A stretch of 64,000 nucleotides of DNA from positions 496,001 to 560,000 of the forward strand of contig NZ_JANAVO010000001.1 of assembly GCF_024213555.1 (NCBI RefSeq), read 5' to 3'. This document shows, one piece after another, positions 1 to 64,000 of this stretch (its first letter is position 1; the number at the start of each line of letters is the position of its first letter). Source of the stretch: Allokutzneria sp. A3M-2-11 16. Lineage in GTDB: Bacteria; Actinomycetota; Actinomycetes; Mycobacteriales; Pseudonocardiaceae. A program made the position numbers and the translations under genes. Below the pieces are notes generated by a model. It ran no database searches. It saw only the letters and a program-made list of their open reading frames with translations, and was not told the DNA's origin.

Positions 1-923
1 AGGCCGCACGCGGGAGTCGGCACGGCGAGCTCCGCCAGGTTCGCGCGGTCGAACCCGAGCTGGTCGGCGAGCGTGAACGCGGGCTGGGCGGCCTCGCGCA
101 GCGACACCGGCTTCCCGGGGTCCACGCCCGGCACCACGCCGAGCCACAGCGGGACGCCCTCCTGCCAGGCTTCGCCGAGCTCGTCCAGCATGCTTTTTCC
201 GCTCAACGGAGCCAAATCGAGCGCGATCGCACTCGCACCGGCCCGTCGCAGCAACGTCACCGGCGGCCGGTTCGCGCAGCAGTGCACCACGACGGGGACG
301 TCCAGTGACGTGATCACACCGCGCAGCAAGGCTTCCGCTTCGGGCGCGTGCACCTTCGCCACGTTGCCGTAGCCCGAAGGCGTCGGCAGCGATCCCGCGA
401 GCACGGCGGGCAGCATCGGCTCGTCGAGCTGGACGATCACCTTGGCCCCGGTGCGCGCGGCGATCTCGGCGACGTGCCGGGCCAGGCCCTCCGCCAGCGA
501 CTCGCCGAACTCGCGCAGCGCGCCGTGGTCGGTCAGCACCCGGTGCCCGCGCTGCAACTCGATCATCGACGCCAGCGTCCACGGACCCGCCGCCTGGACC
601 TTGAAAAACTCGGGCCGGACGCCGTCGAGGACCTCGTCCATCGCGTCCATGTCGCCGCGCAGCTGGTCGACGCAGCGGCGGTGGTCGCGGCCGGGCCTCG
701 CGGTGACGCGGTAGCCGGACGGCACCACCTCCACCGCCAGGTCCACCAGCAGCCCGGCGCTGCGCCCGATCAGGTCCGCGCCGACGCCCCGCGCGGGCAG
801 CTCCGGCAGGTGCGGCAGCACGGGCAGCTCACCGGCGACGACGCGGGCGGCCTCGAACGGGTCGAGGCCGGGCATGGAGCCGATTCCGGTCGCGGTTGCG
901 GCTGGCAGGAGCGGTTGTGTCAC
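1..923 (-). CDS. MetE C-terminal-domain-like methionine synthase (partial, 3' end off window)
   Basis: The reading frame starts at a GTG (923) behind the purine-rich AAAGGGG and runs off the left edge without a stop. The N-terminus reads GIGSMPGLDPFEAARVV, the usual opening of actinobacterial cobalamin-independent methionine synthase-like proteins. A later HCC motif (within VVVHCCANRPP) matches the metal-binding His/Cys of the MetE C-terminal TIM barrel. The family is compact and lacks the MetE N-terminal half; a methyl transfer role in methionine formation is inferred. In mycobacteria a homologue (Rv3015c) lies near the mnmA/iscS block, in keeping with the next genes. The C-terminal part, including further metal ligands, is outside the window, so catalytic competence cannot be judged. 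Confidence 0.8.
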   Translation of the reverse strand, partial: MTQPLLPAATATGIGSMPGLDPFEAARVVAGELPVLPHLPELPARGVGADLIGRSAGLLVDLAVEVVPSGYRVTARPGRDHRRCVDQLRGDMDAMDEVLDGVRPEFFKVQAAGPWTLASMIELQRGHRVLTDHGALREFGESLAEGLARHVAEIAARTGAKVIVQLDEPMLPAVLAGSLPTPSGYGNVAKVHAPEAEALLRGVITSLDVPVVVHCCANRPPVTLLRRAGASAIALDLAPLSGKSMLDELGEAWQEGVPLWLGVVPGVDPGKPVSLREAAQPAFTLADQLGFDRANLAELAVPTPACG

Positions 924-968
924 CCCCTTTGCCTATCACCCCGGCACTTCCGGCCGACGCCGAGGTTG

Positions 969-1002
969 TGGTCTAGACCTATTGACGAAGTGGTCCAGGC
1001 CA
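969..1002. promoter_or_regulatory. Two DasR-type (dre) operators in the chitinase promoter
   Basis: TGGTCTAGACCT (969-980) and TGGTCCAGGCCA (991-1002) flank a -35-like TTGACG (982-987); a -10-like TACGGT lies 17 nt further on (1005-1010). The first site matches 11 of 12 positions of the core TGGTCTAGACCA known for DasR sites in Streptomyces, and the second is an imperfect palindrome of the same type. Their position over and between the promoter elements of a GH18 gene fits N-acetylglucosamine-responsive repression. DasR itself is not in this window, so the regulator is inferred. Confidence 0.65.
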
Positions 1003-1054
1003 CTTACGGTCAAGGGGCCCGGCCGCCGCCAGCACCCGTTGGGAAGGCGTTGTC

Positions 1055-1987
1055 GTGGTCAGAACCCTGCTCGCCGTGATCATCGCGATGGTCGGCGTCG
1101 TCCAACCGGCCTCCGCACAGGCAGCTCAGATCCGGTACGCCCCGTACATCGACATCACGATGGAGCGCCCGACGCTGCCGGAAGTGGCGCGGGCGACCGG
1201 CGTCAAGCACTTCACGCTCGCCTTCGCGCTCGGCAGCCACGCGGGCTGCGACCCGAAGTGGGGCGGCACCATCGACCTCACCGAACCCCGCGTCATCAAC
1301 CAGATCCGCGAGCTGAAGGCGATGGGCGGCAACGTCGTCATCGCGACCGGCGGCGCGCTCGGCCCGTACCTGGAACACGTGTGCGGCAGCGCTTCCGCGT
1401 TGGCGGGCGCCTACCGCAAGATCCTCGACGCCACCGGCGCCACGCACATCGACGTCGACGTGGAGGCCGCCATCCCGGCCGACACGGTCAACCAGGCGCT
1501 CGCCACGATCCAGCGCGAGCGCGGAACCTCGGTCGGCTACACGCTGCGCGTGCAGGGCCAGGACTACGGCGTTGACCCGTTCTCCTTGCAGATCCTGCAA
1601 AGCGCGGCGCGGCACAACGTCGACGTCCTGGTCAACCCGATGCTGATGAACTTCGGCTACACCGGCGACTGGGGCGACGCGATGATCTCGGCGGCGCAGG
1701 CGGTGCTGCGGCAGATGAAGACGGTGTGGCCGAACAAGTCCGACGCGGAGCTGCGCGCCAAGCTCGGCGTGACACCGATGATCGGCCGCAACGACACCGG
1801 CATGACGACCACTCAGGCACACGCGCGAAAACTGCTGAACTGGGCCAAGTCGAACAACATCGGCTTCATCGGCTTCTGGTCGATCGGCCGGGACAACGGC
1901 TCCTGCGCGGGCGGCGGGGTCTCGCCGACGTGCAGCGGGATCGCCCAGTCGCAGTGGGAGTTCACGAACATCTTCAAGGCGTTCTGA
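1055..1987 (+). CDS. Secreted GH18-type chitinase
   Basis: The 310-residue product has a Sec signal peptide (hydrophobic stretch at about 4-22, cleavage near AQA) and a single catalytic domain with no obvious chitin-binding module. The motif HIDVDVEA puts D133, D135 and E137 in the positions of the GH18 DxxDxDxE signature, E137 being the expected proton donor. It probably cleaves chitin or a related GlcNAc polymer outside the cell. The GTG start at 1055 is preceded by GGGAAGG. Two DasR-like operators sit in the promoter. It is transcribed alone, divergently from the MetE-like gene. Substrate (chitin or other GlcNAc glycan) is inferred from family and operators. Confidence 0.8.
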   Translation: MVRTLLAVIIAMVGVVQPASAQAAQIRYAPYIDITMERPTLPEVARATGVKHFTLAFALGSHAGCDPKWGGTIDLTEPRVINQIRELKAMGGNVVIATGGALGPYLEHVCGSASALAGAYRKILDATGATHIDVDVEAAIPADTVNQALATIQRERGTSVGYTLRVQGQDYGVDPFSLQILQSAARHNVDVLVNPMLMNFGYTGDWGDAMISAAQAVLRQMKTVWPNKSDAELRAKLGVTPMIGRNDTGMTTTQAHARKLLNWAKSNNIGFIGFWSIGRDNGSCAGGGVSPTCSGIAQSQWEFTNIFKAF

Positions 1988-2097
1988 GACTGGGGGCCGC
2001 CCTCGTGACGCGCCCCGTGGCGGGGGCGGCCCTCGACCACCTTTCCAGCCAACTTCCTGCGAATGCATGCAGGTACGCACATAGCTAAGCTGCTGCG

Positions 2098-2415
2098 GTG
2101 CAGACCGGCGATCCGGACTTCCTCATCCCAGCCGACCACGACGTCCGGTTGGCCACCGAGGCGTTCCGCCTCCTGGCGGACCCGACCAGAATCAAGATCC
2201 TCTGGGCGCTGTACCAGGGCGAGTCCTCCGTGGCCGGGCTCGCGGACCTCGTCGGGGCGACCCCGACCGCGGTGAGCCAGCACCTGGCCAAGCTCCGCCT
2301 CGCCCGGCTGGTCCGCGGCAGGCGCGAGGGCACGTTCGTCTACTACTCCGCCCACAACCAGCACATCCACCGCCTGCTCGCCGAGGCCCTCGGCCGGGTC
2401 AACGCCGACCGCTAG
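2098..2415 (+). CDS. ArsR/SmtB-family winged-helix regulator
   Basis: This 105-residue protein has the ArsR fold: FRLLADPTRIKILWAL (helix 1-2), then the recognition helix PTAVSQHLAKLRLARLV and a beta wing ending in GTFVYYS. C-terminal NQHIHRLL resembles the start of the alpha-5 metal site of SmtB-type sensors, but the usual Asp is Asn and the following His-rich tail is missing, so metal sensing is doubtful. No metal exporter is adjacent. An imperfect dyad around ATGCATGCA (about 2064-2072) upstream could be an autoregulatory site. Its 3' end overlaps the convergent LysR gene by 17 nt. The GTG start has no good ribosome site; the inducer is unknown. Confidence 0.8.
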   Translation: MQTGDPDFLIPADHDVRLATEAFRLLADPTRIKILWALYQGESSVAGLADLVGATPTAVSQHLAKLRLARLVRGRREGTFVYYSAHNQHIHRLLAEALGRVNADR

Positions 2416-3319
2416 GCCAGCGAACGGACTCCGAAACCGTTCGCAGCAGCTCCACGACCTCACTGACCAGGGCGGACGGCCTCCGCCGGAGCACCACGTA
2501 GACCCTCCGCGCCGGGCGCACGTCGGCGAGTTCCCTGGCCACCACGCGTGTGGTGTCCGCGCGCGCGAACACGCTCGCGGGCAGCAGCGCCATGCCCAGC
2601 CCCGCCCGCAACAGGGCCAGGGTGACCTCGTAGTTGTGCGTCTCGAAGGCGACCTTCACGTCGATGCCCGTCCGCCGCGCCAACCGCTCCAGCGTGATCA
2701 GGTCGGCGATCCCCGGACCACCGCAGATCCACTCCTGCCCGGCGAGGTCGGCGAACGCCACGCGCTCGGCCTCCGCGAGCGCGTGCGCGGCGGGCACGGC
2801 AAGCAGCAGCGGATCGTCCAGGAGCCGCAACCGTTGCAGCCCATCGGCTTTCGGCAGTGCCACGCCCGGATAGCGATGCGTGATCAGCAGGTCCAGCTCG
2901 CGCGAGGCCACGAGTCCGTACCCCGCGGGCGGTTCCAGGTCGACCAGCGACAGCTGCACACCGGGATGCCTGCTCCGGAACTCCCCCAGCGCCCGCGGCA
3001 CCAGCAACTGCCCGGCGGTCGGGAACGCGCCGATCGAGAGCCGCTCCGGCTCCTCGCCGAGCAACGCGCGCACCGCCTCGTCCGCCGCGCGCAGCTCCCC
3101 GAGGACGCGTTCCCCGTGCTCCACAAGGACACGACCGGCCGCGGTGAGCTTCACGCCGCCGGGACCGCGGTCGAGCAGCCGGGCACCCAGTTCGCGTTCG
3201 AGCTTGCTGAGCTGTTGCGACAGCGCGGACGGAGTGAAGGCCATTCGTGTTGCCGCGGCGGCGATCGACCCGGCGTGGGCGACCTCCACGAGCACCCTCA
3301 GCCGTGCCGCGTCGACCAT
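2399..3319 (-). CDS. LysR-family transcriptional regulator
   Basis: The 306-residue product begins with a LysR winged helix (LRVLVEVAHAGSIAAAATRM, recognition helix PSALSQQLSKLE) followed by a LysR substrate-binding domain from about residue 90. The ATG at 3319 has AAGGAG 6 nt upstream. The gene is divergent from the dehydratase-like gene at 3389 with only 69 nt between them. That spacer holds direct repeats TTAACT (3329-3334, 3348-3353) around the dyad CTCC-GCTCA-GGAG. This is the classic arrangement of a LysR protein controlling its divergent neighbour, so it probably regulates the dehydratase; the inducer is unknown. Confidence 0.88.
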   Translation of the reverse strand: MVDAARLRVLVEVAHAGSIAAAATRMAFTPSALSQQLSKLERELGARLLDRGPGGVKLTAAGRVLVEHGERVLGELRAADEAVRALLGEEPERLSIGAFPTAGQLLVPRALGEFRSRHPGVQLSLVDLEPPAGYGLVASRELDLLITHRYPGVALPKADGLQRLRLLDDPLLLAVPAAHALAEAERVAFADLAGQEWICGGPGIADLITLERLARRTGIDVKVAFETHNYEVTLALLRAGLGMALLPASVFARADTTRVVARELADVRPARRVYVVLRRRPSALVSEVVELLRTVSESVRWPSGRR

Positions 3320-3388
3320 TAGCGCTCCTTAACTCCGCTCAGGAGACTTAACTTTCCGAGAGGGCGGTCGCGGACGCAAGCTGGAGCC

Positions 3389-4267
3389 ATGGTCTCCACC
3401 GCTGCCGCGCGCATCGCCCTCTACATCAGGCGCACCCCGTTGCTGCGCTTGACGATCGACGGGCGCCCGCTCGTGCTGAAGCTGGAGCACCTGCAACTCA
3501 CCGGCTCCTTCAAGCTGCGCGGCGCGACCAACGCGCTGCTCTCCGGCGATCGCCCGGACCTCGCCGTCACCGCGTCCGGCGGCAACCACGGCATGGGCGT
3601 TGCCACTGCGGCACAACACCTCGGCATCCCCGCGCGGGTGCACGTCCCGGACACCGCGCCTGAGGCGAAACTCCGCCGCGTCCGCTCACTCGGCGCCGAG
3701 GTGATCAAGCACAGCGGTGGCTACGCGGCCGCCCTGGCCGCCGCGCTCGAAGAGGGCGAGAAGCCCGGAGTGCGCTTCATCCACGCCTACGACGACCCCG
3801 ACGTGATCGCGGGCCAGAGCACCGTCGGCGAGGAGATCATCGAGGACGCCCCCGACGTGGACTCCGTCGCCGTCGCGGTGGGCGGAGGCGGCTTGGTCAC
3901 CGGCATCGCGTCGTCCATCGGCGACCGCACCGTGGTGGCCGTGGAGCCGGAGAATTGCTGCTGCCTCAACGCCGCGCTCGCCGCGGGCCACCCCGTCGAT
4001 TCCACTGTGGACTCCGTAGCCGCGTCAGCACTCGGCGCCGTCCGCGTGGGCGCTCTGGCCTACTCCGCGCTGCACTCCCGCGTGGTCTCGCTCCTCGTGA
4101 GCGATACGGAAATCCTCGCCGCCCGCGACCGCCTCTGGGAGGAAACGCGCCTAGCCGTAGAACCCGCCGCCGCGGTCCCCTTCGCCGCATGGCTGGCCGA
4201 CCGCGTCCCCGGCGCACTCCCGTGCATAGTCCTCTGTGGAGCCAACACCGATTGGTCCCCCACCTAG
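3389..4267 (+). CDS. PLP-dependent serine/threonine dehydratase-like enzyme
   Basis: A fold-type II PLP enzyme of 292 residues. GSFKLRGA carries the Schiff-base lysine near residue 38, SGGNHG binds the phosphate-side substrate carboxylate, and GGGGLVTG is the glycine-rich phosphate loop. The end CGANTD replaces the common SGGN motif. There is no C-terminal ACT regulatory domain, so it resembles catabolic threonine/serine dehydratases or serine racemases rather than biosynthetic IlvA. It would convert L-Ser/Thr to pyruvate/2-oxobutanoate in the cytosol. The divergent LysR gene is the likely regulator. Precise substrate, including hydroxyaspartate or racemase alternatives, cannot be set from sequence. 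Confidence 0.8.
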   Translation: MVSTAAARIALYIRRTPLLRLTIDGRPLVLKLEHLQLTGSFKLRGATNALLSGDRPDLAVTASGGNHGMGVATAAQHLGIPARVHVPDTAPEAKLRRVRSLGAEVIKHSGGYAAALAAALEEGEKPGVRFIHAYDDPDVIAGQSTVGEEIIEDAPDVDSVAVAVGGGGLVTGIASSIGDRTVVAVEPENCCCLNAALAAGHPVDSTVDSVAASALGAVRVGALAYSALHSRVVSLLVSDTEILAARDRLWEETRLAVEPAAAVPFAAWLADRVPGALPCIVLCGANTDWSPT

Positions 4268-4274
4268 CCGTTCT

Positions 4275-4337
4275 TCCGTTTCGTACTCTTAGCCGGGAAG
4301 AGAGCGCTCCCAAATCCCGCTATGAGTACGAAACGGG
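4275..4337. repeat. 63-bp convergent-gene inverted repeat, copy 1
   Basis: Outer arms CCGTTTCGTACTC (4276-4288) and GAGTACGAAACGG (4324-4336) are perfect inverted repeats around a 35-nt near-palindromic spacer centred on GAGCGCTC. It is the same element as at 19148 and 50602 but in the opposite orientation. It lies exactly between the stops of the convergent dehydratase-like gene and mnmA, so it may serve as a two-way terminator. No T-tract follows the stem. Confidence 0.85.
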
Positions 4338-4343
4338 AGATCT

Positions 4344-5444
4344 CTAGAGCGGAGTGCGGGCGGTGGCGGTGATGGTGGCGGCGCCGAGGACGAGGTCGCC
4401 GGACGGGGAGGGAGAGTAGAGGACGGCGGTTTGGCCTGGGGCCACGCCGCGAAGGGGCTCGCGGAGGTGGATCAGCAGGGAGTCGTCGACGACCTCGGCC
4501 AGCGCGGGGGCGAGGCCGCCGTGGGCGCGGACCTGCACGACGCATTCGGTCGGCTCCGCCAATGGACGGCCGGAAGGCCATGACGCGCGCGAGCCGGTGA
4601 TCGACGTGACCTCCAGGCGCTCCCCCGAGCCAACGCGGACCGTGCCCGACACCGGCTCCAAGGCCAGCACGTAGCGCGGGCGGCCGTCCGGCGCCGGAGT
4701 GTCGATGCCGAGCCCGTGCCGCTGGCCGATGGTGAAGCCGTGCACGCCCGCGTGCTCGCCGAGCACCGCGCCGGTGGCGTCGTCGACGAGCTGGCCGGGC
4801 CGCTCCCCGATCTTCGAGCGCAGGAACCCCCGGGTGTCACCGTCGGGGATGAAGCAGATGTCGTGGCTGTCCGGCTTCTCCGCCACCGACAGCCCGCGCG
4901 CGGCGGCCTCCTCGCGGACCGCGGGCTTGGTGGAGCCGCCCAGCGGGAACATGGAGTGCCGCAACTGCTCCTCGGTCAGCGTGGCCAGCACGTAGGACTG
5001 GTCCTTGTCCCCGTCCGCGCTGCGCCGCAGCTCCGGCGCTCCATCCACAGTGGACAGACGTGCGTAGTGGCCGGTGCACACCGCGTCGAAGCCGAGCGCG
5101 ATCGCCTTGTCCAGCAGCGCGGCGAACTTGATCTTCTCGTTGCAGCGCATGCACGGGTTCGGGGTGCGGCCCGCCGAGTACTCCGCGACGAAGTCCTCGA
5201 CCACGTCCTCGGTGAACCGCTCCGCCAGGTCCCAGATGTAGAACGGGATGCCGAGCACGTCGGCGGCGCGGCGCGCGTCGTGCGAGTCCTCGATCGTGCA
5301 GCAGCCGCGCGAGCCCGTGCGCAGCGTGCCCGGCTTCGCCGACAGCGCCAGGTGCACGCCGGTCACGTCGTGGCCCTCGGCCACCGCCCGCGCCGCCGCG
5401 ACCGCGGAGTCCACCCCGCCGCTCATCGCCGCCAGTACTCGCAT
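4344..5444 (-). CDS. mnmA: tRNA-specific 2-thiouridylase MnmA
   Basis: The 366-residue enzyme thiolates U34 of tRNA(Lys/Glu/Gln). The N-terminal PP-loop SGGVDS (8-13) adenylates the uridine; [11 protein letters not shown] contains nucleophile C98, and C197 in DSHDICF is the partner that receives persulfide sulfur. A TGHYARL motif and the C-terminal beta-barrel domains complete the family architecture at normal length. It lies 4 nt downstream of the cysteine desulfurase, the natural sulfur donor, and the two form a transcription unit as in mycobacteria (Rv3024c/Rv3025c). A GAGGGC ribosome site precedes the ATG. Its 3' end abuts repeat copy 1. Confidence 0.95.
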
Positions 5445-5448
5445 CAGT

Positions 5449-6645
5449 TCACGCCCTCACACCGATCCTGCGCGCTCCCGCGCCCCGCAGCTGCTCCACC
5501 ACCGGACCGATGGCCGCCACCACGGTGGCAACGTCGGCGGTGGTCGAGGTATGCCCGAGCGAGAACCGCAGCGATCCCCGCGCGGCCTCCCGGCACGCCC
5601 CCATGGCCAGCAGCACGTGGCTCGGCTGCGCGACGCCCGCCGTGCACGCCGAGCCGGTCGAGCACTCGATTCCCTTGGAGTCCAACAACATCAGCAGGCT
5701 GTCGCCCTCGCAGCCCGGGAACGTGAAGTGCGCGGTCCCCGGCAGCGTGTCGGCCGGATCGCCGTTGAGCACCGCGTCCGGCACCGCCGCCAGCACACCG
5801 CGCACCAGCTCCGACCGCAGCTCGTCGAGCCGGACCGACTCCTCCGGCTGCGCCGCGACGACGTGCCGCACCGCCGCCGCCAGCCCGACGATCCCCGCCG
5901 GACCGAGCGTCCCGGAGCGGACTTCGCGCTCCTGACCGCCGCCGTGCTGCACGGGCGTGCACGCGGTGTCCCGTCGCAGCAGCAGCGCGCCGAACCCGAC
6001 TGGACCGCCGAGCTTGTGCCCGGTCAGCGTCAACGCGTTCGCCCCGCACGCGGCGAAGTCCACCGGCACCATCCCGATCGCCTGCACCGCGTCGGTGTGC
6101 AGCGGGACGCCGCGCGCGTGCGCCACCTCGGCCAGCTCACAGATCGGGTTGACCGTGCCGACCTCGTTGTTCGCCCACATCACGCTGGCCAGCGCCACGG
6201 ACTCCGGGTCGCGATCGATCAGCTCGGCCAGCGCCTCGGGCCGGACGCGGCCGAACGAGTCCACCGGGATCGTCTCGACCACCGCGCCCTGGTGCTCGCC
6301 GAGCCAGTCCGCGCTGTCCAGCACGGCGTGGTGCTCCACCGCCGAGACCAGCACGCGCACGCGGCGCGGATCAGCGGCGCGGCGAGCCCAGAAGATGCCC
6401 TTCACCGCCAGGTTGTCGCCCTCGGTGCCGCCTCCGGTGAAGATCACCTCGGACGGGTGCGCGCCGAGCGCGGACGCCAGGGACTCGCGGGCCTCCTCGA
6501 CCACGCGGCGCGCTCGACGGCCCGAGGCGTGCAGCGACGAGGCGTTGCCCACCACGGGCAACGCCTCGGTCATCGCCGCCACGGCCTCGGGCAGCATCGG
6601 CGTGGTCGCGGCGTGATCCAAGTAAGCATGATCCAGGTAAGTCAT
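5449..6645 (-). CDS. iscS: Cysteine desulfurase (IscS/NifS family)
   Basis: A 398-residue PLP enzyme that removes sulfur from L-cysteine. [10 protein letters not shown] carries the PLP lysine (K211), [13 protein letters not shown] the cofactor-phosphate loop, and GSACTAG the catalytic C334 that carries the persulfide. The gene is immediately upstream of mnmA, so its main job here is probably tRNA thiolation; a role in Fe-S assembly is also possible. The N-terminus is odd: [16 protein letters not shown] contains YLDHA twice, produced by a 15-bp imperfect tandem duplication (6613-6627 and 6628-6642). Most homologues have one copy. The ATG follows GGTCGGGA. Confidence 0.93.
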
Positions 6646-6669
6646 GTCCCGACCAGGGTAGACCGGGGG

Positions 6670-8052
6670 TCAGACCTTCTGGACGTTGCGGCTGATCAGC
6701 ACCGCTCCGAGCAGTGCGAACCCGGCCATCACCAGGTCCAGCGGGATCACGGCCGCGGTCGGCTGCCCGGCCGAGGCGAGCGCGCCGACGAGCACCCCGC
6801 CCAGCCCGATCAGCGCCGCCGAGCCGAACATGTCGGAGACCTGCGCCGCAGCGCCGTTGAAACCGCGGTCGTTCGGCGTGGACAGCGCCAGCACGCGCAC
6901 CGCGATGTTGGGCATCGCCGTCCCCATGCCAAACCCGGCGACCGCCCACAGCGGGTAGATCAGCCATGCGGGCCCCCACGCAGGAGCGATCAGCGCTGCC
7001 CCGGCCAGCGCCACCGAGAGGAGCAGGAAGCCACGGCGGATCATCACCTCGCTCTGCACACCGCGCTGCCTCGCCTGCCACGCCGCCGCGGCGGACCAGC
7101 CGAGCGAACCGACGGTCAGTGGAACGCCCGCGAGGGTCGGTGAGAAGCCGTGCACGTTGGCGAGCACCAGCGGGATGTACGCCTGCACGGCGAAGAACGA
7201 GCCGGACAGCAGGCCGCGCGAGAGCACGACGACGGGCAGCCCCGGCTTGCCGAGCAGAGTCCCGGGCGGCAACAGCCTGCGCAGCGACGGCGCGAGCAGC
7301 ACCAGCCCGCCGATGCCCAGCGCCAGCGAGGACACCTGCGGGTGCTCGGCCGCCCAGGTCAGCGCGGAGAGGCCGACAGCGGCGCACACCGCGGCGAAAG
7401 GCAATCCTTTGCGCGGCTGATCGGTCTGCTCGGGGACCGTGTCGGGACGCGCCCGAAGCGTCTTGACCACCGGGATCAGCAACAGCCAGCCGATGAACAC
7501 CAACGGCGCCAACCCGAGGAACACCAGCCGCCACGAGAGCAGTTCGGTCGCCAGCCCGGCCAGCCCGGGGCCGACCAGCGACGGCACCACCCACGCCGCC
7601 GACAGCGCGCCGAAGGCCGCGGGCCGGTCGCGCTCGGGGTAGACGAGCGCGACCATCACGTACAGCGCGACGATCTGCGCCCCGGCCCCGCCGCCCTGGA
7701 GCACCCGGCCGAGCAGCAGCACCCACATGTTGTCCGCGACCCCGGCGACCAGGAGACCGGCGAAGAACAGCCCCGGCCCCACGATCAGCGACGGCACCGG
7801 CCCGAGGCGGTCGCAGACGCGGCCGGAGAGCACGGTGCCGATCACGCTGGCGGCGAGGAACGAGGTGAACGGCCACGAGTAGAGGTCCTGACCGCCCAGC
7901 TCCGCGACGAGCGTCGGCAGGGCCGTGCCGACGCTCATCGCCTCGAAGGCGGCGAGCGTGACGAGCAGGATCAGGGCGAGGGTCGGGACACGGCGATCAG
8001 GGGCCCAGAGGGCACTTCCGCTCTCGGCGGCGGGGGTGGTGGATGAGGGCAC
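6670..8052 (-). CDS. MFS multidrug-type transporter
   Basis: A 460-residue inner-membrane protein with many hydrophobic segments, at least 12 by eye. An N-terminal motif-A-like GRVCDRLGPVPSLI lies between helices 2 and 3 and GRVLQGGGAGAQI resembles motif B of drug:H+ antiporters. It is expected to expel a hydrophobic compound using the proton gradient. The start chosen is GTG at 8052. It is 25 nt upstream of the cysteine desulfurase and may share its transcript, though no functional link is apparent. No regulator is adjacent; substrate is unknown. Confidence 0.85.
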   Translation of the reverse strand: MPSSTTPAAESGSALWAPDRRVPTLALILLVTLAAFEAMSVGTALPTLVAELGGQDLYSWPFTSFLAASVIGTVLSGRVCDRLGPVPSLIVGPGLFFAGLLVAGVADNMWVLLLGRVLQGGGAGAQIVALYVMVALVYPERDRPAAFGALSAAWVVPSLVGPGLAGLATELLSWRLVFLGLAPLVFIGWLLLIPVVKTLRARPDTVPEQTDQPRKGLPFAAVCAAVGLSALTWAAEHPQVSSLALGIGGLVLLAPSLRRLLPPGTLLGKPGLPVVVLSRGLLSGSFFAVQAYIPLVLANVHGFSPTLAGVPLTVGSLGWSAAAAWQARQRGVQSEVMIRRGFLLLSVALAGAALIAPAWGPAWLIYPLWAVAGFGMGTAMPNIAVRVLALSTPNDRGFNGAAAQVSDMFGSAALIGLGGVLVGALASAGQPTAAVIPLDLVMAGFALLGAVLISRNVQKV

Positions 8053-8128
8053 GGGGCACAGCCTGCACCCTCCACCTCACTGGAGGTCCAGTCCTTTTTC
8101 CAGCCTTCCGCCCCAGCCGGGGGTTCCT

Positions 8129-8185
8129 CGGTCTTCAAGTACACCCAACCCACCCGAAAACCGTCTCAAACCGCACCCAACCCCA
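8129..8185. repeat. CTTCAAGTAC-type dispersed repeat, copy A (left half only)
   Basis: CGGTCTTCAAGTAC (8129-8142) is followed after a C-rich stretch by CGTCTCAAACCGC and AACCCC. This is the left half of the element seen in fuller form at 24811, 33457 and 46404. No right arm is present; the sequence ends at the 3' end of the acyltransferase gene. Confidence 0.7.
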
Positions 8186-8188
8186 CGA

Positions 8189-8926
8189 TCAGCCGCCCAG
8201 GAAGAACCTGGTGTAGCGCTGATCGATCCGCCGCATGGACAACAGCACATAGAAGTCCGCCACTCCGAACTCCGGATCGTGCGCGGGCGGACCGCACACC
8301 CACGCGCCGATCCGCAGGTACGCGCGCAACAACGGCGGCATCTCCGCCCTACGAGACCGCATGAGCGCGTCAGCCTCCCATGGGTTCCACGGACGCACGC
8401 GGTACTCCTCGGGCGCGTAGTGCTTGCTGCGCACGCGATCCCACACAGCGGCCGCTGAGGCGCCACCGTCCGCAAGCGGCACAGAAGCGCACCCGGCGAG
8501 CCATTCGTGCCCTGTAAGCAGCATGTAGCGCGCGAGACCCGCCCACACCAGACCGATCACCGCGCCGGAGCGGTGGTCGGGGTGCACGCAGGACCTGCCG
8601 GTCTCCGCGAGAGACGCCCGCAGCGGGGCGAGCGCACCGAGGTCGAACTCGGTCTCGGAGTAGCAGCGCGCAGACCGCCCGGCGGGCAGGACGCGGTAGG
8701 TCCCAACGATCTCCCCGCTGCTGTCGTCGCGGACGAGGAGGTGGTCGCAGATCTCGTCGAAGGGGTCGACATCCAACGGGCCGGGCAGATCAGCGCCCAT
8801 CTCGCCGGCGAAGACCTGGTGCCGCAACCGCTGCGCGGCCACCACGTCGTCACCGTCCCTGGCCACCAGAAGCGAGTACGTGGACCTGTGTTCTTGCGTG
8901 CTGAGCAGCACGCTGGGCTGCGCCAT
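8189..8926 (-). CDS. OlsB-like GNAT-fold N-acyltransferase
   Basis: The 245-residue protein matches the OlsB/hemolysin-like branch of the GNAT fold: RLRHQVFAGEMGADL near residue 33, then CDHLLVRDDSSGEIVGTYRV, then GRSCVHPDHRSGAVIGLVW, where the acyl donor binds. Family members attach a 3-hydroxyacyl chain from acyl-ACP to ornithine or related amines to make aminolipids. In M. tuberculosis the homologue Rv3027c is next to etfBA (Rv3028c/Rv3029c), the same order as here. In mycobacteria a PlsC-type acyltransferase (Rv3026c) adjoins it; none is found next to it here, so the second acylation step would need a gene elsewhere. The ATG at 8926 was chosen from the family start. Confidence 0.75.
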   Translation of the reverse strand: MAQPSVLLSTQEHRSTYSLLVARDGDDVVAAQRLRHQVFAGEMGADLPGPLDVDPFDEICDHLLVRDDSSGEIVGTYRVLPAGRSARCYSETEFDLGALAPLRASLAETGRSCVHPDHRSGAVIGLVWAGLARYMLLTGHEWLAGCASVPLADGGASAAAVWDRVRSKHYAPEEYRVRPWNPWEADALMRSRRAEMPPLLRAYLRIGAWVCGPPAHDPEFGVADFYVLLSMRRIDQRYTRFFLGG

Positions 8927-9049
8927 ACGCAGGGTGTACCGACCGCGTCCGGACCCACGGATACGGCCACACGGACCCGGGATGACGGGTTGGTGAACGA
9001 CTCGTGGGGAGCCCCGGCGGACCGGAACTCCCCACGAAATGACTACGGA

Positions 9050-10003
9050 TCAGCCCTTGCGCTTCTGGACTTCCTCGGTCAGCTGCGGCGCCACCTTGAA
9101 GAGGTCACCCACGACGCCGAAGTCGGAGATCTCGAAGATCGGCGCCTCGGAGTCCTTGTTGACCGCGACGATGGTCTTCGAGGTCTGCATGCCCGCCCGG
9201 TGCTGGATCGCGCCGGAGATGCCCAGCGCGATGTACAGCTGCGGCGAGACGGTCTTACCGGTCTGCCCGACCTGGAACTGGTGCGGGTAGTAGCCGGAGT
9301 CGACCGCGGCGCGCGAGGCGCCAACGGCACCGCCGAGCGCGTCGGCGAGCTTCTCCACGACCTCGAAGCTCTCCGCGCTGCCGACGCCACGGCCACCCGA
9401 GACGACGACCGACGCCTCAGCCAGCTCGGGGCGGTCGCCACCGACGACCGGCTCGCGGCTGACGATCTTGGCCGGGGCGCTGGTGGAGGGGACCTCGACG
9501 GTCTCCTCGGCCGCCGCACCCTCGGCGGGCTCGGCCTCGATGGCGCCGGGGCGCACGCTGATCACCGGGACACCGGTGGTGGACTGCGACCTCACCGTGA
9601 ACGCGCCACCGAAGATGGACTGCGTGACGGTGCCGTCCGCCGCCACGTCCACGGCGTCGGTGAGCAGACCGGAGTCGATCCGCACGGCCAGCCGACCGGC
9701 GACCTCCTTGCCCTCCAGCGTCGCCGAGACCAGCACGGCCGCGGGCGAGGCGGAGGCGACCAGCGACGCGAGCACGCCCACCTTGGGGGTGACCAGCTCG
9801 TCGGCGGCGGAGTCGGACTCGGCCACGTAGACCTTGGCGGCGCCGTGCTGGGCCAGTGACTCCTTCAGCTTCGCCGCGGTGCCGGGCGCGCCGACCACGA
9901 CGGCAGACGGCTCACCGATGCGGCGGGCGGCCGCGAGCAGCTCGAAGCTGACCTTCTTGATCTCGCCGTCGACGTGGTCGACGAGAACGAGTACCTCGGA
10001 CAT
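9050..10003 (-). CDS. etfA: Electron transfer flavoprotein alpha subunit
   Basis: A 317-residue FixB/EtfA protein. Its N-terminal half is the ETF alpha/beta fold and the C-terminal half the FAD-binding domain, with [40 protein letters not shown] and [12 protein letters not shown] as the conserved flavin loops. With EtfB it takes electrons from acyl-CoA dehydrogenases and passes them to an ETF:menaquinone oxidoreductase. It starts 18 nt downstream of etfB, clearly one operon. The mycobacterial order fixA-fixB-Rv3027c is conserved. Length and motifs are normal. Confidence 0.95.
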
Positions 10004-10020
10004 GTTCTCCTCGATTCCGA

Positions 10021-10803
10021 TCAGACGAGCTTCTGGGTGATCAGGTACTCGGCGATCTTCACGCCGCCGTCACCCTCGTCGGTGACCCGCTGCCCACCGG
10101 AACGCGGCGGCTTCGGGGCGGCCTCCAGCACCTTGGAGCGGGCGCTGGCGATGCCGACCTCGCTCGCGTCGATGCCCGCGTCGGCCAGCGTCAGCTTGGC
10201 GATCGGCTTCTTCTTCGCGGCCATGATGCCCTTGAAGGACGGGTACTTCGGCTCGCAGATCTTCTCGGTCACGCTGACCACGGCGGGCAGGGCGGCCTGC
10301 ACGGTGGCCTTGCCCTCGTCGGTCTCGCGCTCGATGGTGACGGTGCCGCCCTCGACGGTGACCTTGCTGGCGTGGGTGAGCTGCGCCAGGCCGAGCAGCT
10401 CGGCGAGCATGGCCGGGATCGCGCCGGTGCGGCCGTCGGTGGCCTCGTTCCCCGCGATGACCAGGTCGACGGAGTCGAGGGTGCCGATCACCTTGGCCAG
10501 CGCCTTGGCGGTCTGCACCGCGCAGGACCCGCGCAGCGCCTCGTCGGAGAGGTGCACGGCCTTGTCGGCCTCCATCGACAGCGCCTTGCGGATCGCGTCG
10601 GTGGAGCGCTCCGGGCCCATGCAGACGGCGGTGATCTCGCCGCCGAGCTCCTGCTTGAGCCGCAGGGCCTCGGTGAGCGCGCGCTCGTTGATCTCGTCGA
10701 GGATCGCGTCAGCGGCCTCGCGGTCCAGGGTGTGGTCTCCGTCGGTGAGCTTGCGCTCGGACCAGGTGTCGGGCACCTGCTTGACCAGGACGACGATGTT
10801 CAT
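10021..10803 (-). CDS. etfB: Electron transfer flavoprotein beta subunit
   Basis: This 260-residue FixA/EtfB protein opens MNIVVLVKQVPDT, the standard start, at ATG 10803 behind AAGGGG; longer upstream frames are not supported. DLVIAGNEATDGRTGAIPAM is the AMP/nucleotide-binding signature, and the C-terminal arm (YPSFKGIMAAKKKP) reaches the partner subunit. It is the first gene of the etfBA operon. A dyad TTACC-CGTC-GGTAA about 115 nt upstream may bind a TetR-type fatty-acid regulator. Confidence 0.95.
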   Translation of the reverse strand: MNIVVLVKQVPDTWSERKLTDGDHTLDREAADAILDEINERALTEALRLKQELGGEITAVCMGPERSTDAIRKALSMEADKAVHLSDEALRGSCAVQTAKALAKVIGTLDSVDLVIAGNEATDGRTGAIPAMLAELLGLAQLTHASKVTVEGGTVTIERETDEGKATVQAALPAVVSVTEKICEPKYPSFKGIMAAKKKPIAKLTLADAGIDASEVGIASARSKVLEAAPKPPRSGGQRVTDEGDGGVKIAEYLITQKLV

Positions 10804-10915
10804 AGGTCCCCTTCGACCTCCTGACAACTCGCGGCGGGCGCGTCTGACGGGAATTGCTGCTGACCTTGCCATGCCGTCATACCCACGGCACTTGTGGCCT
10901 TGCTTACGACCTAGG

Positions 10916-10929
10916 TTACCCGTCGGTAA
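10916..10929. promoter_or_regulatory. Candidate operator upstream of etfBA
   Basis: TTACC-CGTC-GGTAA is a perfect 5-bp dyad with a 4-nt centre in the intergenic region between etfB and the VOC gene. The shape is that of sites bound by TetR-family regulators, some of which control fatty-acid oxidation in actinobacteria. The cognate protein is not identified in the window. Confidence 0.4.
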
Positions 10930-10962
10930 TGTCCGGGCGACACCGTCCCCCCGTGACGGTTC

Positions 10963-11352
10963 TCACCCCGGAGCGCGCTCGGCCGCGCCGCGCTCGACGC
11001 AGAACTCGTTGCCCTCGGGGTCGGCCATGGTCACCCAGCCCCTGCCGTCCGGCCGCCGCTGGTCGTCGAAGATCGTCGCGCCGATCCCGAGCAGCCACTC
11101 CACCTGCTCGTCCCGGGACCGCGCCTGTGGCTGCAGGTCCAGGTGCACCCGGTTCTTCCCCGCCTTCGGCTCCGGGACGCGGATGAACAGCAGCCCCGGG
11201 GACCCGGTCGGCTCCAGCAGCACCTCGTCGTCGCCCGGCTCGTCCTCCGCGCTGATCGGCCACCCGGTCGCCTCGCTCCAGAAGCTGGCCAGCCCGTACG
11301 GGTCGGCACAGTCGACCGTGATGTGCCTGATCCGAACCAGTTCATCGCTCAT
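10963..11352 (-). CDS. VOC-superfamily (glyoxalase-like) protein
   Basis: A 129-residue protein with two beta-alpha-beta-beta-beta modules: RIRHITVDCADPYGLASFW at the N-terminus and GWVTMADPEGNEFCVE at the C-terminus. Potential metal ligands include H10 in the first module, the HLDL segment in the middle, and the Glu in NEFCVE. Such proteins include glyoxalases, dioxygenases and antibiotic-binding proteins; the sequence does not select one. It is divergent from the DegV gene and codirectional with, but 159 nt from, etfBA. Confidence 0.7.
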   Translation of the reverse strand: MSDELVRIRHITVDCADPYGLASFWSEATGWPISAEDEPGDDEVLLEPTGSPGLLFIRVPEPKAGKNRVHLDLQPQARSRDEQVEWLLGIGATIFDDQRRPDGRGWVTMADPEGNEFCVERGAAERAPG

Positions 11353-11423
11353 GCGTGATGCGTAGCACGGCGTTCGGACACTCGCCGCGCATTTTGGCCC
11401 AAATCGGAGTTAGCCTCACGTTC

Positions 11424-12266
11424 ATGAATCGGCGAGTGGCCGTGGTGACCGACTCCACCGCTTCGCTTCCCCCGGAGCTGGCGCGGCGCCTGGGCATCAC
11501 AGTGGTGCAACTCCAGCTCCGGCTCGGCGACACCGCCACCGACGAGGCGCGCGTGCCCACGACGGAGCTGGTCTCCGCGATGCGCGCGCGGGAGCAGGTC
11601 ACGACCTCCCCGCCGCCGTCCGCGGCGTTCTTCTGGACCTACCAGAACGCCGCGGCGGCCGGAGTGGAAGCGGTGGTGTCGATCCACCTCTCCACCGAGC
11701 TGTCTCAGACCTGCGCCACCGCGCGCGAGGCGGCCGGTCACACGCGAGTACCGGTGCACATCATCGACTCGCGGGCCTGCGGGATGGCCGTGGGCTTCGC
11801 GGCGATCGCGGCAGCGGAGGCGGCGATGGCGGGCGCGGGCCCGCGCGAGGTGCTCGACATCGTCAACCACCGGATCAGCGGCGCCAGCTCGCTCATCTAC
11901 GTGGACACGCTGGAGTACCTGCGCCGTGGTGGCCGGATCGGCGCCGCACAGGCCCTCATCGGCTCGGCGCTGTCGATCAAGCCACTGCTGGCGTTGAACG
12001 AAGGGCGCATCGAGCCGCTGGAGAAGGTGCGCGGCACCGAGCGCGCGATCTCCCGCCTTGCAGCTGTAGCCGCTGCGCGCACGCTCGGGCGCCCAGTGGA
12101 CGTGGCGGTCGAACACTTCGCGTCGCGCGAGCGTGCAGAGGAACTGATCGAACGCCTACGCGTGGAGATCCCTCTAGGACACGAGTTCCTGCTCGCGGAG
12201 ACAAGCGCGATCATCGGGGCCCACGCCGGACCTGGAGCACTGGGCGTCAGCATCTCCCCTTGTTGA
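11424..12266 (+). CDS. DegV family fatty-acid-binding protein
   Basis: The start ATG at 11424 gives MNRRVAVVTDSTASLPPELA, the family's typical opening, and a 280-residue product. TSPPPSAAFFWTYQ (fatty acid headgroup pocket), HLSTELSQT and SLIYVDTLEYLRRGGRIG are diagnostic DegV motifs. Known homologues (FakB) present a fatty acid to the kinase FakA; no fakA is nearby. The gene lies 46 nt upstream of the methyltransferase and may be cotranscribed with the glucan genes. A role in lipid handling is inferred from family only. Confidence 0.85.
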   Translation: MNRRVAVVTDSTASLPPELARRLGITVVQLQLRLGDTATDEARVPTTELVSAMRAREQVTTSPPPSAAFFWTYQNAAAAGVEAVVSIHLSTELSQTCATAREAAGHTRVPVHIIDSRACGMAVGFAAIAAAEAAMAGAGPREVLDIVNHRISGASSLIYVDTLEYLRRGGRIGAAQALIGSALSIKPLLALNEGRIEPLEKVRGTERAISRLAAVAAARTLGRPVDVAVEHFASRERAEELIERLRVEIPLGHEFLLAETSAIIGAHAGPGALGVSISPC

Positions 12267-12311
12267 GCACGCACAGGAACCAGCGACGCTACTGACCGGT
12301 AGGGTGCGTGC

Positions 12312-13064
12312 GTGACGCGTGAGCTTGAGCCCCTGCCGCTGACCGGCGAACGCACCGTTCCGGGCGTGCCGGAGGAGAACTACTGGTTCAGGCGGCACGA
12401 GATCGCGTATCTCGCCCTGCTGGAGCATTGCGCGGGCGCGCGCGTGCTGGAGGCGGGCTGCGGCGAGGGCTACGGCGCGAAGGTCATCGCCGATGTGGCC
12501 GACCGCGTCATCGCGCTGGACTACGACGAGCTCACCTCCGCACACGTGGCCAAGGCGTATCCCGAGGTCGACGTGCTGCGCGGCAACCTGGCCCGCCTTC
12601 CGCTCGGGTCGTCCACAGTGGACGTAGTGGTCAACTTCCAGGTCATCGAGCACCTGTGGGACCAGCCCGGCTTCCTGCGCGAGTGCCTGCGCGTGCTCCG
12701 CCCCGGCGGCCGACTGCTGATCAGCACGCCGAACCGCATCACGTTCTCCCCAGGACGCGACACACCACTGAATCCCTTTCACACCAGGGAGCTCGCACCG
12801 TCCGAATTGGACTCACTGCTCACGGTCGCGGGGTTCGTCACAGAACAGCTGCTCGGACTGCACCACGGTCCGCGCCTGCGTTCGGTGGAAGCGGCCTACC
12901 AGGGCTCGATCATCGACGCACAGGTGCGGGTGGTGCTCGGCGACGGCGTGTGGCCACCTGACCTGTTGCGCGACATCGGTTCCATCACCGCGTCGGACTT
13001 CGTGCTGAGCGCCGAAGACCTCGACGCGAGCCTCGACCTCGTCGCCGTGGCGGTGCGGCCATGA
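12312..13064 (+). CDS. SAM-dependent methyltransferase (Rv3030-like, MGLP region)
   Basis: A 250-residue class I methyltransferase. VLEAGCGEGYGAKVIA is motif I (SAM binding), VVVNFQVIEHLWDQ follows motif II, and LRPGGRLLISTPNR is motif III. It overlaps the next gene (GH57 branching enzyme) by an ATGA junction, so the two are translationally coupled. In M. tuberculosis the same pair is Rv3030-Rv3031 in the MGLP cluster, where the methyltransferase is proposed to O-methylate glucosyl residues. By synteny the product probably methylates an intracellular alpha-glucan; direct proof is lacking. Confidence 0.82.
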   Translation: MTRELEPLPLTGERTVPGVPEENYWFRRHEIAYLALLEHCAGARVLEAGCGEGYGAKVIADVADRVIALDYDELTSAHVAKAYPEVDVLRGNLARLPLGSSTVDVVVNFQVIEHLWDQPGFLRECLRVLRPGGRLLISTPNRITFSPGRDTPLNPFHTRELAPSELDSLLTVAGFVTEQLLGLHHGPRLRSVEAAYQGSIIDAQVRVVLGDGVWPPDLLRDIGSITASDFVLSAEDLDASLDLVAVAVRP

Positions 13065-14554
13065 AGCTCGGATCGTTCAGCCTCGTCCTGCACAGCCACC
13101 TGCCGTGGCTGGCGCACCACGGTTCCTGGCCGGTCGGCGAGGAATGGCTGCACCAGGCGTGGGCGCATTCGTACTTACCGATCATGGACATGCTGCGGCG
13201 TTTCGGCGAAGAAGGCCGCAGCGATGTCCTCACGCTCGGCGTGACACCCGTTTTGGCCGCGCAGCTGGACGATCCGTACTGCCTGCGCGAGTTCCACCTC
13301 TGGCTCGGCAACTGGCAACTGCGCGCACAGCTGGCCGCGGACCAGTGGCGCACGGCCGACCCACTACTGCGTTCGCTCGCGGCCGATGAGCACCAGAGCG
13401 CAGGCAGGGCCATCGAGGAGTTCGAGTCGCGGTGGCGGCACGGCTTTTCCCCCGTCCTACGACCGCTCGTCGACAACGGCGTGATCGAGCTGATCGGCGG
13501 CCCCGCAACACATCCGTTCCAGCCGCTGCTCGACCCGCGCATCCGAGCATTCGCATTGCGGACTGGTTTGACGGACACGCAAATCCGTTTGGGCCATACG
13601 CCCGAAGGCATCTGGGCTCCTGAGTGCGGTTATGCGCCCGGCATGGAAGACGGTTACGCCGCGGCTGGTGTCAAGCGCTTCCTGGTCGATGGTCCGGCTC
13701 TGCACGGTGACACCGCTTTCGGTCGCACAGTGGGCTCTTCCGACGTTGTGTGCTTCGGGCGCGACCTTGAAGTCACCTACCGCGTGTGGTCACCGAAGGC
13801 CGGATATCCCGGCGATGCGGTCTATAGGGACTTCCACACCTACGACCATCCTTCTGGCTTGAAGCCGTCGCGCGTGACTGGCAAGCAGGTGGCTCCAGAA
13901 GACAAAAAGCCGTACGACCCCGCTCTGGCGGCACAAGCGATCCAGAAGCACGCTGAGGACTTCATTGATGTCGTAGTGCGGCGCTTGAAGTCACTACGCG
14001 AACAGCACGGCAGGCCAGCGCATGTTGTTGCCGCCTATGACACAGAGCTTTACGGCCACTGGTGGCACGAGGGGCCCGCGTGGCTCGAAGCGGTGCTGCG
14101 AGGACTACCTGAAGCCGGTGTGCACGTGACGACTCTTCGCGGTGCCACGGAAGCGGGACTCGTCAGCGGATCAGTCGATCTGCCCGCGTCTTCATGGGGT
14201 TCCGGAAAGGACTGGCGGGTCTGGGACGGCGAGAAGGTGGCCGATCTGGTGTCCTCGGGCGCTGAACTCCAGAAGAAGCTTCTCGCGACCGTTGCGCCCG
14301 GGACCGCTCGTAGTTCCGCTCAAGACCAGCTCGTGCGCGAAGCGTTGCTCGCATTGTCGAGCGACTGGGCATTCATGGTCACCAAGGACTCCGCAGCCGA
14401 CTACGCGCGGCACCGGGCGCACGTGCACACCGAGCGCTTCGACGAACTGGCGCGGCTGATCGGCTACGGAGACGCGGTGAAGGCCGAAGAATGGACCGCG
14501 CGCCTACGGCGACAGGACGGCCTTTTCGGCCATCTCGACGCCAGAGCGCTCTAG
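13061..14554 (+). CDS. GH57 1,4-alpha-glucan branching enzyme
   Basis: The 497-residue protein has the GH57 barrel (N-terminal SLVLHSHLPW with the conserved His pair), the nucleophile E188 in IWAPECGYAPG and the acid/base D327 in AYDTELYGHWWHEGP, then the DUF1957-type C-terminal helical domain. These are the residues expected for branching enzymes of this family (Rv3031). It would introduce alpha-1,6 branches in a methylglucose-type polysaccharide, distinct from the GH13 branching enzyme GlgB at 40.6 kb. It is coupled to the upstream methyltransferase by overlap, and its end overlaps the convergent small membrane gene by 4 nt. Confidence 0.88.
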   Translation: MKLGSFSLVLHSHLPWLAHHGSWPVGEEWLHQAWAHSYLPIMDMLRRFGEEGRSDVLTLGVTPVLAAQLDDPYCLREFHLWLGNWQLRAQLAADQWRTADPLLRSLAADEHQSAGRAIEEFESRWRHGFSPVLRPLVDNGVIELIGGPATHPFQPLLDPRIRAFALRTGLTDTQIRLGHTPEGIWAPECGYAPGMEDGYAAAGVKRFLVDGPALHGDTAFGRTVGSSDVVCFGRDLEVTYRVWSPKAGYPGDAVYRDFHTYDHPSGLKPSRVTGKQVAPEDKKPYDPALAAQAIQKHAEDFIDVVVRRLKSLREQHGRPAHVVAAYDTELYGHWWHEGPAWLEAVLRGLPEAGVHVTTLRGATEAGLVSGSVDLPASSWGSGKDWRVWDGEKVADLVSSGAELQKKLLATVAPGTARSSAQDQLVREALLALSSDWAFMVTKDSAADYARHRAHVHTERFDELARLIGYGDAVKAEEWTARLRRQDGLFGHLDARAL

Positions 14555-14742
14555 GAGTCCGAGTGCGGCACGACGAGAGGCACTTCCGGACGCATGTAGC
14601 CAGGCTCAATCCTCGACACGTGGCCTTCAGGGTCGAGCGTGCTGGGCTTCAACTCGCCACGGACCTTCTTGGCCTTGCGGTCGAGAAACGCGGCGATGAG
14701 CAAACCGACGACGACAACGCCGAGCAGAGCGTAGAACCACAT
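14551..14742 (-). CDS. Small single-pass membrane protein, unknown function
   Basis: A 63-residue protein with one transmembrane helix (about residues 3-19, YALLGVVVVGLLIAAFL) followed by a basic patch RKAKK and a polar tail. It is convergent with the GH57 gene (4-nt overlap) and divergent from the glucosyltransferase. The mycobacterial cluster also holds a very small gene here (Rv3032A), but similarity cannot be tested by eye. I do not recognise a function. Confidence 0.6.
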   Translation of the reverse strand: MWFYALLGVVVVGLLIAAFLDRKAKKVRGELKPSTLDPEGHVSRIEPGYMRPEVPLVVPHSDS

Positions 14743-14867
14743 GGCGGCGGCCTCCCAAGTACTGGCGAAACGCCGACATTACCTGGCTCTCCGGGGCTGC
14801 CGCACATTCGAGTTCCGCATGCGCGACCGCACGGGAGCGCCGCGCCTACCTGTCAGGATGTCTGAAC

Positions 14868-16124
14868 ATGCGCGTACTGATGTTGTCCTGGGAGTACCCG
14901 CCCGTTGTGGTCGGCGGACTGGGCAGACACGTCCACGCGCTGGCCAGGCAGCTCGCCGGACAGGGCCACGAGGTGGTCGTGCTGTGCCGCCAGCCCTTCG
15001 GCACCGACGCGGAGACCCACCCCACGTCCGACCAGGTCGCGGACGGTGTGCGCCTGGTCCGGGTGGCCGAGGACCCGCCGCACCTGAGCTTCGAACAGGA
15101 CCTGGTCGCGTGGACCCTGGGCATCGGGCACGCCATGACCAGGGCCGGACTGCGACTGCTCGCCGAGTGGCGGCCGGACGTCGTGCACGCGCACGACTGG
15201 CTCGTCACGCACGCGGCGGTGACGTTGGCCGAAATCGCCGACGCCCCACTGATCGCGACGGTGCACGCCACCGAGGCGGGCCGCTACAACGGCTGGCTCT
15301 CCCAGCCGCTGAACCAGCAGATCCATTCCGTGGAGTGGTGGCTGGCCAACAGCGCGGACTCGTTGATCACCTGCTCGGCCGCGATGCGCGACGAGGCCGC
15401 CACCCTGTTCGAGATCGATCCGGAAGCGGTCACCGTGCTGCACAACGGGATCGAGCCGCGGCGGTGGCGCGTCCGGCCCGCCGACATCGAGGCGGCGAAG
15501 CGGCGCTTCGCCCCGGACGGCGCCCCGTTCCTGCTGTTCTTCGGGCGGCTGGAGTGGGAGAAGGGCGTGCACGACCTGCTCGCCGCGCTGCCCAGGATTC
15601 GGCGCAGTCACCCGGGGACGCGCGCCGTCATCGCGGGCAAGGGCACCGGATCGGACTGGCTGGTCGAGCAGGCGCGCAAGCACCGCGTGCTGCGCTCGGT
15701 GGAGTTCGTCGGCCACCTCTCCGACCGGGACCTCGCCGCGTCCCTGGCCGCCGCCGACGCCGTCGTGCTGCCCAGCCGCTACGAGCCCTTCGGCATCGTC
15801 GCCCTGGAGGCCGCCGCCGCCGGGGCTCCGCTCGTGGCTTCGACCGCGGGGGGTTTGGGTGAGGTTGTACTCGATGGTGTGACCGGATTGTCCTTCCCGC
15901 CCGGCGATGTCGACGTTCTGGCCGCTGGAGTGCGTGCCGTTCTCGATGATCCGGCTGCCGCTCGGCGGCGGGCCAAGGCCGCAAAGGCCCGGCTGAGCAG
16001 CGATTTCGACTGGGCGAAGATCGCTTCTGGGACCGCGGAGGTGTACGCGGCCGCGCGCAGGGGGTCGGAGAAGGTGCTGGGTCGGCCGAAAATCGCTTCA
16101 GGTAATGCTTTCGGGCGACAGTGA
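14868..16124 (+). CDS. GT4 alpha-glucan glycosyltransferase (Rv3032-like)
   Basis: The 418-residue GT-B enzyme begins MRVLMLSWEYPPVVVGGLGRH, the acceptor-side glycine loop, with DVVHAHDWL near residue 105. The C-terminal nucleotide-sugar domain carries RLEWEKG and the EX7E motif in RYEPFGIVALE. Rv3032, its likely orthologue, is an alpha-(1,4)-glucosyltransferase needed for methylglucose lipopolysaccharide and contributing to glycogen. The enzyme would elongate the glucan that the GH57 enzyme branches. It follows the divergent small membrane gene, so it has its own promoter region (14743-14867). Donor (UDP-, ADP-glucose or maltose-1-P) is not decided by sequence. Confidence 0.85.
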   Translation: MRVLMLSWEYPPVVVGGLGRHVHALARQLAGQGHEVVVLCRQPFGTDAETHPTSDQVADGVRLVRVAEDPPHLSFEQDLVAWTLGIGHAMTRAGLRLLAEWRPDVVHAHDWLVTHAAVTLAEIADAPLIATVHATEAGRYNGWLSQPLNQQIHSVEWWLANSADSLITCSAAMRDEAATLFEIDPEAVTVLHNGIEPRRWRVRPADIEAAKRRFAPDGAPFLLFFGRLEWEKGVHDLLAALPRIRRSHPGTRAVIAGKGTGSDWLVEQARKHRVLRSVEFVGHLSDRDLAASLAAADAVVLPSRYEPFGIVALEAAAAGAPLVASTAGGLGEVVLDGVTGLSFPPGDVDVLAAGVRAVLDDPAAARRRAKAAKARLSSDFDWAKIASGTAEVYAAARRGSEKVLGRPKIASGNAFGRQ

Positions 16125-16184
16125 GGGTTGCCGGTCGCTTCGGTTCGGGCGGAGTGGTCCTCGGATGTGTTTACCGTCGCGGGC

Positions 16185-16670
16185 ATGGCTATTTCTCTTG
16201 ATTACCAAGGCGACGTGCAGGCCGGGGACTGCACCTTCGCGGTCCGCGCCCGGATCGGCGAGGCCGAGCACGTCGCGATCGAACTGACCGGAACCGACTC
16301 CGACGGGGACTCCATCGCCGCGGGCGAGCTGGTGCTGCCCGCGGACGGGCTCGCCCCCTGCGGGCAGCTGCTGTCCGAGGTGATGGAGGCGCTGTCCCGC
16401 CTGCACGATCCGCGCCGGAACCGAAAACGGGGTGCGCGGACCGCCGCGAACGCCAACGCTCCGTGGAGCCCCGACCTGGACGGGCAGCTCCGGGATCGCT
16501 GGCTGGCCGAGGGCGTGGACCCGACCTCGGGCACGGCGGTGATCGGCGAGCTGTCCGAGCGCTTCGGCCGTTCCCGCTCCTCGATCCGCGCCCGTCTCGT
16601 GAAGGTCGGCTGCGACCCGGACGTCCCGGGCCGCCGTCTGTCCTCTGTGGACGGTGATGTCGGAACGTAG
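16185..16670 (+). CDS. Hypothetical protein with C-terminal helix-turn-helix
   Basis: Start ATG 16185 (MAISLDYQGD) gives 161 residues. The N-terminal half is a beta-rich acidic domain I do not recognise. The C-terminal part, WSPDLDGQLRDRWLAEG followed by GELSERFGRSRSSIRARL, looks like a Myb/GcrA-like helix-turn-helix, joined by a basic RRNRKRGAR linker, so DNA binding is likely. It follows the glucosyltransferase and is convergent with the excalibur lipoprotein gene. Function is not known. Confidence 0.6.
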   Translation: MAISLDYQGDVQAGDCTFAVRARIGEAEHVAIELTGTDSDGDSIAAGELVLPADGLAPCGQLLSEVMEALSRLHDPRRNRKRGARTAANANAPWSPDLDGQLRDRWLAEGVDPTSGTAVIGELSERFGRSRSSIRARLVKVGCDPDVPGRRLSSVDGDVGT

Positions 16671-16687
16671 CCCTCTTACTCGGTCCT

Positions 16688-17122
16688 TTACTCGCAGACG
16701 ATGCCGTCCGAGTCGGCGTCCCGGTACCAGCCGTACTCGACGTCGACGCCCTTGTAGTACGGCCCGAACCCCTTGGACTTCGCTTCCTTGCACGTGCCGA
16801 ACCGCGGATCGGTGCGCGGCGGGGGGACGGGCTTCGGCTTGGTGGTGACCACCCTGGGCGGCGTCGGCTTGGGTGCGGGCGGGACCGGAGGAGCCGGTGG
16901 GACGGGCGGTTCCGTCGTCGTGACGAAGACCGTTGTGGTTGTCGTGGCTGGGGTGGTGGTCTCCGGGACCGTCGTGATCGATGCCGTGGTGGACGTCGTG
17001 GTCGCTGTCACGGTGGCTGTCGTGGCCGGGCCGCTCGGCGGGGCACCGCAGGCGCCGATGATCAACGCGAGCGGAAGCAACAGGAAGGTGGTGCGTATGG
17101 CACCGGGTTCGGAAGTGCGCAT
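16688..17122 (-). CDS. Excalibur-domain lipoprotein
   Basis: A 144-residue exported protein: hydrophobic signal with lipobox LIIGAC, a long low-complexity Thr/Val then Pro/Lys spacer (about residues 30-100) suitable for crossing the cell wall, and a C-terminal excalibur domain (FGTCKEAKSKG ... RDADSDGIVCE) with the DxDxDGxxCE calcium-binding motif. The domain is known from cell-surface proteins; its role here is not known. It lies between the GT4 and acyltransferase genes in the MGLP-like block. Confidence 0.8.
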   Translation of the reverse strand: MRTSEPGAIRTTFLLLPLALIIGACGAPPSGPATTATVTATTTSTTASITTVPETTTPATTTTTVFVTTTEPPVPPAPPVPPAPKPTPPRVVTTKPKPVPPPRTDPRFGTCKEAKSKGFGPYYKGVDVEYGWYRDADSDGIVCE

Positions 17123-17263
17123 GACGTGCTCCGGCCACTCGTCCCCGACCGTGGCACCGCCATCGGCCGATGACGGAAGGAGGTGACGGTATGTCCGATG
17201 TGGAGCGATGAGGGAGGGCTCACACCTGTCCGCAACGCGCGCGTGACCACAGGGAAACCCAGG

Positions 17264-18013
17264 TCAGGAGTTGTCTAGAGCCTTTTGCACGGCTTCGTCG
17301 GCCTTGCGGGCCATATCGGCGACCGCGGCCCGGCGCTCGGCGTCGGCCTCGTAGTCGGCGACGCGGTTGCGCACCACCCGGGCCGGCGCGCCGACCGCGA
17401 TGGCGTAGTCGGGGATGTCGCCGCGCACCACCGCGTGCGCGCCGAGCACGCAGCCCCGGCCGACGCGGGTGCCGCGCAGCACCGTGACCTTGGTGCCCAG
17501 CCAGGTGTCCGGGCCGATGCGCACCGGGGACTTCACGATCCCCTGGTCCTTGATGGGCCGGGTGATGTCCGCGGTGACATGGTCGAAGTCGCAGATGTAG
17601 ACCCAGTCGGCGACCAGCGCGGCCGCGCCCAGCTCGATGTCGAGGTAGCAGTTGACGGTGTTCTGCCTGCCGAAGACGGCCTTGTCACCGATGCGCAGCG
17701 AGCCCTCGTGGCAGCGGATGGCGTTGCCGTCGCCGATGTGCACCCAGCGGCCGATCTCCATCCGGCCGTAGCCGGGCTTGCAGTGGATCTCCACGTCGCG
17801 GCCGAGGAAGACCATGCCGCGCAGGACGATGTGCGGGTTGGCCAGCCGGAAGCGCAGCAGCCGCCAGTAGCGGACCAGGTACCAGGGCGTCCACGCCCGG
17901 TTGCGGACGACCCAGCGCAGCGAGGCGAGGGTGAGGAACCTGGCCTGCTGGGGGTCCCGCCGTCGCCCCAGGCTCCACCTGGCCCGCAACGGTGCGCCCC
18001 ACATGCTGGTCAT
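17264..18013 (-). CDS. Hexapeptide-repeat acyltransferase (Rv3034c-like)
   Basis: ATG 18013 (MTSMWGAPL) gives 249 residues; longer frames run into the divergent nucleoside hydrolase and are rejected. An N-terminal basic arm is followed by left-handed beta-helix hexapeptide repeats (IGRWVHIGDGNAIRC, VRIGPDTWLGTKVTVLRG, RGCVLGAHAVVRG) ending in AIAVGAPARVVRNR, the usual end of O-acetyltransferases. In mycobacteria Rv3034c sits at the same point of the MGLP region and is a candidate for acylating the glucan. Acyl-CoA-dependent O-acylation of sugar is the family activity; the acceptor is inferred. Confidence 0.8.
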   Translation of the reverse strand: MTSMWGAPLRARWSLGRRRDPQQARFLTLASLRWVVRNRAWTPWYLVRYWRLLRFRLANPHIVLRGMVFLGRDVEIHCKPGYGRMEIGRWVHIGDGNAIRCHEGSLRIGDKAVFGRQNTVNCYLDIELGAAALVADWVYICDFDHVTADITRPIKDQGIVKSPVRIGPDTWLGTKVTVLRGTRVGRGCVLGAHAVVRGDIPDYAIAVGAPARVVRNRVADYEADAERRAAVADMARKADEAVQKALDNS

Positions 18014-18071
18014 CCGCCGGTCCCCGCAATCGGTTCGTTCCACCGCGCTGTCAGCAGGCAGGATATGCGGC

Positions 18072-19028
18072 ATGAGCCCTACAGCTGCCGCCCGGACCCC
18101 GCTCGTCATCGACACCGATCCGGGGATCGACGACGCCGTGGCCCTGCTGCTCGCCGCGAACAGCCCGGAGGTGGACCTGCTCGCGGTCACCACGGTGTTC
18201 GGCAACGTGGGGCCCGAGGTCACCACCGCCAACGCGCTCCGGGTGCTGCGGCTGGTCGGCCGCGAGGACGTCCCGGTCGCGGCCGGGGCGGACCGGCCGC
18301 TGGTGCACCCGATGCTGCACCGCGCGGAGGAGTGGCACGGCGGCGACGGGCTCGGCGGGCAGTCGGGTCTGCTGCCGGAGGCGGTGCGGGCGGCGGAGCC
18401 GATCGGCGCGGTGGAGCAGCTGGCCGCGGTGCTGCGCGGGTCGGAGCGGCCGGTGACGATCGCCGCGATCGGGCCGCTGACCAACGTCGCGCTGCTGCTG
18501 GCGTCCTTCCCGGAGCTCAAGCCCAAGATCGGCCGGGTGGTCGTGATGGGCGGCGCGCTCGCGGGCGGCAACACGACGGCCACCTCGGAGTTCAACATCT
18601 GGAGCGACCCCGAGGCCGCCCGCCGGGTGCTGGCCGAGGAGGACGTGCCGGTCACCCTCGTCCCGCTGGACCTCACGCTGCGCTGCGCGGTCGACGGCCC
18701 GTGGCTGGCCGAGCTCGCCGCGGGCGGTGTGGCCGCCTCGACGCTGGCCAAGGTGGTCGAGCACTACCGCAACCGCTACCTGGAGTTCTACGGCGAGGAC
18801 AAGGTGGCGCTGCACGACGCCCTGGCCGTGCTCGAAGCGGTGGTGCCGGGCACGCTGCGCACCACGCCGATGCCCGTGGACGTGCTGTGCGACCTCGGCC
18901 CGGCGCGCGGCGCGACCATCGCCGACCGCAGGCTCAACGCCCCCGGCCGCCACATCGACGTGGCGCTCGACGCCGACCTGGACACCGTGCGGGCCGCCGT
19001 CCTCACCCGCCTCCTCGGCCGCCCCTGA
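18072..19028 (+). CDS. Nucleoside hydrolase (IUNH family)
   Basis: The 318-residue product has the Ca2+-binding N-terminal motif VIDTDPGIDDAVALLLA, the segment IAAIGPLTNVALL, EFNIWSDPEAARRVL for ribose binding and a final HDALAVLEA carrying the last metal Asp. The family hydrolyses the N-glycosidic bond of ribonucleosides for salvage. ATG 18072 was chosen because it directly precedes the conserved start. It is divergent from the acyltransferase (58 nt apart) and convergent with the DUF4331 gene, with repeat copy 2 between them. Confidence 0.9.
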   Translation: MSPTAAARTPLVIDTDPGIDDAVALLLAANSPEVDLLAVTTVFGNVGPEVTTANALRVLRLVGREDVPVAAGADRPLVHPMLHRAEEWHGGDGLGGQSGLLPEAVRAAEPIGAVEQLAAVLRGSERPVTIAAIGPLTNVALLLASFPELKPKIGRVVVMGGALAGGNTTATSEFNIWSDPEAARRVLAEEDVPVTLVPLDLTLRCAVDGPWLAELAAGGVAASTLAKVVEHYRNRYLEFYGEDKVALHDALAVLEAVVPGTLRTTPMPVDVLCDLGPARGATIADRRLNAPGRHIDVALDADLDTVRAAVLTRLLGRP

Positions 19029-19147
19029 AAACGCCGGGCACACGGACCGCGCTCAAGCGGCAGCAACAGCGCGACCCGTGTACCCGGCACCGGAACCGCG
19101 GCGGGAGGTGAGACCGCGACCCAAACCCACATACCCCTCCCCCGTAC

Positions 19148-19210
19148 CCCGTTTCGTACTCTTAGCCGGATTTGGGAGCGCTCTTTTTCCTGCTATGAGT
19201 ACGAAACGGG
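19148..19210. repeat. 63-bp convergent-gene inverted repeat, copy 2
   Basis: Arms CCCGTTTCGTACTC (19148-19161) and GAGTACGAAACGGG (19197-19210) are a perfect 14-bp inverted repeat around a 35-nt spacer that contains GGGAGCGCTCTTTTTCC. It lies between the convergent nucleoside hydrolase and DUF4331 genes. Confidence 0.88.
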
Positions 19211-19225
19211 AACACGAGGGCGGTG

Positions 19226-20224
19226 TTAGAGAGGGAGGGAGAGGTAGGGGAAAGCGGGGCGGAGGGTGCCGGTGGCGGAGGTTGCGGAGAGGCCGAGGGG
19301 GACGGCGCGGTTGAGGACGATGGCGAACATCACCTCGGGACCGCATTCGGTCAGGCCGCGGCCGTTGCGGGTGGCGAAGCCGTAGGTCGCCGGAGTGCCG
19401 ACGCGGTAGCGGAGGACGTCCGGGAAGATCGCGTCCCGGACCTGCTCGGCGTACCACTCCGGGTCCTCGGCGGCGCCGGAGGCGGCGACCGCGCGGGCCA
19501 CCAGCTCGCACACGATCGGGCCGTGCACCTCGCGGTCCTGGCTGGGCTGGACGCGGTTGTAGTCGCTGGAGCGCTCCTCGTCGTCCGGGTTGAAGATCGT
19601 GTTGATCAGGGGCTGGGCGCAGCGGTTGATCTGCTGCCAGCCTCCCGCGTCGGTCGGCAGCGCGGTGACACCCCAGAACGCGATGTCGCGCACGGCGAGG
19701 ACCTCGTCGGGGACCTCCAGCACGATCGCGCACACATTGGTCCCGGTGAAGAGGTTCATGGCGGGCGGGTCGGGCAGCTTGACCGGGGCGCCGGTCTGGA
19801 CGGCCTGCTTGACCGCGCCGACAACGGCTCCGTTGACGTAGAACGGATCGGCGGCGGCCCCGGCCCACAGGCGGATGCCGTGTCCCGCCTCGATGTCCTG
19901 CTCGGTGGCGCCCTCCGCCAGGACCGACCCCTCGGCATCACGATCCCGCGCGGCCTCGCCGTCGAGCCTGCGCAGCACCAGCGTCTGCCCGCCGTCCGCG
20001 TCCCGCTCGCCGAAGGTGACGCGGAACGTGGTGTCCTCCACCGCGTCCCCGTCGATGTCCACCTTGAACTCGTAGAGCCCGTCGGGGTGGAACCCGTTCT
20101 CACCGGAGAGCGGGTTCACGTTCATCACGAACACGGTGCCCGTCGCGCCCCGGAACAGGTACACATCGCTGATGTCCAGCCGCGGGTCCTGGCGGGCGAG
20201 CGGCGAATCGAAGTGGTGCGACAT
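19226..20224 (-). CDS. DUF4331 family protein
   Basis: A 332-residue protein opening MSHHFDSPLARQDPRLDISDVYLF, the characteristic DUF4331 start, with later VFVMNVNPLSG and NTIFNPDDEERSSDYN segments. No signal peptide is visible. Members are of unknown function. The gene stands alone between repeat copy 2 and the PucR regulator; the latter, 106 nt upstream and codirectional, could regulate it but nothing shows this. Confidence 0.8.
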   Translation of the reverse strand: MSHHFDSPLARQDPRLDISDVYLFRGATGTVFVMNVNPLSGENGFHPDGLYEFKVDIDGDAVEDTTFRVTFGERDADGGQTLVLRRLDGEAARDRDAEGSVLAEGATEQDIEAGHGIRLWAGAAADPFYVNGAVVGAVKQAVQTGAPVKLPDPPAMNLFTGTNVCAIVLEVPDEVLAVRDIAFWGVTALPTDAGGWQQINRCAQPLINTIFNPDDEERSSDYNRVQPSQDREVHGPIVCELVARAVAASGAAEDPEWYAEQVRDAIFPDVLRYRVGTPATYGFATRNGRGLTECGPEVMFAIVLNRAVPLGLSATSATGTLRPAFPYLSLPL

Positions 20225-20330
20225 GGTGGCTCCTCGTCAAGCGGCGTGCCGCAGACGGTAGGAGCGCCGATGCGCCGCCGACAGGTTCGATTTGCACAGC
20301 GTGCGCGCGGCGAGGTGCAGGTTTGCTGTG

Positions 20331-21755
20331 TCAGCTCGCCGCGTCGTGCACGCGCAGCGCCAGGACCAGGTCGTAGCGCGCGGACGGCCCGGACAGCAAT
20401 GATCGTCCGAGCAGCTGCTCGACCCGGATGAGCCGCTTCCGTGTTCCGGTCACCGAAACGCCGAGCGCGGCCGCGGCGCCCTCCAGGCGGGCATCGGCGG
20501 CCAGCCACGCGCGCACTGTGTCGAGCAGGGAATCCGACTCCAGCAACGGCGCCAGCAGGGTCGACGCCCAACGCTGCACTGCCGCAGTACCAAGGACTTC
20601 GGCCAAGTCGGTTGCGCGGCGGCGAGGTCCCGGCGTGAGCAGGCGCAGCGCCAGGTGCAGCTCGGCCCGCGTGCTGAGCCGGTCCAGGTCGAGGCCGAGC
20701 ACCGCGCCCGCGTGCCGGACGCGGGCGGCCAACGTGTTGCGGTGGAGCTTCAGCTGACGAGCCGCCCCGCCGTGGAAGTCCAGCCACGAGCGCAGCGTGG
20801 TCAGCAGCTCGTGGCTGTCGGGGTCCTGGGGACGCTCCGGCACGAAGTCGACTAGTGGACGCAGCACCTGGCTCGCCCAGGCGCGGCCCGCGGGGTCGAG
20901 CAGCGCGGCCAGTTCCGTGCGCCCGCTGAACGTCACGAAGGGCTCTGGTCCGTGCCTGGCCACAGCGAGCGCGTGGAAAGCCTGTTCGTAACCGGTCCCG
21001 GTTCGGCGCAGCTCGACGACATCGCTGGCGCCCGTGCGGATGTCACTGCGCACCGCCGCACGTAGCGCCAGTTCGATCGGATCGTGCTGTGCGTCTGGAT
21101 CGTCGACGGGAGCGAGGATGATGAGGTGCCGCGTGTAGACGGGGCAGTGGATGATCCACGCGCGGCCGAGGCACGCCTCGTTGCAGCGGACGGCGACCTC
21201 GTCCCGCGCGTTGAGCGCGCACTCGATGACGTACACCCGCAGAAGATCGGTCAGATCTGGCCGGAGCGCCCCGGCGACCCGCCGCGCGGCACCGAGGTCG
21301 CCGACCATCAGCAAGTGCAGAACTGCTTCTCTGGCAAGGGTTTCCGCCAGCTCGACCTCGCGCAGGCGTTCCTCGGCCCGATCCAACCGCCAGCGCAGCT
21401 GCAGCAACCGCGCCGCGTCGGCGATCAGCGAGCCCGACGCACCGGCACCGTCCCGTTTCGCCTGCGCCAGCACCAGAACCGGGCCGGGCCGGTCGTCGAT
21501 CAGCAGCACGCGCACCACGTGGTCGGGCGTCTCCGCCGTCGCCGAATGGCTCCGCCCCGCGGTGACGCGCGCTATCGCGTCCGAGGCTTCCCGCGGCAGC
21601 GGCGTCGCGGGGAACGCGTGCACCGTCGCACCGGCGGCGTCGAGCAGCGCGACGGAAGCGTCCAGGTCGTGCGCCAACCATTGCAGCAGGTGGCGCAGGC
21701 CGTCCTGCCTGCTCACCTCCCGCTGCATGGCTCGCAGCTGGTTCTGCGTCGGCAT
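20331..21755 (-). CDS. PucR-family regulator with two tandem C-terminal HTH domains
   Basis: A 474-residue regulator. The N-terminal ~250 residues resemble a sensory/GGDEF-like CdaR region. Two consecutive PucR-type helix-turn-helix domains follow: LTTLRSWLDFHGGAARQLKL plus HRNTLAARVRHAG, and LLDTVRAWLAADARLEGAAA plus GVSVTGTRKRLIRVEQLLG. Most relatives have one. Such proteins usually activate purine or amino acid catabolism genes. No obvious catabolic target is next to it apart from DUF4331. Its ligand is unknown. Confidence 0.8.
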   Translation of the reverse strand: MPTQNQLRAMQREVSRQDGLRHLLQWLAHDLDASVALLDAAGATVHAFPATPLPREASDAIARVTAGRSHSATAETPDHVVRVLLIDDRPGPVLVLAQAKRDGAGASGSLIADAARLLQLRWRLDRAEERLREVELAETLAREAVLHLLMVGDLGAARRVAGALRPDLTDLLRVYVIECALNARDEVAVRCNEACLGRAWIIHCPVYTRHLIILAPVDDPDAQHDPIELALRAAVRSDIRTGASDVVELRRTGTGYEQAFHALAVARHGPEPFVTFSGRTELAALLDPAGRAWASQVLRPLVDFVPERPQDPDSHELLTTLRSWLDFHGGAARQLKLHRNTLAARVRHAGAVLGLDLDRLSTRAELHLALRLLTPGPRRRATDLAEVLGTAAVQRWASTLLAPLLESDSLLDTVRAWLAADARLEGAAAALGVSVTGTRKRLIRVEQLLGRSLLSGPSARYDLVLALRVHDAAS

Positions 21756-21805
21756 GGCCCCACTCTGCCAGGGGTTCCCGTGCTACGGCAGGGAGTGTGA
21801 GCAGC

Positions 21806-22984
21806 TCACACCCGCTCCGCGCGGCACAGGTACGCGGTTGGCGTGTCGCCGACGCGGGTGAGCACGACGGACGCCTCCTCGGGCCCGCTGATCTTCAACC
21901 GTCTGCGCAGCGCGTCCGGGTCGATGTCCAAGCCCCGCACCAGGATCTCCAACCGCCCGACGCCGCGTTCGCGCAACAGCGCGCGCAGCGTCTTCTCGTT
22001 GTACTTCCCGTGCTCCAGCACCCGGAACGCGCGAACTCCGCGAGGCGGCGCGTCCCCGGTGAGATAGGCGATTCGCGGGTCGAGCTGCCCGAGCCCGTGC
22101 CTGGCGCCGTAGTGCCGGACGAGCCCGGCCCGCACTACCGCGCCGTCCGGATCGATGATCCACTCACCGACCTCGCGCACCGGGCACGCGTCGGACTCCG
22201 CGTCGGTGATCGTCCACAGTGGACCTTCCGGGCCGAGCACCGTGGCCCGTCGAGCCACCCCGAACGTCGCGGGCGCACCGACCCACACGCACGCCTCGCG
22301 CACCTGACCGGCCAGCGAGACGACCTCGACCTCGCCCGCCCACGGAACGGCCGCGAAATCCAGTCCTGGCGCGCACTTCACCGCCATGTCCCGGCCGCGA
22401 TAGGTCGCCATGAGATCGCCGAGCGGCGGGATCAAGTCCTCCGGCCGCCACTTCCGCCTACCGGTCCCGTCGCGGCGCGCGGGGTCGGCGAGCACGACGG
22501 TGCCCCGGCTCACCGGGCGCAGCGCGTCCGCGCGCAACAACCCAGCGGACGCACCGGCAACCTCGCAGTTGTGCTTGGCCATCGAGATCCGCACATCGTC
22601 CACATCGGAGCCGATGCAGCGGTCGGCGACCGCGGCGACCTCGATGAGATCCGCGCCGATCGAACACGTCACGTCGTGGACGTCGCGCCCTTCAAGGCGT
22701 CCCGCACGGTGCCGGGCCACCACAGACGCCGTGGCCTGCTGCGCGGCGTCCTCGGTCAGCAGCCACGATCCCGCACCGTCCAATTTGGACTGAGCGCGCC
22801 GCCGGAGCACGGCGGTCTCCAGTACGGCGGCGGCGAACCGCTCCCCCGCGATCCGCCGCACCGATGCCACGTCACCGAGTCGCGACGCGGGCGTGAGCGG
22901 CAGTTCCGCCGCCGCCCGCAACGCCTCTTCCCCCGCCGAGGACCGGAGAAACCCCACGTCCTCGACCGTGAACCCGTAGCCCAC
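21806..22984 (-). CDS. THUMP-like class I SAM methyltransferase (Rv3037c-like)
   Basis: The GTG at 22984 overlaps the stop of the upstream gene (TAGTG), giving a 392-residue product. DVTCSIGADLIEVA is the SAM-binding motif I, VVLADPARRDGTGRRKW resembles the catalytic DPxR-type motif of this family, and the last ~90 residues form the THUMP-like RNA-binding-type domain. By position it corresponds to Rv3037c, once listed among candidate MGLP methyltransferases; the domain layout argues rather for a nucleic acid substrate. It is coupled to the next methyltransferase. Confidence 0.75.
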   Translation of the reverse strand: MGYGFTVEDVGFLRSSAGEEALRAAAELPLTPASRLGDVASVRRIAGERFAAAVLETAVLRRRAQSKLDGAGSWLLTEDAAQQATASVVARHRAGRLEGRDVHDVTCSIGADLIEVAAVADRCIGSDVDDVRISMAKHNCEVAGASAGLLRADALRPVSRGTVVLADPARRDGTGRRKWRPEDLIPPLGDLMATYRGRDMAVKCAPGLDFAAVPWAGEVEVVSLAGQVREACVWVGAPATFGVARRATVLGPEGPLWTITDAESDACPVREVGEWIIDPDGAVVRAGLVRHYGARHGLGQLDPRIAYLTGDAPPRGVRAFRVLEHGKYNEKTLRALLRERGVGRLEILVRGLDIDPDALRRRLKISGPEEASVVLTRVGDTPTAYLCRAERV

Positions 22985-23940
22985 TAGACCGGCTTGCTGC
23001 CCGTGATGAGGACGTTGTAGAAAACGTTGCGGGGCACGACCTTCGCCAGCAGGTTCTCGTCCAGCCAGGTCAGCCGCTGCCACGTGCGGTAGGCGAACAT
23101 CGCCCAGCCGAAGCCCAGCTTCTCGCGCGGGACCGCGGCCTCGAACGTCCGCACCGGCCAGCCGAACAACGCCGCGGCCAGCTCCTCGGTCACCGCGCGC
23201 ACGTCCGTCGCCCCGGCCGCCCGCGCGGTGCGCTCCAGCTCGTCCGGGTCGAAGGTGTGCAGGTCCACCACGGCTTCCAGGGCGGCGGCGCGGGAGGACT
23301 CGTCCAGCTCCTCCTGCGGCCTGCGCCAGCCGTTGAGCGGCGCCAGCTTCGTCAGGTTCGTGGTGGCCCACCACGTGAGCTGACCGAGCTTGCGCGCGTA
23401 GAAGTCACCGACCTTGGTCGGCTCGCCCGCGAACACGAAGCGCCCGCCGGGCTTGAGCACCCGCAGGATCTCCTTCATCGCCGCGGGGATGTCCGGGATG
23501 TGGTGCAGCACCGCGTGCCCGATGACGAGGTCGAAGCTGTCGTCGTCGTAGGGCAGCGTCTCCGCGTCCGCGACCCGGCCGTCCACGTCGAGCCCGAGCG
23601 CTTCGGCGTTGCGCACCGCGACCTCGACCATGCCCGGCGAGAGGTCGGTGACCGAACCGCGCTTGATCACGCCGCCCTGCATCAGGTTCAGCAGGAAGAA
23701 CCCCGTGCCGCAGCCGAGTTCGAGCGCGTGCTCGTAGGGCCAGTCCTGTTCACCCGCGACCGCGCGGAAGCGGCCGGTCGCGTACGAGATGCAGCGCTCG
23801 TCGTAGGAGATCGACCACTTCTCGTCGTAGGTGCCCGCTTCCCAGTCGTGGTAGAGGACATTGGCCAGCTTCGGGTCCTTCCAGGCCGCCTCCACCTCCT
23901 CCGCAGACGCGTGCGGGTTCGGCTTGGGATCACTTGCCAC
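22984..23940 (-). CDS. Class I SAM-dependent methyltransferase (Rv3038c-like)
   Basis: A 318-residue protein with motif I LELGCGTGFFLLNLM, acidic loop SVTDLSPGMVEVA, motif II FDLVIGHAVLHHI and motif III VLKPGGRFVFAGEP. The C-terminal third is specific and not recognised. It overlaps the enoyl-CoA hydratase by 11 nt upstream and the THUMP-like gene by 1 nt downstream, so all three form one unit, as in Rv3037c-Rv3039c. Substrate is unknown; lipid or glucan methylation are possibilities from context only. Confidence 0.82.
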   Translation of the reverse strand: MASDPKPNPHASAEEVEAAWKDPKLANVLYHDWEAGTYDEKWSISYDERCISYATGRFRAVAGEQDWPYEHALELGCGTGFFLLNLMQGGVIKRGSVTDLSPGMVEVAVRNAEALGLDVDGRVADAETLPYDDDSFDLVIGHAVLHHIPDIPAAMKEILRVLKPGGRFVFAGEPTKVGDFYARKLGQLTWWATTNLTKLAPLNGWRRPQEELDESSRAAALEAVVDLHTFDPDELERTARAAGATDVRAVTEELAAALFGWPVRTFEAAVPREKLGFGWAMFAYRTWQRLTWLDENLLAKVVPRNVFYNVLITGSKPV

Positions 23941-24709
23941 TGAAAGTCGCCTTCCCAGGGCCGTTCTCGATGAACGAGCGCATGCCGGACTTCTGGTCCT
24001 CGGTGGCGAACAGCGCCGCGAAGAGCTGGGTCTCCAGCCGCAGACCGGAGTTCAGGTCGCCGTCGAGGCCGATGTCCACCGCCGCCTTGGCCGCCGCGAG
24101 CGCGCGGGCGGGACCGTTGGCGAACTGCTCGGCCCAGCGGCGCGCGGCCAGGTACACGTCGTCCGGGGCGACGACCTCGTCCAGCATGCCGATGCGCAGC
24201 GCCTCGTCCGCCTTCACGAAGCGGCCGGTGTAGATCACGTCCTTGGCCTTGGCCGGGCCGATCAGCCGGGCCAGCCGCTGCGTGCCGCCCGCGCCGGGGA
24301 TCACGCCGAGCAGCGTCTCCGGCTGGCCGACCTTGGCGTTGTCGCCGCCGATGCGGCGGTCGCAGGTCAGCGCCAGCTCGTAGCCGCCGCCGAGGGCGTA
24401 GCCGGTGATCGCCGCGACGGTCGGCTTCGGGATGGCCGCGACCGCGCTCAGCGAGGTGGACAGGCTGCCGCCCCAGTCCAGCATCTCGCCGTAGGTGAGG
24501 TCGGCCATCTCCTTGATGTCCGCGCCCGCGGCGAAGACCTTCTCACCGCCGTAGACGATCACCGCGCGGATGTCGGCGCGCTCGGCCGCCTCCTGGGCCG
24601 CGGCCCTGATCTCCAGGTGCAGCTGCTGGTTCAAAGCGTTCATCGGCGGACGGTCCAGCCGGATGGTGCCGATCGCGCCGTCGACCTCAAGCCTGACGAA
24701 CTCGCCCAC
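23930..24709 (-). CDS. Enoyl-CoA hydratase/isomerase family protein (EchA17-like)
   Basis: A crotonase-fold enzyme of 259 residues. The oxyanion hole is formed by KVFAAGADIKEMA and ALGGGYELAL, and GVIPGAGGTQRL contains the second catalytic Glu region (PETLLGVIPGAGG; the first is in YELAL). Both glutamates of true hydratases are plausibly present. It would hydrate 2-enoyl-CoA in fatty-acid oxidation. It heads the unit with two methyltransferases, matching mycobacterial echA17 (Rv3039c). Confidence 0.88.
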   Translation of the reverse strand: MGEFVRLEVDGAIGTIRLDRPPMNALNQQLHLEIRAAAQEAAERADIRAVIVYGGEKVFAAGADIKEMADLTYGEMLDWGGSLSTSLSAVAAIPKPTVAAITGYALGGGYELALTCDRRIGGDNAKVGQPETLLGVIPGAGGTQRLARLIGPAKAKDVIYTGRFVKADEALRIGMLDEVVAPDDVYLAARRWAEQFANGPARALAAAKAAVDIGLDGDLNSGLRLETQLFAALFATEDQKSGMRSFIENGPGKATFSGK

Positions 24710-24810
24710 GCCGAGAACCTCCTCGCTCGCAATACCCGATCCCGGGCCGTCAGCGGCAGGCTACCGCGCGGTAGGACGCACGTCGCGCCTCCGGGTCCCC
24801 ACACCGGTTC

Positions 24811-24937
24811 GGCGGTCTTCAAGTACCCCGAACCCCCGCCGCAGCGGTCGCAAACCGCAGCGAACCTCGACGCGCGCGCCGGGTCTGCTGCGGTTGAAGA
24901 TGTTCTGAGGCGGGGTTGGTAGGACTTGAAGACGCCC
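24811..24937. repeat. CTTCAAGTAC-type dispersed repeat, copy B
   Basis: Left arm GGCGGTCTTCAAGTACC starts at 24811; the right arm AGGACTTGAAGACGCC ends at 24936. Between them GCGGTCGCAAACCGC (24843-) and TGCTGCGGTTGAAGA form an inner imperfect dyad. It lies between the codirectional enoyl-CoA hydratase and ABC ATPase genes. Confidence 0.8.
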
Positions 24938-24955
24938 CGACCACCGGGCGGAGGA

Positions 24956-25801
24956 TCAGGCGCGGCGCCAGGCGAAGTAGCGGTCGCCGGAGCGCTGCAA
25001 CGCCAGGTCCTGGCCGAAGGTCTCCGCCAGGTTCCGCTCGGTGAGCACGTCGGTGAGCAGGCCCTGCGCCACGACACCGCCCTCGCGCAGCAGCATCGCG
25101 TGGGTGAACCCGGGCGGGATCTCCTCCACGTGGTGGGTCACCAGCACCATCGCGGGCGCGTCCGGGTCCATGGCCAGCGCGGACAGCCGCATCACCAGGT
25201 CCTCGCGCCCGCCAAGGTCGAGTCCGGCCGCGGGCTCGTCCATCAGCAGCAGCTCGGGATCGGTCATCAGCGCCCGCGCGATCAGGGTGCGCTTGCGCTC
25301 GCCCTCGGACAGCGTGCCGAACGTGCGATCGCCGAGGTGGGCGATGCCCATGGCCTTGAGCAGCTCGTCGGCGCGGTCGGTGTCCATCGAGTCGTACTGC
25401 TCGCGCCACCGCCCGAGCACCGCGTAGCCGGCGCTGACCACGAGGTCGCGCACCTGCTCCTCGCCGGGGACGCGCGCGGCGAGCGCGGCCGAGCAGAAAC
25501 CGATCCGCGGCCGCAGCTCGAAGACGTCGGTGCGGCCGATCTTCTCGCCGAGCACGTTGACCTGGCCGGTGGTCGGGTGCATGTCGGCGCCCGCCAGCTT
25601 CAGCAGCGTGGTCTTGCCCGCCCCATTGGGGCCCAGCACCACCCAGCGTTCGTCCAGCTCGACGCGCCAATCGACCTTTCGGAGCAGGGAGGTGCGCGCC
25701 CTTCGGACGCCGACACCGTCCATGCGCACCACTAGGTCGGTCACGTCCACCCCGTCGCCCGCGGTGGCCTGCATCGCTGCGCGCTCGGTCACGGGGCCCA
25801 T
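24956..25801 (-). CDS. ABC transporter ATP-binding protein (Rv3041c-like)
   Basis: Start ATG 25801 has GAGGGATC just upstream, giving 281 residues; the later ATG at 25774 has no ribosome site. Walker A GPNGAGKTTLL, signature LSEGERKR (Glu for the usual Gly), Walker B LLLMDEPAAGLD and the H-loop VTHHVEE are present. No permease is linked, as for the mycobacterial homologue, so the ATPase may act in a soluble or separately encoded complex. It is divergent from glgX (69 nt). Function unassigned. Confidence 0.82.
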   Translation of the reverse strand: MGPVTERAAMQATAGDGVDVTDLVVRMDGVGVRRARTSLLRKVDWRVELDERWVVLGPNGAGKTTLLKLAGADMHPTTGQVNVLGEKIGRTDVFELRPRIGFCSAALAARVPGEEQVRDLVVSAGYAVLGRWREQYDSMDTDRADELLKAMGIAHLGDRTFGTLSEGERKRTLIARALMTDPELLLMDEPAAGLDLGGREDLVMRLSALAMDPDAPAMVLVTHHVEEIPPGFTHAMLLREGGVVAQGLLTDVLTERNLAETFGQDLALQRSGDRYFAWRRA

Positions 25802-25870
25802 TCTTGCGATCCCTCGATCCGGGCCCGCCACCGGCCCTTGATCAGCTCCGGATCGTGGATCATCTTCCCC

Positions 25871-28024
<2,154 letters not shown>

Positions 28025-28085
28025 GGACTTCACTTTCGGCTGAAATGGTTCATGTCAAGCGCCCGACTTGGGCAATCTTGGAGGA

Positions 28086-28313
28086 ATGACCAACAAGATC
28101 GTCGGCGGACTCTCCGCCGTGGCCGTCGCGGCCGGTCTCCTGCTCACCGCGGGCACCGCCGAGGCGGCCGTCGACAAGAAGTACATCGGCTCGTACTTCA
28201 GCTGGACCGACTGCGAGGCGGACGCGCAGCGGTTCCGCGGCAGCGACGGCGACGCCGAGTGCCTCTACAACTCGTTCCGCGACATGTACGACCTGTACGC
28301 CTGGAGCTTCTGA
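28086..28313 (+). CDS. Small secreted protein, unknown
   Basis: A 75-residue preprotein with a clear signal peptide (KIVGGLSAVAVAAGLLLTAG, cleavage near AEA) and a mature part of about 48 residues rich in Tyr, Trp and Asp with two Cys (CEADAQRFRG, ECLYNSF) that may form one disulfide. Similar tiny secreted proteins recur in this window. The ATG has GGAGGA almost touching it, an unusually short spacing; a TTG 18 nt upstream is an alternative. Function unknown. Confidence 0.6.
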   Translation: MTNKIVGGLSAVAVAAGLLLTAGTAEAAVDKKYIGSYFSWTDCEADAQRFRGSDGDAECLYNSFRDMYDLYAWSF

Positions 28314-28320
28314 GCACGTC

Positions 28321-28364
28321 ACGGGGCGGGCGGGCCGGAGCCATCGGGTTCCGCGCCCGCCCGT
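28321..28364. terminator. GC-rich hairpin between convergent genes
   Basis: ACGGGGCGGGCG and CGCCCGCCCGT pair (one bulged G) around a ~20-nt loop, between the stops of the small secreted protein and the convergent XRE gene. It could stop transcription from both sides, though no T-tract is present. Confidence 0.5.
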
Positions 28365-28370
28365 TGCCGT

Positions 28371-28625
28371 TCAGGCGATGACGGCCCAGGACGGCGGCAG
28401 GTGGTCGCTCAAGCTCTCGTCGTCGTGCCCGTCCAGGCGGACCACGAGATGGACCTCCATGCCGAGCGCGGCCACGTAACGGTTGACGGTGTCGATCTCC
28501 AACTGGTCGAGGTTCCCGCGTTCCATCTGGCTGATCCGGGACTGGCTGACCCGCATCAGCTCGGCGAGCCGCGCCTGCGTCAGCCCGACGCGCTCACGCA
28601 GCTCACCAAGCCGGTAACGCCGCAC
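28371..28625 (-). CDS. XRE-family helix-turn-helix protein (possible orphan antitoxin)
   Basis: An 84-residue protein with a Cro/C1 HTH (LGELRERVGLTQARLAELMR, recognition helix SQSRISQMERGN) followed by a short beta segment MEVHLVVRLDGHD. This size and C-terminal strand are seen in HigA/RelB-type antitoxins. No toxin gene is next to it: the 230 nt upstream holds only unsupported short frames. The GTG start is strongly supported by AGGAGGTGA 4-6 nt upstream. It may be an orphan antitoxin or a small regulator. Confidence 0.72.
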   Translation of the reverse strand: MRRYRLGELRERVGLTQARLAELMRVSQSRISQMERGNLDQLEIDTVNRYVAALGMEVHLVVRLDGHDDESLSDHLPPSWAVIA

Positions 28626-28861
28626 GCTTCACCTCCTTCCGCTTCGAACCCTTCGGCGCACTTCGAAACCCCGGGTCGAAGTTCTTTCGGATTGTCATAG
28701 CGCGAACCGCTTGGCCGATTCCCGCCAAGCGGGGTTTTCGGGCCGATCTTCACCGGATGTCGCGACAAGTTGCCAGGACCGCAAAACAGGCCACATCAGA
28801 GTTCCTGTCCAGATACCGGAATCGCTGGTCCACCCAGGTTGACCTATGGCAACATCGCCAT

Positions 28862-28951
28862 GTGATCCGCTCGCTGCTCTGGAACAACCTGCCGCTCGAC
28901 CAGGCCCGGTTGACCAGCTGTGCGTGTACAAGCACGCGGCGTGGCATGTGA
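28862..28951 (+). CDS. Cysteine-rich leader peptide (putative attenuator of cysteine dioxygenase)
   Basis: GTG 28862 opens a 29-residue frame (MIRSLLWNNLPLDQARLTSC then ACTSTRRGM) with two near-adjacent Cys codons, TGT-GCG-TGT, just before the end. GCGTG (28922-28926) and CACGC (28933-28937) form a hairpin whose 5' arm includes the second Cys codon, so ribosome stalling at Cys would open it. The peptide stops 120 nt before the cysteine dioxygenase gene. Cys-rich leaders that control sulfur genes are established in mycobacteria. It could be leaderless: TATGGC lies about 11 nt upstream. Regulation is inferred. Confidence 0.5.
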   Translation: MIRSLLWNNLPLDQARLTSCACTSTRRGM

Positions 28952-29071
28952 TCACGGAGTTCCACCGAGGATCTTTCACGGGAACGGGTATCGCACTCTG
29001 AGCTGATCCCTTCCCGCGCCGCGCCGCGTTCCGGTTCTCCCTCTTCACTTTCCTGAACCAGGAGCGCACGC

Positions 29072-29587
29072 ATGACCGTTTCGCTGACCGTGCCGGAGAT
29101 CCATCCCGCGCTGGACCAGCCGCTGCTGCGGGACTTCATCGCCCCCCGCCGTCCACTGTGGACCGCCAGCGAGCTGCTCGGGCTGACCAAGAACGTGGCC
29201 TCGGTGTTCGAGGACCAGCTCGCCGGGCTCCTGGAGTACGTGCCGGACCAGCGCTGGTGGGCGCGCCTGGCGCTGACCGAGGAGATCGAGCTGTGGCTGC
29301 TCACCTGGATGCCCGGTCAGGGCACCGAGCCGCACGACCACGGCGGCGCGTCCGGCTCGTTCACGGTGTACCGCGGTGAGCTGCGCGAGGACTACCGATA
29401 TCCGACCGGTCCGGTCCGCGGCGCCGTGCGGAAGCTGGGCACGGGGGTCGGCTTCGGCCCCGGTCGCGCGCACCAGGTCCGCAACATCGGCACGGCGAAC
29501 TCCGCGAGCGTGCACGCCTACTCACCGCCACTGCTGCCGACCAACGAGTACCCGAGCCTTGAGGCCTACACGGAGGCGCCGCAGTGA
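29072..29587 (+). CDS. Cysteine dioxygenase
   Basis: A 171-residue cupin of the type I cysteine dioxygenase family. Iron ligands are H88 and H90 in EPHDHGGASGSF and H134 in GRAHQVRN, and SVHAYSPPL is the C-terminal cupin strand. It oxidises cysteine to cysteine sulfinate in the cytosol. It overlaps the rhodanese gene by 4 nt, a pairing that is common in actinobacteria and points to cysteine degradation with sulfur handling. A Cys-codon leader peptide precedes it. The ATG follows a short purine-rich stretch (CAGGAG). Confidence 0.9.
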   Translation: MTVSLTVPEIHPALDQPLLRDFIAPRRPLWTASELLGLTKNVASVFEDQLAGLLEYVPDQRWWARLALTEEIELWLLTWMPGQGTEPHDHGGASGSFTVYRGELREDYRYPTGPVRGAVRKLGTGVGFGPGRAHQVRNIGTANSASVHAYSPPLLPTNEYPSLEAYTEAPQ

Positions 29588-29976
29588 CTGTCGACGAGTT
29601 CCTGGACGACGCGCGCGCCGAACTCGACCGCCTGGAGCCGGAGAAGGCGTTGGCGGCGCAGCGGGACGGCGCGCTGATCGTCGACATCCGCCCGCACGTC
29701 AACCGCGCCGAGGAGGGCGAGATCCCCGGGGCGCTGCCGATCGAGCGCATTCACCTGGAGTGGCGCCTCGATCCCACTGGCAGCCACCGCGTCCCCGAGG
29801 TGCGGCCGGACTCGCGGGTGATCGTGGTGTGCAACGAGGGCTACGCGTCCAGCCTGGCCGCGAGGGACCTGCACCGGATCGGCCTGCCCGGCGCGACCGA
29901 CCTGGTCGGCGGCTTCCGCGCGTGGCGCGCCGCAGGGCTGCCGGTGCAACCCGGTGGCTCTCCGGCCATACCCTGA
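29584..29976 (+). CDS. Rhodanese-like sulfurtransferase
   Basis: A 130-residue single-domain rhodanese. The active-site loop CNEGYASS puts the persulfide-carrying cysteine at residue 83, and LIVDIRPHVNRAEEGEIPGA and VGGFRAWRAAGLPV are the flanking family motifs. It overlaps the cysteine dioxygenase stop, so the two are translationally coupled. A role in handling sulfane sulfur or thiosulfate from cysteine catabolism is inferred. Length is normal for the short family. Confidence 0.9.
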   Translation: MTVDEFLDDARAELDRLEPEKALAAQRDGALIVDIRPHVNRAEEGEIPGALPIERIHLEWRLDPTGSHRVPEVRPDSRVIVVCNEGYASSLAARDLHRIGLPGATDLVGGFRAWRAAGLPVQPGGSPAIP

Positions 29977-29981
29977 ACTCC

Positions 29982-30021
29982 TGTAGCACTTCTGTAGCAC
30001 TTCTCGTCAGAGAGGGCTACA
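29982..30021. promoter_or_regulatory. TGTAGC repeats at the toxin-antitoxin promoter
   Basis: TGTAGCACTTC occurs twice in tandem (TGTAGC at 29982-29987 and 29993-29998) and GCTACA occurs once inverted (30016-30021), just upstream of the Phd-type antitoxin start. Antitoxin-toxin complexes of this class autoregulate through such palindromic sites, so this is the likely operator. TACATT (30018-30023) could serve as -10. Confidence 0.5.
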
Positions 30022-30030
30022 TTGGTGGCT

Positions 30031-30339
30031 ATGACGCACACCATCGGACAGCGGGAGCTCCGCAACGAGAACGCGGAGATCATGCGCAGAGTCGAGGCCG
30101 GGGAGACCTTCACGGTCACCCGCAACGGCAAGCCCGTGGCGGACCTGGTTCCGCATCGGTCCGAATTGGTGGAACCGGCCCCTCGTCCCACCCTCGGCGC
30201 GATCCAGGAAGCCTTCCGGCGACTGGGTCCCATCGACACGGAGCAGTGGTACCGGGACCGCGCCGAGGCGGACGCGGTGTTCGGCGATGACGACCCGCTT
30301 GAAGACCCGTGGTCGCGACAGGACCAGAGGACTCGGTGA
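30031..30339 (+). CDS. Phd/YefM-family antitoxin
   Basis: A 102-residue antitoxin from ATG 30031; a GTG at 30025 better spaced from AGAGGG would add two residues. The N-terminal Phd/YefM fold (IGQRELRNENAEIMRRVEAG, then FTVTRNGKPVADLVP) binds DNA and dimerises. The acidic, Trp-containing C-terminus (TEQWYRDRAEADAVFGDDD) is typical of the toxin-wrapping tail. It overlaps the PIN toxin start (GTGA), showing a coupled type II module. Likely autoregulated through the TGTAGC repeats. Confidence 0.88.
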   Translation: MTHTIGQRELRNENAEIMRRVEAGETFTVTRNGKPVADLVPHRSELVEPAPRPTLGAIQEAFRRLGPIDTEQWYRDRAEADAVFGDDDPLEDPWSRQDQRTR

Positions 30340-30737
30340 GCGCACCGCGACGCGCGCTACTGGACACGTCGGTCGTCATTGACCTGGAACGGCTTGATCT
30401 CGGCGCGTTCGCCGAGATCAGGCCCTCCGTCAGTGCGGTGACCCTCGCCGAGCTCGCCTACGGGCTCAACACGCCTGATCCGGTGGAGCGGCTGGTCCGC
30501 ACCGAGCGCTACTACGCCACGCTGGACCAGTTCGAGGTGTTCCCCTTCGACATTCCGGCGGCGAAGCTGTACGGAACCCTGGCGGAGCTGGTCCGGCAGG
30601 CGGGTCGCAATCCACGGCCACGCCGACTGGACCTCCAGATCGCCGCCACCGCCGCCGCGCACTCGCTCCCGCTGCTCACCCGCAACCCGGCCGATTTCGC
30701 CGATCTCGACCGCCTGCTGGAAGTGGTCCCCCTGTAG
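30336..30737 (+). CDS. PIN-domain ribonuclease toxin (VapC family)
   Basis: A 133-residue PIN protein beginning at GTG 30336 inside the antitoxin stop. The acidic metal-site residues are visible: Asp in LLDTSVVIDLE, Glu in TLAELAYGL, Asp in RRLDLQIAATA and Asp in NPADFADLD. Family members cleave tRNA or rRNA. All four acidic positions are intact, so it looks active. It ends before a strong two-way terminator. The target RNA is unknown. Confidence 0.9.
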   Translation: MSAPRRALLDTSVVIDLERLDLGAFAEIRPSVSAVTLAELAYGLNTPDPVERLVRTERYYATLDQFEVFPFDIPAAKLYGTLAELVRQAGRNPRPRRLDLQIAATAAAHSLPLLTRNPADFADLDRLLEVVPL

Positions 30738-30748
30738 GTCCCGCAAAA

Positions 30749-30790
30749 CGGAGAACCGCCGGACTGCCAGTGCGGTCCGGCGGTTCTCCG
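30749..30790. terminator. Bidirectional terminator hairpin between PIN toxin and glgP
   Basis: CGGAGAACCGCCGGAC (30749-30764) and GTCCGGCGGTTCTCCG (30775-30790) are a perfect 16-bp inverted repeat with a 10-nt loop, located between the convergent stops of the PIN toxin and glgP. AAAA precedes the stem, giving a short T run for the glgP direction. Confidence 0.85.
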
Positions 30791-30798
30791 GCCATTCT

Positions 30799-33360
30799 CT
30801 ACGTCGCGAGAACGACCTTGCCCAGCTCGACCGGGGACGCGAGAAGCTCGTGCTTCGGCAGGACGCGAACCGTGTAGCCGGTCGGACCGGCGTAGGGCAG
30901 CTCCACCTCGGCGCTGTACTCGCCCGGCGACACCAGCTCCATCGGCACCGAGACCACGTCGCGCAGCTCGTCGGAGTCGTCGACCCGGCCGACGACCGCC
31001 TGCACCTCGATCTCCGTGCGGTCCAGTCCGCCGAGCTCCACGCGCGCGGTGACCGTCGCCTTGGAGCCGAGCAGAGGGGCCGCGCTGTTGCCGTTGATGG
31101 AGAAGTAGTTCTCCGTGACGCGCACCCCGGACCACGCGGCCTCGAGCCGTGCGCGGTAGGAGGCCAGCTCCTTCGCACCGTTGTAGGCGTACTCACCGAC
31201 CGCGGTGGCCGAGCGGGCAGCCGGGGCGTAGAGCGTGTCGACGTACTCCTTGACCATGCGGGAGGCCTGCACCTGCGGGCCGAGCGAGGCCAGCGTGTGC
31301 CGGACCTTGCCCATCCAGCGGCTCGGCACGCCGTCCTCGCCGCGGTCGTAGAACATCGGCGCGACCTGGGTGCTGATCAGCTCGTAGAGCGCCGTCGCCT
31401 CCAGGTCGTCCCGGCGGTTCGGGTCGACGACGCCGTCCGCGGTCGGGATCGCCCAGCCGTTGTCGCCGTCGAACAGCTCGTCCCACCAGCCGTCCTTGAT
31501 GGACAGGTTGAGGCCGCCGTTGAGCGCCGACTTCATGCCGGAGGTGCCGCACGCCTCCAACGGCCGCAGCGGGTTGTTCAGCCAGACGTCGCAGCCCCAG
31601 TACAGGTACTTCGCCATCGACATGCCGTAGTCGGGCAGGAAGACGATGCGGTGGCGCACCTCGGGGTCGTCGGCGAACCGGACGATCTGCTGGATCAGCG
31701 CCTTGCCGCCGTCGTCGGCCGGGTGCGACTTGCCCGCGACCACCAGCTGCACTGGGCGCTCCGGGTCCAGCAGCAGCGCGCGCAGCCGCTCCGGATCGCG
31801 CAGCATCAGCGTGAGCCGCTTGTATGTCGGCACCCGCCGGGCGAAGCCGATGGTCAGCACACCCGGGTCGAAGACCGAGTCGGTCCAGCCCAGCTCCAGG
31901 TTGGAGGCGCCGCGCTGCACCCAGGACGCGCGCAGCCTGCGGCGGATCTCCTGGACGAGGCGTCCGCGCAGCTCCCCGCGCAGCTCCCACAGGCCCGCGT
32001 CGGTGACCGGCTCGAAGCCGTGGATGCCGACGCCCTTGTCGACGAGGTCCGGGTCGGACTCGCCGAGCAGCCTGCTCATCTCGGTGGCCGCCCAGGTCGG
32101 GCCGTGCACGCCGTTGGTGACCGAGCCGATCGGCACCTCGGTGACGTCGAAGTCCTGCCAGAGGCTGCGGAACATCTCCCGGCTGACCCGGCCGTGCAGC
32201 CGCGAGACGCCGTTCGCGCGCTGCCCCAGGCGCAGTCCCATGTGCGCCATGTTGAACAGGCCCGGGTTCTCCTCGGCGCCGAGCGCGATCACGCGGTCGA
32301 CCGGGACACCGGGCAGCAGGCCGTCTCCGCCCGCACCGAAGTAGTGCCGCACCAGCTCCACCGGGAAGCGGTCGATGCCCGCGGGAACGGGGGTGTGCGT
32401 GGTGAACACGGTGCCCGCGCGGACGGTCGACAGCGCCTGGTCGAAGTCGAGGTCACCGGAGGCGACGTACTCGCGGATGCGTTCGAGGCCGAGGAAGCCC
32501 GCGTGGCCCTCGTTGGTGTGGAAGATGTCCGGCTGCGCGTGGCCGGTCAGCTCGCAGAACACCCGCACGGCGCGGACGCCGCCGATCCCGGCCAGGATCT
32601 CCTGGCGGATGCGGTGGTTCTGGTCGCCGCCGTAGAGCCGGTCGGTGACGCCGCGCAGGTCCTCGTCGTTCTCCTCGACGTCGGAGTCCAGCAGCAGCAA
32701 CGGAACCCGGCCGACCTGCGCCTTCCACACGCGGGCGCGCAGCACCCGGTCGTCCGGCATGGCCACGTGCACCAGGATCGGCGCGCCGGAGGGCTCGGTC
32801 AGCGGCTCCAGCGGCAGGGCGCGCGGGTCGAGCACCGGGTAGTGCTCGATCTGCCAGCCGTCGTGCGACAGCGACTGGCGGAAGTAGCCGGAGCGGTAGA
32901 GCAGGCCGACGCCGATCAGCGGGACGCCCAGGTCGGAGGCGGCCTTGAGGTGGTCGCCCGCGAGCACGCCGAGGCCACCGGAGTAGTTGGGCAGCGCCTC
33001 GGTGACGCCGAACTCCATCGAGAAGTAGGCGATCGAGGACGGCATGCCCTCGGTCTCCTCCTGGCGCCGCTGGTACCAGCGGCCGGAGTCGAGGTAGCGG
33101 TCGAGGTCGTCGGCGATGGCCGCGGTCCGCACGAGGAAGCCCTCGTCGGCCGCGAGCTGCTGGAGTCGGTCCGGTGCGACCTCGGCGAGCAGCCGCAGCG
33201 GATCGCCGTCCAGGCGTTCCCACGCCTGGGGATCCACCGAGGCGAAGAGGTCCTGGGTCGGCTGGTGCCACGCCCAGCGGAGGTTGGTCGCCAACCGGCC
33301 GAGAGCCGCCAACGGCTCCGGCAGACTGGCACGGACGGTGAACCGGCGCAGTGCTCTCAC
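30799..33360 (-). CDS. glgP: Alpha-glucan phosphorylase (GT35, Rv1328-like)
   Basis: An 853-residue phosphorylase from GTG 33360 (MRALRRFTVRASLPEPLAAL). The N-terminal region holds YFSMEFGVTEALPNYSGGLG, diagnostic of the actinobacterial/thermophile short GlgP branch, and FHTNEGHAGF. The C-terminal part carries the PLP site LEACGTSGMKSALNGG with its lysine, and VVAGKSHPADDGGK. It releases glucose-1-phosphate from glycogen ends. It is divergent from glgE across a 507-nt region, as in mycobacteria (glgP Rv1328, glgE Rv1327c). Confidence 0.92.
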   Translation of the reverse strand: MRALRRFTVRASLPEPLAALGRLATNLRWAWHQPTQDLFASVDPQAWERLDGDPLRLLAEVAPDRLQQLAADEGFLVRTAAIADDLDRYLDSGRWYQRRQEETEGMPSSIAYFSMEFGVTEALPNYSGGLGVLAGDHLKAASDLGVPLIGVGLLYRSGYFRQSLSHDGWQIEHYPVLDPRALPLEPLTEPSGAPILVHVAMPDDRVLRARVWKAQVGRVPLLLLDSDVEENDEDLRGVTDRLYGGDQNHRIRQEILAGIGGVRAVRVFCELTGHAQPDIFHTNEGHAGFLGLERIREYVASGDLDFDQALSTVRAGTVFTTHTPVPAGIDRFPVELVRHYFGAGGDGLLPGVPVDRVIALGAEENPGLFNMAHMGLRLGQRANGVSRLHGRVSREMFRSLWQDFDVTEVPIGSVTNGVHGPTWAATEMSRLLGESDPDLVDKGVGIHGFEPVTDAGLWELRGELRGRLVQEIRRRLRASWVQRGASNLELGWTDSVFDPGVLTIGFARRVPTYKRLTLMLRDPERLRALLLDPERPVQLVVAGKSHPADDGGKALIQQIVRFADDPEVRHRIVFLPDYGMSMAKYLYWGCDVWLNNPLRPLEACGTSGMKSALNGGLNLSIKDGWWDELFDGDNGWAIPTADGVVDPNRRDDLEATALYELISTQVAPMFYDRGEDGVPSRWMGKVRHTLASLGPQVQASRMVKEYVDTLYAPAARSATAVGEYAYNGAKELASYRARLEAAWSGVRVTENYFSINGNSAAPLLGSKATVTARVELGGLDRTEIEVQAVVGRVDDSDELRDVVSVPMELVSPGEYSAEVELPYAGPTGYTVRVLPKHELLASPVELGKVVLAT

Positions 33361-33867
33361 GCGACCGAACTGTACTTCGCCCCCCGCCCCCGTTGGCAAG
33401 ATTCCCAGCGAAGCCTGCAAAACGTTGCAGCCGCGGTGTTCGTTCCTCGCGGGGTTCGCCGGTCTTCAAGTACCCCCTACCCCCGCCTCCGCCGTCTTCA
33501 ACCGCCCCCAACCCCGGAGCCGCCGGAGGGTTGGGGGTGGTTGAAGACCGCTGGGAGGTGGGTTCGCTGTACTTGAAGACCGGCCGACCACCGGGCCGAG
33601 GATGGGGGGGGCGCGGGGGGTGGTGGTTTTCCGGGATGGAAAGGTTTCGGCGGGGTCGGCCGGACGGACTCCGCCGTTCGGGTCGAAGCGCGCGCCCGGA
33701 TTGGACTACGTCTAGGTAACCCGCATCATGGTGCGTGAACGCGGTGATCTCCGGGCACCCCCACTTCGGGCCACCTCCGCCCTGGGGTCGGCTGACTGGA
33801 TCGAATCAGGCACACTTGCGCCAGGGCACTGACAATCGGACCTGACTACTGCGAGAGGGCGTTGCCG
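33361..33867. other. 507-nt glgP/glgE divergent intergenic region
   Basis: No convincing gene lies here. It holds repeat copy C (33457-33585), a G-run GGGGGGGCGCGGGGGG (33605-33620), and the divergent promoters of glgP and glgE, which I cannot place with confidence. The GlgE-proximal part has GAGAGGGC (33851-33858) as the likely ribosome site. Confidence 0.6.
33457..33585. repeat. CTTCAAGTAC-type dispersed repeat, copy C (nested inverted repeats)
   Basis: Outer arms CCGGTCTTCAAGTAC (from 33459) and GTACTTGAAGACCGG (33569-33583) enclose an inner pair: GTCTTCAACCGCCCCCAACC (33494-) and its near-exact complement GGTTGGGGGTGGTTGAAGAC (ending 33548). The whole could form a long cruciform. It lies between divergent genes, so a terminator role is unlikely for this copy. 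Confidence 0.85.
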
Positions 33868-35838
33868 GTGAGCGGTCGGCTCGGTATCGACGATGTCTCC
33901 CCAGTCATCTCCTGCGGACGCGATCCGGCGAAAGCCGTTGTGGGGGAACACATCCCGATCCAAGCCACCGTCTGGCGGGAGGGTCACGACGCGGTCGCGG
34001 CGACCGTCGCGTGGCGCGGACCGGAAGACCGGGTCGCCCGGCAGACCCGGATGACCCACCTCGGCGGCGGGCTGGACGACTACACCGCCGCGATCGCCCC
34101 GGACCACCCCGGCCTGTGGACCTTCCGCGTGGACGCGTGGTCGGACCCGTGGGCGACCTGGCTGCACGCCATCGAGGTCAAGGTGGCCGCCGGGCAGGGC
34201 GCCGCGGAGCTGGCCAACGACCTGGAGACCGGCGCGCGGCTGGTGGACCGCGTCTCGCGCAGGCCCGACCGCCGCCACGACCGCGAGCTGCTGACGATCG
34301 CCGCCGAGTCACTTCGCGACACCGACCGCCCCGTGGCGGAAAGGATCGCGGTCGCGCTGTCGGAGCCGGTGCGCCGGATCATGCACCAGTACCCTGTGCG
34401 CGAACTGGTCACCAAGGGCAAGCCGCAGCGCGTGTGGGTCGATCGCGAGCGCGCGCGGTTCAGCGCCTGGTACGAGCTCTTCCCGCGCTCCACCGGAGGC
34501 GTGGACGCCGAGGGCAACCCCGTGCACGGCACCTTCGCCACCGCGTCGAAGGCGTTGGACCGGGTCGCCGCGATGAGCTTCGACGTGGTCTACCTGCCGC
34601 CGATCCACCCCATCGGCCGGGAGAACCGCAAGGGGCGCAACAACACCCTGACCCCGGGGCCGACCGACGTCGGCTCGCCGTGGGCGATCGGCGCGGCCGA
34701 GGGCGGTCATGACGCCATCCACCCGGACCTGGGCACGATGGAGGACTTCAAGGGCTTCGTCGCGCGCGCAGGCGAGCTCGGCATGGAGGTCGCGCTGGAC
34801 TTCGCGCTCCAGTGCGCGCCGGACCACCCGTGGGTCGCCGAGCACCCGGAGTGGTTCACGGTGCTGCCCGACGGCACGATCGCCTACGCGGAGAACCCGC
34901 CTAAGAAGTACCAGGACATCTACCCGCTGAACTTCGACAGGGACCCCGAAGGGCTCTACGCGGAGACGCTGCGCGTGGTGCTGCACTGGGCCGAGGCGGG
35001 CGTGCGGATCTTCCGAGTCGACAACCCGCACACCAAGCCACCGGACTTCTGGAACTGGCTGATCTGGAAGGTCAAGGAGACCCATCCGGACGTGCTGTTC
35101 CTGTCCGAGGCGTTCACCCGTCCCGCGCGGATGTTCGGCTTGGCCAAGCGCGGTTTCACGCAGTACTACACGTACTTCACGTGGCGCACTTACAAGCAGG
35201 AGATCATCGAGTTCGGCAACGAGCTGGTCGCGCACGCCGACGACGGCACGCCGAACCTGTTCGTCAACACGCCGGACATCCTGCACGCGTCGCTGCAGCA
35301 CGGCGGGCCCGGCATGTTCGCGGTGCGCGCCGCGCTCGCCGCGACGTTGTCGCCGAGCTGGGGCGTGTACTCCGGCTACGAGCTGTTCGAGCACCAAGCG
35401 GTGCGCGAGGGCAGCGAGGAGTACCTCGACTCGGAGAAGTACGAGCTGCGCCCGAGGGACTTCGACGCCGCGCTGCGCGAGGGCCGCTCGCTGGAGCCGT
35501 GGCTGCGCAAGCTCAACGAGGTCCGCCGCGCGCGCCCCGCGCTGAGCAGGCTGCGCACGCTGCGCTTCCACCACGTCGACAACGACGCGCTGATCGCCTA
35601 CTCGAAAACCGATCCGGCCACCGGCGACATCGTCGTGGTCGTGGTGAACCTCGATCCGAACAACGGCCAGGAAGGCACGTTGTGGTTGGACCTACCCCTG
35701 CTGGGTATGGACTGGCAGGAGCGGTTCACCGGACGCGACGAGGTCACCGGGGAGACATGGGACTGGGGTCAGGCGAATTTCGTGAGGCTGGAGCCACACC
35801 GCGCGGTGGCCCACATCGTGGCGGTCGAACGACGCTAG
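33868..35838 (+). CDS. glgE: Alpha-1,4-glucan:maltose-1-phosphate maltosyltransferase GlgE
   Basis: A GH13 enzyme of 656 residues starting at GTG 33868. An N-terminal beta domain and helical insert are followed by the barrel, with nucleophile D385 ([11 protein letters not shown]) and acid/base E414 (FLSEAFTRP); the 29-residue spacing equals that of characterised GlgE. It adds maltosyl units from maltose-1-phosphate to alpha-glucan. It is the first gene of glgE-treS-mak, which converts trehalose to maltose, then maltose-1-P, then glucan. The next gene begins 8 nt after its stop. Confidence 0.95.
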
Positions 35839-35846
35839 GGGGTCAG

Positions 35847-37657
<1,811 letters not shown>

Positions 37658-37661
<4 letters not shown>

Positions 37662-39037
37662 CCTCCTCACCGACCGAGGTGATCACCGAACTCGCCGACG
37701 CGCTGCGGGAGTGGCTGCCGACCCAGCGCTGGTTCGCGGGCAAGGACCGCCCGGTCGAATCCGTGCGCCCGGTCCACGCAGTGTCCCTTGTGGACGGTGA
37801 TCCCGCGCTCCTGCACTCGGTGATCGAAGTGCGCCAGAACGGCAGCGCCGACCGCTACCAGCTGCTGCTGGGCCTGCGGGCGGACCTGCCGGAGCACCTC
37901 GGGCACGCCTGGATCGGCACGCGGGCGCAGCTCGCCTGCTACGACGCCACCCAGGACACCGAGCTGACCGGGCTGCTGCTCGACCTCATCGCGCGCGGGG
38001 AAACCCATGCCGGGCTGGACTTCCAGCACGAGCCCGGGGCGGAGCTGGAGATCGCACTGAGGAGCAGGCCGGTCGGCGCCGAGCAGTCCAACACCTCACT
38101 GGTCTACGGCCACCACTACATCCTCAAGCTGTTCCGCAAGCTGGTGACGGGCACCAACCCCGACCTCACGCTGCACCGCGCGCTGCGGACGCAGCGGTGC
38201 GAGCACATCGCGGAACCGCTCGGCGCGATCCAGGGCTCCCTGAACGGCGAAGAGGTCACTTTCGGGATGCTGCAACGCTTCCTGCCCGACGCCGCGGACG
38301 GCTGGGCGATGGCGACGGCGAGCGTCCGGGACCTGATGGCCGAGGGCGATCTGCACCCCGACGAGGTCGGCGGCGACTTCGCGGGCGAGGCGCGCAGGCT
38401 CGGCCAGGCCGTCGCCGAGGTGCACGCCGACCTGGCCGCGGCACTGGGCAGCGGTTCCGAGGGCAGCGACCTGCTCGACCGCACGGTGGACGCGATGCAG
38501 CGGCGGCTGGACGCGGTGCTCGCCTCCGTGCCGGAGCTCGGCGCGCACGAGGCCGGGCTGCGCTCGGCGTTCGACGCCGCCCGCGAGCTGAGCGAACCCA
38601 TTGCGGTGCAACACATCCACGGTGATCTTCACCTGGGCCAGGTGCTGCGGACGGTGCTCGGGTGGGTGCTGATCGACTTCGAGGGTGAGCCCGCGGCGCC
38701 CGCGGCGGAACGGCTTTCGCTGCGCTCACCGCTGCGGGACGTCGCGGGCATGCTGCGGTCGTTCGACTACGCCGCGCACCAGCTGCTCGTCGGCCACCCC
38801 GGCGGCTCCGGCGCCGAGGACCAGCTCACCGTGCGCGCGCTGGAGTGGGCTCGGCGCAACCGCGACGCGTTCTGCGACGGCTACGCGGAGAAGGCCGAGG
38901 ACCCGCGCGAGCACGCGGTGCTGCTCCGGGCGCTGGAGCTGGACAAGGCCGTGTACGAGGTGGCCTACGAACACGGGAACCGGCCGGAATGGCTCGCGGT
39001 GCCGTTGTCGTCGATCGCGCGCATCACCGGCTCGTGA
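37658..39037 (+). CDS. Maltokinase (Mak/Pep2)
   Basis: A 459-residue kinase with an eukaryotic-like kinase fold. [12 protein letters not shown] is the family N-terminal cap; [13 protein letters not shown] is the catalytic loop with its Asp, and VLIDFEGEP is the metal-binding DFE motif. It phosphorylates maltose to maltose-1-phosphate, the GlgE donor. It overlaps treS and ends the operon; the next gene begins 160 nt later. Size and motifs are normal. Confidence 0.93.
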
Positions 39038-39197
39038 ATGTTTCTCCAACTCTCAGAATTACCTCAAGTCCCGGCAACAATTGGAGGCCCCACCACGCCG
39101 CTCGTTCGCACTGATGATACAAACCGATGCGAAACGAATGGGTCGACAAGGATATTTCGGAGCAGGCCGAAATGAAGGTCGACCAGCGGAGGAAGAC

Positions 39198-39662
39198 ATG
39201 CCCGGAAAGCTGCGCGCCGCCGCGTGCGCCCTGGCGCTGAGCACCGCGGCCAGCACCCTGATGGCGCCCGAGGCGTCGGCCGGGGAACATTCCCTGTCCG
39301 GTTCGTGCAAGGTCAGCGCCTACGTTCTCGCCGAGTTCGAGGTGCGGTACGACACCAAGCGCGACGGCACGGACATCCTTTGGTACTGGTGGGACATCAA
39401 GGGCAGCGACGGCAACAAGAACAACGTCGAGTTCTGGCTCAAGCGGGTGGGCGACGACAAGACCATCGACCACTGGAAGTCGGGGGACAACGTCAAGAAG
39501 GGCCGCAGCAAGATCACGCCCAACTCGACCGACAAGCACACGAAAACCATCAAGAAGAAAAGCAAGCGGTACTACTACGACCTGAAGATCAAGGTTGACT
39601 TCGACATCCGTGACAGCGGTGACCCCCGCTGCACCACCACCCAGGGATCGATCGCCGTCTGA
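39198..39662 (+). CDS. Small secreted basic protein, unknown
   Basis: ATG 39198 follows GGAGGAAGAC and gives 154 residues. A signal peptide (AAACALALSTAASTLMAPEA) is followed by a Lys/Asp/Tyr-rich beta-type domain with two Cys (GSCKVSAYVLAEFEV and PRCTTTQG) near the ends, probably bridged. The block KKGRSK...KTIKKKSKRYYYD is strongly basic. The broken gene just downstream is a likely paralogue, sharing a signal peptide, two Cys and a similar ending (GSIAV / GSVKV). Function is unknown. Confidence 0.65.
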   Translation: MPGKLRAAACALALSTAASTLMAPEASAGEHSLSGSCKVSAYVLAEFEVRYDTKRDGTDILWYWWDIKGSDGNKNNVEFWLKRVGDDKTIDHWKSGDNVKKGRSKITPNSTDKHTKTIKKKSKRYYYDLKIKVDFDIRDSGDPRCTTTQGSIAV

Positions 39663-39691
39663 GCCCGCCGCAGCACCGCCCCGGAGCCTCA

Positions 39692-40020
39692 ATGTCATCC
39701 ACAATGACCAGAATCCGCCGCACGGCAACAGCCGCGGCTCTCGCGATCCTCGCCACGGCCTCTGTGCCGACCATCGCCCAAGCCGCCGAGAACTACCTGT
39801 ACAACGAGTGCGAGGCGACGCAGACGGCGGGCGACAAGGGCGATCGCTCTGGCAAGATCTCAAGCCCCAGCCCAGGAAGATCGCGTCCGATGACACGGAC
39901 AAGCGCGTGAGGTGGCCCGTGGAGGGCACGACCGTCTACGTGAAGGCCACGTTCATCTTCGACGATCGCGGCGTCGCCGACGTCTCCTGCACTGCTGTGA
40001 CCGGCAGCGTCAAGGTCTAG
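39692..40020 (+). pseudogene. Frameshifted secreted protein, paralogue of the preceding gene
   Basis: From ATG 39692 (or 39704) a normal signal peptide and start of a mature protein (AAENYLYNECEATQTAGDKG) are read, then the frame goes out of register and stops at 39910. In another frame the protein continues as LWQDLKPQPRKIASDDTDKR and ends TAVTGSVKV at 40020. The switch is near 39850 and would be repaired by one added base. Either a recent pseudogene or a sequencing error. Confidence 0.7.
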
Positions 40021-40104
40021 CCAGCCGGTTCGCGGCGAGGCGGACGCCGAGCGCGCCGCGATCCTCGCCCGGCGCACGACCGGATTATCGATTCCGGACT
40101 GGGT

Positions 40105-40419
40105 TCAGCACAGCTCGATGCGCTTGAAGTCCGCGGTCCTGGCCACCTTGAAGCCGCGCGAGTCATCGCCCGGCTTCAAGGTCAGGCACGGACCGACAGC
40201 GCTGCTGAACACCGCGAACGCCTTGTACGTCTTCCTCGCGCAGTTGCTGTGCAGGTGGTACGTCTGGGTGACCCAGCCCACCGGCTCCGCGGTGATGAAG
40301 ATGCACGAGGGCGCGTTCGCCGCGAGCGCGGTCCCGGCCGTGACCACCGGGGCCACCGCGGCGGCGCCGACCACGGCCGCGGTGACGGCGGCGCGTCGCA
40401 TCAGGGAGGTCATCGTCAT
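40105..40419 (-). CDS. Secreted four-cysteine protein resembling tendamistat-type amylase inhibitors
   Basis: ATG 40419 follows GAAAGGA and gives 104 residues. A signal peptide (ending GTALAANA) precedes a ~70-residue mature protein: APSC at its start, NCARKTYKAFAVFSSAVGPC in the middle and a terminal Cys. Four cysteines in the order C-C-C-C with APSC, NCA and a GPC-LKPG turn recall the Streptomyces alpha-amylase inhibitor family (two disulfides), though the first loop is longer and the WRY inhibitory triplet is not evident (only GWVTQTY). It lies 163 nt from glgB, divergently. Inhibitor function is a weak inference. Confidence 0.5.
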   Translation of the reverse strand: MTMTSLMRRAAVTAAVVGAAAVAPVVTAGTALAANAPSCIFITAEPVGWVTQTYHLHSNCARKTYKAFAVFSSAVGPCLTLKPGDDSRGFKVARTADFKRIELC

Positions 40420-40582
40420 GATCCTTTCGTCTTGCAAGGGTGCGGTTGCCACCGCAGCCTCTCCCGAACACCAAGATCAATGCTGACTTTTCGGTCCTGG
40501 CCGATGACGCGCGCCGCCCTAAGATGACCGTGCACCGGCGGCACACTGATTACGACTCCTAGCGAACGGGAAGCCCGTACAC

Positions 40583-42820
40583 GTGACCATGCCCGACGCA
40601 AGCGCACCCAGCGCGGACGAGATCAACCGGCTACTCGGCGGGGCACACCACGATCCCCACTCGGTGCTCGGCGCCCATTCGCACTCCCGGGGCACAGCGG
40701 TCCGGGTGCTCCGGCCGCACGCCGACGAGGTCTTCGTGATCGTCGACGGGGAGCAGCACCGGCTGAACAAGGTGCACCACGGCGGACTGTTCTCAGGTCT
40801 GGTGGACGCGCCAGCCGGGGACTACCAGCTGCACGTGCGCTACGGCGACCACGTGGACATCTCCGACGACCCCTATCGCTGGCTGCCGACGCTGGGCGAA
40901 CTGGACCTGCACCTGATCGGTGAAGGGCGCCACGAACGCCTGTGGGAAGTGCTCGGCGCGCGCCCGCACAGCTACGACACGCCGAGCGGCACGGTCGCGG
41001 GAACGGCATTCGCGGTGTGGGCGCCGAACGCGCAGGGCGTGCGGGTGTGCGGCGACTTCGACGGGTGGAGCGGGGCCGCGACACCGATGCGCTCACTCGG
41101 CTCCTCCGGCGTGTGGGAGGTCTTCCTCCCCGGCGTGCTCGCGGGCACCAGGTACAAGTTCCGCATCCTCGGCAAGGACGGCAACTGGCACGAGAAGGCC
41201 GACCCGATGGCCTTCGCCACCGAGGTCCCGCCGCAGACCGCGTCCGTGGTCACCGAGTCCAACCACGAGTGGACCGACGCGGACTGGCTGAGCACGCGCG
41301 AGGCCACCGACTGGTCGACCGCGCCGATGAGCGTCTACGAGGTGCACCTCGGCTCGTGGCGTCCCGGCCTCGGATACCGGGAACTGGCCGAGCAGCTGGC
41401 GAACTACGTCGCCGAGACCGGCTTCACCCACGTCGAGCTGCTCCCCGTCGCGGAGCACCCCTTCGGCGGTTCCTGGGGTTACCAGGTCACCTCCTACTAC
41501 GCGCCGACCGCGCGCTTCGGCTCACCCGACGACTTCCGCTACTTCGTCGACCACCTGCACTCGCGCGGCATCGGCGTGATCGTGGACTGGGTGCCCGCGC
41601 ACTTCCCCAAGGACTCGTGGGCGCTGGCCCGCTTCGACGGCACACCGCTGTACGAGCACGCCGACCCCCGCCGCGGTGAGCAGCCGGACTGGGGCACGCT
41701 CGTGTTCGACTTCGGCCGCAGCGAGGTCCGCAACTTCCTCGTCGCCAACGCGCTGTACTGGCTGGAGGAGTTCCACGTCGACGGGCTGCGGGTGGACGCA
41801 GTCGCTTCGATGCTCTACCTGGACTACTCGCGCAACGACGGCGAGTGGTTGCCGAACGTCCACGGTGGACGCGAGAACCTGGACGCGGTGCGGTTCCTGC
41901 AGGAGCTGAACGCGACCGTCTACAAGCGACACCCCGGCATCATGATGATCGCCGAGGAGTCCACCGCCTGGCCCGGTGTCACCCGGCCGACCCACCTCGG
42001 CGGTCTCGGCTTCGGCTTCAAGTGGAACATGGGCTGGATGCACGACGCGCTGCACTACCTGGCGCGCGAGCCGATCCACCGCTCCTACCACCACAACGAG
42101 ATGACCTTCTCGCTGATGTACGCGTGGAGCGAGAACTACACGCTGCCGCTGTCGCACGACGAGGTCGTGCACGGCAAGGGCTCGCTGTGGGGCCGGATGC
42201 CGGGCGACGACTGGAACAAGGCCGCGAACCTGCGCGCGCTGCTCGCGTACATGTGGGCGCATCCCGGGAAGAAGCTGCTGTTCATGGGCGGCGAGTTCGG
42301 TCAGGTCCAGGAGTGGGCGGAGTCCCGCTCGCTCGACTGGCACCTGCTCGGCGAGCGGCTGCACGGCGGGCTCGCGTCCCTCATGGGCGACCTCAACGCG
42401 TTCTACCGGTCCGCGCCGGCGATGTACGCGCAGGACACCTCGCCCGAGGGCTTCTCGTGGATCGACGCCAACGACTCCGGCGGCAACGTGCTCAGCTTCG
42501 TCCGGCTCGCCGACGACGCCGATCCCGTGGTGTGCGTCGCGAACTTCTCCGGCGGCCCGCACCGGAACTACCGCGTCGGCCTGCCGCAGGGCGGCGTGTG
42601 GCGCGAGGCGATCAACACCGACGCGGAGACCTACGGCGGTTCGGGCATCGGCAACATGGGCTCCGTGCGCGCGGAAGCCAAGCCGTGGCACGGCCGCACC
42701 CATTCCGCCGTGCTGCAGCTCCCCCCGGCGGGCGTGCTGCTGCTGACCCCGGACGTGCTCGCGGTCCCCGACACCCCGGACCTCGACGCGGCCCCGGAAC
42801 TCTTGGAAAGCGGCGAGTAG
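40583..42820 (+). CDS. glgB: 1,4-alpha-glucan branching enzyme GlgB (GH13)
   Basis: A 745-residue enzyme with an N-terminal domain starting [19 protein letters not shown], a CBM48 ([20 protein letters not shown]), the GH13 barrel with nucleophile D405 ([17 protein letters not shown]) and acid/base E458 (IAEEST), and [15 protein letters not shown] for the third Asp. It creates alpha-1,6 branches in the GlgE-made glucan. It could be cotranscribed with the GlgE operon but small secreted genes intervene. GTG 40583 and ATG 40589 are both possible starts. Confidence 0.95.
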
Positions 42821-42877
42821 CCACCTGATCCGTTGGACTGGGCTGCGCTGTGCGCGGTGATGCGGAAAGCTGGACGG

Positions 42878-44236
42878 ATGGGCTTGTTCGGCAGCAGAGC
42901 GATTCGCCGTGCCCTGTGCGGGCTCGGCGCGGTCTGCGTGCTCGTCGCCTGCACGAATCCTGTTCCCGGCGAACCGATCGCGCGCGTCGGGATCACCAAG
43001 GAGACCGTGAATCCCGCGTTCATCAACGGAACCGACGGCGGCGAGATCGACCAGCTCGCCGCGACGGTGGTCACCGACGTGCAGCAGTACTGGCGCGAGA
43101 ACTTCGAGCCCACGTACGGCAGACCGTGGCAACCGATCAACGGCTTCTACTCCGTGGACAGCAACGACCAGGCGGGCAAACCACCGCCGTGCACCTCGCA
43201 CACCAGTGAGCTCGAAGGCAACGCGCTGTACTGCGCGAGCGTGGACTCCGTGGTGTGGGACCGCGCTGCGCTGTTCCCTGTGATCAACACGAAGTACTCG
43301 GGCGCCGCGGTGCTGCTGGTGCTGGCGCACGAGATCGGGCACGCGGTGCACCACCGCGCGGGCATCGGCGCGGAAGAGCTGCGCAAGCAGCCGGAGCGCT
43401 ACCCCACGATCCTCACGGAGGCTATGGCCGACTGCTTCGCCGGAGCGACACTGCGGTGGGCGGTGGAGGGCAAGGCACCGCACCTGCGCGTCACACAGTC
43501 CGATGTGGACACTGCGATGGGCGTGCTGATGGTGCTGCGTGATCCGGTGGACACGGTGGACGTCGACGAAGCCACGCACGGCAACGCCTTCGATCGCGCG
43601 TCCGCGCTCCAGGACGGGTACGCGGAGGGACCGCGCCGCTGCGCCGGGATGACGGTGCAGAACCGCAGGTTCACGGTCAGCGAGAGCGCGGTGACCAGGC
43701 CGGCGCGCGGCTACCAGCAGTCGGTGGACGCGATCAGCGCCGGGCTGGACCGGTGGTTTGGCGCGCTGGTCCGGCGCAACGGCGGACAGTGGAGCAAGCC
43801 CGGCACCGGCTCCGGGGCCAGCTGCGGTGGCCAAGGGCCCGCGTCGTTCTGCGTGGCGGAGCACGCCATCCGGCTCGACGGCCGGGGCGAACCGCAGCGA
43901 TTGCACGAGCAGATCGGCGATTACTCGATCGGCGCCCTGCTGGCGGCCAGGTACGGCTTGGCGGCGATGGCCGCGCTCGGCCGCGGCGTTGACGGAGCCG
44001 GGGCGGGGCGGGACGCGCTCTGCCTCGCCGGGGCCTACACCGACGCGGCCTCTCGCGGGGCCGACGGCAGCGCGACGCTCGCGCCGGGCGATCTGGACGA
44101 GGCCGTCCAGGTGCTGCTCGGCTACGACTACGGCTCGCGCGATGTCGCGGGTGCCGGGATCGCCTCCGGCTTCGACCGGATCGCGGCGTTCCGGGCCGGG
44201 GTCCTCGGCGGCGCGAAGACCTGCGGCATCGGCTGA
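42878..44236 (+). CDS. Lipoprotein zinc metallopeptidase-like protein, paralogue 1
   Basis: From ATG 42878 (42860 also possible) the 452-residue product has a signal with lipobox VLVAC, then a domain with VLAHEIGHAVHHRAG, an HExxH zinc motif, and TEAMADCFAGATLRW downstream, whose Glu/Asp could be the third ligand. LSS-type C-terminal region contains several Cys. The protein is probably anchored outside the membrane. It is paralogous with the gene at 44946 (same HExGHAV, QADCF/ADCFAG, HGNAFDR and GDLDEAV blocks). Substrate unknown. Confidence 0.78.
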   Translation: MGLFGSRAIRRALCGLGAVCVLVACTNPVPGEPIARVGITKETVNPAFINGTDGGEIDQLAATVVTDVQQYWRENFEPTYGRPWQPINGFYSVDSNDQAGKPPPCTSHTSELEGNALYCASVDSVVWDRAALFPVINTKYSGAAVLLVLAHEIGHAVHHRAGIGAEELRKQPERYPTILTEAMADCFAGATLRWAVEGKAPHLRVTQSDVDTAMGVLMVLRDPVDTVDVDEATHGNAFDRASALQDGYAEGPRRCAGMTVQNRRFTVSESAVTRPARGYQQSVDAISAGLDRWFGALVRRNGGQWSKPGTGSGASCGGQGPASFCVAEHAIRLDGRGEPQRLHEQIGDYSIGALLAARYGLAAMAALGRGVDGAGAGRDALCLAGAYTDAASRGADGSATLAPGDLDEAVQVLLGYDYGSRDVAGAGIASGFDRIAAFRAGVLGGAKTCGIG

Positions 44237-44410
44237 GCCCGCGCGGAATCAGTTTCAGTTTCGTATTTCTCACCTGCCCCTTTAAGGCACGGTCAAAACA
44301 CTCTTCAAACCCCTTGTCTGCACGTTGACCCACTTTTTCGGGACACATAGCCTTTCCCTGTCGGTCGATCGTGAATCGATTTACCAAATTATGCGGAGAA
44401 TGGGACACCG

Positions 44411-44743
44411 ATGATCAAGGCAGCGAGACTGGCATGCGCGGCGGGGGCTGCCGCCGCACTCCTCGCGGGAATCACCCCCAGCGCCGCCGCAGCGGACAGC
44501 GAGGCCCGTTCCGGGACCACCGCACAGTCCAGAAACGGCCTGACGTGCACCAACACGTGGTTCAACACCTCGGGCGGCACCGACTGCAAGGGCACGAGCG
44601 CGGCCAGCAAGGAGCAGCTGTGGCGCCTGCGGGTCGCCTGCTCGTTCCAGCCCGACCACACCGGTATCTGGCAGTCGGGCCCCGGCAGCGACCGATTCGA
44701 GTGCCGCAGCAGCGTGCAGAGCACCAGCGTCGAATTCGGCTGA
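44411..44743 (+). CDS. Small secreted protein, unknown
   Basis: A 110-residue preprotein: signal ACAAGAAAALLAGITPSAAA then a ~80-residue mature part with four Cys (LTCTNTWFN, DCKGTS, VACSFQPDH, FECRSS), likely two disulfides, and a Trp-rich centre. ATG 44411 lies after GGAGAATGGGA. It sits between the two metallopeptidase paralogues, so it could be their substrate, an inhibitor or a partner, though nothing proves that. Confidence 0.62.
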   Translation: MIKAARLACAAGAAAALLAGITPSAAAADSEARSGTTAQSRNGLTCTNTWFNTSGGTDCKGTSAASKEQLWRLRVACSFQPDHTGIWQSGPGSDRFECRSSVQSTSVEFG

Positions 44744-44876
44744 TTCCAAGAATGCTTCCGGGGCACTGATCCCGGATTGCGACGGGTGGGTTCCGCGCTG
44801 TGCAGGGCGGCGCGGAACCCACCCGGCCCCCCGCGCGTACACGCGAGTCGGCGAGTATGCGGTCGGCACACCGCAA

Positions 44877-44917
44877 CGGCCAGGTACGGTTTGGCGGCGA
44901 TGGCCGCTGTTCGGCCG
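44877..44917 (+). repeat. 41-nt remnant of a metallopeptidase gene
   Basis: This intergenic stretch matches 43944 onward inside paralogue 1 (CGGCCAGGTACGG then TTGGCGGCGATGGCCGC) with few mismatches, and would encode the same RYGLAAMAA. It is just upstream of paralogue 2, so it looks like leftover sequence from duplication or recombination between the paralogues. Confidence 0.6.
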
Positions 44918-44945
44918 AATCCGCGGTGGGCGAAGGAGTACGCAC

Positions 44946-46391
44946 GTGCTGATGGGGGCGGCTCGACAAGGGGCGGTGCGGGTCACGGCGCTGCTGGCGG
45001 CGCTGCTGCTGGCCGCGGGCTGCACAACGGTGATCAGGGGTGAGGCCAAGCGCGTCGGCGCGGTCGTCGACCCCGGCAGCGCGGCTGGGCTGAAGGTCAC
45101 CGAGGGCCCCAGCGGCCCGCGCGCGGGCGTGGCCGACGCCCAGGTCACAGTGGACAACGCCGACAACGGCGAGATGGACCGGCTGGCCATCAACGCGGTC
45201 AGCGACGTGCAGAAGTACTGGGCCGAGCAGTTCCCGACCCACTTCGGCAAGCCCTACGAACCGCTGCGCCGGCTCGCGTCCTGGGACTCCGGCGGCAAGA
45301 ACATGGTGCTGTGCCGCAGCAACACCGCCGGCGTGGAGAACGCGTTCTTCTGCCCCTCCGAGGACCTGATCGCCTGGGACCGGGGCGGCCTGCTGCCGAT
45401 GCTGAGCAACAACTACGGCTCGATGGCCGTGGTCGCGGTGCTGGCGCACGAGGTCGGCCACGCCGTAGGCCACCGCAGCGGCATCACCAAGCTCGGCATG
45501 CCGACGATCATCGCCGAGCAGCAGGCGGACTGCTTCACCGGCGCCTTCTTCCGGCACGTCGCCGAGGGCAAGGCCGAGCACTTCGAGATCTCCACCGGCG
45601 AGGGGCTGAGCAAGGTCCTCGGCGCCATGTTCGCGCTGCGCGACCAGGTCGGGGCCTCGTTCACCAAGCGCGGCGCGCACGGCAACGCCTTCGACCGGGT
45701 CACCGCCTTCCAGTTCGGCTTCGGCCAGGGCCCGAAGCGCTGCGCCGCCATGGACGTCAAGGACATCAACGCGCGGGTCACCGAGTACAGCTTCGCCAAG
45801 CAGGACGACAACAAGGGCAACCTGCCGGTCAACGAGCAGACCGTGAAGGCGATCGTGGAGAACCTCCAGGCGGTGCACAAGGACACCGGTGCCGCCCCGC
45901 CGGAGGTCAGCTTCACCGGCGCCTGCGCCACCGCCGGGTCCGCCGCCACGTACTGCGAGGGCAGCAACACCGTGGGGCTGAACATGGAACGGCTGGCCCA
46001 GCTCGGCAAGGCGCCCGCGAAACAGGAACGGGCGCGGGCGATCGGTGACTTCGCGGCGTTCGGCGAGATCGCCTCGCGCTACGTGCTCTCCGTGCAGAAG
46101 GCCGTCGGGATGAAGCTCTCCGGTGAGGTCGCCGGGCTGCGCACCGCGTGCATGGTCGGCAACTGGGCGGGCAGCCTGTTGCAGCGCCCGGTCGGCGGCC
46201 GCAACCCTATCGGCACCCTGCGGATCTCCCCCGGTGACCTGGACGAGGCGGTCACCCAGCTGCTCACGGAGAACACGCTGATGGCCGCGGACGTCGACGG
46301 CAAGCCGGTGCCCTCGGGCTTCGCCCGGGTCGAGGCGTTCCACGTCGGCTTCCTCGACGGGATCTCCGCCTGCACCGAGGACTTCCGCTAG
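44946..46391 (+). CDS. Lipoprotein zinc metallopeptidase-like protein, paralogue 2
   Basis: A 481-residue lipoprotein (lipobox LAAGC) from GTG 44946, which has GAAGGAG 8 nt upstream. VLAHEVGHAVGHRSG is the HExxH motif, EQQADCFTGAFFRH the probable third-ligand helix, and HGNAFDRVTAFQFGFGQGPKRCA is a conserved block shared with paralogue 1. Cys residues are similarly placed. Both belong to a family of actinobacterial neutral zinc metallopeptidase-like proteins of unknown substrate. Confidence 0.8.
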   Translation: MLMGAARQGAVRVTALLAALLLAAGCTTVIRGEAKRVGAVVDPGSAAGLKVTEGPSGPRAGVADAQVTVDNADNGEMDRLAINAVSDVQKYWAEQFPTHFGKPYEPLRRLASWDSGGKNMVLCRSNTAGVENAFFCPSEDLIAWDRGGLLPMLSNNYGSMAVVAVLAHEVGHAVGHRSGITKLGMPTIIAEQQADCFTGAFFRHVAEGKAEHFEISTGEGLSKVLGAMFALRDQVGASFTKRGAHGNAFDRVTAFQFGFGQGPKRCAAMDVKDINARVTEYSFAKQDDNKGNLPVNEQTVKAIVENLQAVHKDTGAAPPEVSFTGACATAGSAATYCEGSNTVGLNMERLAQLGKAPAKQERARAIGDFAAFGEIASRYVLSVQKAVGMKLSGEVAGLRTACMVGNWAGSLLQRPVGGRNPIGTLRISPGDLDEAVTQLLTENTLMAADVDGKPVPSGFARVEAFHVGFLDGISACTEDFR

Positions 46392-46403
46392 CCCCACGGG
46401 GTC

Positions 46404-46534
46404 GGGCGGTCTTCAAGTACCGCGACCCCCCCTCGGCACCACCGCAAACCGCCGCTAACCCCCTCTCGAGCTGTGGGGGTTAGCGGCGGTTTGCGACCGT
46501 TGTAGGTGGGGTGCGCTGGTCTTGAAGACCGCGC
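46404..46534. repeat. CTTCAAGTAC-type dispersed repeat, copy D
   Basis: Left arm GGGCGGTCTTCAAGTACCGC begins at 46404; right arm GGTCTTGAAGACCGCGC ends at 46534. Inside is a perfect 21-bp inverted repeat (46443-46463 and 46475-46495; half is CGCAAACCGCCGCTAACCCC) with an 11-nt loop. It is located between the convergent metallopeptidase and YbbN-like genes and could end both transcripts. Confidence 0.88.
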
Positions 46535-46541
46535 AGCCCGG

Positions 46542-47537
46542 TCAGAACAGCGCGCTGGCCAGGTTGCGGCGCGCGAGCATGACCCGCTGGTCGTCCGCGG
46601 GGAACAGCTCGAACAGGTCGACGAGGTGCTGCCGCACGCGGTTGCGGTCCTCGTCCGCGGTGCGGCGCACGGCCGCGATCAGCCGGGCGAACGCCTCGTC
46701 GACCAGCTGCACGGCGATCTCCGCGTCGGCGGCGGCGAGCTGGGCGTCGACGTCGTCGGGGTTCGCGTCCGCCTTCTCGATCGCACCCGAGTCGGCCTGC
46801 TCGGCGCGCGCGGTGAAGCGCACCTGCGCCAGCGCGGCCTTGGCGTCCTCGTTGCCGGGCTCCGCGGAGAGGATCTGCTCGTAGGCGGCCTCGGCCGCGG
46901 CGTAGTCGCCCTTCTCGAAGGCGTCCTCGGCGGCAGTGAACCGGGGGTCCTCCGGCAGCTCGGCCTCGTCGGCGGCGCCACCACCGGCGGCTGCGCGCTC
47001 CTCGGCGGCCTTGATGCCGGGCAGGCGGTCCCGCAGGGCTTGGACCAGGGAGGCGATCCACTGGCGCAGCTGCGCTTCCGGCTGCAGCCCCGGGACGCCG
47101 TCGAGCACCTGGCCGCCCGCGATGGCCACGGTCATCGGCACCGACTGCACGCCGAACGCCTGCGCGATGCGCGGGTTGGCGTCGATGTCCACGCTGGCCA
47201 GGATCCAGGTCCCGCCGCTCTCCGCGGACAGCCGCCGCAGGATCGGGGACAGCTGCTGGCTCTCCTCGCTCCAGCTCGCGTGCAGGTCCACCACGACCGG
47301 CACCTCGAGGGAGCGTTCGAGCACGTCCTGCTGGAAGGTCGTCTCGCTGACCTCGACGACCCACTCACCGGAGGTCGCGGGCGCCGCACCGGGTGCGGCG
47401 GGCGCGGCGGCGGGACGGCTCTGCTGGCGGGCGGTGGCCTCCGCCCGCGCCTTGACCGCCGAAAGATCCACGGCACCGGCGAGCGCGGCGGAGAGGGCGG
47501 CGTTCTGGCGTCGATCTGGCCTCGTCACGCCCTCCAT
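46542..47537 (-). CDS. YbbN/CnoX-like thioredoxin-TPR protein without CXXC
   Basis: A 331-residue protein. After an Ala/Pro-rich linker, a thioredoxin fold ([20 protein letters not shown]) has S-E-E-S where active thioredoxins have CxxC, so it is not an oxidoreductase. The C-terminal half carries TPR-like helices ([20 protein letters not shown]) and ends in the YbbN-type domain ([20 protein letters not shown]). YbbN/CnoX proteins are holdase chaperones that pass clients to GroEL or DnaK. In M. tuberculosis Rv1324 is similarly near the glgB-glgE-glgP genes. Its start overlaps the Abi-type gene by 13 nt. Confidence 0.85.
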
Positions 47538-48172
47538 CCTGACACGCCGCCGACAGCGCCGGGGACCCAGCACCCGGCCCCGACCCAGCCGCGTGCGGAG
47601 GGGCAGATCCACTCCGCGACGACCAGCGCGTCGGCCCGCAACCGGCGCAGCGGGCGGTTGTGCACCGGCTCGTGGTGCGCGATCCGGTTCCGCAGCTCGT
47701 GCAGCCCGGCGACCTTGTCGTGCACGTCCTTGCGCATGCCGTTCAGGTGGGGGAACGCACCGCGCAGGCACGGCAGCCACAACGTCCGCTCGTACCTCGC
47801 GGCGAGCAGGTACCGCCAGAACCCGAACGACAGCTCGGCGACCACGCGTCCAGGGGTCTCGACCCGCCCGTTCCTGGCGATCCTGACCTGGGCGGCAGCG
47901 ATGTCCTTCCGCGCCTTCTCGGTCAGCAGCTGTTCGAGCGGGACGTACCAGTCGGCTCGGCCGGTCCAGTCCGCGAGCGCGGAGTGCATCGCGTTGCGCA
48001 CCAGCACTTCGACGTGGCCGAGCGTTCTCCAGAAGGCCGCGGCGATCTGGGAGTTCCGCTCGTAGAGCGCCAGCGCCGCCGCGAGGTCTCCCCTGTTCGC
48101 GGCGCGGTAGGGGGCCAGTCGCTCCGCCGAGAAGCGCTTCTCCAGCAGCTCGTTCAGCGTGGGGTTTGTCAT
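47525..48172 (-). CDS. Abi-family HEPN-domain protein (putative RNase toxin)
   Basis: A 215-residue all-alpha protein of the Abi_2-like family. [12 protein letters not shown] contains the HEPN RxxxxH motif (R161, H166), expected to form an RNase site on dimerisation; [13 protein letters not shown] (R59, H63) is a second RxxxH-like pair. [19 protein letters not shown] is the family core. A Gly/Trp-rich C-terminal tail follows. The ATG overlaps the stop of the small repeat ORF (ATGA), so translation is coupled. Abi/AbiF relatives are abortive-infection or toxin proteins; an antitoxin or guide partner would be expected upstream. RNase activity is inferred. Confidence 0.8.
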
Positions 48173-48396
48173 GGCTGGGCGACTCCGGTAGAGTCTTTGA
48201 CGAAGACCCCGGTCGCCCCTATCCCTCGGGATATGCCGCCGGGGTTCCGTATTTTCCGGGGCGCCACGCCGCCGTTGTTGATCATCGGGACGACTCCGGT
48301 AGAGTCTTTGACGAAGACCCCGGTCGCCTCTGTCCTTCGGGATATGCCGCCGGGGTTCCGTACTTTCCGGGGCGCTTCTCCGCCGCCGTTGCTCAT
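48169..48396 (-). CDS. 75-aa protein of two 37-residue repeats, coupled to the Abi-type gene
   Basis: The ATG at 48396 has a perfect AAGGAG 6 nt upstream. The product consists of two repeats, each starting with Met ([20 protein letters not shown] and [20 protein letters not shown]) and each ending [12 protein letters not shown]. The 111-bp period equals 37 codons, so the frame stays open through both. Of about ten differing bases in the compared coding region, nearly all change the amino acid. A CCGGAG ribosome-like site precedes both the second Met and the Abi ATG. Its stop overlaps the HEPN gene. Possible roles: antitoxin, or translated leader. No family recognised. Confidence 0.6.
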
Positions 48397-48402
48397 CGGG
48401 GC
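48181..48402. repeat. 111-bp tandem direct repeat, two copies
   Basis: Units 48181-48291 and 48292-48402 are about 90% identical (11 mismatches by eye). Each starts GACTCCGGTAGAGTC (a small GACTC/GAGTC hairpin) and includes GACGAAGACCCCGGTC and GGATATGCCGCCGGGG. They coincide with the repeated small ORF on the minus strand; they could also be a structured RNA. Confidence 0.9.
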
Positions 48403-48408
48403 TCCTTC

Positions 48409-48439
48409 GCGTGACGTGTCCGATGTGGACTCGTCACGC
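48409..48439. promoter_or_regulatory. Inverted repeat upstream of the repeat ORF/HEPN unit
   Basis: GCGTGACG (48409-48416) and CGTCACGC (48432-48439) form an 8-bp dyad 13 nt upstream of the small ORF start. This is a likely operator of the unit or a leader hairpin. Confidence 0.5.
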
Positions 48440-48475
48440 TAGCGCCACCCCCTGACACTCACCGTTGAGCGACGT

Positions 48476-48492
48476 TTTGCCATGGTGGCAAA
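48476..48492. promoter_or_regulatory. 17-bp palindrome TTTGCCA-TGG-TGGCAAA
   Basis: A perfect 7-bp inverted repeat with a 3-nt centre lies between the NTF2-like remnant and the small ORF, about 80 nt upstream of the latter's start. It is suited to bind a dimeric regulator. Confidence 0.5.
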
Positions 48493-48497
48493 GGAAA

Positions 48498-48716
48498 TCA
48501 GCCGACGAAGCCGTGGATGTCATCGATCTCGGAACCGGAGTCGAAGGTCTCGCCGGTGACCGCACCGCCCTCGTCGGAGTCGTAGTCGATCGCGATCCGC
48601 CACCGGCCGTCGTTCTTGCGGCAGAACGCGTGGAAGCGCCCGTGGAACACCCGCTCCTCGCCCCCCAGCCGGTAGACACCGCGTTCGCTGGCGAGGTCAG
48701 GAGCGAACGCCGCGAA
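48498..48716 (-). pseudogene. C-terminal remnant of an NTF2/SnoaL-like protein
   Basis: On the minus strand a frame without start codon reads GVYRLGGEERVFHGRFHAFC, then RKNDGRWRIAIDYDSDEGG, ending HGFVG and TGA (48500-48498). The hydrophobic/aromatic pattern and DGRWRI are those of the last strands of SnoaL-like/DUF4440 proteins. It directly follows the TGA of the SCO6745-family gene in the same frame. A truncated gene, or the tail of a formerly fused protein, is likely. Confidence 0.6.
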
Positions 48717-49601
48717 TCACGTCACAAGGTGCAGAGTCATGCGGTTGTTGTGGAAGACAGGGTTGCCCGCGTACAACGTTCGCGCGATCGGGAGCATCAG
48801 CTCCTCGAAGCGCCGCGTCGCTTCTTCGCCGATCGCGAGCCACGGCAGGGTCGCGCCGTCGTCGGTGCGCTCCTCGCACCACGCGCGCAACTGCCTGCCC
48901 GCTGCGGTGAGCGCTCCGCCCTCGATCAGCCCGCGCTCGGTGAGCCGATCGATCGCCGCGTGCCACTCCTGCTCCGACCAACTCCGGAACCCGAGCATGG
49001 CCTCCTCGGTCACCGCGTGGTCGGCCGCGTAGATCGCCAATCCCTCGCACGGGTCCAGGCCCGCGGCGACCAGGGTGGCGTTGTGCCCGTCACCCCTGGA
49101 CTCGCGCAGGATCGTGGTCGCGTGCCACAGCGCCAGGTGCGGCTGGTCCGGCCAGGGCAGCGCGGCGTTCGCGGCGGCGAGGGGACGGCCGACGATCGGC
49201 GCCGCCGCGGCGGCCGCACGCCCCAGCTCGGCCAGTTCGGCGATCTCCGGCCCGGCCAGGAACTCCGCACCGAGCAGGCGCCGCAGCGCGCCGTCCACCC
49301 CGGCCAGCCGGGTGGCCAGGAACGTCTCCGCGTCGGCGAGCGCCCAGGCGTCCGGCAGCGCCCTGTGCACCATTCGCGGAGGGAAGTTGTAGAAGGTGGC
49401 GATCACCAGTTCCGGGCTCGCCTCGCCGAAAGGCGCCGCGCGCTGGGCGAAGTAGCCCATCCAGCCGCCCTTGCAGCCGAGCCCGTCGGCCGCGGCCCGC
49501 GACTCCGGCGTGAAGTAGGTCGGCACGTGGTAGTTCTCGAACAGCGACCACAGCCTGCGCGCCGCCGCACGGCGCTCCTCGACGGTTCCGATGCTCAGCA
49601 C
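48717..49601 (-). CDS. SCO6745-family protein
   Basis: A 294-residue protein of the SCO6745 family, with HVPTYFTPESRAAADGLG, GGWMGYFAQRAAPFGEASPE and FYNFPPRMVHRALPDAW near the N-terminus and a winged-helix-like C-terminal half (AIDRLTERGLIEGGALTAAG). The function is unknown. The GTG at 49601 was chosen as the family start. The last residues (NNRMTLHLVT) run in frame into an NTF2-like remnant after the stop, so the natural C-terminus may have been altered. Confidence 0.75.
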   Translation of the reverse strand: MLSIGTVEERRAAARRLWSLFENYHVPTYFTPESRAAADGLGCKGGWMGYFAQRAAPFGEASPELVIATFYNFPPRMVHRALPDAWALADAETFLATRLAGVDGALRRLLGAEFLAGPEIAELAELGRAAAAAAPIVGRPLAAANAALPWPDQPHLALWHATTILRESRGDGHNATLVAAGLDPCEGLAIYAADHAVTEEAMLGFRSWSEQEWHAAIDRLTERGLIEGGALTAAGRQLRAWCEERTDDGATLPWLAIGEEATRRFEELMLPIARTLYAGNPVFHNNRMTLHLVT

Positions 49602-49647
49602 CCCTCGACCATCCCACCCAGCGGGACGACGAGGAGCGTGGCGCCGG

Positions 49648-49950
49648 TCACATCTCCCGGAGGTGTTCCTCCACGCGTTCCACCTTCGCGGTGAGCTGAC
49701 CGGTGTAGCCCGGCCGGATGTCGGCCTTGAGGACCAGGCTCACCCTCGGCCCGTGCTGCTGCACCGCCTCCACCGCGCGGCGCACCACGTCCATCACCTC
49801 GTCCCAGCTCTCCCCCTCGATCGATGTGAACATGGCGCCGGTCTCGTTGGGCAGACCGGATTCGCGCACCACCCGGACCGCGTCGGCCACCGCCGCGCTG
49901 ACGCTGCTGGACTCCCCGCCGAGCGGGCTCACACTGAACGACACGAGCAT
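49648..49950 (-). CDS. MTH1187/YqgV family thiamine-binding protein
   Basis: A 100-residue ferredoxin-like-fold protein: [40 protein letters not shown] and [20 protein letters not shown] cover the two beta-alpha-beta halves. Members bind thiamine or hydroxymethylpyrimidine in the cytosol. There are no linked thi genes; the MarR gene is divergent. Length is normal. Confidence 0.85.
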
Positions 49951-50018
49951 GACTGCGCTCTACCTTACTCCCGAACAATCCGCTACCGACCAGTAAAGCG
50001 CTGCTAGCGTGACTTTCC

Positions 50019-50522
50019 ATGACAGGCCGATCTTTGCCGTTCGACCCCATCGAGCGCGCCGCCGAACTGTGGGCCGAGCGCATCGGCCCGGCGGAGACGA
50101 TGGCCGCCGTCACCAGCGTGATGCGCGTCCAGCAGATCGTTCAGTCCGCTGTGGACGGCGCGCTCCGTCCGCACAAGCTGACCTTCGCCCGCTACGAGGC
50201 GCTGGTGCTGCTGACCTTCTCCCGACAGGGCAGCCTGCCGATGCGGGTGATGGGCGAGCGGTTGCAGCTGCACCCGACCAGCGTGACCAACATCGTCGAC
50301 CGGCTGGAGGCCGACGGGCTGGTGGTGCGCGCGCCGCACCCGACCGACCGGCGCACCACGCTGGTCGCGATCACCGATGACGGCCGGACGCGGATGAAGG
50401 CGGCGACCGAGGCGGTCACGGACGCGAACTTCGGCCTGGCCGGGCTGACCTCGCGGCAGACCGAGCAGCTGACCGAGTTGCTGGCCAAGGTGCGCAAGGC
50501 CACCGGCGACTTCGCGGGCTAG
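50019..50522 (+). CDS. MarR-family transcriptional regulator
   Basis: A 167-residue winged-helix protein. GSLPMRVMGERLQLHPTSVT and NIVDRLEADGLVVRAPHPTD form the HTH and wing (DRRTTLVAITDDG), flanked by dimerisation helices. It has its own promoter, divergent from the thiamine-binding gene (68 nt). The target genes and ligand are unknown. Repeat copy 3 follows 80 nt after its stop. Confidence 0.88.
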   Translation: MTGRSLPFDPIERAAELWAERIGPAETMAAVTSVMRVQQIVQSAVDGALRPHKLTFARYEALVLLTFSRQGSLPMRVMGERLQLHPTSVTNIVDRLEADGLVVRAPHPTDRRTTLVAITDDGRTRMKAATEAVTDANFGLAGLTSRQTEQLTELLAKVRKATGDFAG

Positions 50523-50601
50523 CGCCCGTGTCCTACAAGTGGCCCCCAACGCCCTGATGCCCCGCGCCCTCCCCCGCCACATCACCCGCGCAGCCCAAAA
50601 T

Positions 50602-50664
50602 CCCGTTTCGTACTCTTGTCGGGATTTTGGAGCGCTCTTTTTCCCGTTATGAGTACGAAACGGG
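50602..50664. repeat. 63-bp convergent-gene inverted repeat, copy 3
   Basis: Arms CCCGTTTCGTACTC (50602-50615) and GAGTACGAAACGGG (50651-50664), 35-nt spacer with GGAGCGCTCTTTTTCCC. It lies between the convergent MarR and DUF3817 genes, as the other two copies lie between convergent pairs. Confidence 0.88.
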
Positions 50665-50770
50665 GTTCTCTAGACGGCGCCCGCGGGGGTTGGGGTGTGC
50701 GGGCGGGTGGGGTGCATGGGCTGAGTTTACTTGGTGGGCGGAGTGCGGGCGGGGGCTTGCAGGACCCGGG

Positions 50771-51082
50771 CTAGACGCGGACGGGTTCCATGCGGCCGGT
50801 GCGCGAGGCCCAGCGCTCGAACCACACGGTGGCGGCGGGCGGGATCGAGGCGACCAGCGCCCACACCAGGGTCCGGTTGTCCCAGCCGAGCGGCTTGCGC
50901 ACCAGGAAGGCCACGAGCACGTAGATCATGAACAGCCCGCCGTGCACCGGGCCGAAGATCTTCACGCCGAGATCGGTCACCTCGAGCACGTGCTCGAAGA
51001 GCATGCCGATGAGCAGCCCGATCCACGAGCACGCCTCCGCGATCGCGATGAGCCGGAATCTGCCTGCCGGGGTGGACAGCAC
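50771..51082 (-). CDS. DUF3817 small integral membrane protein
   Basis: The GTG at 51082, behind GAGGGAG, gives 103 residues. Three hydrophobic helices (IAEACSWIGLLIGMLFEH, FGPVHGGLFMIYVLVAFL, LVWALVASIPPAATVWF) and the conserved RFRLIAIAEA and GPVHG are those of DUF3817 proteins. Function is unknown. It is codirectional with the GH92 gene at the left end of the mannosidase region but not obviously linked. Confidence 0.82.
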   Translation of the reverse strand: MLSTPAGRFRLIAIAEACSWIGLLIGMLFEHVLEVTDLGVKIFGPVHGGLFMIYVLVAFLVRKPLGWDNRTLVWALVASIPPAATVWFERWASRTGRMEPVRV

Positions 51083-51176
51083 GGGCGCTCCCTCAAACCT
51101 GGACGAATCGACCAGGCCAGTGTGGAGCGTGCCCTGGATCACCGAGCGCCCGGGACGGTCCCAGGACCCCCAGGGG

Positions 51177-53618
51177 TCAGGAGCCGCAGGGTGCGGGTGG
51201 GAGGGCGGTGGGGGTGGTCCCCCAGGTCGGCGTCTGCTCGGTGAGCGTGTACGTGAGCACCTGGCCGCGCGAGAGCTGCTCCCAGTCGACCCACACCTTG
51301 TCGTGCTGCCGGGCGCCGAGCCGCGCGGAGCTGACGAACTGGTTCTTCGCCGAGTCCACTCCGGGCGCCGCGATCACCAACGGCCTGCCGTTCTCCAGCT
51401 GGATGCTGGCGACGGGGAACCGCGGCTTGCTCAGCACGAGCTGGCCGGTGCCGTTGACCGCCGGGTACATGCCGAGCGCGCTGAACACGTACCACGCGGA
51501 CATGGTGCCGAGGTCGTCGTTGCCGGTGACTCCGTTGGGGGCGTTGGTGAACAGCGTCTGCGCGGCCCTGGTCACGGTCGAGGTCTTCCACGGCTGCCCG
51601 ATGAGCGTGTACATCCACGGCGCGTGCAGGTCGGGCTCGTTGTTGGGGTTGTAGCGGAACTGGTTGTAGTACGCGTAGGGCCCGACGACCCACTCCTTGC
51701 GCACGGCCTCGGTGTGGTTGGCGAGGAGCTTGTCGTAGGCGAAGAAGGTGTCCAGCCGCTTCGCGGTCTCCTCCTTGCCGCCCATGGCTTTAAGCGCGCC
51801 ACTGACGTCCTGTTGCACGAGCCACTGGTACTGCCACGCGGCGCCCTCGTGGAAGCCGTGGTCGGAAGTGGGCGTGTAGGGCTTGCCGGGGTCGCTGTAC
51901 CAAGCACCGCCGAGCACCTTGGGGCGCGGGAAGCCGGTGAAGCCGCGATCGGCGACCGTGGGGTCCCAAACGTTGCGCCAGGACTGGCCGCGCTTGCGCA
52001 ACGCGGAAGCTTCCGCGGACGCACCGAGCGCTCCGGCCATGATGGACAGAGAACAGTCAGCCAGCGCGTACTCCATGGTCGCGGAGCCACCGTGGTGCTG
52101 GTCGATGTCCATGCCCTTCTTGGGCTTGCGCTTGTCGTACTCGACGAAGCCGTTGGCGAGGTAGTTCGGGTTGCCCGCGCGCCCCTCGAACTGCGAAGCG
52201 GCCGGAGGGACACCGTTCGCGTTCTGCAGCAACGCGTTCAGCGCCTCGCGCTCCTTGCCCTTAAAGGCGCCGAATCGCCACAGGTCGACCATGTAGGGCG
52301 TAACGGGGTCGCCGGTCATCGTGTTCGTCTCGAAGCTCGCGTAGGCCCACCGGGGCAGCCAGCCGCCTTGTTGGTGCACGGCGAGCAACGACTGTGCGAT
52401 GTCCTTCGCGCGCGACGGCCAGAACATGGCGACGAGCTGATTCTGCGTCCTATAGGTGTCCCACAGCGAGTAGTACTCGTAGTAGGTCCAACCGTGCGCT
52501 GTGTGGATCTTGTCGTCGAATCCGCGATAGCGGCCGTCGTGGTCGTTGCCGGTCAACGGCTGCAACAACACGTGGTAGAGCGCCGTGTAGAAGACCACGA
52601 GGTCGTCACGACTCCCGCCGCCGACGCGCACGCGGGACAGCTCGGCCCGCCACGCCCGCTCCGCACGCGCGCGCAGCTCGTCGAAGCCGAGTGGAGCGCC
52701 GTCGCGTCGCAGACCCTCTGCGGCCAAGTTCTTCCGCGCACCCTCAATGTCCACATGGGACACAGCAGTGGTCGCGGTGACGGACTTCCCTTGAAGAGCA
52801 CCGAAGTTGAGCCACGCACCGCGCAGCCCCGCGCTGCCGGACGACTCGCGACTACCGGGCTGACCACCCTGCGGACTCCACGTGCCGAAGGCGGAGAACG
52901 GCTGGTCGAACTTCATGGTGAACCACGTCGTGTACCTACGGCCCCCGCAGAAGCTCAGCGTCTCGATGGCGCCTTCGAGCGTGCGGTCGCCGACGACCTT
53001 GACGGAGCTCGACGTGACGCTGTGCTTGTCGTTGGCCTGTCCGAGGTTCACGAACACGTTGGCGTTACTGGGATCGGTGAAGGTGTAGCGCTCAGCGCCG
53101 GTGCGCGTGGACGCGGTCGTCTCGGCGTCGATGCCGCCGTAACTGGTGAGCCTGGTCTTGTAGTAGCCCGCAGTGCCGACCTCGCCCGCGTGCGTGTACT
53201 GCGCGCCGTAGCGGTGGTGGTCGAAGGTCGCGGGCACGGTCGTGTCGAAGGCGTGCTGCGAGCCGGGACCGACCGAGCCGGTGGTCGGCAGCACGGAGAG
53301 GACGCCGCCCTGCTCCCAGCACCCGGCGCCCGAAAGGAACAGGTGACCGAAGCCGTGGATTTTCGGGTCGTCGTAGCGCCAACCGGAGTAATGCGAACCG
53401 ATGGGGCTGATCTGCGTCTTGCCGAATGGCATCGAGGCGCCGGGGAAGGTGTTGCCATCGTCCTTGGAACCGATGAACGTGTTCACCAGGCCCACCGGAT
53501 CAGCATCGGAAAGCCCCGGACCTGCGGCAGCCTCAGGGGCAACGGAGGAGGTCAGCACCACTGTCACGACGAACGCGGCCAGCAATCGCCCGGCACGAGG
53601 AAATCGGAACGCGGACAT
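51177..53618 (-). CDS. Secreted GH92 exo-alpha-mannosidase 1
   Basis: An 813-residue protein with a signal peptide (LLAAFVVTVVLTSSVAPEA). The GH92 N-terminal beta-sandwich (GNTFPGASMPFGKTQISP) and alpha/alpha barrel follow. Conserved signatures include YYEYYSLWDTYRTQN, FHEGAAWQYQW with the expected catalytic Glu, and GNDDLGTMSAWYVFSALGMYP. The family is Ca2+-dependent and cleaves alpha-1,2/1,3/1,4/1,6-mannosides with inversion. A TGACAAC-type operator lies 18-31 nt upstream of the ATG, linking it to the LacI gene. It probably trims mannan or high-mannose glycans outside the cell. Confidence 0.92.
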   Translation of the reverse strand: MSAFRFPRAGRLLAAFVVTVVLTSSVAPEAAAGPGLSDADPVGLVNTFIGSKDDGNTFPGASMPFGKTQISPIGSHYSGWRYDDPKIHGFGHLFLSGAGCWEQGGVLSVLPTTGSVGPGSQHAFDTTVPATFDHHRYGAQYTHAGEVGTAGYYKTRLTSYGGIDAETTASTRTGAERYTFTDPSNANVFVNLGQANDKHSVTSSSVKVVGDRTLEGAIETLSFCGGRRYTTWFTMKFDQPFSAFGTWSPQGGQPGSRESSGSAGLRGAWLNFGALQGKSVTATTAVSHVDIEGARKNLAAEGLRRDGAPLGFDELRARAERAWRAELSRVRVGGGSRDDLVVFYTALYHVLLQPLTGNDHDGRYRGFDDKIHTAHGWTYYEYYSLWDTYRTQNQLVAMFWPSRAKDIAQSLLAVHQQGGWLPRWAYASFETNTMTGDPVTPYMVDLWRFGAFKGKEREALNALLQNANGVPPAASQFEGRAGNPNYLANGFVEYDKRKPKKGMDIDQHHGGSATMEYALADCSLSIMAGALGASAEASALRKRGQSWRNVWDPTVADRGFTGFPRPKVLGGAWYSDPGKPYTPTSDHGFHEGAAWQYQWLVQQDVSGALKAMGGKEETAKRLDTFFAYDKLLANHTEAVRKEWVVGPYAYYNQFRYNPNNEPDLHAPWMYTLIGQPWKTSTVTRAAQTLFTNAPNGVTGNDDLGTMSAWYVFSALGMYPAVNGTGQLVLSKPRFPVASIQLENGRPLVIAAPGVDSAKNQFVSSARLGARQHDKVWVDWEQLSRGQVLTYTLTEQTPTWGTTPTALPPAPCGS

Positions 53619-53635
53619 GCGGCAGCCTCCCGAGC

Positions 53636-53649
53636 TGACAACGTCGTCA
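53636..53649. promoter_or_regulatory. LacI-type operator upstream of GH92 mannosidase 1
   Basis: TGACAACGTCGTCA is a near-palindrome matching the site at lacI (TGACAACGTTGTCT) in 12 of 14 positions. It lies just upstream of the GH92 start, where a bound repressor would block transcription. Confidence 0.65.
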
Positions 53650-53771
53650 CATTCTCATCCAACGTATGGCGAGCAAACAAAGCGGTCAACAGCGCCGGAC
53701 GGACAAGTCGCAGGACATTTTCACTTGAGGCAATCGGCAGCCCCGGCGAGCCGTCCACTACTGTTGACGGC

Positions 53772-53888
53772 ATGTCGGTGGTGAAGGAGCGGCGCCGGGC
53801 GACCCGGCGCAACCGCATGGTGGGCGCGGGACTGGTGATCGTGCTCTTCTACGCCACGCTCGCGTTCCTGTTCACAAGGGGCAAATAG
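53772..53888 (+). CDS. Small single-pass membrane peptide
   Basis: A 38-residue frame: basic N-terminus (VKERRRATRRNRM), one hydrophobic helix (VGAGLVIVLFYATLAFLF) and a short positive tail. It is divergent from GH92-1 and overlaps the 3' end of the convergent AraC gene by 40 nt. Such peptides are common and often missed. No ribosome site is clear, so it is only moderately supported. Confidence 0.45.
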   Translation: MSVVKERRRATRRNRMVGAGLVIVLFYATLAFLFTRGK

Positions 53889-54577
53889 GCGCTGGGTGTG
53901 CGGCCGGTCAGGCTGCGCACCTCGCGCGAGAGGTGGGCCTGGTCGGCGAAGCCCGCCGCGACGGCCAGATCGGCCAGTCCACCGTGCGTTTCCAGGCGCA
54001 GAGTCCGTTGCAGCCGAAGGATTCGGTGCAGCGCCTTCGGGCCGAAGCCCACCGCCGCGACCACGCGCCGCCGCAGCTGGCGGTCGGTGATCCCGAGATC
54101 CAGCTCCGCCAGGGAACCCGCGCCCGCGTCCAGTTCCGTCACGAGCGCGTGGACCAGCGGATCGACCTCGCCGAAGCGCGGCAGCCGCTCGCGGAGCGCC
54201 CGTTCCAACGCGGCTCCGACCGGGCCCGTCGAAGCTTCGTCCAGCAACCGCGAGGCGGATGACGAGCCCCACAGCAGCGACAGGTCGGTCGTGGTGTTCC
54301 GGAGTTCGTGCGGCGCGAGGTCACCGAGCAGCAGCTGGGCCGCGCCGGGGCGCAGGCGCACGGCGACGTTCTGGCTACCGCCGTCCGCGTCCACATCGCG
54401 CCACTCCGTGTCCGGACCGACGACGCTCAGCCGACCGTCCGCCCAGAGCAGGTCGACGCAGCCGTCCGGGATCACGCGCTGCCGGTGCCGCGCGCCGAGG
54501 ACCCGGCTGCCCCAGAGGCACCGGACGTGCTCGGCGAGCGCGGGGTGCGGCGCCCACTCGCGATAGTCCGAAGACAT
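53849..54577 (-). CDS. AraC-family transcriptional regulator
   Basis: A 242-residue protein. The N-terminal domain (EWAPHPALAEHVRCLWGSRV, RVIPDGCVDLLW) is the DUF6597-type sensor common in actinobacteria. The C-terminal AraC domain has two HTHs: DRQLRRRVVAAVGFGPKAL and LADLAVAAGFADQAHLSREV, ending RSLTGRTPSAYL. It lies between the two mannosidase genes, but its target is not shown by sequence. Confidence 0.87.
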   Translation of the reverse strand: MSSDYREWAPHPALAEHVRCLWGSRVLGARHRQRVIPDGCVDLLWADGRLSVVGPDTEWRDVDADGGSQNVAVRLRPGAAQLLLGDLAPHELRNTTTDLSLLWGSSSASRLLDEASTGPVGAALERALRERLPRFGEVDPLVHALVTELDAGAGSLAELDLGITDRQLRRRVVAAVGFGPKALHRILRLQRTLRLETHGGLADLAVAAGFADQAHLSREVRSLTGRTPSAYLPLVNRNASVA

Positions 54578-54681
54578 GTGACTACGGTAACGCGCCTGAC
54601 CGACAGTGCCGTTAATTATTCACCAGATCGCGCACGTGGAAGTGGAATTCCCCAATTACCAGTGAAAGTTGCACACGCACG

Positions 54682-54706
54682 AAAAAAGGCGCCCACACGG
54701 GGCGCC
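54682..54706 (-). terminator. Rho-independent terminator (minus strand)
   Basis: On the minus strand GGCGCCC (pairing 54700-54706 with 54688-54694), a 5-nt loop, then six T residues (54687-54682). This is a classical intrinsic terminator oriented to stop transcription coming from GH92-2 before the AraC gene. Confidence 0.7.
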
Positions 54707-54718
54707 GAAGGCGATGGG

Positions 54719-54766
54719 TGCGGGTCGGGCCGATCCCGCCGCCATTCTTGACCGGCCCGACCCGCA
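54719..54766. terminator. 13-bp perfect inverted repeat
   Basis: TGCGGGTCGGGCC (54719-54731) and GGCCCGACCCGCA (54754-54766) with a 22-nt loop. It lies just upstream, on the minus strand, of the terminator at 54682. Either an additional terminator or a structured RNA. Confidence 0.55.
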
Positions 54767-55024
54767 GCCTGTTCCCGCAGTGCACAGCGTGCAACGGGAG
54801 CCTGAGGGAGAACTTCGCACTTACGGATTTACGAAGTGCTTGTTCATGAAAGCGAACCTAGTACACGAACCCGCGTTAGCGGTAGCCCCCACCGCGAGTT
54901 GTAAGCCGCTCGCACAACATCACACCGGTGACGCATGCCCGTGTAATCGATTCCGTCCACCTTTCCGCGCTTATGGCGGACAAAAGCGTATAGGTTTAGA
55001 CCATTTGCAACCCAATAGGCCGAA

Positions 55025-55054
55025 CGGCCCAGGCGCGCCACCGCGCCCGGGCCG
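55025..55054. terminator. GC-rich hairpin after GH92-2 stop
   Basis: CGGCCCAGGCGCG and CGCGCCCGGGCCG pair with one mismatch over a tiny loop, 8 nt beyond the GH92-2 stop on the minus strand. It is a probable transcript end. Confidence 0.6.
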
Positions 55055-55061
55055 TCGCGGG

Positions 55062-58000
55062 TCAGCCCGCCGCGATGCTGAACACGTGCACCGCGCCCTT
55101 GCCGGTCAGCGCGGAGGGCAGCGTCACGCTGCGCACGCGCTTGGCCGGGTCGAGTGCGATCGGCGCTGTGCCGTACAGGTGGACGCCGATGTGGTGCGAG
55201 GTCCCGCTCGTGGTGTTGCGGTAGGGCATGCGGAGCACGATGCGGTTGCCGTACTCCAGCGGGTCGGCTCCGGAGCCACCGCGGGCCCAGTCGGTGAAGC
55301 CGAGCTCACCGGTGGTGGACGTGCCATCTGTGTAGTTCACAGTGACCGCGCCCACGGCCTTCCCGTTGGTGGCGGTGCCGAGGAAGGACAGCTTCGTGGC
55401 ACCGGCCGGGCTGTCGATGTTCACCGTCTGCCCGTTGGCGAAGACGTTGTCCAGCTCTCCTGGCGCCGTGCCGGGCCAGTAGTGCGTGACACCGTCGACG
55501 GTGACCGGGCGACCGCCTTCGATCCCGCCCGCCGCGAGCGCGTCTCTGGAGAAGCTGTAGCCGAAGCCGTCCAGGTTGCCGACGGACTGCTGGCTGTCCA
55601 GGGATGTGCCCACGTTGTTGAACGACGCGCGCAGGCTGCCCGGTTGGGCCACCAACACGGTGATCGCCGAGTTCGACAGCACTGTGCCGTCCGGCGCGGT
55701 GAAGGTCACCGGGATGCGGTAGGTGCCCTCGGCCGTGCCCTGGGCGACCGTGACCGTCGCGAGCTGGCTGGCCTTCCCGCTCGCGGGCACGGTCAGCTCC
55801 CCTGATGCCGGACTGACGCTCAGTCCGACCGGCGGAGAACCGGTGTGGAACCGCACCTTCGCGCCCTTGCCGGAGAAGTCCTGCGCTCCGATGCGCGTCT
55901 CCCCCTTGGCTCCCGCGGCCACTACGACGCGCGCTGGGTCGAGGAAGCCGCGCTGGCCGTTCTCCCCGTCACGGAAGGACGGCGGGGCTGAGTCGGCCGC
56001 GGTGCCCCATGTGCCCTGCGGCGTCGCGGAGAGCGCGAACTCCACCGTGCCACCACGCTCCACAAAGGACTCAGGAAGCCAGGTGTGGTCGGTCGCGGCG
56101 CCGTTGTACTTCACGCCGGTGACGTAGGGGACCTTCGTGCCCGCGCCGGGCGCCTTGATGACGAGTTTCTGGCCAGTGGGCCGCGAAATCACGACCTCTT
56201 CGAACAGCGGGCTGTTCAGCACCAGCTCCGCGCGGCCGGGGATGACCGGGTACATGCCCATCGCGGCGAAGACGTACCACGAGGACATCTGCCCCAGGTC
56301 GTCGTTGCCCATCAACCCGTTCTCCTTGGGGCCGAACAGGTCGTTGACCGCGCGGCGCGTGACCTCCTGCGTCTTGTGGGGCGCTCCGGCGAAGTTGTAG
56401 AACCACAGTGAGTGCATGATCGGCTCGTTGCCGAGGAACGCGTGCGGCTCCTTCGGCCCCGCGTTGAGCTTCTTGAAGAAGAAGTCCAACCGCTTCACGG
56501 CCTCACCGTTGCCGCCCATCGCGTCGAAGAGACCGCGTGCGTTGTACGGCACCATCCACGTGTACTGCGCGGAGTTGCCCTCCACCCAGCCATCGGGGCT
56601 CGCCGGGTTGAACGGCTCGACGAAAGCCCCGTCGGCGTTGCGGTTCTGGATGTAGCCGGACGCGGGGTTGAAGACGTTCTGCCAGTACTGCGCGCGCCGC
56701 ATGAACTGCGTGTAGACGGTGCTGTCGCCCAGCCTGCGGGCGAGGTCGGCGATCGCGAAGTCCGCGCTCGTGTACTCAAGCGTGGTCGCGGGCGGACCCC
56801 AGACTCCCTTGGCACCGTTGGCGATGTAGCCCAACCGTTGGTAGTCCTCAAGTCCCGGCCGTTCCACGTAGCCCTGGGTCGGTTGTGTCGCACCGCGGAG
56901 CATCAGCAGCAGTGCCTTGCGGGCGTCGAAGTCCTTGGCACCAAAGGCATACGCGCTGGCGACCATGATGTGGTACGGGTCGCCGTTCATCACGCCGGTG
57001 TAGCTGTTGGCGACCGTCCAGCGGTCCCAGGAGCCGCCCTGCTCGGCGAAGGCGATCATCGACCTGGTGATGTCCGATGTCTCCTTGGGCGCGAGCATCG
57101 CCAGCAGCTGCATCTCCGAGCGGTAGATGTCCCAGCCGGAGAGGTTGGTGTAGATCGCGCGCCCCGGGTCCACGCGGTGTATCCGTCCGTCGAACCCGAT
57201 GTAGCGGCCGTCCGCGTCGGAGAAGACGTTGGGCTGCACGAAAACGTGGTACAGGGAGGAGTAGAAGGTCGTGCGCTCCGCGTCGGTCCCGCCCTTGACC
57301 TTGATCGTGTTCAGCCGCTCGTTCCACGCGGCGCGGGCGGCATCGGAGATCTGCTCGAAGGAGCGGTTCCCGTTCTCCGCGGCGAGGTTGCCCTTGGCGC
57401 CGTCCACCGACACGAAGGACAGGCCGAGCTTGACGTTCACCGGCTTGCCGTCGTCGGCGAAGGTGACGAACCCGCCGGAACCCGGCCCGGACACGGTGGT
57501 GTCCTCGCCGCGGTGCTGCTCCTGCGCGGCGGGCCCGTCGGCGATCCTGGTGCCGATCTTCGGCTTGGAACCGCCGCGCTCCAGGGTGCGACCGGGCGTG
57601 ACGGAACCGTCCTTCCAAGTGCCGATCGAGGCGAACGGCCGGTCGAACTTGGCGTGGAAGTACACCCGGTACTTGTTCATCTTCGCGCCGCAGAACCGGC
57701 CGCTGGTCGCCCAGCCGCTGATCTCGTCCGCGCCGAGGGAGATCTCGGCGTCGTCGGCGCCCATGATCGAGCCGGAGGTGTTGACCAGCAGGGTCGCCGG
57801 GCGGTTGGCGGGGAAGGTGAACCGGCCCGCGCCGCTGCGCTGGGTCACCGTCAGGTCCACCTTGGCGCCGGAGTCGAGCTGGACGCCGTAGTAGCCGGGG
57901 GTGGCCTTCTCGTTGGCGTGCGAGAACCCGGAGACGTAGCGGTCCGGGTCGACCGCGGGCGAGGTGGTGACCTCGCCGACGAACGGCATGAACGGGACGT

Positions 58001-58361
58001 CCTGGTAGGTCGAGCAGCCCGCTCCGGAGAGATGGGTGAGGCTGAAGCCCTTGATCCGGTTGTCCTCGTAGAAGTAGCCGCCGTGCTGGTGCTTCACGGT
58101 GTCCGGGCTCCACTGGACCATGCCGAAGGGCACGTCGGCTCCGGGGAAGGTGTTGCCCGCGCCACCGCCGGTGCCGTGGTCGGGCCCGCCGGGCTTGGTG
58201 CCGACGAAGGGGTTGACCCAGCGGGCCAGGTCCTCGTGAGCCGGCTCGGCTGTGGCTGTGGCTGTCGTGGTCGTGAGCGGAGCGAGTACCACGGCTAACG
58301 CGGTCGTCAGGGCTGCCGGGACGCGCCAGCGGCGCCGACCGGCGGGGGAACTCCTCTTCAA
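55062..58361 (-). CDS. Secreted GH92 exo-alpha-mannosidase 2 with C-terminal extension
   Basis: A 1099-residue secreted protein (signal [20 protein letters not shown]). The GH92 core spans about 45-780: [52 protein letters not shown] with the catalytic-region Glu, and [21 protein letters not shown]. A C-terminal ~300 residues add an Ig-like NEW3-type segment ([18 protein letters not shown]) and a beta-sandwich module ([21 protein letters not shown]) that may bind sugar. It likely acts on extracellular alpha-mannosides with GH92-1. A LacI-type site lies 48-61 nt upstream. Confidence 0.92.
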   Translation of the reverse strand: [1099 protein letters not shown]

Positions 58362-58408
58362 GGCCCTTCGCCTCCTGGGTTCGGCATCGTTGCCAGAAGC
58401 TGCGGGCC

Positions 58409-58422
58409 TGACAACCTTGTCG
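58409..58422. promoter_or_regulatory. LacI-type operator upstream of GH92 mannosidase 2
   Basis: TGACAACCTTGTCG agrees with the lacI site in 12 of 14 positions and is a dyad around CC. It lies in the divergent region between GH92-2 and lacI, 48-61 nt before the GH92 ATG. Confidence 0.65.
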
Positions 58423-58627
58423 GTTCTTCACCGACTGGCAGGCTCCGCGGTCAACACCCTTCGGAGGGTGTGTGGTTCGCGTCAAGAGCCGTCCGGGCGG
58501 TCTATCTCGGCGAGGTCACGAAATGGGCCGAATGCCGTAACACCGCAAGGTCATTCGAGCTGTCGACCGCACCGATCCAGAGGCCGTCAGCGCGTTGCTC
58601 CGGTCGTGACAACTTCGGCCAAGCCTG

Positions 58628-58680
58628 TTGACAAGCCGCTCGGGCGGCATGTTCCATTCGCCCCGATGACAACGTTGTCT
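58628..58680 (+). promoter_or_regulatory. lacI promoter and operator
   Basis: TTGACA (58628-58633) is a consensus -35; TGTTCC 17 nt on is a weak -10. The palindrome TGACAACGTTGTCT (58667-58680) begins inside the ATG at 58666, so the transcript may be leaderless with the operator over its start. Additional half-sites TGACAACTT (58607-58615) and TTGACAAG (58628-58635) lie upstream. Confidence 0.6.
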
Positions 58681-59697
58681 GGATCCGGGTCACGCCGCGT
58701 ACGACGCGCCACGATGAGCGACGTCGCGCGGCTGGCCGGCGTGAGCATCAAGACGGTCTCGCGCGTGGTCAACGACGAGCCGGGCGTGCACCCGGCCACC
58801 GCGGAACGCGTGCTGGCCGCCATCGAGCGGCTCGGTTTCCGGCGCAACCTGTCCGCGCGCAACCTGCGCCGCGGCTCCTCGACCGGCACCCTCGGCGTGA
58901 TCCTGGAGGACGTCGGGAACCCCTTCTACTCGGTGCTCACCCGCGCCGTGGAAGAAGTCGCGCGCACTCAGGGGCGCCAGGTGCTGACGGGCTCCTCCGA
59001 CGAGGACCCGGGCCGCGAACGCGAACTGGCACTGGAGTTCTGCGCGCGCCGGGTGGACGGGCTGATCGTGGTGCCCGCGGGCATGCAGCACGGCTACCTC
59101 GTCCCGGAGATGCAGGCCGGGATGCCGGTGGTGTTCGTGGACCGCCCGGCGGGCGACGTCGTCGCGGACACCGTGCTCGTCGACAATATCGGCGGTACCG
59201 CCGACGCGGTCAAACACCTTGCGGCGCAAGGACATCAGCGGATCGCGTTCTTCGGCGACGCCCCGGACATCTTCACCGCGAGCGAGCGGCTGCGCGGGTT
59301 CCGCGAGGGCTGCGCGCGCTCCGGGGTCCGCTACGGCGAAGACCTGGTGTTCATGGGGCCGCACACCGAGACCCGGGTCGCGGCGCTGCTCGACCGCGTG
59401 CTCGGCGGCCCCGATCCGGCGACCGCGGTGGTCAGCGGCAACAACCGGATCACCGTGCACATGCTGCGCGCGCTCTACCACCGCCCGGCGCGGCCCGCGC
59501 TGGTCGGCTTCGACGACTTCGAGCTGGCCGACCTGCTGAACCCGCCGATCTCGGTGGTGCAGCACGACGCGGCGATGCTCGGGCGGGCGGCGGCCGAACT
59601 GCTGTTCGCACGGCTCGAAGGTGACAGTTCGCCGCCACGCCGGGTTGTTCTGCCGACCCGCTTGGTGGCTAGAGGATCAGGGGAGGTAAGTCCGTGA
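58666..59697 (+). CDS. LacI-family regulator of the mannoside regulon
   Basis: A 343-residue regulator. The LacI HTH MSDVARLAGVSIKTVSRVVN starts at residue 17, followed by the hinge helix and a periplasmic-binding-like ligand domain (GVILEDVGNPFYSVLTRAVE, LVGFDDFELADLLNPPISVV). The start could be ATG 58666 (possibly leaderless) or ATG 58714. It overlaps the next gene by 4 nt, so it heads a lacI-manA-ABC operon. Matching palindromes at its own promoter and at both GH92 genes make it the likely repressor of all three; mannose or a mannoside would be the inducer. Confidence 0.88.
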   Translation: MTTLSGSGSRRVRRATMSDVARLAGVSIKTVSRVVNDEPGVHPATAERVLAAIERLGFRRNLSARNLRRGSSTGTLGVILEDVGNPFYSVLTRAVEEVARTQGRQVLTGSSDEDPGRERELALEFCARRVDGLIVVPAGMQHGYLVPEMQAGMPVVFVDRPAGDVVADTVLVDNIGGTADAVKHLAAQGHQRIAFFGDAPDIFTASERLRGFREGCARSGVRYGEDLVFMGPHTETRVAALLDRVLGGPDPATAVVSGNNRITVHMLRALYHRPARPALVGFDDFELADLLNPPISVVQHDAAMLGRAAAELLFARLEGDSSPPRRVVLPTRLVARGSGEVSP

Positions 59698-60755
59698 AGC
59701 CTGCTCGCAGGGCTGAACCGTTGGCGCTGAAGCCTGTGACGCTCGCGGCCAACCAGCCGGACCGGTTCTACCGGGGCGGTGCCGCGATCGCCGAGCTGCG
59801 GGGCGCCGCGGACGCGGCCGAGTGGGGCCCGGAGGACTGGGTCGCCTCGATCACCACGCTCTTCGCGCAGTCCCGTGCCGGGCTCAGCACCCTGCCGGAC
59901 GGAACACTGCTGCGCGACGCGGTCAGCGCCGACCCCGCCGCCTGGGTCGGGGCCGACCACGCGAAGGTGCTCGGGGACGACATCGCCCTGCTGGTGAAGC
60001 TGCTCGACGCGGGCCAGCGGCTGCCGGTGCACGTGCACCCGTCCAACTCCTTCGCCCGCAGCCACCTCGGCTGCCGCCACGGCAAGACCGAGGCGTGGGT
60101 GATCGTCGGGACCAGCGGCCCCAACCCCACCGTCTACGCGGGTTTCCGCGATGACGTGGACGCGGCGACGGTCGAGAACTGGGTGTCCACTCAGGACTCC
60201 GACGCGATGCTCGCCGCGCTGAACCCGATCCCGGTCAAGCCGGGCGACACCGTGTTCGTGCCCGCCGGGCTGCCGCACGCGATCGGCGAGGGCGTGTTCA
60301 TCGTCGAGCTCCAGCAGCCGACCGACTTCTCGGTCCTGTTGGAGTGGACGGGTTTCGCCGAGCCCGGCGATCCGAGCGCGCACCTGGCGATCGGCTGGGA
60401 GACCGCGTTGACCTGCGTCGACCGCGACGGTTGGGGCACCCGGGTCGAGGACCTGGTGCTGCGCACCGCTGACCGGCGATCGCCGGTGGTGCCGCTGTTC
60501 ACCGACCAGGCCGCGTCGTTCTTCCGGGCCGAGCGCATCCACGCCGACTCCGCAGTGGACCTCGACCCCGGTTTCTCCGTACTGGTCGCCTTGGAGGGCA
60601 ACGGAACCCTGCGCACCGAGCACGGTGGCGCGGTACCGGTGAAGCGCGGCGACACGCTCGTCGTACCGCACTCGGCCGGTTCGTCCCAAGTGGACGGTGG
60701 GCTGGTCGTGGTGCGCTGCCGCCCGCCCGCCCCGGAGAACGTGGAGGCGAGCTAG
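59694..60755 (+). CDS. manA: Mannose-6-phosphate isomerase, class I
   Basis: A 353-residue cupin isomerase. Zinc ligands are in LPVHVHPSN and HGKTEAWVIV (two His and Glu), and VPAGLPHAIGEGVFIVELQQ carries the final His and substrate-contact region. It converts mannose-6-P to fructose-6-P, bringing imported mannose into glycolysis. It is shorter than E. coli ManA but typical of the compact bacterial type. It is coupled to lacI by overlap and followed after 2 nt by the ABC ATPase, so it is in the operon. Confidence 0.9.
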   Translation: MKPARRAEPLALKPVTLAANQPDRFYRGGAAIAELRGAADAAEWGPEDWVASITTLFAQSRAGLSTLPDGTLLRDAVSADPAAWVGADHAKVLGDDIALLVKLLDAGQRLPVHVHPSNSFARSHLGCRHGKTEAWVIVGTSGPNPTVYAGFRDDVDAATVENWVSTQDSDAMLAALNPIPVKPGDTVFVPAGLPHAIGEGVFIVELQQPTDFSVLLEWTGFAEPGDPSAHLAIGWETALTCVDRDGWGTRVEDLVLRTADRRSPVVPLFTDQAASFFRAERIHADSAVDLDPGFSVLVALEGNGTLRTEHGGAVPVKRGDTLVVPHSAGSSQVDGGLVVVRCRPPAPENVEAS

Positions 60756-60757
60756 GC

Positions 60758-61516
60758 ATGCCACTGCTGGAAGCACACAACATCACCAAGAACTACGGTT
60801 CGGTCGAGGCGCTGCGCGGTGCGTCGTTCTCCGTCGACGCCGGTGAGGTCGTCGCGCTGATCGGTGACAACGGCGCGGGCAAGTCCACTCTGGTCAAGTG
60901 CCTCGTCGGGGCTGAGCAGCCGACCTCGGGCGAGATCGTGCTGGACGGCAAGCGGGTCAGCTTCGACTCGCCGACCACCGCGCGCCGGATGGGCATCGAG
61001 ACGGTGTTCCAGGACCTCGCGGTCGCCCCGGACCTCGACCCGGCGGCGAACCTGTTCCTGGGCCGGGAGATCAAGCGCAAGGGCCTGCTCGGCGCGCTCG
61101 GCATGCTGGACAAGGCGGAGATGCGCAAGCAGGCCGCCGAGCGGTTCACCACCTTCGGTGTGACGCTGCAAAGCCTCGACGTGCCGATCGGATCGCTCTC
61201 CGGCGGCCAGCGGCAGAGCGTCGCGGTGGCCCGCGCGGTCGCGTGGGCGAGCAAGGTCGTCTTCATGGACGAGCCGACCGCGGCGCTGGGCGTCGTACAG
61301 CGCGAACGGGTGCTCGAAGTCATCAAACGCGTACGGGACAACGGGATCGCGGTCGTGCTGATCACGCACAACATGCCGGAGGTGCAGGCCGTCGCCGACC
61401 GCGTCGAGGTGCTGCGCCTTGGCAAGCGCGTCGCGCGGCTGACCGACGCGGACATGAGCCTGGAGAACCTGGTCGGCGCCATGACCGGTGCACTGAACCA
61501 GGAGGAGGCGGCATGA
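60758..61516 (+). CDS. Sugar ABC importer ATPase (single NBD)
   Basis: A 252-residue ATPase with Walker A GDNGAGKSTLVK, signature LSGGQRQSV, Walker B VVFMDEPTAAL and H-loop LITHNMPEV. It belongs to the ribose/xylose (CUT2) type but has one nucleotide-binding domain instead of the two fused in RbsA, so it should work as a homodimer. It sits between manA and the permease, overlapping the latter by 4 nt. It powers uptake of a monosaccharide, presumably mannose. Confidence 0.92.
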   Translation: MPLLEAHNITKNYGSVEALRGASFSVDAGEVVALIGDNGAGKSTLVKCLVGAEQPTSGEIVLDGKRVSFDSPTTARRMGIETVFQDLAVAPDLDPAANLFLGREIKRKGLLGALGMLDKAEMRKQAAERFTTFGVTLQSLDVPIGSLSGGQRQSVAVARAVAWASKVVFMDEPTAALGVVQRERVLEVIKRVRDNGIAVVLITHNMPEVQAVADRVEVLRLGKRVARLTDADMSLENLVGAMTGALNQEEAA

Positions 61517-62550
61517 GTCAGTCCACTTTGGACTACGAGTCCACCGTCAACACCGAGCAGCAGAGCCTCGGCAAGCGCCTGTTCTCCGCGAACACGCTGT
61601 GGACCGGCCTGGTCCTGCTGGTGCTCTACGCGGTGTTCAGCATCATGCGCCCGGACGCGTTCCTCACCCTGTTCACCTTCCAGACGCTGCTGATCGAAGC
61701 GGCCGTGCTGCTGGTGCTCACCGTCGGCATGACGTTCGTGATCATCACCTCCGGGATCGACCTGTCGGTCGGTTCGGTGCTGGTCTTCGCCGGAGTCGTT
61801 GGCGCGCAGGTGATGGAGGGCATGAGCCCGGGCGGCGACGCCACCGGCGCGGGCGCGGGGGTGATCGCGGTCGGCCTGCTGGCCACCGTGGCCGCCGGGG
61901 CCGCGTGGGGCCTGCTCAACGGGCTGTTGATCGCCAAGGCCAAGATCCCGCCACTGATCGTCACCCTCGGCTCCTTCGGCGCGGCGCTCGGCGCGGCCCA
62001 GCTGCTCACCGGCGGCTCGGACGTGCGGACGGTGCCCGCGCAGCTGCGCGACTGGCTGGGTTTCGGCCAGACCGCGGGCGTGCCGCACATGGTGATCCTG
62101 GCGGCCGTGGTCGCGCTGCACGGCGCGTGGCTGCTGCGGACGACGAGGTTCGGCCGCAACAACTACGCGATCGGCTCCAACGCGGAGGCGGCGCGGCGCG
62201 TGGGTATCAACGTGACCGGGCACCTGGTCGCGACCTACGCCTACGTCGGCGCGCTCGCCGGGCTCGCCGGGTTCATGTCGCTGGCCTACTTCGGCACGAC
62301 CACGATCTCCGGTCACTCCACCGACAACCTGAACGCGATCGCCGCCGTGGTGATCGGCGGGACCAGCCTCTTCGGCGGGGTCGGGACGGTGCTCGGCTCG
62401 GTGATCGGCGTGTTCATCCCGGCCGTGCTGACGAAGGGCTTCGTGGTGATCGGGGTGCAGCCGTACTGGCAGCCGATCGCGGTCAGCATCGTGCTCGTCG
62501 CCGCCGTCTGGCTGGACCAGGTGCGGCGGAGAGCGCGCAACAGCAGGTAG
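61513..62550 (+). CDS. Sugar ABC importer permease (CUT2 type)
   Basis: A 345-residue integral membrane protein starting at ATG 61513. It contains about 8-10 hydrophobic helices, the GIDLSVGSVLVFAGVVGAQV motif and AIGSNAEAARRVGINV cytoplasmic loop typical of RbsC-like permeases, and IAAVVIGGTSLFGGVGTVLG. It forms the membrane channel with the ATPase and lipoprotein encoded on either side. Confidence 0.92.
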   Translation: MSQSTLDYESTVNTEQQSLGKRLFSANTLWTGLVLLVLYAVFSIMRPDAFLTLFTFQTLLIEAAVLLVLTVGMTFVIITSGIDLSVGSVLVFAGVVGAQVMEGMSPGGDATGAGAGVIAVGLLATVAAGAAWGLLNGLLIAKAKIPPLIVTLGSFGAALGAAQLLTGGSDVRTVPAQLRDWLGFGQTAGVPHMVILAAVVALHGAWLLRTTRFGRNNYAIGSNAEAARRVGINVTGHLVATYAYVGALAGLAGFMSLAYFGTTTISGHSTDNLNAIAAVVIGGTSLFGGVGTVLGSVIGVFIPAVLTKGFVVIGVQPYWQPIAVSIVLVAAVWLDQVRRRARNSR

Positions 62551-62584
62551 CAGCACAACGAAGTGCGAGAAGGTGGGACTCTCA

Positions 62585-63574
62585 ATGCCGCTCAACAAGA
62601 ACGTGGTCCGGATCGGCGCCGCCGTCGCCGCGACCCTGGTGCTCGCCGCCTGCGGCGGGGGCAAGATCGGTGAGTCCGGTGGCGGTGGGACCGCGCCGAA
62701 CAACAAGAAGCTGACGCTCATCACGGGCGTGAAGGCGGAGCCGTTCTACATCTCGATGCGCTGCGGCGCCGAGGCGGAGGCGAAGAAGTCCGGTTACGAG
62801 CTCAGCACGCAGGAGCCGGACAAGTTCGAGGCCAGCCTCCAGTCGCCGATCGTCACCGGTGTGCTGTCCACCAAGCCCGCGGGCGTGCTCATCGCGCCGA
62901 CGGACAACAAGGCCCTGGCCGCGCCGATGAAGCAGCTCACCGGCGCGGGCATCAGGGTCGTCGAGGTGGACACCGCGCTGGAGGACAGGTCCGTCGCGCA
63001 GTCCTCGATCTCCTCCAACAACGAGCAGGGTGGCCAGCTGGCCGCGCAGACCCTGGCCAAGCTCGTCGGCACCGGGACGGGTTCGGTCCTGGTGCTCAAC
63101 ACCAAGGCGGGCACCTCCACCACCGACGCCAGGGCGAAGGGCTTCGAGGCGGAGATCGCGAAGTACCCGAACCTGAAGTACCTGGGCCAGCAGTACACCG
63201 ACAACGAGCCCGCCATCGCCGCGCAGCGCGTCTCGGCGGCGCTGTCGGCGAACCCGGACCTGGTCGGCGTGTTCGCCACCAACCTCAACTCCGGTGAGGG
63301 CGCGGCGACCTCGCTGCGCAACGCGAACAAGCAGGGCGCGGTCAAGCTGGTCGGCTTCGACGCCAGCCCCAAGCAGGTCGACGACCTGCGAAACGGCGGC
63401 GTCCAGGCGCTCATCGCGCAGGACCCGGCGACGATCGGCACCAAGGGCGTCCAGCAGGCCATCGCGGCGATCGAGGGCAAGCCGGTCACCCGCGACATCG
63501 CCACCGACCTGGTCGCGCTGACCAAGGAGGACATGCAGTCGAAGTCCCAGTACTTCTACAAGCAGTCCTGCTGA
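62585..63574 (+). CDS. Sugar ABC importer substrate-binding lipoprotein
   Basis: A 329-residue lipoprotein (lipobox LVLAAC) of the periplasmic-binding type I family: FYISMRCGAEAEAKKSGYEL, GVLIAPTDNKALAAPMKQL, VGVFATNLNSGEGAATSLR and LVGFDASPKQVDDLRNGGVQ are the sugar-cleft and hinge segments. ATG 62585 follows GAAGGTGGG. It should capture mannose or another hexose released by the GH92 enzymes. It closes the operon, with repeat copy E after it. Confidence 0.92.
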   Translation: MPLNKNVVRIGAAVAATLVLAACGGGKIGESGGGGTAPNNKKLTLITGVKAEPFYISMRCGAEAEAKKSGYELSTQEPDKFEASLQSPIVTGVLSTKPAGVLIAPTDNKALAAPMKQLTGAGIRVVEVDTALEDRSVAQSSISSNNEQGGQLAAQTLAKLVGTGTGSVLVLNTKAGTSTTDARAKGFEAEIAKYPNLKYLGQQYTDNEPAIAAQRVSAALSANPDLVGVFATNLNSGEGAATSLRNANKQGAVKLVGFDASPKQVDDLRNGGVQALIAQDPATIGTKGVQQAIAAIEGKPVTRDIATDLVALTKEDMQSKSQYFYKQSC

Positions 63575-63583
63575 CCCAGGTTC

Positions 63584-63655
63584 GGGCGTCTTCAAGTACC
63601 ACCAACCCCGCCCCGGACGGTCGCAAACCACAGCAAACCCCTGTGGTCGCGACCG
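63584..63655. repeat. CTTCAAGTAC-type dispersed repeat, copy E
   Basis: GGGCGTCTTCAAGTACC (63584-63600) is followed by a two-part hairpin: CGGTCGC (63618-63624)/GCGACCG (63649-63655) and, inside it, ACCACAG (63627-63633)/CTGTGGT (63641-63647). The right arm of the outer repeat is missing. It lies between the convergent ABC and PIN genes. Confidence 0.8.
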
Positions 63656-63677
63656 CCCGGGGCGAGACCTTTCCCGG

Positions 63678-63989
63678 TCAGGGGAGCAGCGTGAACGCCG
63701 GAGCGTGCCGCGGCCGGACGACGTTGAAATGTCGGCGGTCCAGGGTCGCGATCGTGGTGGCGTCGAACCGCTCGGCCACCGCGATCACTGACGCGTCGGC
63801 TGTTCCGAGCGGGAGGTTCGAGTACTTCTCAACCAGGTCCGCCACGCGGTTCAGATCGTCCGACGTCAGCGAAACCAAGGTGTACAGCCCATCTGCGACG
63901 TCTCGCAGGAACCCCACTTCAGCCCGGACTCCTTCATCGCGACGAGTACCACGCGTGGACAGCATGCATACAGCTCCCCAAACCTCCAA
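63678..63989 (-). pseudogene. PIN-domain protein, N-terminally truncated
   Basis: The C-terminal ~80 residues are a clear PIN domain: VEKYSNLPLGTADASVIAVA and ATLDRRHFNVVRPRHAPAF contain the later acidic sites, and the ending is typical of VapC-like proteins. The N-terminal strand with the first catalytic Asp (expected as VDTS or similar) is absent: the frame meets TGA at 63995-63993 and a sensible N-terminus is not found in other frames, though only 11 nt remain. It is probably an inactive remnant. No antitoxin is visible in the window. Confidence 0.6.
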
Positions 63990-64000
63990 CCCTCAACCTC

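Follow-up and report, generated by a model that had tools for sequence, protein, structure and literature searches.

The closest described system is AbiF/RCd22 of Clostridioides difficile phages (Abi_2; Rfam family RF03085; type III-like), in which a HEPN toxin of 287 aa with an RNxxxH motif is preceded by a small structured RNA. According to the available text of PMC12373285, RCd22 is encoded in the same direction as abiF and co-transcribed with it, most transcripts stop short of the gene, and AbiF is bound by the RNA, which neutralises the toxin both in cis and in trans. A complex of PbAbiF with its ncRNA is deposited as PDB 8vz6 (Zilberzwige-Tal et al., Cell 2025; cited through the accessible parts of PMC12373285 and PMC12737573). 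PD-T4-5, a plasmid-borne distant AbiF/D relative, gives Abi defence (Vassallo et al., 2022), and the accessible part of its description (PMC9519451) mentions no RNA partner.

The locus analysed here lies in a stretch of 64,000 nucleotides from Allokutzneria sp. A3M-2-11 16 (the window). It resembles AbiF/RCd22 in its HEPN gene and in a small putative structured RNA upstream, which has helices P1 and P2 and a GC-CUCU stretch; RCd22 has two motifs and the window has two RNA genes. It differs in that the RNA is divergent from the toxin gene and appears to have its own promoter. We consider it probable that the locus is a toxin-antitoxin of the phage-defence type, in which an AbiF-like HEPN RNase is held by a divergent structured RNA antitoxin of about 60 nt. 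The function of such a module would be of a known kind; its layout and RNA sequence are a new variant. Among the papers listed in literature searches, titles and abstract openings described no divergent RNA with Abi_2 HEPN genes and no actinobacterial AbiF RNA (the Cell 2025 AbiF survey lay outside this comparison), so that the priority of the arrangement is uncertain.

The HEPN gene and its product

47525..48172, - strand: hepn, gene for a HEPN (AbiF/Abi_2-like) protein of 215 aa with RNRIAH, predicted RNase toxin

The preliminary description had proposed a toxin-antitoxin or defence module around this ORF, and the ORF with its RNRIAH motif was found again. Residues R161, N162 and H166 of the RxxxxH HEPN motif were unchanged in 57 of 57 aligned proteins. 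Pfam PF07751 (Abi_2) was matched at E≤0.01 by 49 of these 57 proteins; the window protein scored 23.1 bits (cut-off 25.6). A predicted model of the window protein fitted the PbAbiF-ncRNA structure and was placed in the AbiF fold, at 14% identity. Among PADLOC profiles, PD-T4-5 and AbiD matched the window protein: the top match was PD-T4-5 (PDLC04038, E 2.8e-7), its best stretch covering only residues 109-173, and an alphaproteobacterial member of the family matched PD-T4-5 at 3e-16. The genome search with the PD-T4-5 profile family gave no match at E≤0.001, and the PDB search by sequence gave nothing below E 0.02 and no entry named HEPN or Abi. The best reading of the structural model and of these likenesses is that the window toxin is a predicted AbiF-like HEPN RNase; together with the partner element found beside its homologues, the PbAbiF-ncRNA fit and the PADLOC matches support the proposed module.

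The 3' end of hepn and the start of a same-strand thioredoxin-TPR gene overlap at 47525-47540, so co-transcription of the two is possible.

Structured RNA genes on the opposite strand

48166..48194, + strand: promoter of RNA copy 1, TTGTCA (48166-48171), 17 nt, TAGAGT (48189-48194); promoter scan, with TAnnnT at the same offset in relatives
48177..48398, no strand assigned: tandem 111-bp duplication carrying both RNA genes, one unit in each of two genus relatives
48202..48261, + strand: RNA gene copy 1, hairpin P1-P2-P3 then T-rich tail; start inferred from the -10
48278..48305, + strand: candidate promoter of RNA copy 2, TTGATC (48278-48283), 16 nt, TAGAGT (48300-48305); read by eye
48313..48372, + strand: RNA gene copy 2, matched by covariance model R1

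Judged from the sequence, the 111-bp units hold small putative structured-RNA genes on the + strand, divergent from hepn. The two direct repeat units (48177-48287 and 48288-48398) were the copies found within 47000-49500, and elsewhere in the genome there was none except one weak match (E 4.95). Covariance model R1, which was built from 45 sequences including both window copies, matched copy 1 at window 48200-48260 + (contig C11 544200-544260; E 6.3e-16) and copy 2 at 48311-48371 + (E 6.0e-17). The promoter scan of 48100-48520 returned a single site, TTGTCA-17-TAGAGT on the + strand (shuffles: mean 0.0, sd 0.2); the candidate promoter of copy 2 was absent from its list.

At homologous loci the following order recurred upstream of hepn on the opposite strand: TAnnnT, then after about 7 nt either GAAGAC or GTAAGC, next a GC-rich helix, CYCUG, a short hairpin (with a UUCG loop at some loci), the helix partner and often a T-rich tail. 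Automatic picking of the RNA chose terminator hairpins at some loci; the seeds were then chosen by hand (43 loci and the 2 window copies, then 19 more sequences), and the choice consequently favours clear cases. The 45-sequence alignment supported P1, P2 and P3, with 95.7% of cells pairing and 9 of 15 pairs changing on both sides; none of 500 shuffles reached any of five structure measures, and RNAalifold predicted 12 pairs from the same alignment, all within P1, P2 or P3. P1 is CCCCGG/CCGGGG, and a CYCU stretch is conserved between P2 and P3. A further 19 sequences make up a second, longer form, in which the order is unchanged and P2 is longer.

The chosen strand carried 28 G-U pairs vs 6 A-C mismatches (P1 8/1, P2 9/5, P3 11/0), and the second set 13 vs 4. 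This asymmetry would reverse on the other strand, so the RNA is read on the strand opposite hepn. The score used to pick seeds gave credit for G-U but not for A-C in P1, and also for a -10 box, which biases both statistics on the seeds; the P2 and P3 counts (20 vs 5) are for that reason the fairer strand evidence. R1 matched both strands, the second more weakly, at two of the viral and plasmid loci (L185 and L202), and the strand of the model alone is thus no proof. The -10 element TAnnnT began 13 or 12 nt ahead of the RNA start in 71 of 84 rows and lay in its slot in 74 of 84 (64/72 after near-copies were taken out; control slot 0/84); it was in the slot at all 39 non-seed loci placed by the model and at 33 of 43 seeds. 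A TTGACA-like hexamer (≥4/6 matches, 16-19 nt spacing) was also present in 42 of the 84 rows. The earlier suggestion that the repeat might act as RNA thus stood as to the RNA signal, and the strand proved to be the +, opposite to hepn.

These strand data bear on a rival explanation. If the element were a cis-acting leader, a hairpin on the hepn mRNA strand would serve as an attenuator or riboswitch, in part the role that RCd22 has for abiFCd; RCd22 sits in the toxin transcript (available text of PMC12373285), the hepn mRNA appears to pass through the RNA element in Allokutzneria, and 276 nt of the hepn strand folded with a z of -2.89 in RNAfold (0/200 shuffles as good). The G-U/A-C asymmetry and the fixed-distance -10, however, lie on the opposite strand, and the RNA start is near the hepn start (median gap to the HEPN match 68 nt at E≤1e-7). 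Leaderless geometry suggests a hepn promoter inside this gap at 10 of 82 loci, which would put the RNA element outside the hepn leader there, and we regard a cis-acting leader as unlikely.

We give about the same low weight to regulation of hepn by transcription interference or antisense pairing, with an RNA that is no protein-binding antitoxin. Opposed promoters lie a few tens of nt apart, in the window the RNAs cover in antisense the ORF ahead of hepn, and opposite -10 elements overlap with leaderless geometry at 8 of 82 loci; the sequence and fold of the RNA are nevertheless conserved past the promoter, and its GCCUCU stretch also occurs in the Rfam abiF consensus, which interference alone would not need. 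A bidirectional leaderless promoter was dropped as a general feature at this count of 8/82.

Association of the RNA with HEPN genes

Of the 297 same-family genomes, 90 carry a HEPN homologue, and the named loci were the best 80 of 536. At these best 80, R1 (E≤0.05) matched 77 loci, and all 83 matches lay on the strand opposite hepn; the weak matches were L081, L110 and L103 (E 0.0018 to 0.03), and L052, L086 and L109 had none at E≤0.05. The 80 loci belong mostly to Actinomycetota and Proteobacteria, with single loci in Cyanobacteria and Acidobacteriota. The repeat is not random, because its RNA model matches HEPN-homologue loci in other phyla too. R1 was built with 38 of the 80 loci, and 39 of the remaining 42 were matched. 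Of 64 sources that had no part in building R1, some of them same-family loci, it matched 52 at E≤1 and missed 12; several of those matched are near-copies of seeds or of each other.

In the 297 family genomes, R1 gave 76 matches at E≤1e-7, of which 63 lay ≤700 nt from a listed HEPN match, 63/63 in divergent orientation. The corresponding numbers were 53, 47 and 47 at E≤1e-10 and 107, 72 and 72 at E≤1e-4; the neighbour count took R1 matches down to E 2.3e-4, among the matches listed. The preliminary description had named, as part of what would refute it, Abi homologues that are never preceded by such repeats; the RNA does precede them, usually as a single copy, and the pair in the window is a local duplication.

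Of the RNA matches lacking a listed HEPN neighbour, 17 were scanned with the A1 profile (L128-L140, L142-L144 and L147; 13 belong to the 76 at E≤1e-7, the other 4 score lower), and none had a HEPN by it; L135 carries a short remnant that is HEPN-like. These may be orphan antitoxin RNAs or, at the weak end, chance. Some of these loci retain a -10-like box; L138 and L139 resemble one locus in two species.

Outside these genomes, R1 matched upstream of the gene and on the opposite strand at 5 of 10 chosen plasmid loci and at 8 of 41 viral contigs (33 missed). Some loci missed by R1 have a longer P3, and others may be without RNA. The 5 missed plasmid loci include L206 and L209, two E. coli loci taken as PD-T4-5 (the L206 protein matches PD-T4-5 at 1.5e-132). 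At both, TAGAGT, 7 nt and a hairpin divergent from the Abi gene were seen by eye, an arrangement like that of the window. This may point to an RNA of PD-T4-5 that has been overlooked, or the hairpin may simply be a terminator.

A second module in the same genome (contig C11 2590216-2590740; L141 1178-1741) has an RNA match (E 1e-5) divergent from a HEPN gene split over two overlapping frames, and is probably a decayed copy. Tandem RNA copies also adjoin HEPN in Phytoactinopolyspora (L064, 1647-1710 and 1852-1917) and in a Thermomonosporaceae MAG (L065, 1808-1861 and 1919-1974; second copy weak, E 0.0045).

Comparison with the Rfam abiF family

Window 47400-49000 was free of RF03085 matches at E≤5, as were 36 relatives and 151 nt of L100 at E≤10, and no relevant Rfam family was found for the window RNA at the thresholds tried. 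Of 13 control loci, RF03085 found phiC2 (37.6 bits) and Cytobacillus (36.5 bits; cut-off 37), each oriented like its Abi gene, and had no match in the other 11; R1 had none in all 13. The two checked RF03085 loci have same-direction RNA, so the AbiF analogy crosses an architectural difference. The same holds for type III toxin-antitoxin systems: theirs is an RNA upstream in the toxin transcript, whereas the window RNA is placed by its sequence on the opposite strand. The likeness to type III would be an RNA that binds and inhibits the toxin protein, by analogy with AbiF. The RF03085 consensus has P1, a 3-bp P2 ending in GC, and CUCU; the window family likewise has P1, a P2 ending in GC, and CUCU. 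We read this as a common core with a shared GCCUCU stretch, possibly homologous.

The 75-aa ORF and the region upstream of hepn

48169..48396, - strand: 75-aa ORF, antisense to both RNA genes and reaching the hepn start; possible leader ORF
48402..48407, - strand: AAGGAG, Shine-Dalgarno-like site ahead of the leader ORF, unchanged in three genomes
48411..48437, no strand assigned: dyad GTGACG..CGTCAC, either an operator or a hairpin at the 5' end of the hepn mRNA
48436..48456, - strand: candidate distal promoter of hepn, block GTCAGGGGGTGGCGCTAGCGT, identical in three genomes
48476..48492, no strand assigned: palindrome TTTGCCATGGTGGCAAA, operator-like

The 75-aa ORF had been described as two 111-bp tandem repeats directly ahead of hepn, with AAGGAG and an ATGA overlap; all of this was recovered, with units 90% identical and the TGA of the ORF overlapping the ATG of hepn. 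The two other Allokutzneria genomes compared have a single unit each, between the same flanking genes as far as their 3-kb loci reach, and the tandem copy is confined to one of the three genomes (this one).

A peptide antitoxin or leader peptide, made from the ORF and acting through 37-residue repeats that either neutralise HEPN or couple HEPN translation, is very improbable. It draws on features kept in three genomes (the AAGGAG, a start codon and an overlap at the beginning of hepn), on a frame that stays open despite indels, and on 19 of 81 homologue loci where, by a loose test, an ATG/GTG frame lies antisense over the RNA with its stop ≤6 nt from a possible hepn start. At the other 62 of the 81 this frame is missing. 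The coding changes between the repeats are almost all non-synonymous, as first noted (9 vs 1 synonymous). Between the two genus relatives, the leader ORF has dN 0.135 and dS 0 vs 0.117 and 0.379 for hepn (non-synonymous vs synonymous codons 9 vs 0 and 38 vs 42; Fisher p 0.003), and the two repeats compared in codon classes with hepn of the window and relative G001 gave Fisher p 0.005; these tests rest on small numbers. At this level of sequence comparison the peptide appears free of any sign of purifying selection. Outside the genus, nothing better than E 0.009 was found for the unit or the peptide in 297 same-family genomes; hits to the peptide in 10/297 genomes at E≤0.05 (3 from the genus itself, the rest 0.009 to 0.042) were taken as chance. 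With a conserved RNA on the opposite strand, the repeat peptide was given up as the partner. The ORF may be translated for coupling alone, and an open frame antisense over the RNA is not peculiar to Allokutzneria.

No TAnnnT on the hepn strand was seen by eye between the RNA start and the hepn start in Allokutzneria. Beyond the RNA genes, the block ending in TAGCGT and the AAGGAG are identical in the three Allokutzneria genomes. If the block is the hepn promoter, the leader of the hepn mRNA includes sequence complementary to both RNAs; from the sequence, the hepn mRNA of Allokutzneria seems to start upstream and to run antisense through the RNA genes, and an antisense layer on the leader is our hypothesis. 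The block resembles what we take to be the RecA-NDp consensus (a PafBC-type promoter). Its pattern matched once in the genome, one mismatch allowed, and a PafBC-type promoter upstream of the leader was kept as a lead.

The two dyads noted earlier (48409-48439 and 48476-48492) are present and recur in the genus relatives: by eye, the arms at 48411-48437 are kept in G001 and have compatible changes in both arms in G002, and the palindrome has one centre-side change in G001. The palindrome TTTGCCANNNTGGCAAA has 4 exact sites in the genome, 48476-48492 included, and 4 more with one mismatch (reversed control 0), possibly a small regulon. ORFs near four other sites match a D-Ala-D-Ala carboxypeptidase, an amidase and a binding protein, TetR and GGDEF proteins, and an ABC ATPase. 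A 19-nt direct repeat (47512-47530 and 48421-48439) was regarded as chance.

Proposed mechanism and significance

For the RNA-antitoxin module that we favour, we infer the following course, from transcription and binding to toxicity, neutralisation and defence. An RNA of about 60 nt would be made from its own promoter on the strand opposite the toxin gene and fold into a hairpin of three stacked helices, with CYCU between P2 and P3. By analogy with AbiF, it would bind the HEPN dimer and block the RNase. With a promoter of its own on the opposite strand, RNA supply need not depend on toxin transcription, and the RNA could be held in excess. A drop in supply or displacement of the RNA would free the enzyme, RNA would be cut and growth would stop. 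The RNA gene is duplicated in the window species, so the antitoxin dose should rise there; the toxin mRNA of this species would begin upstream and pass antisense through both RNA genes.

The known AbiF-RNA pair has been proposed as the ancestor of Cas13. A tentative and rather doubtful extension of our reading is that the widespread RNA family, with no Rfam match at the thresholds tried, forms a divergent branch of HEPN toxins guarded by RNA, which resemble AbiF and PD-T4-5 and are related to the proposed ancestor of Cas13. On this view the RNA genes of Allokutzneria have come to lie within the toxin leader, so that the same RNA would there act twice: on the protein in the type III manner, and as antisense on a translated leader in the type I manner. 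The layout of a branch whose RNA is transcribed separately would merit comparison with crRNA.

Annotation usually treats the HEPN Abi genes, which are common, as single genes, and the R1 model makes their RNA partners searchable. If many of them have a divergent RNA, a gene cloned alone may mislead, and RNA-controlled toxins would be commoner in Actinomycetota and Alphaproteobacteria than annotated.
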